Below are positions 1 through 29,772 of a stretch of DNA of 29,772 nucleotides, one piece after another (the first letter of the stretch is position 1; each line of letters opens with the position of its first letter). The stretch covers positions 1 through 29,772 of IMG/VR virus record IMGVR_UViG_3300043436_001756; one strand, written 5' to 3'. The notes beneath the pieces were generated by a model. That model made no database searches and was not told where the DNA came from. It was given only the letters and a program-made list of their open reading frames with translations. Position numbers and translations under genes: made by a program. This DNA comes from a virus.

Positions 1-1
1 A

Positions 2-478
2 GTTGTTGCAGATGCAAAAAGCAATCTGGAAAGAGACAAAAAGGTTGCAAGTGGAAAGTTGCTTGAAAGCATCAAGGTGAACAAGGTGAATGCATCAAAG
101 AGGTCAATTGAGTTGAGTATCAATATGACCAAATACGGAGCATTTGTTGACAAAGGTGTATCTGGTACTCAAAAGAAATATGATACAGATTACAAATACA
201 CAACCAAACCACCACCACCAAGTGCATTTGATGGTTGGATGGTCAGAAGAGGCATTGCACCCAGAACTGCTGGTGGTCAATTCAAGTCCAGAAAGAGTGT
301 TCAATTTGCATTGTCTAGACATATATTCAAAATGGGTATTGCACCAAGCCATTTCTTGACAGATGCAGTCAAAAAGAATTTCAATATACTACCAAATATG
401 GTGGTGAATGCATTAGAACTGGATGTGAAATCAGCAGTTGACCTATTGATTAAAACCAACTTTAACAATTTAAAATAA
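2..478 (+). CDS. HK97 gp10-like tail-completion protein (5' truncated)
   Basis: The frame is open from the first bases of the window, so the gene begins upstream; an internal TTG at 59 is not a credible start. The protein resembles the HK97 gp10-like head-tail joining/tail-completion family: an N-terminal helix with 'ASGKLLESIKV', then 'YGAFVDKGVSGTQKKY', a proline run, 'RRGIAPR' and 'GIAPSHFLTDAVKK'. The 'YG-FVDKG-SG' and 'RGI-PR' pattern is typical of Bacteroidota phage versions. Such proteins sit at the head-tail interface or tail terminator. The gene overlaps the next start by one base (TAATG), so the two are translationally coupled. The family call is from memory of motifs. Confidence 0.72.
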   Translation, partial: VVADAKSNLERDKKVASGKLLESIKVNKVNASKRSIELSINMTKYGAFVDKGVSGTQKKYDTDYKYTTKPPPPSAFDGWMVRRGIAPRTAGGQFKSRKSVQFALSRHIFKMGIAPSHFLTDAVKKNFNILPNMVVNALELDVKSAVDLLIKTNFNNLK

Positions 479-1554
479 TGAATGTAATTAATTGCAGAAC
501 ACCATACTCAATTGTCATCAATGAAACTGGACAAGTGGGTGCAAGGATAAAAATATTTGTCTGGAATAATCCAAGTTCACAACCAACAACTGCCAGTTAT
601 ACAATGGAGAAAAAAGTGGTAAGTTCAACCAACACATCATTGAATTTCAACATCAGTTCTGTGCTTGCTGGATACATAACACAATTGAATCCAGTGATTG
701 GTGTTTACCCAAGTGCAGAGCAGAACAAAATGTGGTGCAATGTAGTGGTTCAGAGATTTGCTGACTATGGAACTGGATGGGTTTTGATAGATTCAATTCA
801 AGCAATTTCAGTTTATGGATACAATGACTATTCAGATGGATACAATTTCATAAGCACAAATTTTTACAAGGCATTGACTGATAGTGACCAGACAATTTAC
901 TACAATTTGAACAAGGACATCCCATATGTGAATTTTGTTGTTGACCATACTGGTGCAAATATCAAGGCATTGTACACAGATGGAGTGAACTCAACCAATT
1001 TTGACATCACAACATCTGGTTTGGCACATAGAATCTACAATTTCAAGATACCAATTGTTGATACAAGTGCTGGATACCAATGGCAAAACTGCAAGTTGAC
1101 AATCTATAATGCAACAACTGCTGAACAATTGTACATCTACAATTCAGTGAATCTGTGTGAACCAAAGTATGAGCCAATAAATGTGGCATTTGTCAACAAA
1201 TATGGTGGATGGCAATTCCTTACATTTTTCAAAGCAAGTTCCAGTAGTATGTCTGCAAAGGGTACTGACTACAATTTGTTGCCAGACCAACTAAACTATA
1301 ATACATACAGAGGTCAATTCAAAAGATTCAACCTAAATGGCACAGAAAAAATCAAGTGCAACTCTGGATGGGTTGATGAGAATTACAAAGAAATATTCAA
1401 GCAACTTTTGTTGAGTGAAACCATTTTATTAGAGGGACAACCAGTCAAAGTTGTCACCCAAGATTTGGAATTGAAAAGCCATTTGAATGAGAGAAATATC
1501 AATTACCAGATTGAGTTTGAATATGCATTTAATTTAGTGAATAACGTAGTATGA
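478..1554 (+). CDS. Putative tail structural protein, 358 aa
   Basis: Unrecognised beyond being a likely virion component. The protein is rich in Asn, Thr, Tyr and Val with alternating hydrophobic residues, as in beta-rich tail proteins, and has no signal peptide or membrane segment. The C-terminal 90 residues ('QFKRFNLNGTEKIKCNSGW', 'LLLSETILLEGQPVKV') resemble a domain that often ends Bacteroidota phage tail proteins lying before a large tail-tip protein. It begins at the stop of the gp10-like gene and overlaps the 814-aa tail gene by four bases (ATGA). The coding sequence contains only one CpG, at its very end. Baseplate, distal-tail or tail-tube function are all possible. Confidence 0.5.
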   Translation: MNVINCRTPYSIVINETGQVGARIKIFVWNNPSSQPTTASYTMEKKVVSSTNTSLNFNISSVLAGYITQLNPVIGVYPSAEQNKMWCNVVVQRFADYGTGWVLIDSIQAISVYGYNDYSDGYNFISTNFYKALTDSDQTIYYNLNKDIPYVNFVVDHTGANIKALYTDGVNSTNFDITTSGLAHRIYNFKIPIVDTSAGYQWQNCKLTIYNATTAEQLYIYNSVNLCEPKYEPINVAFVNKYGGWQFLTFFKASSSSMSAKGTDYNLLPDQLNYNTYRGQFKRFNLNGTEKIKCNSGWVDENYKEIFKQLLLSETILLEGQPVKVVTQDLELKSHLNERNINYQIEFEYAFNLVNNVV

Positions 1555-3995
1555 TAGTCACTGCCATTTACATAGAAGTTGAGAGTGTTCAACCAGATAT
1601 TGCTTTCACTGCTGATACCACTTTGGTCACTGCTGATGATACATACAACACTGCTGATGAAACATTAATATCAACTGGTGTTGCTAATTTACAATACCAG
1701 AGGATTGAATTGTTCACAGATGAAATCATCACATTGAGCAGTACAATCAAAAACTACAATGACCTATCAAAGTTGTTTGCAGATTTTACAAAGGTGTTCA
1801 CAATCCCAGCATCAACACATAACAATACAATTTTCAAACATTGGTATGAATCATCAGTTGGTGAAACAGATTTGGACAACCCAGTTGATTTAGTTTCTGG
1901 AACTGCATTTGACCATAGAAAAACATACAACGGATATATTGAAATTGATACTATACCATTCAAGTTTGGAAAGTTCACAATGCAGAAAGCAAACATCAAG
2001 GATGGTCTGGTGGATAGTTATTCAATAAACTTTACTGGTTCAGCAATTCAATTGACTGACAAATTCAAAGATTACAAATTGAATAGTTTGTCTGGGTATG
2101 ATGCTTACAATGTGAATTACAATGAAATAAATATCAGAAATATAATCACATCAACATCATATGGAAACATCACTAGATTTCCAATTATAGGCAGTCAAAG
2201 AGAATATGAATATTTGACTGGAACTGCAAATGATGTGACTACAACTGCTGGTGCAATTTTATGGACAGATTTGTTTCCATCTTTGAAAGTATCAATTATT
2301 CTGCAATTGATTCAATCAAATTATGGTGTGACATTTACTGGTGCATTTTTGACATCCAGAAGAATTCAATTTGCTGAATTATATTGCAAGAATGCAGAAC
2401 AAATGGTGTGCAAAACAGAGTTGAAAAAATTGCAATTTTCAGACCTAAATGGAAACTTAATAAATGTCATTAGGATACAATATCAAGATACAATTCTGTA
2501 TCCAGCACCACCATTTCCGAATGTACCAGTATTGAGACAAACGGCAGTTTTAAAAATCACAACTACATCTACAAATTACAATATTTTCATCTACAACAAT
2601 GGTGTGTTGTACCAATCTATTCTCAACCATAGTGGGAATTATTTTGGAATGTTTTTTACTAAAAATGGATATTTTGGTGAGGTCAACAATTTTGAGTTCT
2701 ATGTGAATTCAGATGTACCATTGTCTTTTATTTTCAGTCCAATAGTTGAAAAAGGATTTTGGTTTCAATCTTTTGTTGCTCCAATTCTACAAGTGATTGT
2801 ACAAGCATATAATGGAAATCCAACAATACAATCATCTCAATCTACATTGAGAATCCAGAACTATATTCCAGACATTACAATCAATGATTTTCTAACTGGA
2901 TTAATGAAAATGCACAATCTGATGGTTATTGCCAAAAGTGAAACAGAATTTGAATTCATTGAATTAGAAAATTGGTACAACAAAGGAAAATTGCTGGACA
3001 TTACAGATATAACAACTGATAGTGCAATTGAAATCAACAAACCAAATTTGTTCAAGAAGATAGATTTCAAGTATGAGAAAAGTGAAAATTTTGTCAACAA
3101 TCTATACTATACAAATTTGAACCAATACTATGGTGATTTGTTCTATGAGAATACTCAATCAAGTTTCACAGAAAACTATGAAGTGAAGTTGCCATTTGAG
3201 AATGTTATCTGGAAAAAAACTCCAAGTGAGAAATGGTTGACAACAACATTGGTTGACAAGAATTTGAGTCCATATACACCAAAACCAATGATTATCTACA
3301 ACAATGGTGTTGAGACATTAACTACTCCATTTCAAATTGCATATACTGGTGGATTTTTAACTGCAAGCCAATATCGTAGATACTCAAATGAAATACTAAT
3401 TGGAGGAACTGACATTGGATATTTGTATTCATTGAATTGGGGTGTTGAAACATCTCCGTGGTATCAGTCAAATGCAACCAATGGATTGTATTTTACATTC
3501 TATCAAAACTACATTGAGAACTTATATAACCAAAGAACCAGAATTGTCAAGGTGAAAGCAATAATGAGACCAGATGAGATTGCATCTTTGAAAATCAATG
3601 ATAGAATTGTATTGTCAAATAAGAGGTATTTGATAAATAATCTGGACATCAACCTATCAACTGGCGAAGTTGATTTTGAATTGATAAATGATTTCAGAGT
3701 ATTGCCACAACAATATTCTGGTAGATATTCAAACCTACCAGTTTTGATTATAGATAATACTGCACAAGAAATAGAGCATCTTATTTATCTGAATGACTAT
3801 GATAGTTTTGATGTGAAAGCACCATCTGGTGTTGCTACTTATTCAACAAGCACTGGCAATGAAACTGATATTTTGTTGAATGTTACAATACCAATCAATA
3901 CCACTGGATTAGACAGAACAAGTTTTGTTAATCTGGAATATTTCAAAGATGGAGTTTCCACAATTGTTGAATTGCCAATACTACAAACATTATGA
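1551..3995 (+). CDS. Large tail protein, putative tail-tip/baseplate component, 814 aa
   Basis: A large protein without catalytic motifs. After an N-terminal stretch of about 50 residues with three 7-residue repeats (TADTTLV, TADDTYN, TADETLI), the body starts with 'YQRIELFTDEIITLSSTIKN' and 'LSKLFADFTKVFTIPAS'. I associate this opening with Bacteroidota phage tail proteins of the tip/baseplate class. A middle segment ('DITINDFLTGLMKMHNLMVI') resembles the hub-like fold of phage tail-associated proteins. The C-terminal 100 residues look like a small beta domain. Position between other tail genes and the tape measure supports a tail role. The stop overlaps the next ATG by four bases. Confidence 0.55.
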   Translation: MIVTAIYIEVESVQPDIAFTADTTLVTADDTYNTADETLISTGVANLQYQRIELFTDEIITLSSTIKNYNDLSKLFADFTKVFTIPASTHNNTIFKHWYESSVGETDLDNPVDLVSGTAFDHRKTYNGYIEIDTIPFKFGKFTMQKANIKDGLVDSYSINFTGSAIQLTDKFKDYKLNSLSGYDAYNVNYNEINIRNIITSTSYGNITRFPIIGSQREYEYLTGTANDVTTTAGAILWTDLFPSLKVSIILQLIQSNYGVTFTGAFLTSRRIQFAELYCKNAEQMVCKTELKKLQFSDLNGNLINVIRIQYQDTILYPAPPFPNVPVLRQTAVLKITTTSTNYNIFIYNNGVLYQSILNHSGNYFGMFFTKNGYFGEVNNFEFYVNSDVPLSFIFSPIVEKGFWFQSFVAPILQVIVQAYNGNPTIQSSQSTLRIQNYIPDITINDFLTGLMKMHNLMVIAKSETEFEFIELENWYNKGKLLDITDITTDSAIEINKPNLFKKIDFKYEKSENFVNNLYYTNLNQYYGDLFYENTQSSFTENYEVKLPFENVIWKKTPSEKWLTTTLVDKNLSPYTPKPMIIYNNGVETLTTPFQIAYTGGFLTASQYRRYSNEILIGGTDIGYLYSLNWGVETSPWYQSNATNGLYFTFYQNYIENLYNQRTRIVKVKAIMRPDEIASLKINDRIVLSNKRYLINNLDINLSTGEVDFELINDFRVLPQQYSGRYSNLPVLIIDNTAQEIEHLIYLNDYDSFDVKAPSGVATYSTSTGNETDILLNVTIPINTTGLDRTSFVNLEYFKDGVSTIVELPILQTL
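1607..1669 (+). repeat. Three tandem 21-nt repeats encoding a heptapeptide
   Basis: CACTGCTGAT recurs at 1607, 1628 and 1649, exactly 21 bases apart. The repeats encode the heptads TADTTLV, TADDTYN and TADETLI near the N-terminus of the 814-aa tail protein. The 10-base core is identical in the three copies and the rest diverges, which suggests an old duplication kept in frame. Confidence 0.85.
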
Positions 3996-4135
3996 TACAA
4001 CAAATTTTAGAATGTCTGAAACTAGACATCAAATCAGATAGCAAGTACATTGCAATTGCCAAAGGAAAGAACAAACTACCAGTGACAATAGAAGATGCTT
4101 TAAAACCCTTTAAAAACCTATTCAGAAGAAAATAA
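3992..4135 (+). CDS. Small 47-aa tail-region protein
   Basis: A 47-residue basic protein starting MIQQILECLKLDIKSD and ending FKNLFRRK. The start ATG overlaps the stop of the large tail gene (ATGA), and the stop lies three bases before the tape-measure ATG. This tight packing, the in-frame absence of stops and the coupled start support a real gene. No domain is recognisable. By position it could be a minor tail component or assembly factor for the tape measure. Confidence 0.6.
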   Translation: MIQQILECLKLDIKSDSKYIAIAKGKNKLPVTIEDALKPFKNLFRRK

Positions 4136-4138
4136 GAT

Positions 4139-5998
4139 ATGGCACAAGACATTGAAGTAAAAGTAAAAGTTGATACTGGTCAAGCCGTATCAGATGTGAA
4201 CAGATTAGGTGATGCTTTCAATAGTACTGCAAGTGATGCCCAAGATGCACAACAAGTATTTGCAAAATCTGGAAATGGTGTTCAAGTTGAACAATCAATT
4301 GCTGGATTGAAACAACTGAAAAGAGAACTGAAAAATGTTGCAGTTGGTTCAGAGGAATTCAAGAAGTTGTACAATGACATTGATGACCTTGAAGATAAAT
4401 TAAAATCAGCCAAAAATACATCATCAGATTGGGTTGATAGTTTGGAAAATGCTGGTGGTCCGTTGGGAATGGTTGGTGCTGGAATCAACAAAGTAAAGGT
4501 TGCAACACAAACTTTTGGTGGTGCTTTAAAAGCAACTGGTATTGGTTTGATTGTGGCATTGCTTGGTGGATTAGCAGCGTCATTCTCTGAAAATGAAGTT
4601 GCAATGAAAAAGATTCAACCATTGTTTGATGGGTTGAAGAAAATCACATTTGGAATTTTCAAAGCAGTTGAGCCATTGGTTGATGTGTTTTTAGATTTAG
4701 CAATGAAAGCATTGCCACACGTTACCAAAGCAGTTGGAATGGTGTACTCTGGAATGATGGCATACTTTACATTCTTGAAAGAAGCGGGTGGTGGAGCAAT
4801 TGAAATATTGGAGGGTGTGTTCACTTTGGATGGTGACAAAATAAGTGGTGGAATTGACAAAGTCAGTGGTTCATTTGGCAAAGCAACTGGTACTTTCAAA
4901 TCAAGTATGAAAGCATTTGGTGAGGGAACAAAGCAATTGACTGAATCTGAAAAAGAAGCAGCGGAAAAGCAAAAGGAATTACTTGAAAAGCAAGCAGAAG
5001 AAAGAAAGAAAAAAGAAGAAGAGGCAAGAAAAGAGAGAGAGAGAATAAAAAAGGAAAGGGAAGATTTCTTAAAATCAATTGCTGACCTTGAAAAAAAACA
5101 AGCAGAGGCAATCAGAGATGCTCAAGCAAAAACAGACCAAGAAAAACTTGACCTACAAGCACAGAGAGACCTTGAAGAAATTGAGGCATTAAGAAAAAAA
5201 GGTGCAAATGTTGAATTGTTGATGAAACAACACAATGAAAAGTACACCTTACTGGATGCCCAATTGCAAGAAAAACTTGCAAAGGAAAAAAAAGAAAAAG
5301 ATGATGAGGCAAAGAAGAAAGCAGAAGAAGATGCCAGAACTGCATTTGAGAAAGAGCAAGCGGATAAACTATTAAGAGTCCAGAATGACCTTGAAGTTGA
5401 AAATGTATCTTTTGAGAGACAAAGAGAATTGATAAATGAGAGAGAGCAAATCCTATTGTCTGATAAAAAATTGACAGACAACCAAAGAATTGCAATTCAC
5501 AAGCAAACTGCTGATGCTCAAACTAAAATTGATGAACTAAAAGCCAAAGCACAAGTTGATATGCTGAATGCAGTTAGTCAATCAATGAACATAGCAACAG
5601 AACTACTTGGTGAAAGTACGGTTGCTGGTAAAAGTTTGGCAGTTGCATCTGCATTAATCAACACATATTTGGGTATTTCTGCTGGTGTTAAACTAGGATA
5701 TCCACAAGCAATTCCAGCAGTTGCAATGGCAGCGTTAACTGGATTCAAGGCAGTGAAAAATATACTAGCAACAAAAGTTCCAGCAAAAGGTGGTGCTGGT
5801 TCTGGAGGTGGTGCTGGTTCTATGAGTACACCAGCAATGACTATGCCTAATCCAAATGTGATTGCTGGTTCTGGGGTGAATCAATTAGCATCTACATTAG
5901 GAAATCAACCACCAATTAAGACATACGTTGTGGCTGGGGATGTGACAAGTCAGCAAGGAATGGATAGGTCAATTGTAAAAGGTGCAACTATTGGATAG
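4139..5998 (+). CDS. Tail tape measure protein, 619 aa
   Basis: The tape measure sets tail length and is ejected during infection. Visible features: N-terminal helical region (about 1-100) with Ala/Lys/Glu-rich helices; hydrophobic segment about 133-149 (TGIGLIVALLGGLAASF); a very Lys/Glu-rich coiled coil about 265-480 ('EKQKELLEKQAEERKKKEEE'); a second hydrophobic stretch near 525-560 (Ala/Gly/Ile-rich); and a Gly/Ser-rich C-terminal part. This layout is classic for tape measures. At roughly 0.15 nm per residue the length implies a tail near 90 nm, an estimate from known scaling. It follows other tail genes and ends the tail block; a 205-bp spacer separates it from the protease. Confidence 0.88.
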   Translation: MAQDIEVKVKVDTGQAVSDVNRLGDAFNSTASDAQDAQQVFAKSGNGVQVEQSIAGLKQLKRELKNVAVGSEEFKKLYNDIDDLEDKLKSAKNTSSDWVDSLENAGGPLGMVGAGINKVKVATQTFGGALKATGIGLIVALLGGLAASFSENEVAMKKIQPLFDGLKKITFGIFKAVEPLVDVFLDLAMKALPHVTKAVGMVYSGMMAYFTFLKEAGGGAIEILEGVFTLDGDKISGGIDKVSGSFGKATGTFKSSMKAFGEGTKQLTESEKEAAEKQKELLEKQAEERKKKEEEARKERERIKKEREDFLKSIADLEKKQAEAIRDAQAKTDQEKLDLQAQRDLEEIEALRKKGANVELLMKQHNEKYTLLDAQLQEKLAKEKKEKDDEAKKKAEEDARTAFEKEQADKLLRVQNDLEVENVSFERQRELINEREQILLSDKKLTDNQRIAIHKQTADAQTKIDELKAKAQVDMLNAVSQSMNIATELLGESTVAGKSLAVASALINTYLGISAGVKLGYPQAIPAVAMAALTGFKAVKNILATKVPAKGGAGSGGGAGSMSTPAMTMPNPNVIAGSGVNQLASTLGNQPPIKTYVVAGDVTSQQGMDRSIVKGATIG

Positions 5999-6203
5999 AT
6001 AAAATCAATTGAAAAAAAAATTATGATTGATAAAAACTTGAATTGTAATAGTGTGATTTTATTGGGATTTTTCGGTAAATCAACAATCGTAAAATAAATG
6101 ATATAGGATATTACAAAACAACAAAATTGTTTAAAACGATTAAAAAAGACCTTTAACGGAATATTAATAAAAACAAAAAAACAAATAAATACGTTATACT
6201 GAT
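5999..6203. other. 205-bp non-coding spacer between tail and head modules
   Basis: No open frame of note. An imperfect hairpin with arms ATCAAT (near 6004) and ATTGAT (near 6027) follows the tape-measure stop but has no U tract, so terminator status is doubtful. The spacer becomes very A-rich and ends in the CGTTATA motif just before the protease ATG. It probably carries a transcription boundary. Confidence 0.5.
6192..6198 (+). promoter_or_regulatory. CGTTATA motif before protease gene (candidate late promoter)
   Basis: CGTTATA ends five bases before the ATG at 6204, after a long A-rich tract. The same heptamer with the same five-base spacing and the same NNGATATGAA continuation occurs before the gene at 9240, and further copies precede genes at 7029 and 29156. 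If TTATA acts as a -10-like box, the transcript would be nearly leaderless. The promoter role is inferred. Confidence 0.5.
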
Positions 6204-6830
6204 ATGAAACTAATAGAACTAATCATTGATGAAAATATGGAATTGAGCGGAATTGATGCCGTTTCCATCGTTGAAAATCCAGCAATTGAAGAGGATTTCA
6301 TTGCCTTAAAATCAGAGCAAAAAGAGTACAAATTTGCAGAGGTAAGCAAAGACAAGAAAATAATTATGGGTGCATTGCTTGTTCCAGATAAACCCATTTA
6401 CAGAAGAGATGATGAGAATGGAGAATACTATATCTATTTCAGTCAAGATACAATCCGTAAATGTATGGAGTTGTTTTTTCAGAATGGGAATCAGTCCAAT
6501 GCTACATTTGAACATTTAGAAAACATATCTGGTTTAACAATGGTGGAGAGTTGGATTGTTGAAGATGCAGAGAAAGACAAATCAAGATTGTACAATCTGA
6601 ATGTTCCAGTTGGTAGTTGGATGGGAACAATCAAAGTGAACAATGATGTCATCTGGAATGATTTTATCAAAACTGGAAAAGTCAAAGGATTTTCAATTGA
6701 GGGATATTTTGCAGACAAAGGAAAATTGCCAATGTCAAAGCAAGAAAATGATTCTGAAATATTGAATGAAATTATGGCTGGATTGCAGTTGCTTGAAATC
6801 AAAAACCTACTAGATACCTATGAAAAATAA
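6204..6830 (+). CDS. XkdF-like prohead serine protease
   Basis: Resembles the XkdF (PBSX-type) family of phage prohead maturation proteases, which cleave scaffold and capsid precursors during head assembly. Visible motifs: 'DAVSIVENPAIEEDFIAL' near residues 18-35; 'IIMGALLVPDKPIYRRD' near 53-69; 'TFEHLEN' with candidate catalytic His104; 'VESWIVED' near 114-121; 'VPVGSWMGTIKV' near 134-145; and 'KGFSIEGYF' with candidate catalytic Ser164. The 208-aa length suits a stand-alone protease. It is followed by a small Cys-rich gene, a scaffold-like gene and the major capsid gene, the usual head-assembly order. Start chosen at the ATG after the CGTTATA motif. Confidence 0.82.
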   Translation: MKLIELIIDENMELSGIDAVSIVENPAIEEDFIALKSEQKEYKFAEVSKDKKIIMGALLVPDKPIYRRDDENGEYYIYFSQDTIRKCMELFFQNGNQSNATFEHLENISGLTMVESWIVEDAEKDKSRLYNLNVPVGSWMGTIKVNNDVIWNDFIKTGKVKGFSIEGYFADKGKLPMSKQENDSEILNEIMAGLQLLEIKNLLDTYEK

Positions 6831-6972
6831 AAACACATTTAAAACACCTAGCCGTACAAGTCCAAAAAGCACTACCAGAGGATGTCTATGTGATGACAAT
6901 AGATATTCCACCAAATGTTGTGATGGTTCAATGCAAGCACAAGGAATTGGAGTTATATATAGAAAAGGATAA
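6820..6972 (+). CDS. Small Cys-rich protein, 50 aa
   Basis: A 50-residue protein whose core reads GCLCDDNRYSTKCCDG followed by MQAQGIG. Small proteins with this C-x-C...C-C-D-G-S...AQGIG pattern are frequent in Bacteroidota phage head clusters, from memory of such genomes. The start overlaps the end of the protease gene by 11 bases, and the gene fills most of the 200-base gap before the scaffold-like gene. The four cysteines (22, 24, 33, 34) could bind a metal or form disulfides. Function unknown. It is easily missed because of its length. Confidence 0.72.
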   Translation: MKNKNTFKTPSRTSPKSTTRGCLCDDNRYSTKCCDGSMQAQGIGVIYRKG

Positions 6973-6999
6973 TGAAAATGCAAAATTAAAATTGGAATT

Positions 7000-7006
7000 C
7001 GTTATA
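7000..7006 (+). promoter_or_regulatory. CGTTATA motif before scaffold-like gene
   Basis: CGTTATA occurs 22 bases upstream of the ATG at 7029, in the short spacer after the 50-aa gene. Matches the motif at 6192, 9228 and 29136, with a longer spacing to the start. Candidate phage promoter for the scaffold and major capsid genes; role inferred. Confidence 0.42.
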
Positions 7007-7028
7007 TGTTAAATTATTAAATTATTAT

Positions 7029-7616
7029 ATGAAAAACACAGACATTCTAAATCGAATTATGACTATGCTTTCAAGCAAAGTTGAATTGAAACAGATGACT
7101 TTGGAAGATGGTACAATCATTGAGTGTGCTACTTACGAAGTTGGTTCAGATGTATTCAAAGTAGATGGTGATACAAAAGAAGCATTGCCAGTTGGAGAAT
7201 ACATTTTGGAAGATGGTAGCAAATTATATGTTACTGAAACTGGAAAAATTGGTGAAATTGCATCTGCTGAAACAGAAATTGTTGAAGAAGAATTGAAAGA
7301 AACCAAAGAAGAACTGGGTAATGACAACCCAAAAGAAGAAGAAAAAATGGCTGAAGTTCCAGCAACATTGGAAGAAATTGTGAAATCAGTAATGGATGCA
7401 GTAATGCCAATCATCAATGATTTACAAGCCAAAATTGAGGCAATGAGTGGAATTGAAACAGAGATGAAAGAAGTGAAAGAAACTTTGTCATCAAAAATCG
7501 TTTCTAAACCTACAACTCACAAACCAACAGAAAGCAAAACCAATTTATCCAATTTAAAAGTAGCACCAAATTTGAGCGAAACACAAGCAAGAATTTATGC
7601 TATGTTATCAAAATAA
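7029..7616 (+). CDS. Putative scaffold-like protein upstream of major capsid gene, 195 aa
   Basis: Not matched to a named family with certainty. The N-terminal half has short beta-type repeats (LEDGTIIECATYEVGSDVF..., LPVGEYILEDGSKLYV), and the middle is acidic and Glu/Lys-rich (ETEIVEEELKETKEELG), predicted helical or coiled coil. Helices follow at about 115-155 (LEEIVKSVMDAVMPIINDLQ), with a Lys/Thr/Ser-rich tail. Its place directly between protease and major capsid gene, its acidic coiled-coil content and its length are what is expected of a head scaffold or capsid assembly factor. Only 25 bases separate it from the capsid gene. Confidence 0.6.
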   Translation: MKNTDILNRIMTMLSSKVELKQMTLEDGTIIECATYEVGSDVFKVDGDTKEALPVGEYILEDGSKLYVTETGKIGEIASAETEIVEEELKETKEELGNDNPKEEEKMAEVPATLEEIVKSVMDAVMPIINDLQAKIEAMSGIETEMKEVKETLSSKIVSKPTTHKPTESKTNLSNLKVAPNLSETQARIYAMLSK

Positions 7617-7641
7617 TTACTAAACTTAAAAAAGAAAAAAA

Positions 7642-8553
7642 ATGCCATTACAACCAACAATTACAACTACTTATGCTGGCGAATTTGCTGGCAAATATAT
7701 TGCAGCGGCAGTATTAAGTGCTAATACATTAGCAAACAATGGAGTTACCATTTTGCCAAATGTGAAGTTTAAAACATCAATCAAGAAAATGGTTAATTCT
7801 GGTCTTGTGACTGCAGCGTCTTGTGATTTTACAGATGCTGGTGTTGTTACTTTGTCAGATAAAACATTAACGGTTACTGAAAGACAAGTAAATATCCAAC
7901 TTTGTAAAACTCAATTTCAACAAGATTGGGAAGCCTCGCAAATGGGGTTCTCGGCATTCGATTCAATGCCTTCAAATTTCTCTGATTTCTTTATTGCTAA
8001 AATGTTGAAAGACATTGCCCTTGATACAGAGCAAGCAATCTGGAATGCAACAACTGGATTACAAGCATTACTAGTTGCTGATGGTTCACAAGTTGTGACT
8101 ACACCAGTTGCAATTACATCTGCAAATGTTATTGCCAAATTGGGTGAAATCGTTGACAAAATCCCAGCATCATTGTATGGCCGTGAGGATTTAAGAATCT
8201 ATGTTGCTCAAAATGTGGCGAAAGCATATGTACGTGCTTTGGGCGGATTTGGTGCATCTGGATTAGGTTCAAATGGTTATGCTAATCAAGGAAATGCTTG
8301 GTACACAAATGGAACTGCATTGACTTTTGACGGAATTCAATTGTTTGTTGCCAATGGTTTACCAGCATCTAATATGGTTGCTACAACTATTGACAACTTG
8401 TATTTCGGAACTGGTTTGATGGATGACCAGAATCTCGTTAAAACGATTGATATGGCTGACATCGATGGTTCAAAAAATGTAAGATTTATTGCCAGATTTA
8501 CCAGAGGTGTTCAGATTGGAATTGGTGCTGATGCAGCGACATACATAGTATAA
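7642..8553 (+). CDS. Major capsid protein, 303 aa
   Basis: Forms the icosahedral shell, presumably with the HK97 fold. The protein is Ala/Thr/Asn-rich, without Lys/Arg clusters, and opens with 'TYAGEFAGKYIAAAVLSANTLANNGVTILPNV', an opening I associate with Bacteroidota phage capsid proteins. Near residues 88-100 'QLCKTQFQQDWEA' and later 'FTRGVQIGIGADAATYIV' at the C-terminus are typical. Context is decisive: protease, scaffold-like gene, capsid, then a hairpin. The gene has more CpG than most of the window, in line with different selection or history. An A-rich leader (AAAAAAGAAAAAAA) precedes the ATG instead of a Shine-Dalgarno. Confidence 0.85.
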   Translation: MPLQPTITTTYAGEFAGKYIAAAVLSANTLANNGVTILPNVKFKTSIKKMVNSGLVTAASCDFTDAGVVTLSDKTLTVTERQVNIQLCKTQFQQDWEASQMGFSAFDSMPSNFSDFFIAKMLKDIALDTEQAIWNATTGLQALLVADGSQVVTTPVAITSANVIAKLGEIVDKIPASLYGREDLRIYVAQNVAKAYVRALGGFGASGLGSNGYANQGNAWYTNGTALTFDGIQLFVANGLPASNMVATTIDNLYFGTGLMDDQNLVKTIDMADIDGSKNVRFIARFTRGVQIGIGADAATYIV

Positions 8554-8559
8554 TTTTAA

Positions 8560-8583
8560 TGGGTGGTTGAAATATACCACCCA
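8560..8583 (+). terminator. Strong hairpin after major capsid gene
   Basis: TGGGTGGT and ACCACCCA form an eight-base-pair perfect stem around an eight-base loop, seven bases after the capsid stop. The following ATTATT is not a proper U tract. It may be a partial terminator or an RNA-stability element protecting the highly expressed capsid message. Confidence 0.6.
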
Positions 8584-8609
8584 ATTATTAATCTTTAAAA
8601 AAATAGAGT

Positions 8610-9143
8610 ATGCCTTGCGTATTATCGACTGGAAGAAAATTAGCGTGCAAAGAAGTAGTTGGAGGAATCAAACAAGTTTTCTTTGCTGACTTTGGCACAT
8701 TGGGAAATGCAACATACACTGCTGGTGTTGTTACTGCATTTTCTGGAACTACATATACATTGTATCAGTATGATGTGAAATCTGCATCTGGATTAGAGCA
8801 AACTATCACATCATCAAATGACAATGGAACAACATTTTTTGAGCAAACATTGACTTTGGTTTTAACCAAATTAGATGCTTTGACTCAACAAGAATTGCAA
8901 AAAGTAATTGCAGCGAGACCACACGTTTTTATACAAGATAACAATGGAAATTATCTTGCAGTTGGAATGACTAGAGGATGTGATACAAATGGCACAATTT
9001 CGACTGGTGTTGGACTCGGCGACCTAAATGGGTACTCTTTGACCATCACTGCCCAAGAACCTTTGATGGCATCGTTTGTTACATCAACTTTGGTTACTGG
9101 TAAAATTGCTGGTGGTGCTACACCAACCCAGATTGCTCCATAA
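8610..9143 (+). CDS. Putative major tail (tube) or virion structural protein, 177 aa
   Basis: Starts 'PCVLSTGRKLACKEVVGGIKQVFFADF' and contains 'GLEQTITSSNDNGTTFFEQTLTLVLTKLD', 'ARPHVFIQDNNGNYLAVGMTRG' and 'GDLNGYSLTITAQEP'. The alternating beta pattern and the 'G-LNGY-LT-TA-E-P' ending resemble Bacteroidota phage proteins that I would class as major tail tube proteins. Its separate transcription unit, with a hairpin before it and a strong terminator after it, suits an abundant structural protein. Placed between major capsid and portal, it could alternatively be a capsid decoration protein. Confidence 0.55.
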   Translation: MPCVLSTGRKLACKEVVGGIKQVFFADFGTLGNATYTAGVVTAFSGTTYTLYQYDVKSASGLEQTITSSNDNGTTFFEQTLTLVLTKLDALTQQELQKVIAARPHVFIQDNNGNYLAVGMTRGCDTNGTISTGVGLGDLNGYSLTITAQEPLMASFVTSTLVTGKIAGGATPTQIAP

Positions 9144-9172
9144 GAATTGGTTAAATAGTTTTGATTTGTTTG

Positions 9173-9207
9173 GAATGTCATCAGAAATGGTGGCATTCTT
9201 TTTTTTT
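9173..9207 (+). terminator. Rho-independent terminator
   Basis: GAATGTCATC pairs with GGTGGCATTC (ten pairs, two of them G-U) around a six-base loop, followed by nine T residues. It lies 30 bases after the putative major tail gene and immediately before the CGTTATA motif of the next unit, so terminator and promoter-like motif sit back to back. Confidence 0.88.
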
Positions 9208-9227
9208 GGCAAAAAACAAAATAATTG

Positions 9228-9234
9228 CGTTATA
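9228..9234 (+). promoter_or_regulatory. CGTTATA motif before gene at 9240
   Basis: CGTTATA followed by TAGAT and ATGAAA, the same layout as at 6192. It directly follows a terminator, so a new transcript should begin here, which supports the promoter reading. A TTTG at 9205-9208 lies about 19 bases upstream, at the distance of a Bacteroidota -33 box, although the other copies lack one. Confidence 0.55.
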
Positions 9235-9239
9235 TAGAT

Positions 9240-9590
9240 ATGAAATACATAGATACAAATAGGATTCAAACAATTGGGATAATACCCAGAAAAACTATGT
9301 TTCCATTAAATGCTGAAACATATACATTTTCATTGTATAATGAAACCACAAAAGACATTCAAGAAAATGGAATTGATGGATTGTATGAGGATGGTGATAT
9401 TTTCTATTTTGAAATAGATGTTGATGTTCAAGAAAACACATTCTATGAACTGACAATAATTAGTGATGTTCAAAAAATAATCTACAAAGACAGATTGTAT
9501 TGCACTAATCAAGATGTTTCAGCATTTTCAATTAATGATGGTGTGTATGTATCAGCAGAAACCAATAATCAAAATTATATTACTATATGA
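9240..9590 (+). CDS. Hypothetical virion-region protein, 116 aa
   Basis: Not recognised. The protein starts MKYIDTNRIQTIGIIPRKT when begun at the ATG after the CGTTATA motif; an upstream TTG at 9225 would place the motif inside the gene and is unlikely. It is acidic, Tyr/Asn-rich and beta-like (FYFEIDVDVQENTFYELTII), with no membrane segment. The ATGA overlap with the portal gene shows it is co-translated with it. A small head or neck component is plausible by position only. Confidence 0.6.
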   Translation: MKYIDTNRIQTIGIIPRKTMFPLNAETYTFSLYNETTKDIQENGIDGLYEDGDIFYFEIDVDVQENTFYELTIISDVQKIIYKDRLYCTNQDVSAFSINDGVYVSAETNNQNYITI

Positions 9591-11494
9591 GAAAAAAAGT
9601 GAACATAGCACCACAAATTGATGCAAAGAAATCTGGCGGTATATCGGTTGTTCAATTGTCTAATTATACATCACCAAAGGTTGTTGAACTAAAGAGTCAA
9701 GAATGGGTTTCATATGGAGAGGACAACAACTATTTTGGATACTTACAAGATAGAATCAATGGTAGTCCTACCAATAATGCAGTTGTAAATGGTATTAGCC
9801 AGATGATATTTGGAAAAGGATTAGATGCAACAGATGCAAAAGAAAAGCCATTGGAGTTTGCAAAAATGAAACAATTGTTCAATGATGATATGGTTGAAAG
9901 ATTATGTTATGATTTGAAATCAATGGGGCAATGTGCAATTCAAGTTGTTTATTCAATTGACAAAACACAAATTCTGCAATGCAATCATTTCCCTATTGAG
10001 ACATTAAGAAGTGGAAAATGCAATGATGATGGAGATATTGAGACATACTACTATGCAGAGAATTGGACAGAGATTTCAAGGTCTAAAAAACCAACACCAA
10101 TTCCAGCATTTGGATTTGGTTCAAAAAGTGAAGATGCAAAGAATGTTGAGGAAATCTTGTATGTAAAATTTTATAAAACTGGGTTTTACTACTATTCACC
10201 CGTGGACTATCAAGGCGGGTTGCAATATGCTGAACTCGAAGAGGAAATTAGTAATTACCATTTGAATAATATAATGAATGGACTCGCTCCATCGATGCTT
10301 ATAAATTTCAACAATGGTACACCGACCGAAGATGAACAAAGGGATATTGAACGAAATATACAAAAGAAATTTGGCGGTAGTTCTAACGCTGGTCGGTTTA
10401 TCTTGTCTTTCAATGACAATGCAAATAATACTGCATCAATCACTCCAGTTCAATTGAGTGATGCTCACAACCAGTATCAGTTTTTGTCAGATGAATCAAT
10501 GAAAAAAATTATGGTTTCACACAGAGTTGTTTCTCCAATGTTGTTGGGAATCAGAGACAATGCTGGATTTGGAAATAATGCAGATGAACTACAAACTGCA
10601 TCTATATTGATGGACAATACGGTTATCAGACCATTCAACAATCTATTGATTAATGCATTTAACAAGATATTGTCTTTCAACAAAATGAGTTTGAATCTAT
10701 ATTTCAAACCATTGCAACCTTTGGATGCAAATAATGAGTTGACAATCACAGAAAAATCAAATACAATCATTGATGGTATTAATTCATTGTCACCACTTGT
10801 AGCAAACAAGGTACTAGAAAGTATGAGTGCGGATGAAATAAGGTCTCTGGTGGGCTTAAAAGCAATTCCAGCAGAGGATATCAAGCCACAATCATTGTTG
10901 CCAGAAACATTGAGTGGATATGATATTGATTTGTCTGAATATGGAGAGCAAATTGACCTTGAAATCTATGAATTAATAGATGCCAGACCAGTTGATTATG
11001 ACCAAGAACCAGAACTTGATGCTCAATTGAGTGTTCATCTGGCTAGTGTTTCATCTGGAACTGCTTATGGGAATGCAAATAGCCGTGAGGATAGTCCAAT
11101 ATACAAGGTCAGATACAGATATGATGGGAAAGAACCAGCAGAAAGAGCATTCTGCAACAAGATGATGAGAGACAAAAAGGTTTACAGAAAAGAGGACATT
11201 GAAAAGATGAGCCAGAAGAATGTAAATCCCGGATTTGGAATGTCACCAAACCCAAATGAGCCGTATGATATTTTCTTGTGGAAAGGCGGAGGAAAATTGA
11301 GTGAGGCATATCCATTTGGAACTTGCAGACATTTCTGGGTGAGAGAGACATATGCAATGAAAGACAGAAAAGGAAAGGTTGATGTGTATTCTCCAAAGAA
11401 AGAAATTGTGAGTCCATCAAAGAGTATAAAAGAAAGTGGTTTTCAACCTACAATTAATGATTCTAGAGCATATATTGCTCCACACGATATGTAA
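9587..11494 (+). CDS. Portal protein with an extra C-terminal domain, 635 aa
   Basis: The portal is the dodecameric DNA gateway at one capsid vertex. Residues from about 20 to 440 look like Bacteroidota phage portals: 'EWVSYGEDNNYFGYLQDRING', 'NAVVNGISQMIFGKGL', 'CYDLKSMGQCAIQVVYS', 'YYYSPVDYQGGLQYAELEEEISNYH' and the 'GLAPSMLINFNNGTPTEDEQ' clip/stem region. From about residue 505 there is a separate domain ('YKVRYRYDGKEPAERAFCNKMM', 'VYRKEDIEKMS', 'NPGFG', 'CRHFWVRETYAM') that I have seen linked to head proteins in this phage group but cannot name. Bases 10201-10400 carry 11 CpGs while the 540 bases before carry none. The gene overlaps its upstream neighbour by four bases. Confidence 0.8.
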   Translation: MRKKVNIAPQIDAKKSGGISVVQLSNYTSPKVVELKSQEWVSYGEDNNYFGYLQDRINGSPTNNAVVNGISQMIFGKGLDATDAKEKPLEFAKMKQLFNDDMVERLCYDLKSMGQCAIQVVYSIDKTQILQCNHFPIETLRSGKCNDDGDIETYYYAENWTEISRSKKPTPIPAFGFGSKSEDAKNVEEILYVKFYKTGFYYYSPVDYQGGLQYAELEEEISNYHLNNIMNGLAPSMLINFNNGTPTEDEQRDIERNIQKKFGGSSNAGRFILSFNDNANNTASITPVQLSDAHNQYQFLSDESMKKIMVSHRVVSPMLLGIRDNAGFGNNADELQTASILMDNTVIRPFNNLLINAFNKILSFNKMSLNLYFKPLQPLDANNELTITEKSNTIIDGINSLSPLVANKVLESMSADEIRSLVGLKAIPAEDIKPQSLLPETLSGYDIDLSEYGEQIDLEIYELIDARPVDYDQEPELDAQLSVHLASVSSGTAYGNANSREDSPIYKVRYRYDGKEPAERAFCNKMMRDKKVYRKEDIEKMSQKNVNPGFGMSPNPNEPYDIFLWKGGGKLSEAYPFGTCRHFWVRETYAMKDRKGKVDVYSPKKEIVSPSKSIKESGFQPTINDSRAYIAPHDM

Positions 11495-11496
11495 CT

Positions 11497-12000
11497 ATGG
11501 CAACAATACTATTTATCACACCTAATGACTTGAAACAAAACACCATTTTGAATGGAAATGTTGATGTGGATACGTTCATTCAGTTCATCAAAATTGCACA
11601 ACAGATGCACGTTCAGAACTATCTGGGAACAAAGTTGTACAATAAGATAACTCAACTAATTCAAACCAATACTTTGACTGGTAACTACCTAAATTTGGTC
11701 AATGATTATGTGCAACCTATGCTGATACATTTTGCAATGGTGGATTTTTTACCCTTTGCAAATTACCAAATTCGTAACGGAGGCGTGTTCAAACATCGGA
11801 GTGAAAACTCTGAAAGCACAACCAAAGATGAACTGGATATTCTGGTTCAAAAACATAGAACATTTGCAGATTTTTATGCAAAGAGATTTGTTGACTATAT
11901 GTCCATAAATGCATCTAATATGTTCCCAGAATATTGGACAAACACGGATAGTGATATGTACCCAGACCAGAAACCAAATCCAACTGGATGGGTGTTGTAA
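11497..12000 (+). CDS. Head-tail connector-like protein, 167 aa
   Basis: Resembles the small helical head-completion/connector proteins of Bacteroidota phages (DUF6712-like, from memory). Motifs: 'MATILFITPNDLKQNTILNGNVD', 'FIKIAQQMHVQNYLGTKLYNKI', 'YLNLVNDYVQPMLIHFAMVDFLPF', 'NGGVFKHRSENSE' and 'YMSINASNMFPEYW'. The pattern of helices followed by a basic loop and C-terminal helices is typical of adaptor proteins that bind below the portal. It begins two bases after the portal stop. No catalytic motif is visible. Confidence 0.68.
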   Translation: MATILFITPNDLKQNTILNGNVDVDTFIQFIKIAQQMHVQNYLGTKLYNKITQLIQTNTLTGNYLNLVNDYVQPMLIHFAMVDFLPFANYQIRNGGVFKHRSENSESTTKDELDILVQKHRTFADFYAKRFVDYMSINASNMFPEYWTNTDSDMYPDQKPNPTGWVL

Positions 12001-12010
12001 ATTTCATATT

Positions 12011-12130
12011 ATGGAACAGAAGAAAAAGGAAACACCATTAAAAGACCAGAAGAATATCTATAATGTCAAGCAAAAAGACATAGAGAAATTTCAAGAATAT
12101 CTTAAAAAACAAAATAAGAAATGTCAATAA
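12011..12130 (+). CDS. Small basic protein, 39 aa
   Basis: A 39-residue, Lys/Gln-rich, probably helical protein (MEQKKKETPLKDQKNIYNVK...). It starts ten bases after the connector stop and overlaps the tail-fibre ATG by ten bases. Tight packing favours a real gene, but the composition is low-complexity and no family is recognised. An upstream ATG at 11909 in the same frame overlaps the connector gene and is unlikely. Confidence 0.5.
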   Translation: MEQKKKETPLKDQKNIYNVKQKDIEKFQEYLKKQNKKCQ

Positions 12131-13512
12131 CTACAATCAATATTGGTTCAGCACCAAATGATAATACTGGGGATACTATTCGTGATGCATATGATATTTG
12201 CAATAACAATTTTCAAGACCTAGACACAACAAAGTTTGATATTCCAGCGGGAACAATTACTCAATATGTTCGTGGTGATGGAACTCTGGCAACTTTGCCT
12301 TTGGTTGGAACATCTGATAAATTAATCACAGAGGTAAGCAATCAAACTGGTGGAACATTATTGAGAGGAACAATTGTGTATATCAATGGTTCACACGGAA
12401 ATTTGCCAACGGTTACTCCAAGTCAAGCAAACAATGATACAAATTCAGCACAAACACTTGGATTGGTTCAAGATGATATTGCAAACAATGGAACTGGGTT
12501 TGTTGTTGTGGCTGGTAAGATTGGAAATTTAGATACATCTGCATTGACGGCTGGAGTGCAATTATATCTTTCACCTACAACTGCTGGTGCATATACAATC
12601 ACAAAACAATTTGCACCAAATCATTTGGTTTATGTAGGTGTTTGTGTGAGGTCACATCCAACACAAGGAACAATTGAAGTTAAGATACAAAACGGATATG
12701 AACTCGATGAATTGCACGATGTATCGGCACAAACTCCGGTTAATAGAGATTTGCTTGCATATAATTCAACAACTCAACTTTGGCAAAATACATCTTTTTA
12801 CGATTATTCAATTAGAGGCGTACAATATTTCACAGATTTTCAAACCAACGGAAATTCAACACCTTATTTGCAACCATTAACAAGTGGGGCTGGTGCTAGC
12901 ACAGCACGAATTTCAACAGCAATACCTAATGCAACTATAAATCAAATAGGATTTGCAAATTATCAAACTGGCACAACTGCTACTGGTTATGCTAATCATA
13001 TTAGTGATACACAAGTTGGTGGTCAATTTATAATAGGTGGTGGAAATTGGTTATTTGAAAGTTATATTGAAGTTGAAACATTGTCAAATACAACTGATAG
13101 ATTTAGATTTATAAGTGGTTTTGGAAATGCAACAACAAATGCTAATGATACTAATGGTGTTTTTTTTACATATGATGAGGGTGGAACTGCAAATGGAACA
13201 AGTGCATCAGCAAACTGGCAATGTATAACATCAACAAATTCAGTTCGTACATTGACAACCACATCTGTTGCAGTTACTACAAATTTTGTTAAATTAAGAA
13301 TAGTAATAAATGCAGCCGGTACATCTGCATCATTTTATATAAATGGAACATTAGTAGCATTTCACACAACAAACATTCCAATATGGATATCGTTTAGTAA
13401 TCCAAGACCTTTGTGTATTAAACAATCAATTGTAAAAACAATTGGAACAACAAGTAGAAATGTATGGTGTGATTATTTATTTTACGAAAATCAATTAACA
13501 ACTTTGAGATGA
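12121..13512 (+). CDS. Tail fibre / receptor-binding protein, 463 aa
   Basis: The N-terminus 'INIGSAPNDNTGDTIRDAYDICNNNFQDLD' is the common phage tail-fibre opening (NxGxxPNDxTGDxxRxAxxxxNxNF). A Gly/Thr-rich shaft follows with beta-repeat segments ('QTLGLVQDDIANNGTGFVVVAGKIGNLDT'). The C-terminal about 200 residues ('FESYIEVETLSNTTDRFRFISGFG', 'GVFFTYDEGG', 'VKLRIVINAAGTSASFYINGTL') look like a concanavalin/lectin-like jelly roll that would bind surface glycans. It is the probable host-range determinant. It overlaps the 39-aa gene upstream and a 38-aa gene downstream. Confidence 0.78.
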   Translation: MSITTINIGSAPNDNTGDTIRDAYDICNNNFQDLDTTKFDIPAGTITQYVRGDGTLATLPLVGTSDKLITEVSNQTGGTLLRGTIVYINGSHGNLPTVTPSQANNDTNSAQTLGLVQDDIANNGTGFVVVAGKIGNLDTSALTAGVQLYLSPTTAGAYTITKQFAPNHLVYVGVCVRSHPTQGTIEVKIQNGYELDELHDVSAQTPVNRDLLAYNSTTQLWQNTSFYDYSIRGVQYFTDFQTNGNSTPYLQPLTSGAGASTARISTAIPNATINQIGFANYQTGTTATGYANHISDTQVGGQFIIGGGNWLFESYIEVETLSNTTDRFRFISGFGNATTNANDTNGVFFTYDEGGTANGTSASANWQCITSTNSVRTLTTTSVAVTTNFVKLRIVINAAGTSASFYINGTLVAFHTTNIPIWISFSNPRPLCIKQSIVKTIGTTSRNVWCDYLFYENQLTTLR

Positions 13513-13625
13513 TACTAACCAAATACCGAATGATAACCGAAAATGGTTACATTGAAACACTAGATGAAGCAGAGGCAATTGCTTGGGGCGATTATATTGT
13601 AATTGAAGAAGAAGTTGACCTATGA
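13509..13625 (+). CDS. Small acidic protein, 38 aa
   Basis: A 38-residue protein (MILTKYRMITENGYIETLDE...) with acidic C-terminus. Its ATG overlaps the tail-fibre stop and its stop overlaps the ATG of the holin-like gene, so it forms a continuous overlapping chain. The sequence reads like the short 'xKYRxxTENGYIET-DEAEAxAWGD' proteins found after tail fibres in related phages, perhaps a fibre chaperone. Function not established. Confidence 0.5.
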   Translation: MILTKYRMITENGYIETLDEAEAIAWGDYIVIEEEVDL

Positions 13626-13792
13626 TACACCCAGACCAAATAAAACTATATGCAGTAAATGGAGCAATTTTCGGGTTGTCTTTTACCAACATTGAAAACA
13701 CTATGAGATTGTTCTTGCTTATGCTATCCATCATATACACCATCATAATGATATATAAACTAATAACCAAAAAAGATGACACAAATAAGTAA
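13622..13792 (+). CDS. Holin-like small membrane protein, 56 aa
   Basis: A 56-residue protein with two hydrophobic stretches: residues about 10-22 (YAVNGAIFGLSF) and a longer one about 30-47 (LFLLMLSIIYTIIMIYKL), ending in a Lys-rich tail (ITKKDDTNK). Length, membrane segments and charged C-terminus fit a small holin that would permeabilise the inner membrane. It overlaps the M15 peptidase gene by 17 bases, so it forms a lysis cassette with it. The holin role is inferred from topology and neighbour. Confidence 0.65.
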   Translation: MIHPDQIKLYAVNGAIFGLSFTNIENTMRLFLLMLSIIYTIIMIYKLITKKDDTNK

Positions 13793-14237
13793 ACATTTGT
13801 CCTTTAAGGAGGCAACACAATCAGCAACTGCTGACAAACTTGGAATTGTAAATGACAATCCAAACCTATCTGTAATTGAAAATATGAAAGCATTGGCGGA
13901 AAACGTATTTGAGCCAATTAGAGGGCATTTTAAGAAACCAATTTTTGTTTCAAGTATGTACAGAGGTATTCCTTTGAATAATGCCATAGGCGGTTCTATT
14001 ACAAGTCAGCATTGTTCTGGTCAAGCAATGGATATTGATATGTCAAAATCAAAACCAACCAATGCAGAAGTTTTCAATTACATCAAAAACAACTTGAAAT
14101 TTGACCAGTTGATTTGGGAATTTGGAAATGATGTTGAACCAGATTGGTTGCACGTTTCATTCAGTAAGACAAAAAATAGAGGTCAAATTTTAAGAGCAAA
14201 AAAGAAAAATGGTAAAACAATTTATGAAAATTTTTAA
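13776..14237 (+). CDS. M15-family peptidase (endolysin), 153 aa
   Basis: Resembles the M15 (D-Ala-D-Ala carboxypeptidase/L-Ala-D-Glu endopeptidase-like) family that cleaves peptidoglycan peptides at lysis. Zinc site residues are visible: His79 in 'SQHCSGQAMDID' with Asp86, and His126 in 'DWLHVS'; Glu115 in 'LIWEFG' is the likely general base. The N-terminus 'HLSFKEATQSATADKLGI' is the usual start of Bacteroidota phage M15 proteins. There is no signal peptide, so export would rely on the adjacent holin-like protein. The ATG overlaps the end of the holin-like gene. Confidence 0.88.
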   Translation: MTQISKHLSFKEATQSATADKLGIVNDNPNLSVIENMKALAENVFEPIRGHFKKPIFVSSMYRGIPLNNAIGGSITSQHCSGQAMDIDMSKSKPTNAEVFNYIKNNLKFDQLIWEFGNDVEPDWLHVSFSKTKNRGQILRAKKKNGKTIYENF

Positions 14238-14421
14238 CAAAATTAGTATGAGAGATTTAGACAAAATTCCAGAACCAATCAAATTTGCATTAGATGAATC
14301 TGCACAAAAATATGCTGAAAGTGCATCAACAACTAACGCTGGATTTATATTGAGATTGATATGTAAATTCATAAAACCGACCACAATTATCAAAATGTTT
14401 GCCCATAAATTGAGCAAATAA
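14224..14421 (+). CDS. Hypothetical protein, 65 aa
   Basis: Not recognised. Begun at ATG 14224 it reads MKIFNKISMRDLDKIPEPIK, then an Ala/Ser helix (ALDESAQKYAESAST) and a hydrophobic/basic C-terminus (GFILRLICKFIKPTTIIKMF). It overlaps the peptidase gene by 14 bases and is followed by a non-coding gap. A possible accessory lysis protein by position. A longer start at 14209 is less likely because it extends the overlap. Confidence 0.5.
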   Translation: MKIFNKISMRDLDKIPEPIKFALDESAQKYAESASTTNAGFILRLICKFIKPTTIIKMFAHKLSK

Positions 14422-14603
14422 TCTACTTTTTTTGTAGGAAAAAGGTTACGCTGGGAAGTATTGAAAAATAAGGGATTTCTCGGAATTTCAATGTTCGCAA
14501 AAAAGTTAGGTAAGCATACAGATATATCAACAATGTTTGCTTAAAACGGCTTATTTCGATTTTTCGGCAGTATTTTGTAGTGATTTTTTAAAAAAATAAG
14601 TGA
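14422..14603. other. 182-bp non-coding spacer after lysis cassette
   Basis: No open frame. A short CTAC/GTAG inverted repeat with seven Ts in its loop begins the spacer but is too short to call a terminator. The phrase GATTTTTCGG appears here near 14560 and GGATTTTTCGG also in the spacer near 6066, so the two gaps may share a small regulatory word. Confidence 0.4.
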
Positions 14604-15497
14604 ATGAAAAAATACGATTATTTGAGTGGGAAAATAGTTGAATTGCTTGAAAAAAATCTAACAAATACTGACATCTCAAAGCGGTTATTGCCAGATGGAA
14701 CTTTTCAAGAAATTGAATATTTGAGGAGATTGGTTGGTCAGATTCGGAACAATGGAATTAACAATGTGTTTCAAAAACCAGAACAAAAAATCATCAATAA
14801 AAATCCAAAAACTAAAAAAAGAACATCACCATTTTTGGGTGGAGATGAAAAAAACATTTTAGTGATTGGTGATTTACACGAACCATTTACTAAATCTGGT
14901 TATCTGGAATTTTGCAGAGAGCAACAAGAAATCCATAATTGTGGAACTATTATTTTCATTGGTGATTTGATTGACAATCATTTTTCTAGTTACCACGAGA
15001 CCGACCCAGATGGATATTCTGCTGGATTTGAATTAGACCTTGCAATTGAAAACATCAGCAACTGGTATCATACATTCCCACAAGCAACAATCATTATTGG
15101 AAACCACGATAGGTTGGTTTATAGAAAAGCATTCAGTTCTGGTGTTTCAAAGAGATGGATAAAAGATTATTCAGAGGTACTTGAAACTCCAAACTGGAAG
15201 TTTGTAGAGAACATCAATCTGTTTGGTATAAACTTTAATCACGGAGAGGGTGGTACTGCCAGAAACAGAGCAAAGAGTGAATTGCAATCACAAGTGCAAG
15301 GACATTTGCATACACAATTGTATTCAGAGTTTCTGGTTGGTGCTAATTACATCATATTTGGAATGCAAGTTGGATGTGGTGTTGACAATAAATCTTATGC
15401 TATGGCATATGGAAGAAACTTTAAAAAACCAGCACTGGGTTGTGGAGTTATCTTGAATGATGGTAGATTGCCAATTGCAATTCCTATGAAGTTGTGA
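14604..15497 (+). CDS. Calcineurin-like metallophosphoesterase with N-terminal extension, 297 aa
   Basis: The dinuclear metal signature is complete: GDLH (89-92), GDLIDNH (120-126), GNHD (166-169), HGE (213-215) and GHLH (233-236). The first 60 residues look helical ('ELLEKNLTNTDISKRLL', 'IEYLRRLVGQIRNNG') and resemble a helix-turn-helix placing the enzyme on DNA. Such phage phosphoesterases may act as nucleases or on nucleotides; the substrate cannot be told. It sits between the lysis cassette and the NinG-like nuclease, each separated by non-coding DNA, so it may be an independent unit. Confidence 0.82.
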   Translation: MKKYDYLSGKIVELLEKNLTNTDISKRLLPDGTFQEIEYLRRLVGQIRNNGINNVFQKPEQKIINKNPKTKKRTSPFLGGDEKNILVIGDLHEPFTKSGYLEFCREQQEIHNCGTIIFIGDLIDNHFSSYHETDPDGYSAGFELDLAIENISNWYHTFPQATIIIGNHDRLVYRKAFSSGVSKRWIKDYSEVLETPNWKFVENINLFGINFNHGEGGTARNRAKSELQSQVQGHLHTQLYSEFLVGANYIIFGMQVGCGVDNKSYAMAYGRNFKKPALGCGVILNDGRLPIAIPMKL

Positions 15498-15757
15498 ATT
15501 GATTAAATCTCTGGGTTTAATTTATGTATTCAAAATAAACCTATGCGTTTAAATTAAGGTGCTTTTTGTTTGATTTAAGGCAATAAAACAGATAAATAGT
15601 ATTATGTGGTGTGTTTTAGATTATCGTTGCTTAAATCAGCCAATTTCAATTCATCAAATTGCTTATTATAATATATAATACTTGAATATAATATAATATA
15701 ATATAATATAATATAATAATAATATATATATATATATAATATAATAATATAAATACT
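15498..15757. other. 260-bp AT-rich non-coding region with nested inverted repeats (candidate origin)
   Basis: Holds several inverted repeats: GGTTTA (15514) with TAAACC (15536); TTAATTTA (15517) with TAAATTAA (15550); GATTTAAGGCAA (15572) with TTGCTTAAATC (15627); CAATTT (15641) with AAATTG (15656). A 66-base pure A/T tandem repeat then runs almost to the next ATG. Stem-loops beside an easily melted tract, at the border of late and replication genes, fit a replication origin. Nothing here is proof. The first hairpin may instead end the phosphoesterase message. Confidence 0.45.
15685..15750 (+). repeat. AT microsatellite: AATAT pentamers, AAT triplets, AT dimers
   Basis: Starts as about six copies of the pentamer AATAT, changes to AAT triplets, then to a run of AT dimers and back to mixed AAT/AT units. 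No G or C occurs across the tract. Length is likely to vary between isolates or assemblies. It ends a few bases before the ATG of the NinG-like gene. Confidence 0.9.
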
Positions 15758-16180
15758 ATGTTAAAACCAGATTTAAAACTCAAAAGTCCTAAAAAAGTTT
15801 CCAGAACTGCTCTGGTGAAAAAGTTGGATGCAGTATTCAGCCAGTATATTAGACAGAGAAATGCAAAGAATGGAATGGCTGAATGTTTTACTTGTGGAAA
15901 GACAGAGCATTGGAGGAACTTGCAATGTGGACATTTCCAATCTAGAAAGCATTACTCAACCAGATGGGATGAAACCAATTGTCAAGTTCAATGTGTGGGT
16001 TGTAATGTGTACAGATATGGAGAGCAGTACAAATTTGGAATTCATCTTGACCAAGTTCACGGAATGGGAACATCTGATAGATTATTGCAGAAGTCCAGAA
16101 CAGAATCAAAGTTCAAGAATTATGAACTGGAAGAAATGATTGAATATTATAAAAACTTGAATAATAATTTGGCGGATTAA
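15758..16180 (+). CDS. ninG: NinG/Rap-like recombination nuclease, 140 aa
   Basis: Resembles lambda NinG (Rap), a structure-specific nuclease of phage recombination. The Zn/HNH-like core is visible: Cys43-x2-Cys46 ('CFTCGK'), 'CGHFQSRKHYSTRWDETNC' (57-75) and 'QCVGCN' (78-83). The N-terminal 40 residues are basic and helical as in the family ('TALVKKLDAVFSQYIRQR'). Length suits the short Bacteroidota phage version. It stands alone: the AT repeat precedes it and a strong terminator follows. Later genes for ERF, SSB-like and FEN-like proteins complete a recombination set. Confidence 0.85.
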   Translation: MLKPDLKLKSPKKVSRTALVKKLDAVFSQYIRQRNAKNGMAECFTCGKTEHWRNLQCGHFQSRKHYSTRWDETNCQVQCVGCNVYRYGEQYKFGIHLDQVHGMGTSDRLLQKSRTESKFKNYELEEMIEYYKNLNNNLAD

Positions 16181-16242
16181 AAAAGAAGCGTAGATTTGTA
16201 CCAACAAGATTGAAAACATTTGTTTTAGTGAACAAGGAAATT

Positions 16243-16272
16243 ACCCTATCAGAAATGATGGGGTTTTTTTTT
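16243..16272 (+). terminator. Rho-independent terminator after ninG
   Basis: ACCCTATCA pairs with TGATGGGGT (nine pairs, one G-U) capped by a GAAA tetraloop and followed by nine T residues. It closes the NinG-like unit 60 bases after its stop and insulates the early promoter that follows. Confidence 0.92.
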
Positions 16273-16329
16273 GCTTAAAATTTTATCAAATATTTTTTCA
16301 TAAAAATGATTATATTAAAAATATGTTTA

Positions 16330-16337
16330 TATATTTG
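16330..16337 (+). promoter_or_regulatory. Bacteroidota-type promoter (-7 box TATATTTG) for the early region
   Basis: TATATTTG matches the Bacteroidota -7 consensus TAnnTTTG in the gap after a strong terminator. A clear TTG/TTTG -33 box at 19-21 bases upstream is not seen, only T-rich sequence, so the match is partial. Transcription would start near 16344 and give a leader of about 250 bases before the first ATG at 16597. Host RNA polymerase would therefore read the early genes. Confidence 0.65.
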
Positions 16338-16340
16338 TGA

Positions 16341-16482
16341 ACCGAAAGTGGAGAACACCACTCATTAAATCGGACTTCCATCTTCCTAGTGATGGATATC
16401 GAGACAACAGAGAATAAGTTGCGGAGGTCAAAAAAGACCATAAAATTGGGTGTAGTTACTCTGGCTTTAAAACCGAAACTAC
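16341..16482 (+). ncRNA. Structured 5' leader RNA with competing stems
   Basis: Untranslated leader with several pairings: CCGA/TCGG (16342/16370) enclosing AGTGG/CCACT (16347/16358); TCCATC/GATGGA (16377/16391); GGTC/GACC (16426/16436) around six A; GTAGTT/AACTAC (16452/16477). A seven-pair alternative, GACTTCC (16373) with GGAGGTC (16423), cannot coexist with the second and third hairpins. This is a switch-like or pseudoknotted layout. No known riboswitch class is recognised. The hammerhead just downstream would release this segment as a separate RNA. Confidence 0.55.
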
Positions 16483-16532
16483 GATACTTACAGAAAGGCA
16501 GTTATATTTTGGCTAAATAGTAAAAGGTCGTT

Positions 16533-16582
16533 GTGTCCAAGTTTGAATGAACTTGCTGATGAGCCACAGATTGGCGAAACAC
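16533..16582 (+). ncRNA. Hammerhead ribozyme, type III topology
   Basis: All core positions are present. Stem III strand GTG (16533-16535), then U-C at the cleavage site (cut after C16537). Stem I is CAAGTT/AACTTG (16538-16543/16550-16555, six perfect pairs, six-base loop). The CTGATGA box is 16556-16562. Stem II is GCCA/TGGC (16563-16566/16572-16575) with a five-base loop, followed by GAAA 16576-16579 and CAC 16580-16582 closing stem III. Stem III is short: three pairs plus the conserved A-U. Self-cleavage would leave a 59-nt leader on the gene at 16597. An upstream in-frame ATG at 16531 would read through the ribozyme and is not a real start. Confidence 0.9.
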
Positions 16583-16599
16583 TAAAACAAATCAAAATG
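16580..16599 (+). promoter_or_regulatory. Recurrent A-rich leader element (first of about nine copies)
   Basis: CACTAAAACAAATCAAAATG ends in the start codon. Close copies end in the ATGs at 16782 (identical 20 bases), 17306, 17611, 18576, 19462, 20707 and 24574; a shorter form precedes 17033. No Shine-Dalgarno is present; A-rich leaders are how Bacteroidota usually start translation. Here the first three bases also form a strand of ribozyme stem III, so ribozyme and translation signal are fused. Confidence 0.8.
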
Positions 16600-16758
16600 A
16601 TAACTTTAAAAGTAACAACACATAAAGGAACAGAAGTTGAAAATGTTATGTTTGAATTTACTGCTAAAACTAAAAAAGAAGTTAATGCAGAATTTGTAAA
16701 AAGACAAGGTTGGATGTATAAAGATAAAAACAGAACATACGAATACATTAAAAAATAA
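16597..16758 (+). CDS. Small early protein, 53 aa
   Basis: First gene of the early transcript. Start is the ATG in the A-rich leader; the upstream extension crosses the hammerhead. The protein (MITLKVTTHKGTEVENVMFE...) is basic with a beta-type N-terminus, a helix ('TKKEVNAEFVKRQGWM') and a Lys-rich end. No family recognised. First genes of early transcripts often act on host functions, but nothing in this sequence says so. Confidence 0.7.
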   Translation: MITLKVTTHKGTEVENVMFEFTAKTKKEVNAEFVKRQGWMYKDKNRTYEYIKK

Positions 16759-16764
16759 TTAAAC

Positions 16765-16784
16765 CACTAAAACAAATCAAAATG
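16765..16784 (+). promoter_or_regulatory. Recurrent A-rich leader element, identical copy
   Basis: Identical over 20 bases to the element at 16580, ending in the ATG at 16782, but with no ribozyme attached: no CTGATGA box occurs in the short gap after the previous stop. It shows the leader exists independently of the ribozymes. Confidence 0.8.
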
Positions 16785-17021
16785 AATTATCCAATTGACA
16801 ACTTAATAAAATTTAACAATATCAAATATAAATGGTCATCTTTCTGGGGAAATCCTTGTGTTTGGAATACAGATACAGATGAATGGGTGATGCAAATTGA
16901 AGATGGTAGAATATACTTTAATTCATTTGCAGAGTTGAATATGTATCCAACAACTAAAATCTACACAGATTTAGATGAGGCAAAAATTGTATGTGCTTGT
17001 ATTATTAATTCTCACTTTTAA
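16782..17021 (+). CDS. Hypothetical early protein, 79 aa
   Basis: Not recognised. A soluble, Trp/Tyr/Asn-rich acidic protein with 'YKWSSFWGNPCVWNTDTDEWVMQIEDGRIYFNS', giving a beta-sheet impression, and a C-terminal helix ending 'EAKIVCACIINSHF'. It begins in a perfect copy of the early leader element and ends 11 bases before the next ATG. Confidence 0.68.
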   Translation: MNYPIDNLIKFNNIKYKWSSFWGNPCVWNTDTDEWVMQIEDGRIYFNSFAELNMYPTTKIYTDLDEAKIVCACIINSHF

Positions 17022-17032
17022 AACAAAATCAA

Positions 17033-17233
17033 ATGAAAGTATTAGTTTCTGTAACAGAAGTTCTCACCTACAAAATTGAAAAAGAAGTTGAGATGACAAA
17101 AAAAGATTATTTGCACTATGTTAAAACTGGAAAATACAATCCAGAGATTGAACACCAAGTCACATCAGATATTGATGCTGAACATTGGGTAGAAACAAAA
17201 TCTTGGATTGATGACATTGAAGAAGTACAATAA
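17033..17233 (+). CDS. Hypothetical early protein, 66 aa
   Basis: Not recognised. Starts MKVLVSVTEVLTYKIEKEVEMTK; acidic, with a likely beta strand then a helix, and 'DAEHWVETKSWIDDIEEVQ' at the end. Preceded by AAAACAAAATCAAATG, a shortened form of the recurrent leader. Its stop lies seven bases before the second hammerhead ribozyme, so cleavage there would free the 3' end of this message. Confidence 0.66.
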   Translation: MKVLVSVTEVLTYKIEKEVEMTKKDYLHYVKTGKYNPEIEHQVTSDIDAEHWVETKSWIDDIEEVQ

Positions 17234-17239
17234 ATTAAA

Positions 17240-17289
17240 GATTAACTGATGAGGATTTATTATCCGAAATGCCGTGAGGCATCTTAATC
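17240..17289 (+). ncRNA. Hammerhead ribozyme, type I topology
   Basis: All core elements are present. Stem I is GATTAA/TTAATC (17240-17245/17284-17289, six perfect pairs). The CTGATGA box is 17246-17252. Stem II is GGAT/ATCC (17253-17256/17262-17265) with a five-base loop. GAAA is 17266-17269. Stem III is TGCC/GGCA (17270-17273/17278-17281) capped by a GTGA (GNRA) tetraloop. U-C follows at 17282-17283, with cleavage expected after C17283. The 3' product would begin at 17284 and keep a 22-nt leader before the ATG at 17306. It lies in the gap between two small genes, so cutting would separate them into different messages with 2',3'-cyclic-phosphate and 5'-OH ends. Confidence 0.95.
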
Positions 17290-17305
17290 ACTAAAACAAA
17301 ACAAA

Positions 17306-17587
17306 ATGAGAACTATTAATTTAACCTTGCCAAAATTAACAAAACAAGAAAAAGAAAATGTGCAATCTATGACAATCTGGAAAGCATATCAAAAAGAACT
17401 TTCTAATGCAGAAAATATGAAAACCATATATGAGAAATGCAAAATAGCAATATCAAATGGTGTAAATATTGAACAAGCAATGTCTGGTAAAATCTATTTT
17501 TATAATGAGGCAATTGAAAGTTGGAACAAGGCACAAAAACTATTGGTAGATTTCAATGAATTTGAATCTAATAGAAAATACAAATAA
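17306..17587 (+). CDS. Hypothetical early protein, 93 aa
   Basis: Not recognised. Mostly helical and Lys/Glu-rich ('LTKQEKENVQSMTIWKAYQK', 'ENMKTIYEKCKIAISNG', 'FYNEAIESWNKAQKLLVD'), with no membrane segment. It is translated from the message released by the type I hammerhead and starts in the recurrent A-rich leader. Followed at 24 bases by the next leader-borne gene. Confidence 0.68.
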   Translation: MRTINLTLPKLTKQEKENVQSMTIWKAYQKELSNAENMKTIYEKCKIAISNGVNIEQAMSGKIYFYNEAIESWNKAQKLLVDFNEFESNRKYK

Positions 17588-17610
17588 TTAAATCACTAAA
17601 ACAAAATCAA

Positions 17611-18459
17611 ATGACAACAGAAATCACAAGATATGCATATGTATCACAAGGTCAGCAATCAAAAATGTACACATTATGGGTTGACCATTTGAATGGTTCA
17701 GAATTTGTAAAACCCAGATATGTGAAAAACCTATCAACCAACAAGGACAAAGCATTGGAAATGGGAATGCTTTATGCATCCAATTGTAATATTCAATTTT
17801 TTGATGATTCAATGGATGAGTTGAGAAAAATAAAAAGAATCCACAAATGGACAGATACAATGGTTCGCTTTGGAAAGAACTATGGAACAGAGTTGAGAGA
17901 TTGTGAACCAAAGTTTATTGTATGGATTGCAAAAGGTTCACCATTGAAAAATGAGCATTCTGGTGAATGGTCAAACAATTATTTTGGTGGTCAAGAATTC
18001 TGTGAAATAGCACAAGAAATTGCAGTTGAAATGGGTCTAGGAAAAATTGAGAATAGGTTAAATAATAATTCTTGGTTTGTCACAAATGAAAAGTATGACC
18101 AGACAACTGAATTGTTGAAGAAAAAAGCAGAGGAAAAGAATGACCATCATTACACAAATGGTCAGAGATTGGAACTTACTTTGACATTTTTGAAAAGAAC
18201 TGGTTATGAATCTGATTATGGGTTTATAAACATATACAATTTTCAAGATGCATATAAAAACATTTTTACATACAAAGGAACAAGCCATCCATTTTACAAA
18301 TATGTTCAATGGAATGAAATTGTTGATGGGGTAGAACATAGTGGAAGAGACATCTTGGATTTAGAAATAAATGATACCATCACATTTACTGCAACCATTA
18401 AGCATTCAGAATACAAAGGACAAAAACAGACATTCATTCAAAGAATCAAAATCAAATAA
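17611..18459 (+). CDS. Hypothetical protein with OB-like C-terminal segment, 282 aa
   Basis: The largest unknown of the early cluster. The N-terminal 200 residues have no motif I know ('YVSQGQQSKMYTLWVDHLNGSEFVKPRYV', Trp- and Lys-rich). The C-terminal segment 'INDTITFTATIKHSEYKGQKQTFIQRIK' matches a short beta motif (GD-V-FTATVK-H-EYKG-KQT-L-R) that often ends phage and bacterial DNA-associated proteins and looks like the last strands of an OB fold. Nucleic-acid binding is therefore possible. It starts in a recurrent A-rich leader (17594-17613). Confidence 0.65.
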   Translation: MTTEITRYAYVSQGQQSKMYTLWVDHLNGSEFVKPRYVKNLSTNKDKALEMGMLYASNCNIQFFDDSMDELRKIKRIHKWTDTMVRFGKNYGTELRDCEPKFIVWIAKGSPLKNEHSGEWSNNYFGGQEFCEIAQEIAVEMGLGKIENRLNNNSWFVTNEKYDQTTELLKKKAEEKNDHHYTNGQRLELTLTFLKRTGYESDYGFINIYNFQDAYKNIFTYKGTSHPFYKYVQWNEIVDGVEHSGRDILDLEINDTITFTATIKHSEYKGQKQTFIQRIKIK

Positions 18460-18461
18460 CT

Positions 18462-18557
18462 ATGAAACCAATCAAATATTTTTTCAGTTACCAGAGACCA
18501 CAAATCATTGCTGGTCTTATTATAGCACTTTATTTTTTAACCAGATTTTTTTATTAA
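18462..18557 (+). CDS. Tiny membrane protein, 31 aa
   Basis: A 31-residue protein (MKPIKYFFSYQRPQIIAGLI...) with one hydrophobic segment at about 15-26 (IIAGLIIALYFL) after a basic N-terminus, so a single membrane helix is likely. It starts two bases after the previous stop and fills the gap before the next leader. Small phage membrane peptides of this type can affect host envelope functions, but none is indicated here. Confidence 0.45.
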   Translation: MKPIKYFFSYQRPQIIAGLIIALYFLTRFFY

Positions 18558-18575
18558 TCACAAATCACTAAAACA

Positions 18576-18803
18576 ATGAAAAACAAAATTGATTTTTTAT
18601 GCAAACAAGATTTAGAAATGAATCACTTTTTTAATATTGCAATTGCAAAAACCTATGTCAGAATACTTGGTGACTGGACTCAAGATGCAGAAGATTATCT
18701 AATTTCAAAAGGATTTATCAAAAATGATTTTCTATATGAAAATGATGATACCAAATATGAAATGGAGTTGGGTTGTTTATATGTAATTTTATTCAAGGAC
18801 TAA
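18576..18803 (+). CDS. Hypothetical early protein, 75 aa
   Basis: Not recognised. Starts MKNKIDFLCKQDLEMNHFFN; acidic and largely helical, with 'DWTQDAEDYLISKGFIKNDF'. Preceded by a short form of the recurrent leader (CACTAAAACAATG). Its stop TAATG overlaps the ATG of the zinc-ribbon-like gene by one base. Confidence 0.66.
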   Translation: MKNKIDFLCKQDLEMNHFFNIAIAKTYVRILGDWTQDAEDYLISKGFIKNDFLYENDDTKYEMELGCLYVILFKD

Positions 18804-18925
18804 TGATAGATACATACAACAATCCACCAGAAGAATTTGAGAATGAATGTTCATATTGCGGAGAACCTTGTTTAAAGCGTTTCTGCGACACTAACTGCCA
18901 GAAGGCATATGAAAGTGACAACTAA
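18803..18925 (+). CDS. Small zinc-finger-like protein, 40 aa
   Basis: A 40-residue protein with a four-cysteine knuckle: Cys16-x2-Cys19 ('CSYCGEPC'), Cys23, Cys28 and Cys32 ('FCDTNCQKAYES'). This spacing is that of small zinc ribbons or treble-clef fingers common in phage early regions. The start overlaps the previous stop and the stop overlaps the next ATG (TAATG on both sides). Likely a nucleic-acid- or protein-binding zinc protein; the target is unknown. Confidence 0.68.
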   Translation: MIDTYNNPPEEFENECSYCGEPCLKRFCDTNCQKAYESDN

Positions 18926-19104
18926 TGACATTTGATGATTTTCAGCGACTATATGAGGAAATGATGTCCTTGTTCGCAAAAGACAAAGAACTGACTCACA
19001 TTGAAATCACATTCAACATCCAGCCAGTTATCAAAGATAAAAAAACAGCAAGAATAAATGTAAAAACTTTTAAAAATGAAAATAGAACTAATTACAAACA
19101 TTGA
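18925..19104 (+). CDS. Hypothetical protein, 59 aa
   Basis: Not recognised. Begins MTFDDFQRLYEEMMSLFAKD (helical), then 'ELTHIEITFNIQPVIKDKKTARINVKTF' with beta character. Its ATG shares one base with the stop of the zinc-finger-like gene, and its end overlaps the next gene by 29 bases. Continuous overlap with neighbours is the main support. Confidence 0.6.
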   Translation: MTFDDFQRLYEEMMSLFAKDKELTHIEITFNIQPVIKDKKTARINVKTFKNENRTNYKH

Positions 19105-19264
19105 GTTTGGAGGAATAGATTGGTCAGATTACCCAGATATGTGTGATGTGTACATTGAATCAGCAGATTATGATGGCATTCCAATGGATGCTGACCAGTT
19201 AGAAGAAGTGAACAAAGATTCACAATTGTTGTATGAATTATTTGCATCACAAAATGATATCTAG
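19076..19264 (+). CDS. Small acidic protein, 62 aa
   Basis: A very acidic 62-residue protein ('DWSDYPDMCDVYIESADYDGIPMDADQLEEVNKD'). The 'YIESADYDG-P-D-D-LEE-N-D' pattern is one I associate with small phage proteins of unknown role. Acidic charge could suit a DNA mimic, but length and motif give no direct support. Overlaps genes on both sides. Confidence 0.62.
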   Translation: MKIELITNIEFGGIDWSDYPDMCDVYIESADYDGIPMDADQLEEVNKDSQLLYELFASQNDI

Positions 19265-19439
19265 TCAAGACAGATGGGTTTTGCTTGATGATGATGGCAC
19301 ACCAGTACAGATTGGAATGAGTGAAGAATATGCACTTGGATTTTTGAATTTTATAGATTCAATTTACAAAGGGCAAAAACAATACTCAATCAAGTTTGAT
19401 GAATATTATGAATACCACGAGTACAAAAAAGAAAATTAA
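19254..19439 (+). CDS. Hypothetical protein, 61 aa
   Basis: Begun at ATG 19254 it reads MISSQDRWVLLDDDGTPVQI; a start at 19233 would lengthen the overlap with the previous gene and is less likely. A compact beta-type N-terminus and helix ('SEEYALGFLNFIDSIYKG') are followed by a Tyr/Glu-rich tail. Not recognised. The stop is followed directly by a recurrent leader. Confidence 0.58.
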   Translation: MISSQDRWVLLDDDGTPVQIGMSEEYALGFLNFIDSIYKGQKQYSIKFDEYYEYHEYKKEN

Positions 19440-19461
19440 TAAATCACTAAAACAAATTAAA

Positions 19462-19680
19462 ATGGGTAAAACAAGCAATGATGATTTAATCAATTACTTG
19501 ACATCATCAATTGAGGCATTAAGAATAGAAAATTCCAGATTAATGGAAGAAAATGAAAGGTTAATCAATAACATAGAAGTTGTTGATGCAGAACTAATCA
19601 CCCACCAATCTGGTATGGGTGGATATTACAATTTTATCAATCAATTCAATTATCAATTAAAATCAAAACAAAATGACTAA
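19462..19680 (+). CDS. Coiled-coil early protein, 72 aa
   Basis: Start chosen at the ATG of the recurrent A-rich leader (19445-19464); an upstream in-frame ATG at 19396 would translate the leader itself. The protein has a heptad-like helix 'LTSSIEALRIENSRLMEENERLINNIEVVDAE', a likely coiled coil, then a Gly/Asn-rich tail. Overlaps the ERF gene by eight bases. Possibly an accessory to recombination proteins by position. Confidence 0.65.
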   Translation: MGKTSNDDLINYLTSSIEALRIENSRLMEENERLINNIEVVDAELITHQSGMGGYYNFINQFNYQLKSKQND

Positions 19681-20272
19681 AACAATTGTGAGCATCAATG
19701 ATGCACCAGAGGTGTTGCCAACATTGCAACAGAAACTATCTTGTATTCAAGTTGAATTCAAAGCCAAAAAGAATTCATTTAACAAATTTGGGAATTACCA
19801 TTACAGAAGTGCAGAAAGCATTTTGGAGGCATTAAAACCACTCAATGAAAAGTACAATGTGTATTTCACCATCAATGAGCAATTAATAAATGCAAACCCA
19901 CCAATTTTGAATTCTGTGGCAACAATCTGGGATTGTGATTCATCACATAGTATTGATTGTACTGCCGTTGTTGGAATTGATTTAGACCAGAAAGGAATGG
20001 CAATGTCACAAAGATTTGGTTCTGCTAGTTCTTATGGCAAAAAATATGCATTAGGCAATCTACTTTTGATTGATGATACAAGTGATGCAGATGCTACTAA
20101 TACTCACGGAAAAGAGGCAAAGCCAGAACCCAGAGAAAAGCCAGAACTAAAACTTGATAGCAATGCATTTGACCAAGCACTTGTGTATATGTCATCTGGA
20201 GGTGATATAGCATTAATAGAAAAGAAATACAAACTAACAGAGGAAATCAAAAACAAACTTTTAAACAAATAA
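19673..20272 (+). CDS. erf: ERF-family single-strand annealing protein, 199 aa
   Basis: Phage ERF proteins anneal complementary single strands in recombination and genome circularisation. Family features: 'KLSCIQVEFKAKKNSFNKFGNYHYRSAESILEALKPL' (N-terminal core), 'SVATIWDCDSSHSIDCTAVVGID' and 'GMAMSQRFGSASSYGKKYALGNLLLIDD', the strongest signature (GS-SSYGKKYAL-NL). The C-terminal part after about residue 140 is charged and variable, as usual. It is followed four bases later by the SSB-like gene, a typical pairing of annealing protein and single-strand binder. Confidence 0.9.
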   Translation: MTKTIVSINDAPEVLPTLQQKLSCIQVEFKAKKNSFNKFGNYHYRSAESILEALKPLNEKYNVYFTINEQLINANPPILNSVATIWDCDSSHSIDCTAVVGIDLDQKGMAMSQRFGSASSYGKKYALGNLLLIDDTSDADATNTHGKEAKPEPREKPELKLDSNAFDQALVYMSSGGDIALIEKKYKLTEEIKNKLLNK

Positions 20273-20275
20273 GAA

Positions 20276-20647
20276 ATGGAAATTCAAGGTCAAATTATTA
20301 AAATTGGGGAAACACAAGTTCTAGGACAAAAAGGTTTCAAAAAGAGACAATTGGTCATCAAAACAGATGCACAATATCCACAGAGCATTCCAGTAGATTT
20401 TACACAAGATAAAACTGGTTTATTGGATATGTTCAAACTGGGTGATTTTGTTACCATAGGAATCAATATTCAAGGTTCAGAATGGGAGGGTAAATTTTAT
20501 TGCAATCTGAATGGCTGGAAAATCAACAAAGGAGAAAAAGAGAAATCTGCAAGTTCATTTATGCCAGATAGAGTTGAATTGGTTGGTGATATGGCAAACC
20601 AATTTAATGAAAGCCAAATGGATGATGAAAATGATTTACCATTCTAA
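20276..20647 (+). CDS. SSB-like OB-fold protein (DUF3127-like), 123 aa
   Basis: Resembles the DUF3127 family of Bacteroidota and their phages, thought to be OB-fold single-strand DNA binders: 'GQIIKIGETQVLGQKGFKKRQLVIKTD', 'YPQSIPVDFTQDK', 'FKLGDFVTIGINIQGSEWEGKFYCNLNGWKI'. The C-terminus DDENDLPF is an acidic tip ending in Pro-Phe, as in bacterial SSB, where it recruits repair and replication partners. Directly follows ERF and is followed by a terminator-like hairpin. Confidence 0.82.
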   Translation: MEIQGQIIKIGETQVLGQKGFKKRQLVIKTDAQYPQSIPVDFTQDKTGLLDMFKLGDFVTIGINIQGSEWEGKFYCNLNGWKINKGEKEKSASSFMPDRVELVGDMANQFNESQMDDENDLPF

Positions 20648-20655
20648 ATTCAAAA

Positions 20656-20686
20656 GGGTGATGTGTAGTGCATCACCCATTTTTTT
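20656..20686 (+). terminator. Rho-independent terminator inside the early region
   Basis: GGGTGATG and CATCACCC form an eight-pair stem with a seven-base loop followed by ATTTTTTT. It lies just after the SSB-like gene; the recurrent A-rich leader of the next gene begins in the tail of the T run. Either early transcription stops partially here or the hairpin works in RNA processing, because no promoter is evident before the next gene. Confidence 0.8.
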
Positions 20687-20706
20687 AATCACTAAAATAA
20701 ATAAAA

Positions 20707-21135
20707 ATGAAAAAACAAGTTAGAAAAAATGTACCAGAAAAGTATTTGAGAACATTGACTGAAATGTATGGCAACAAATTATTAAACAAGCCATTTGAAA
20801 TTCAGAATTTTTTAAAAGAAAAGAAGATAAATAGAGGTATCACAATTGCATTGTGTGAATTCAAACTATTGCAGAAAGTTGGTCACAACAAATGGATGTG
20901 GATTGGTGGAAAACCAACAATGGAAATGGCTTTGGAAGTGATTGAATTTTTGAGGTTAAAATCAGAAAGATGCAATCAAGGTTTGAAAGTTGTTTCAAAG
21001 CCAGTTGAAGAAATCAAAAAAGAATTAGTTTTTAAATCAATTAAAAAACCTAGAGCAGTGAAAGAAATCCCAGTTCAGAAGAAAGGATTGAAATTGAGTT
21101 TGTTCTGGGGATTGTTTAATTTTCAAAAGGACTAA
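20707..21135 (+). CDS. Hypothetical basic protein, 142 aa
   Basis: Not recognised. Very basic. Residues 8-85 ('VPEKYLRTLTEMYGNKLLNKPFEIQNFLKEKKINRGITIALCEFKLLQKVG') suggest helices with a winged-helix flavour. A Lys/Val-rich linker follows, ending in 'LSLFWGLFNFQKD'. It precedes the replicative ATPase gene by two bases, so it may be a helicase loader or DNA-binding partner; that is inference from position. Starts in a recurrent leader copy (20690-20709). Confidence 0.62.
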   Translation: MKKQVRKNVPEKYLRTLTEMYGNKLLNKPFEIQNFLKEKKINRGITIALCEFKLLQKVGHNKWMWIGGKPTMEMALEVIEFLRLKSERCNQGLKVVSKPVEEIKKELVFKSIKKPRAVKEIPVQKKGLKLSLFWGLFNFQKD

Positions 21136-21137
21136 AG

Positions 21138-22049
21138 ATGCTCATTGACTACAAAAAGCAGTTAGATGTTCTGCAAAATATTAGAAAAGGAAAGTTCAAA
21201 GAGGGTTTGAAATTAGACATTCCAGAACTTGATGAGTACATCAGATACAAACCCAGCAATTTCAATATTGTTCTGGGACACGCTAATGTTGGAAAGACCA
21301 CATCTATCTTGTATTTGATGCTTTGCTATTCATTGAAGCACCAATTGAGATGGTTGATATGTTCAACAGAGAATGATTCATATTCTTTGATTAGAAAACT
21401 GGTTGAGTTCCTTGATGAAACACCAATCAATCTGATTTCAGATGCCAATTTCAAAACACATACTGAATTCATCAATAAGCATTTCAAATTTGTGGACAAC
21501 AATGTGATGTATGATTATCATACTGCAATTGATATGTTCAAAAAAGTCAAGGTTGATTTCAATTACAATGGAATTTTGCTCGACCCATATAATGCTCTAA
21601 TCAAAGACAATGACCAGATGAAAAATCTGGGTGGTCACGAGTATGACTATCAAGCGTGTACAGAGATGAGAATGTTCTGCAAAGAGTTCAAGGTTTCACT
21701 CTGGTTGAATACCCACGCAAATACCAATGCTTTGAGAATGGTGTACAAAGGTGACCACCAATATGCTGGACATCCATTACCACCAATGGCATCTGATGTT
21801 GAGGGTGGTGGAAAGTTTGTGAATAGAGCAGATGATTTCATTGTGGTTCATAGATTCACTTTACATCCACAACTATACACAACTACAATGTTGCATATCA
21901 GAAAGGTGAAAGAGATTGAAACTGGTGGGAGACCAACCAGTATTGACAACCCAATTGAAATTGTAGCACTGCAAAACAATGTAGGATTCAGCATCAATGG
22001 AAAGTCCATTTTGAGAACCATAAAAGAAAGTCAATTAAATTTCCTATAA
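21138..22049 (+). CDS. RecA/DnaB-like ATPase (putative replicative helicase), 303 aa
   Basis: A RecA-fold P-loop ATPase: Walker A GHANVGKTT (47-55); Walker B with Asp149 in 'GILLDPYNAL'; 'LICSTENDSYSLIRKLVEF' (catalytic Glu region, about 73-91); a sensor-like 'SLWLNTHANTNA' near 193. The core resembles the C-terminal ATPase domain of DnaB/KaiC-type proteins without the DnaB N-terminal domain, as in short phage helicases. Placed among replication genes it is the likely helicase or a recombinase motor. A further 'DVEGGGKFVNRADDFIVVHRF' segment fits this class. Confidence 0.78.
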   Translation: MLIDYKKQLDVLQNIRKGKFKEGLKLDIPELDEYIRYKPSNFNIVLGHANVGKTTSILYLMLCYSLKHQLRWLICSTENDSYSLIRKLVEFLDETPINLISDANFKTHTEFINKHFKFVDNNVMYDYHTAIDMFKKVKVDFNYNGILLDPYNALIKDNDQMKNLGGHEYDYQACTEMRMFCKEFKVSLWLNTHANTNALRMVYKGDHQYAGHPLPPMASDVEGGGKFVNRADDFIVVHRFTLHPQLYTTTMLHIRKVKEIETGGRPTSIDNPIEIVALQNNVGFSINGKSILRTIKESQLNFL

Positions 22050-22050
22050 T

Positions 22051-22599
22051 ATGAAAAATATTCTTGATGTGCTTTTCTTAAAGCATTCTGTTTGGATTAA
22101 ATATGTGAAATCATTTGGTTGTCCAGATGATGTTGCAGAGGACTATGTGCAAGAAATGTACATCAAGATTTTTGACTATTCTCAAAAAACAAACAATGAC
22201 TTAATGTTCAATGAAGATGAGGTGAACTACTATTTCATTTATGTAACATTGAAAAATTTGTATTATGATGCCATTAGGAGGTCAAATAAGCGAGTAATTG
22301 TAGAGATAGATGAAAACATATATCTAATTGAAAATGATTACACAGAGGACTTGTATAATGTCCAGAGTAAAGCAGTTGAAATCTGGCTGGAAAAAATCAA
22401 TTCAGAAATTGATGCATTGTCCAATCTGGAATACTCAAAGAAATTAGTGACATTGACATATTACAAATATATTTTTGACAAAGCATTGGTTCAGCAAGTC
22501 AATTTGAGTGTTTTAAGTAGAGACATAGGAATTACTTACTGGAGTTTGAGAAACACATTGAAGAACATAAAAAGACAAATAAATGATGAGCAAATTTAA
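22051..22599 (+). CDS. Sigma-70-like factor, 182 aa
   Basis: Looks like a phage-encoded small sigma factor. Region-2-like 'CPDDVAEDYVQEMYIKIFDY' (about 24-43) and 'VTLKNLYYDAIRRSNKR' (about 65-85) match the pattern of sigma region 2 in ECF-type proteins. The C-terminal 'LSRDIGITYWSLRNTLKNIKRQI' (about 156-178) is a region-4-like helix-turn-helix. The middle is acidic, as in sigma linkers. Begins two bases after the ATPase stop. It could direct RNA polymerase to late promoters such as the CGTTATA copies; that link is inferred. Confidence 0.72.
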   Translation: MKNILDVLFLKHSVWIKYVKSFGCPDDVAEDYVQEMYIKIFDYSQKTNNDLMFNEDEVNYYFIYVTLKNLYYDAIRRSNKRVIVEIDENIYLIENDYTEDLYNVQSKAVEIWLEKINSEIDALSNLEYSKKLVTLTYYKYIFDKALVQQVNLSVLSRDIGITYWSLRNTLKNIKRQINDEQI

Positions 22600-22777
22600 C
22601 TTGTATGACCAGATGTCTCCATTGGAGAGAGCAACTCTATTTATTGAGAAATACTCTTTTGAGTACATAAGATTCACTATCAATGGAATGATTAAACAGA
22701 CCAGAAAAAATGATGAAGCAGTTGCTTGCAATTACTGGAATGAAGTTGCCATTGAGATAAAAAAACTGAAACAATGA
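22583..22777 (+). CDS. Hypothetical protein, 64 aa
   Basis: Not recognised. A helical 64-residue protein: 'MSPLERATLFIEKYSFEYIRFTINGMIKQ' and 'CNYWNEVAIEIKKLKQ'. It overlaps the end of the sigma-like gene by 17 bases and its stop overlaps the next ATG. The pattern resembles the C-terminal helices of small phage DNA-associated proteins but gives no family. Confidence 0.6.
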   Translation: MMSKFNLYDQMSPLERATLFIEKYSFEYIRFTINGMIKQTRKNDEAVACNYWNEVAIEIKKLKQ

Positions 22778-22989
22778 AACAATCAGCAGTAGAATGGTTT
22801 TATCAAAGGATATTAGCAAAAGATATTAAAGAAGTATTTGAACAAGCCAAAGAAATGGAAAAGGAACAACAAGATGAATTTGCTATTCAAGTTTTGGAAT
22901 TTTATCATAATGGTTTATTTTTTATTCCATTAAAAGATGGAGAGGCAACAGAAATACTGAATTATATTAAAAAACAAAAAGGACTATGA
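22774..22989 (+). CDS. Hypothetical protein, 71 aa
   Basis: Not recognised. Helical, acidic middle ('VFEQAKEMEKEQQDEFAIQVLEFYH'), starting MKQSAVEWFYQRI and ending in a Lys-rich helix. Small phage proteins with 'MKQTAVEWLxxxL' openings are common in Bacteroidota phages. Overlaps both neighbours by four bases, part of a chain of small coupled genes. Confidence 0.62.
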   Translation: MKQSAVEWFYQRILAKDIKEVFEQAKEMEKEQQDEFAIQVLEFYHNGLFFIPLKDGEATEILNYIKKQKGL

Positions 22990-23195
22990 CATCAAAAGAG
23001 AAAGCCAAAGAGTTGTATAATAAATTTTATTACAGATTGCCAAGCAAAATGGATAATATTGATAAAGTATTATATTCAAAACAATTTTCAATAATTGCAG
23101 TTGATTTGATTATATATCATACTGAAGATTATAGCAGTACTATTCATTTATATGAATTTTATTTAGAAGTCAAAAAAGAAATTGAACTATTATGA
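22986..23195 (+). CDS. Hypothetical protein, 69 aa (MTSKEK-type start)
   Basis: Not recognised. Begins MTSKEKAKELYNKFYYRLP and continues with hydrophobic helices; 'LYEFYLEVKKEIELL' ends the protein. The opening nucleotides (TATGACATCAAAAGAG) are almost the same as those of the next gene at 23192, and the third gene at 23404 starts similarly. The 'KEKAKELY-KF' phrase is common to small Bacteroidota phage proteins, possibly a shared N-terminal helix. Confidence 0.6.
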   Translation: MTSKEKAKELYNKFYYRLPSKMDNIDKVLYSKQFSIIAVDLIIYHTEDYSSTIHLYEFYLEVKKEIELL

Positions 23196-23407
23196 CACCA
23201 AAAGAGAAACTGATATTTGAACTTGATAAAATACTTAATCAAATACCAAAAGACTTTGATTTTATTGATTATGTATTTGTTTGTTCTAAATCTTTTGAAT
23301 GTAAAATATTATCATATAAAGGAATACAAATATACTTTGATGGCAGAATAAAAGAAAATACTATTTATTACACGGAAAACCCATATTTTGATTGTAAAAA
23401 ACTATGA
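23192..23407 (+). CDS. Hypothetical protein, 71 aa (MTPKEK-type start)
   Basis: Not recognised. Starts MTPKEKLIFELDKILNQIP, like its upstream neighbour, then differs: 'FDFIDYVFVCSKSFECKILSY', Phe/Tyr-rich with beta character. Overlaps its neighbours by four bases each side. May be a diverged duplicate of the preceding gene only at its 5' end. Confidence 0.58.
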   Translation: MTPKEKLIFELDKILNQIPKDFDFIDYVFVCSKSFECKILSYKGIQIYFDGRIKENTIYYTENPYFDCKKL

Positions 23408-23610
23408 CACCAAAACACTACGACAACCAGCAGCAATATGACGTCATCGACATCATTAAGGACTACGACCTCAATTTTAACGAGGGGAATGCAGTCAAGT
23501 ATATCGTAAGGGCGAGACGCAAAGGACAACAAATTGATGATTTATACAAAGCAATTGATTATTTACAAAGAGAAATCAAATATTATGAAAACAAAGAGGC
23601 AAGAATTTAA
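23404..23610 (+). CDS. DUF3310 family protein, 68 aa
   Basis: Matches the short DUF3310 phage family: 'HYDNQQQYDVIDIIKDYDLNFNEGNAVKYIVRARRKGQQIDDLYKAIDYLQREI'. The core 'YD-ID-I-DY-LNF--GNA-KYI-R---KG---DL-KA-DYL-REI' is diagnostic; T7 gp1.1-type and nucleotide-metabolism links have been proposed for the family without a firm function. The first 120 bases have eight CpGs and GAC/AAC-type codons, unlike the flanks, so this stretch may be a recent import. Overlaps its upstream neighbour by four bases. Confidence 0.88.
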   Translation: MTPKHYDNQQQYDVIDIIKDYDLNFNEGNAVKYIVRARRKGQQIDDLYKAIDYLQREIKYYENKEARI

Positions 23611-23761
23611 TGAATATCTGGCAGAATTAAAACTTGGTGACAGATTAGAATGGTTATTCAGAAAAACTGGAATCAAAGCAATTGTTAAATGGATTCATCC
23701 AAATTGCAATTGTGATGTGAGACAAGAAAAATTGAACAACATAACATTCAAAAGGAAATGA
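23585..23761 (+). CDS. Hypothetical protein, 58 aa
   Basis: Start chosen at ATG 23585 (MKTKRQEFNEYLAELKLGDR); a longer start at 23534 would lie within the DUF3310 gene. Helical N-terminus, then 'LEWLFRKTGIKAIVKWIHPNCNCDVRQEKLN' with three Cys/His that could bind metal. The pattern 'TGI--IVK-I-P-C-C--R---LN' resembles small phage proteins with a zinc knuckle at the C-terminus. Overlaps DUF3310 by 26 bases. Confidence 0.6.
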   Translation: MKTKRQEFNEYLAELKLGDRLEWLFRKTGIKAIVKWIHPNCNCDVRQEKLNNITFKRK

Positions 23762-23934
23762 ATAAATTGAATATAAATGAAGTTGTGCAGTATGCAATCA
23801 AGGAAAAAGAAAAAAAACAATTTGCTATGGATTTTGCCATCTGGTTATACAATTTGAAATTGGAAGTCATTGACAGAAATTCAATTGAGCAATTATTAGA
23901 AATTTATAAAAAAGAAAGCAATGCAAGAAAATAG
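23758..23934 (+). CDS. Hypothetical protein, 58 aa
   Basis: Not recognised. Helical: 'INEVVQYAIKEKEKKQFAMDFAIWLYNLKLEVIDR' and 'SIEQLLEIYKKESNARK'. Overlaps the previous stop (ATGA) and the next gene by 14 bases. Its presence removes what would otherwise be a 160-base gap. Confidence 0.58.
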   Translation: MNKLNINEVVQYAIKEKEKKQFAMDFAIWLYNLKLEVIDRNSIEQLLEIYKKESNARK

Positions 23935-24145
23935 AAAAGCAGTAAAAATGCTCACAGATGATTTTCTCTGGTGGGCAAAATTCAGAGAGGAAACCAAACA
24001 CTATTTGACTAATTCTGAATATAGAAAGGTTGCTGAAATACACGCAAGATTATTTGAACATGCGGTAAACTATCCGTGTAAATGCAACCCATCTGTGATT
24101 CAATTATACATAGATGAAATCAATGCTGAATTCTTGAAATTATGA
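23921..24145 (+). CDS. Hypothetical protein, 74 aa
   Basis: Not recognised. Trp/Lys-rich N-terminus ('KMLTDDFLWWAKFREETKHYL'), then helix 'EYRKVAEIHARLFEHAVNYPCKCNP'. No known motif except two nearby Cys (CKC). It overlaps the nuclease gene by four bases, so it may be co-translated with it and support its function. Confidence 0.58.
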   Translation: MQENRKAVKMLTDDFLWWAKFREETKHYLTNSEYRKVAEIHARLFEHAVNYPCKCNPSVIQLYIDEINAEFLKL

Positions 24146-24567
24146 GTGAAACAATAGACAAAAGAACATCTCATCATAATTGGGAGAAAGGCATCATCAA
24201 CTTGCTCAATCTGGATGGATGGGATTTGAGTTGGACTGGTGAGAACTTTGAACATTTTGATGCCATAGGTAAAACTCCAAAAGGAATGGATTGCATCATT
24301 GAATTCAAATTGAGACATAAATACTACCAGAGCAAAGTTCTAGAGAAATTCAAGTATGACAAATTGATGGAGTATCCAGATTGTCTAAAATTCTATTTTG
24401 TTGCTGACCAGAAAGGATGGTATATGTACTGGCTTGACAAGTTAGAACTCCCAGAACTGCATTTTGTAGAATGTAAAACCACAGAGAAATTTGACAATCA
24501 AAAAATGAAAGAAAAGCAATTCTATTTTCTGTCTGAAAGTCAAGCAATTTTAATTAACAAACACTAA
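24142..24567 (+). CDS. PD-(D/E)XK-like nuclease, 141 aa
   Basis: A nuclease-like pattern is visible: 'HFDAIGKTPKGMDCIIEFKLR' near 34-54, in which Asp (FDAIG or GMD) and the E-x-K of 'IIEFKLR' fit the PD-(D/E)XK core. The following 'FVADQKGWYMYWLDKLELP' suits the fold's later strands. The N-terminal 'SHHNWEKGIINLLN' helix is common in such phage proteins. A role in Holliday-junction, recombination or degradation steps is plausible beside the exonuclease. No database check; the assignment rests on the EFK motif and length. Confidence 0.6.
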   Translation: MSETIDKRTSHHNWEKGIINLLNLDGWDLSWTGENFEHFDAIGKTPKGMDCIIEFKLRHKYYQSKVLEKFKYDKLMEYPDCLKFYFVADQKGWYMYWLDKLELPELHFVECKTTEKFDNQKMKEKQFYFLSESQAILINKH

Positions 24568-24573
24568 AATCAA

Positions 24574-24879
24574 ATGAAAAAACAACTTAAAAAATTTATT
24601 GAAAATCAAATTGGTTTCAAATCAGATGCAGTAAATACTGCTATTAATAAATACTTTGAAATCTATCCAGAGAAACATATGTATGTTCACGAGACTCAAA
24701 ATCTATCTATGACAAATGGTGAATTGTATCTGGAGGGTGAATTTGGAACTATTGTCTGGAATTGTGAAACCTTGTTTTTGGATTTGCCACACATAATTGA
24801 CTATGCTTTGAAAGCCAGAGCAACAACTGATGAGCAAATTAAGTCACAAATCAAATCACAAATTATTGAATCATTATGA
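24574..24879 (+). CDS. Hypothetical protein, 101 aa
   Basis: Not recognised. Starts MKKQLKKFIENQIGFKSDAV, acidic in the middle ('YLEGEFGTIVWNCETLFLDLP'), with a helical C-terminus ending in repeated 'QIKSQIK' units. Preceded by a recurrent leader variant (24562-24576), the farthest downstream copy seen. Overlaps the exonuclease ATG by four bases. Confidence 0.6.
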   Translation: MKKQLKKFIENQIGFKSDAVNTAINKYFEIYPEKHMYVHETQNLSMTNGELYLEGEFGTIVWNCETLFLDLPHIIDYALKARATTDEQIKSQIKSQIIESL

Positions 24880-25586
24880 TAGTATTAGTAGATGCAGATA
24901 GTTTAGTTTGGTCTAGTTGTTACAGAGCCAAATTGAGTCCAGATGATGATGGATACCATACTCTGGAAGAGGCACAAGAAAAGTTCAATGAGGTCTTTGC
25001 CAGTATCATCAACAGAATAGAGGATGACTATGAGATTGACAAAGTGATTGTGTTCTCTGGTGCAATAGGGAATTTCAGAAAGCAGATTTCAAGCAAGTAC
25101 AAAGCAAACAGAATCAATGCACCCAAACCACCCATTTTGAATGAGATGCACAACTATGTCAAGGAGGCATATGATTCTATATCTGGAAAAGGTGTTGAAA
25201 CAGATGATGTGGTTGCAACCTATTGGACTACCCTATCAAAAACCTTTGGCAGAAATGAAGTATTGATTGTTACAATAGACAAGGACTACAAGCAATTGCC
25301 TTGTATCATATATGACTATCATTACAAGAAACAATGCTATTATGATATATCAGAGAATGATGCTAGATACTTTTTCTATGAGCAAATGATTTGTGGTGAT
25401 TCTGCTGACAATGTAAATTATTGCAAGGGATATGGCAAAGCATATTGTAAAAAGGCATTTAGAGCGTGTATGAGCGATTATTCCTATATGAGGGCAGTAT
25501 TTACCCTTTACAAAGAAATATACCGCTCAAAGGCAAGAGAGAAGTTTTTGGAGTGTTACCAACTATTAAAATTAAAAACAGAGTAA
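24876..25586 (+). CDS. 5'-3' exonuclease (FEN/PIN-like), 236 aa
   Basis: Resembles T5 D15/FEN-type 5'-3' exonucleases that process flaps and primers. Motifs: 'LVDADSLVW' with Asp6 and Asp8; 'VFSGAIGNFRKQI' with the family Arg; 'GVETDDVVA' with Glu108, Asp110, Asp111; 'VTIDKDYKQLP' with Asp135, Asp137; and 'CGDSADNVNYCKGYGKAYCKKAF' (173-195), the H3TH motif with Asp175 and Asp178. All metal ligands expected of the class are present. Overlaps the preceding gene and abuts the DnaA-like gene with no gap. Confidence 0.86.
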   Translation: MIVLVDADSLVWSSCYRAKLSPDDDGYHTLEEAQEKFNEVFASIINRIEDDYEIDKVIVFSGAIGNFRKQISSKYKANRINAPKPPILNEMHNYVKEAYDSISGKGVETDDVVATYWTTLSKTFGRNEVLIVTIDKDYKQLPCIIYDYHYKKQCYYDISENDARYFFYEQMICGDSADNVNYCKGYGKAYCKKAFRACMSDYSYMRAVFTLYKEIYRSKAREKFLECYQLLKLKTE

Positions 25587-25964
25587 ATGAATGAAAATGT
25601 AATTGAGATTGCAGAAAATATAAAAATTGCAATAGGAATCAATGTGTTTGAAAAGAATAGAAAACAACCAGTGGTGGATGTCAGAAGTATGTATTGCTAT
25701 TTGTTACGCAAAGATTTATTTTTTACGTTATATCAAATAAGGGATATTTTCAAAAGTCAAGGCAAAAATCTTGACCATAGTTCTGTCCATCACAATGTGA
25801 TTCTGTTTGAGAATGAAGTGAAACATAGGAGACCAGAACTGGAAGCATTGAGAAATGAATTGCTGGGTATCATATCACCAAAATATAAACTATTGAAACT
25901 GATAGATGGTATTTCAGAAGAAGAAAAAATTGAGGAATTAATACAAATCATTGAGCAATGGTAG
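25587..25964 (+). CDS. DnaA domain-IV-like DNA-binding protein, 125 aa
   Basis: Resembles the C-terminal DNA-binding domain (IV) of DnaA: 'QPVVDVRSMYCYLLRKD', then 'YQIRDIFKSQGKNLDHSSVHHNV' where D-HSSV-H (63-69) corresponds to the DnaA signature that binds the DnaA-box. There is no AAA+ ATPase domain. Stand-alone domains of this kind occur in phages and could bind an origin or compete with host DnaA. It lies within the replication block, with the candidate origin about 10 kb away. Confidence 0.8.
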   Translation: MNENVIEIAENIKIAIGINVFEKNRKQPVVDVRSMYCYLLRKDLFFTLYQIRDIFKSQGKNLDHSSVHHNVILFENEVKHRRPELEALRNELLGIISPKYKLLKLIDGISEEEKIEELIQIIEQW

Positions 25965-26671
25965 AAATGAAAATTGGGGATGTCATACTAAACCCAAGCA
26001 ATCCCAGATTAATCAAAGATGATAAATTCAAGAAACTGGTCAAGTCAATCAAAGAGTTTCCAGAGATGCTCAATATTAGACCAATTGTAGTGAATCAAGA
26101 TATGGTTATTCTGGGAGGAAATATGAGATACAAAGCGTGTCTGGAGGCGGGTTTAAAAACAATTCCAGTAATTGTCACAGATTTACCAGAGGACAAGCAA
26201 AAGGAGTTCCTAATCAAAGACAATGTATCTGGTGGTGAATGGGATTGGGATATTCTTGCAAATGAATGGGATGCACTTGATTTGGATAAATGGGGATTGG
26301 ATTTGCCAATGATGACTGAAACAGAGAAATTGTCAAAATTGACTTTGGAGAGCATCTACTATGAGCCAAAAAAAATCCCAAACATAAATCTGGCTGATTG
26401 CATAAATAAGGAAAAATTCAATAAGAAAATAGATTTTATAAATGGTTTGGAACTAGAAGAAGAGGCAAAAGAGATGTTGAAATTATTTGCATATAGATTT
26501 CTGAAAATAGATTTTGAAAATGTGGCAAATTACTATCATTTCAATGCATCAGAAGTAGAAAAAACTGCCATTGAAAGATTGAGATTGGTTCTGGTTGATG
26601 ATGGCATTGATGGGTTCATTGAGGATGATATGATTAGAATTTATAAATCAATAGATGGATGGGAGAATTAA
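25958..26671 (+). CDS. ParB/Srx-like domain protein, 237 aa
   Basis: N-terminal ParB/sulfiredoxin-like fold: 'MKIGDVILNPSNPRLIKDDKFKKLVKSIKEFP' and 'ILGGNMRYKACLEAGLKTIPVIV', with GGNMRYKA at 53-60 matching the ParB catalytic/CTP-binding (GxxR) box. The C-terminal half is acidic and helical without a ParB DNA-binding helix-turn-helix I can see. In phages such proteins often sit beside terminase genes and base-modification enzymes. The start overlaps the previous stop (ATGGTAG); the gene overlaps the glycosyltransferase-like gene by 13 bases. Confidence 0.82.
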   Translation: MVEMKIGDVILNPSNPRLIKDDKFKKLVKSIKEFPEMLNIRPIVVNQDMVILGGNMRYKACLEAGLKTIPVIVTDLPEDKQKEFLIKDNVSGGEWDWDILANEWDALDLDKWGLDLPMMTETEKLSKLTLESIYYEPKKIPNINLADCINKEKFNKKIDFINGLELEEEAKEMLKLFAYRFLKIDFENVANYYHFNASEVEKTAIERLRLVLVDDGIDGFIEDDMIRIYKSIDGWEN

Positions 26672-27570
26672 TTGACATTTTTATACCAAGTTATCATAGA
26701 GCCAAAAATTTAAAAACTGCAAACTATTTCATCAAAATTGGATATGATAGAAAGAAAATACATATCCTAATTGATAGTGATGCAGATGACAGAGATGAGT
26801 ATGAGAAAGAATGTGAATCAAAAGGCATAAATCTGTTTGTATTCAATCAAGATGAGGCAATCAAAAGATATGACTATGTACACAGACCAAGTCCATCAAG
26901 GAGGTCTGCCGGTCAATCTAGAAATATGTTCTATGATTATGCAAAAGAGAAAGGAATTGAATTCTATTGTGTACAAGATGATGATACAAACAACTATGAA
27001 ATCAAAAGATTTGGAAAGTATTACAGAAAAGCAACATTTGAAGATATCAGAAATGTTTTTCTTGGTGTGAAATCTATGATGCTCAAATACAAAATTGGTT
27101 GCTTTGGAATCAGTCAAACTGGTGATTTCATAGGAGGAAGCAATAGGAAGATTTTAAGGAACAAAGTAATGAATACCACATTCATCAATACAAAGTACAT
27201 ATACAGAGGTGAGAGAGGATTGCAAGATGATGATACAAGCCAATTTGCATCCATAATGAATGAGGGATTGTTTACTGGAAGTTTAGCAGATGGACTGGTA
27301 TTGCAACAGACAAAATCTGCAACTGCAAAAGGAGGTTTGACAGATTTGTACAATGAGTGCAAATTGCTCAACAAAAGTTTGGTTGTTCCAATTCAATATC
27401 CATCAGCAGTTTTTGCAGAGAGACAAGAAAAAAATGGTGCTAGATTACACCACAATATCAAATCAAAATATCTATACCCAAAAATCATCAAAGGGAATGT
27501 GAGCAATATTGCTTGGGATTCATATGATGAGGATTACCCATTCACAAATGAACCAAAAAGAGAACAATGA
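26659..27570 (+). CDS. GT-A-type glycosyltransferase-like protein, 303 aa
   Basis: Resembles the phage-type GT-A glycosyltransferases (TET-associated/GREB1-like group). The N-terminus 'IDIFIPSYHRAKNLKT' is the nucleotide-sugar entry motif (P-SY-R). 'HILIDSDADDRDEYE' follows, then 'FYCVQDDDTNNYEI' with QDDDT (106-110) as the metal-binding DxD. A later 'FTGSLADGLVLQQTKSA' fits the acceptor region. Known relatives act on modified DNA bases, so hypermodification of phage DNA is possible; no base-oxidising enzyme is visible in the window. Lies between the ParB-like gene and small terminase, overlapping both. Confidence 0.62.
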   Translation: MGELIDIFIPSYHRAKNLKTANYFIKIGYDRKKIHILIDSDADDRDEYEKECESKGINLFVFNQDEAIKRYDYVHRPSPSRRSAGQSRNMFYDYAKEKGIEFYCVQDDDTNNYEIKRFGKYYRKATFEDIRNVFLGVKSMMLKYKIGCFGISQTGDFIGGSNRKILRNKVMNTTFINTKYIYRGERGLQDDDTSQFASIMNEGLFTGSLADGLVLQQTKSATAKGGLTDLYNECKLLNKSLVVPIQYPSAVFAERQEKNGARLHHNIKSKYLYPKIIKGNVSNIAWDSYDEDYPFTNEPKREQ

Positions 27571-27983
27571 AACCAAAAGAACAACACGAGAAAGAGATTG
27601 TTGATGTGATAGTCAAAAACAAAGTGATGAGGATACAACACATCTTTCAACACTATCTGGACTTGAAGTCATCCCAGTTTTACAATCTAGAATTGGATAA
27701 ATCGGAAGCCATAAAAGAGGCAATCAACCACAACAAAACAAAGGCAGTCAGTTATATGCTGAACAAATGGATTGGGAGTGACAATCCCACATTGCAGATA
27801 TCTGCATTCAAGGTCTTATGTGATGATGATGAGAGAAAGAAATTGTCAATGCAATTTATGGAGACAGACAACAAGCACGAGTTGAAACAATTTCAAATAG
27901 AAATCATTGGAAGAAAAAATGAAGATACAATCCAACATAGTATTCCAGCATCTGACAGAGAGCCAGAAGAGGATAACAATTGA
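27567..27983 (+). CDS. terS: Terminase small subunit, 138 aa
   Basis: Binds the packaging site and regulates the large subunit. The sequence matches the Bacteroidota phage type: 'EIVDVIVKNKVMRIQHIFQHYLDLKSSQFYNLELDKSEAIKEAI' (helix-turn-helix, about 10-52), 'AVSYMLNKWIGSDNPTLQISAFKVLCDDDERKKLS' (oligomerisation helices) and an acidic tail. Starts at the glycosyltransferase stop and extends 65 bases into the large subunit gene, so both are coupled. Confidence 0.85.
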   Translation: MKPKEQHEKEIVDVIVKNKVMRIQHIFQHYLDLKSSQFYNLELDKSEAIKEAINHNKTKAVSYMLNKWIGSDNPTLQISAFKVLCDDDERKKLSMQFMETDNKHELKQFQIEIIGRKNEDTIQHSIPASDREPEEDNN

Positions 27984-29070
27984 GCAAGGAGGAACAAGGT
28001 CTGGAAAGACATATAACATCCTAATGTGGTTGATATTCAATTACACATCCAACAATTCTGGTCACACCATTACCATTTGCAGAAAGACATATCCAGCATT
28101 GAGAGCCAGTTGTATGAGGGATTTCTTTGACATACTCAAAAAGTATGATTTGTACAATGAAGAGCATCACAACAAATCCAATTCAGAGTACCAATTGAAT
28201 GGCAATCTGGTGGAGTTCATTTCTCTAGACCAGCCACAGAAATTGAGAGGGAGAAAAAGAGAACTGCTATACATCAATGAGGCAAATGAGATGTTCTTTG
28301 AGGACTGGCAACAATTGGTATTCAGAACCACTGGAAAGATAATTCTGGACTACAACCCATCTGATGAGTTCCATTTCATCTATGACAAAATCAAACCCAG
28401 AGATGATGCTGATTTCTACATCACAACCTATCTGGACAATCCATTTCTAGAACCAGAGACCATCAATGAGATTGAAAGGTTGAAAGACATTGACCAGAAC
28501 TATTGGAAGATTTACGGGTTGGGAGAAATTGGTTCAAGCCAGTCATTGATATTCAGAATCAATGAAGTGAGAGATGTTCCACACCAAGCCAAACTGCTTG
28601 CATATGGATGTGACTTTGGGTTTACAAACGACCCGACCACAATTGTTGCAGTCCATTTGCTGGATGATGAATTGTATCTGGAAGAACTGGTGTACAAGAC
28701 CAATTTGACCAACCAAGACATTGCCAGAGAATTCACCAATCTGGGATTTGATAGGAGAACAGAAATCTTTGCAGATGATTCTGAACCAAAATCCATTGAG
28801 GAAATTTATAGAATGGGATGGAACATCAAAAGAGCCAATAAAAAAGAAATCTTGCTTGGCATTGATATGATGAAAAGATACAAGTTGAATGTGACTATGA
28901 GTTCAGTCAATATGATTAAGGAATTCAAGAACTACAAATGGGTAGAGGACAAGAATGGAAATGTGTTAAATAAACCAGTTGATATGTTCAATCATAGCAT
29001 CGATGCAATCCGATATGTGTTGTACAATAAGTTGTCCAGACCAAACTATGGGAAATATGCTATAAGGTAA
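27919..29070 (+). CDS. terL: Terminase large subunit, 383 aa
   Basis: The packaging motor and nuclease. Walker A GGTRSGKT (24-31), Walker B in 'ELLYINEANEM' (about 114-124) and C-terminal nuclease acids: Asp in 'YGCDFGFTNDPT' (about 229), 'ADDSEPKSI' (about 284) and 'HSIDAIRY' (about 358). The short 383-aa length is usual for this phage group. Start chosen at ATG 27919; a TTG at 27907 would add four residues and more overlap. Followed by a terminator, so packaging genes end a transcript. Confidence 0.93.
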   Translation: MKIQSNIVFQHLTESQKRITIEQGGTRSGKTYNILMWLIFNYTSNNSGHTITICRKTYPALRASCMRDFFDILKKYDLYNEEHHNKSNSEYQLNGNLVEFISLDQPQKLRGRKRELLYINEANEMFFEDWQQLVFRTTGKIILDYNPSDEFHFIYDKIKPRDDADFYITTYLDNPFLEPETINEIERLKDIDQNYWKIYGLGEIGSSQSLIFRINEVRDVPHQAKLLAYGCDFGFTNDPTTIVAVHLLDDELYLEELVYKTNLTNQDIAREFTNLGFDRRTEIFADDSEPKSIEEIYRMGWNIKRANKKEILLGIDMMKRYKLNVTMSSVNMIKEFKNYKWVEDKNGNVLNKPVDMFNHSIDAIRYVLYNKLSRPNYGKYAIR

Positions 29071-29073
29071 AAT

Positions 29074-29098
29074 AAGAGTGTTTGAGGCACTCTTTTTT
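29074..29098 (+). terminator. Rho-independent terminator after terL
   Basis: AAGAGTG and CACTCTT form a seven-pair stem with a seven-base loop; the T run (29093-29098) overlaps the end of the stem. It separates the early/packaging transcript from the tail-chaperone unit, which has its own CGTTATA motif. Confidence 0.85.
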
Positions 29099-29102
29099 AT
29101 TT

Positions 29103-29117
29103 ATGGTATGATACCAT
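29103..29117. promoter_or_regulatory. Perfect palindrome, possible operator
   Basis: ATGGTAT-G-ATACCAT is a 15-base palindrome with one central base. It lies between the terL terminator and the CGTTATA motif, about 18 bases upstream of the latter. That is a position suited to a repressor or activator. It is too short to be a terminator and lacks a T tract. Confidence 0.45.
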
Positions 29118-29135
29118 CAAAAAGCAAAATAATCA

Positions 29136-29142
29136 CGTTATA
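29136..29142 (+). promoter_or_regulatory. CGTTATA motif before tail chaperone gene
   Basis: CGTTATATA after CAAAATAAT, similar to the 9228 copy (CAAAATAATTG). The ATG at 29156 lies 13 bases downstream. It directly follows a terminator, as at 9228, so a new transcript is expected here. Promoter role is inferred. Confidence 0.5.
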
Positions 29143-29155
29143 TACAAAAGAGAAT

Positions 29156-29772
29156 ATGAAAATCACAATCCCATCAAGTTTGAAAGACATCACTCTGGAA
29201 CAATACCAGAAGTATGAATACAAATTGAGTGAACTGGAAAAACTTGAAGCAGATGAGAGCATCAAAATACAATCAAAAATTTCAACTCTATGTGGCATCT
29301 CAATGACAGATGTGTTGAACATAGAAATGGTGGATGTCTGGAAAATATCAAACATCCTTGATGACATATTGAGACAACAACCAGAACTGGTTGAAAAGAT
29401 AGATTTGAATGGAATGAAGTTTGGATGGTTGCCAGAATTGGATTCAATGAAATATGGAGAGTTCCTTGATTTGAACAACAACATTTCAAACTGGGAGACA
29501 ATGCATATTGCAATGGCAGTTTTGTACAGACCAATCATCAAAGAGGATAGCAAGGGCAGATATGCAGTTGAAGATTATAAGGGTGACAAATACCATAACC
29601 AGATAAAACAAATCACAATGGATGCAGTGGTTGGTTCAATGGTTTTTTTTTGGAATTTAGGAATGGACTTGGTGACATCTATCACCAAATCTTTGGAAGA
29701 AAAGGAGATGATGTTTCAGAACAAAGTGAATTTGCTAGAGAATGGAGTTGGTTTGCAACCCTCGATGAACTC
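29156..29772 (+). CDS. Tail assembly chaperone (gpG-like), 3' truncated by window end
   Basis: Begins MKITIPSSLKDITLEQYQKY and runs to the end of the window without a stop. The helical content and the gene's position ahead of tail genes match the Bacteroidota phage tail assembly chaperone group, which includes 'LEKLEADESIKIQSKISTLCG' and 'FGWLPELDSMKYGEFLDLN'. It helps the tape measure fold during tail assembly. A slippery T9 run near 29643 gives a second product. Frame zero after the slip reads WNLGMDLVTSITKSLEEKE. Because a stop is not reached, the full length cannot be given. Confidence 0.78.
   Translation, partial: MKITIPSSLKDITLEQYQKYEYKLSELEKLEADESIKIQSKISTLCGISMTDVLNIEMVDVWKISNILDDILRQQPELVEKIDLNGMKFGWLPELDSMKYGEFLDLNNNISNWETMHIAMAVLYRPIIKEDSKGRYAVEDYKGDKYHNQIKQITMDAVVGSMVFFWNLGMDLVTSITKSLEEKEMMFQNKVNLLENGVGLQPSMN
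29644..29650 (+). promoter_or_regulatory. -1 ribosomal frameshift slippery site (T TTT TTT)
   Basis: A run of nine T (29643-29651) within GGTTTTTTTTTGG contains the heptamer T TTT TTT in the zero frame of the chaperone gene. Tandem Phe codons 29645-29650 can slip one base back to 29644-29649. The -1 frame then stays open to the window end with a convincing protein. The layout equals the gpG/gpGT frameshift of tailed phages. Confidence 0.8.
29650..29772 (+). CDS. -1 frame extension of the tail chaperone (gpT-like part)
   Basis: Read only after the -1 slip: from 29650 the frame encodes LEFRNGLGDIYHQIFGRKGD, then 'VSEQSEFAREWSWFATLDEL'. The 'W-W-ATL--L' ending is the beginning of the C-terminal domain typical of gpGT-type chaperone extensions in this phage group. 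It has no start codon of its own and is cut by the window end. Confidence 0.72.
   Translation, partial: MEFRNGLGDIYHQIFGRKGDDVSEQSEFAREWSWFATLDEL

Follow-up and report, generated by a model that had tools for sequence, protein, structure and literature searches.

What might a self-cleaving RNA do between two early genes of a phage? The question is raised by a viral stretch of 29,772 nucleotides (IMG/VR record IMGVR_UViG_3300043436_001756, hereafter the window), in which a first-pass annotation made from the sequence alone had placed a type I hammerhead ribozyme, with no part lacking and every stem perfect, at 17240-17289. Hammerheads of phages and prophages, including clusters that flank genes, were described in 2011; in the available text of that study, type I copies occupy intergenic positions, commonly as arrays, and their presumed role is to divide long phage transcripts into short mRNAs; for some arrays, cleavage was demonstrated both in vitro and in E. 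coli (Perreault et al., 2011; PMC3088659).

The motif at 17240-17289 (+ strand) reads GATTAA CTGATGA GGAT TTATT ATCC GAA ATGCC GTGA GGCAT C TTAATC, and both its coordinates and all the parts named by the annotation are borne out by sequence and fold. Stems I, II and III comprise 6, 4 and 5 bp with zero mismatches, stem I being open and stem III capped by a GUGA tetraloop, and the core is exact, with CUGAUGA, GAAA and a U-C cleavage site (C3 U G A N G A9, G12 A A, A15.1-U16.1, H17). The minimum free energy structure computed by ViennaRNA for 17230-17300 is exactly the hammerhead secondary structure. The motif begins 7 bases past the stop codon of the upstream gene (17231-17233), and cleavage, predicted after C17283 (17283/17284), would fall 50 bases past that stop, leaving 22 nt to the ATG at 17306. 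The 22-nt leader of the original annotation therefore stands, while its "seven bases past the coding block" describes the start of the motif and not the cut. By descriptor, fold, family covariance model and shuffles, this element is a new member of a known ribozyme class, and self-cleavage is predicted.

We then compared the motif with chance expectation. Among 31,397 dinucleotide-preserving shuffles of the window, none held a compact type I hammerhead with stems of at least 6/4/5 bp, in line with the early view that chance is a poor explanation; two held such stems when any loop length was allowed, and two held a comparable type III. The window itself holds one of each, 660 bases apart. A covariance model built from 52 other phage hammerheads, the window being excluded, scored the type I copy at 65.4 bits (E 2.9e-15), against 12.4 bits for the next best place in the window and 7.2 bits on its reverse strand.

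The lack of a covariance-model hit, which the first-pass annotation had named as a refuting outcome, formally holds for Rfam RF00163 but not for the family model. Scanned against Rfam at gathering cut-offs, the window gave zero matches, permissive scans over the type I motif returned only snoRNA-like chance matches, and RF00163 (Hammerhead_1), searched directly, found nothing in the window at E up to 10, although its topology and core are those of the window copy. At its cut-off, RF00163 also found nothing in ten loci with several unmistakable hammerheads each, and in direct searches it scored relatives at 12-30 bits, all under the 34-bit cut-off, so that every relative tried fails. Because the model also misses or under-scores such unmistakable relatives, we attribute the silence of Rfam to model sensitivity. 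RAGATH-1 (RF03152) is also a type I hammerhead and matches one relative, L061, weakly (25.9 bits, E 0.046). Its stem II is nearly absent and it has an upstream hairpin, whereas the window copy has a four-pair stem II and no upstream hairpin; a search of the window with RF03152 gave no match, and the copy is not placed in RAGATH-1.

We further investigated how widespread the motif is by scanning viral contigs with the pattern TTAACTGATGA-n-GAAA-n-TCTTAA, which returned at least 120 stretches. Because this pattern derives from the core of the window copy itself, it partly presupposes the conserved inner letters of stem I. Of the 123 distinct pattern stretches listed, 77 had both stems II and III complete, compared with 0.72 expected when the interiors were shuffled. 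In total, at least 110 other type I copies were found across at least 64 viral loci, with as many as six in a single locus. Among the copies collected, stem I has 6 bp with few exceptions. Among the copies listed, an A flanks stem I on each side in 100 and 99 of 103, and loop II begins and ends with T in 81 of 92 pentaloops, 70 of which read TNANT. The window copy, with its 6-bp stem I, TTATT loop (UNANU) and a flanking A on both sides, agrees with its relatives in features that were not in the search pattern. The retention of the UNANU loop II and of the A's flanking stem I suggests, at the level of sequence, a contact. Across 52 relatives chosen by a pairing descriptor, 12 of 15 pairs showed changes on both sides and none was broken; the L020 copy shares the window's stem III, and in stems I and II four of its pairs differ from the window on both sides. 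Since these 52 were selected by descriptor, we relied more on the shuffled-interior count and on the leader-only search described below.

The placement of the copies is also regular. Among those listed, 90 of 107 lie between the stop codon of an open frame and a downstream ATG, compared with 4 of 107 when the opposite strand is read; the median distance to the downstream ATG is ~16 nt, and in most copies the upstream gene's stop codon overlaps stem I or the core or lies no more than ~10 nt away. Descriptor, fold and family model back the initial assignment of a type I hammerhead between early genes of one direction, as do dozens of phage relatives at the same stop/start junction. Host chromosomes rarely carry the motif (1 of 149 genomes of one family), and the whole genome collection searched yielded ten motif stretches. 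A separate observation concerns L139, a 5.8-kb contig filed as an Aliivibrio MAG, which holds eight type I hammerheads, about one per gene; this contig is probably a mis-binned phage.

Inspection of the sequence ahead of a gene-leader repeat revealed a second hammerhead, absent from the first-pass annotation, at 16533-16582 (+). It reads GTGTC-CAAGTT-TGAATG-AACTTG-CTGATGA-GCCA-CAGAT-TGGC-GAAACAC, with the core and all three helices present and stem III open, as in type III. RF00008 (Hammerhead_3) matches 16530-16585 from end to end with 40.3 bits (E 3.1e-9), below the gathering cut-off of 48.5, a match that cmscan with filters does not list, and it scores the type III of relative L150 at a similar 40.6 bits. 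Stem III has 4 bp, and energy alone does not give this open stem in the isolated region. By descriptor, the sub-threshold RF00008 match and alignment with relatives, 16533-16582 is a type III hammerhead ribozyme with self-cleavage predicted after C16537, ~60 nt ahead of the ATG at 16597. The two ribozymes are co-oriented (+) and flank three ORFs of the phage.

Directly 5' of the type III cleavage site lies a structured leader RNA (about 16340-16537, +), which has homologous counterparts with two covarying core helices. Its hairpins pair 16347-16351 with 16358-16362, 16378-16382 with 16391-16395, 16405-16408 with 16418-16421 and 16426-16429 with 16436-16439. Just upstream, TATATTTG at 16330-16337 (+) matches the Bacteroidota -7 box (TAnnTTTG) and is the probable promoter of the cassette. 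TTTG stands at the same place in most leader relatives. A scan of the window for sigma-70-type promoters found 22, with 27.9 expected. The upstream unit, which contains a NinG/Rap-like gene, is closed by an intrinsic terminator at 16243-16273 (+; 9-pair stem followed by a T run, -13.1 kcal/mol, z -4.7).

Two leader-pattern scans, with patterns free of any hammerhead letters, returned eight true relatives: L020 and L126, already known from the hammerhead search, and L129, L134 and L147-L150, found by the leader alone. Four other pattern matches (L130-L133) were rejected as chance matches inside other sequence, without hammerheads. In all ten loci (the eight relatives, the window and the Flavobacterium phage elemoB) a type III hammerhead lies 110-165 nt past the leader; a type I copy follows further downstream in eight of the ten, and the other two sequences stop 1.2 and 3.2 kb past the leader. 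The two core hairpins show both-side changes in 3 of 7 pairs and no broken pair in a small sample of eight sequences, and two further 5' hairpins covary by eye. A leader covariance model added one weaker instance in L061 (E 7.6e-9), where no type III motif was seen. The records then comprise 16340-16537 of the window, 4000-4187 of L136, the eight relatives and L061, with the consensus GAGAYNACAG..GTNRCGGARGTN..NACYATAA close behind the promoter box and a type III downstream in 10 of 11. Compared with Rfam, 16340-16537 matched no family. In RAGATH-1 the upstream hairpin is followed by UAUAAAAU and resembles the fourth hairpin of the leader; the leader hairpin AGTC..GACTATAAAAT (window 16405-16445; L136 4055-4100) likewise resembles the hairpin upstream of the RAGATH-1 model, a likeness that may be due to chance.

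The segment between the ribozymes holds three small genes, all on the + strand: a 53-aa ORF (16597-16758), known from the sequence and the ORF list, and ORFs of 79 aa (16782-17021) and 66 aa (17033-17233, the last gene before the type I ribozyme), both without a family match. Past the type I cut come a 22-nt A-rich leader (17284-17305, +) holding the repeat AATCACTAAAACAAAAnnAAATG, a 93-aa gene without an assigned function (17306-17587, +) and a 282-aa gene of phrog_3628, a family of unknown function (17611-18459, +), with distant relatives in Cellulophaga phages. The repeat occurs six times (at 16577, 16762, 17286, 17591, 19442 and 20687, with up to 3 mismatches and 0 expected), directly before start codons, and is probably a translation-start element of this phage. 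It also precedes window genes that have no ribozyme, so the type I cut would expose a standard leader. Within the run of co-directional genes, a strong intrinsic terminator (20656-20685, +) is a possible end of the cassette transcript; it is directly followed by a copy of the repeat. Protein searches of viral contigs from the two genes flanking the type I copy gave one weak relative and none, and a search from the next gene (17611-18459) retrieved L127 and L128, both without a hammerhead.

Several features point to the host. The window's TerL is near those of Flavobacterium and Bacteroides phages, and the window shares a gene with Cellulophaga phages and a large protein and a partly similar gene order with Nonlabens phages; the phage looks flavobacterial, and its probable hosts are Bacteroidota of marine or fresh waters. 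Against named phages, BLASTN with either the locus or the leader as query gave no match. The type I motif is carried by elemoA, elemoB and elemoC of Flavobacterium sp. BAL314 and by several Pelagibacter phages including HTVC019P. In the cultured elemoB (L136), the leader is followed by a type III (4188-4242), which immediately precedes the gene that opens the early run on its strand, and then by a type I (5997-6054). In HTVC019P, cultured on Candidatus Pelagibacter ubique, a type III and then a type I stand behind a different structured leader; this leader (L135, 830-1000) is strongly paired and has a terminator-like hairpin ahead of the type III. No hammerheads were found in Nonlabens phage P12024L, which is similar in gene content and gave only a weak leader-model match inside an annotated gene (18529-18594). 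Thus, the cassette is an optional, dispensable module. Neither hammerhead nor leader was found in Maribacter phage Panino (1-30000).

Altogether, we read this locus as an RNA-processing cassette of a Bacteroidota phage, in which a leader is followed by a type III and a type I ribozyme that would cut the early transcript, a reading to which we give a probability of roughly 0.85. Its sequence, structure, conservation, co-occurrence, position and orientation are observed. In the infected cell the ribozymes would cleave, and cutting would set mRNA ends and stability. Transcription would start just 5' of the structured leader, at about 16340. The type III would cut co-transcriptionally after 16537 and free a leader RNA of about 195 nt, and the type I would cut after 17283, so that the early transcript would end up as short mRNAs bearing 5'-OH ends. 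The middle product would be a 746-nt mRNA (16538-17283) with three small genes that begins with a 5'-OH and ends in a 2',3'-cyclic phosphate; it would keep a ribozyme fold at each end because the type III body stays on the 3' product of its cut and the type I body on the 5' product. The downstream mRNA would carry a 5'-OH and the 22-nt A-rich leader before its start codon. The cuts would probably let the transcripts escape 5'-monophosphate-dependent decay and allow the dosage of early genes to be set independently. Since stop codons lie near or inside stem I or the core, ribosomes at the stop would compete with folding and may couple cleavage to translation.

The reading that competes best with this one holds that the cassette mainly serves to free the leader, which would act in trans or as an antitermination RNA, and that the mRNA cuts are secondary. 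We regard it as possible, with the odds against it. The leader has conserved helices and loops, comes right after the promoter box and has a type III coupled to it in every one of the ten loci, and the strong terminator inside the gene run would give an antiterminator a target. However, it matches no known RNA, and type I copies are far commoner than the leader, which argues that cutting between genes has a use of its own. As a tentative extension, the leader could represent a new class of phage regulatory RNA, acting for example in antitermination or as a small RNA directed at the host, with the type III required for its release; release as a functional RNA may be the most interesting alternative.

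It is unlikely that the ribozymes cleave to no purpose, as selfish or neutral remnants spread by phage recombination. The absence of ribozymes from some related phages and their rarity in host chromosomes would fit such a history, but core and pairing are kept despite strong sequence change, placement at stop/start junctions and orientation are strict, and the order of type III then type I recurs in distant phages. Slightly less likely again is that the RNA between the ribozymes is circularised or end-protected through ligation of its 5'-OH to the 2',3'-cyclic phosphate, as by RtcB. The predicted cut positions would leave both folds on the segment with the correct end chemistry, and circular products are an idea raised by Perreault et al. 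(2011; PMC3088659), who, in the available text, looked for them and for spliced products in other arrays without finding any. Chance resemblance, to which an AT-rich window lends itself and for which a loose hammerhead descriptor (three topologies, both strands) is satisfied ~0.13 times per shuffled window (about one in eight), is already refuted by the empty shuffles for an equally good motif, the covariance model, the relatives and the conserved cassette, and we give it practically no weight.

Theta (HDV-like) ribozymes are another phage-encoded self-cleaving RNA for transcript processing; they have a different fold and lie next to phage tRNAs, whereas the hammerheads of the window lie between protein genes. 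The closer precedent is the clustered array of Perreault et al. (2011; PMC3088659), there at least two co-oriented hammerheads flanking phage genes, and the window holds such a pair. Core, stems and open stem I of its type I copy are as in that account, but the window differs in that a type III behind a conserved leader comes first and type I copies follow. The available text of that article makes no mention of Bacteroidota, Flavobacterium or pelagiphages. Our literature search, with thin coverage of subscription journals and preprints, found no paper describing a leader-III-I cassette; as far as that literature shows, the fixed layout, the leader RNA and the compact type I group missed by Rfam are new.

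What hammerheads do in phages has been an open question since 2011, and a fixed, recurring layout makes it directly testable. In this layout a leader RNA comes first, followed by a type III, a gene, a type I and another gene; it is shared by different phages, the cultured elemoB among them. Current Rfam models fail to pick up the compact type I hammerheads that form a common group in phages. The cassette also points to an undescribed structured RNA. If the leader is indeed a regulatory RNA of this kind, otherwise different Bacteroidota phages would have in common a dedicated "leader plus ribozymes" expression system.
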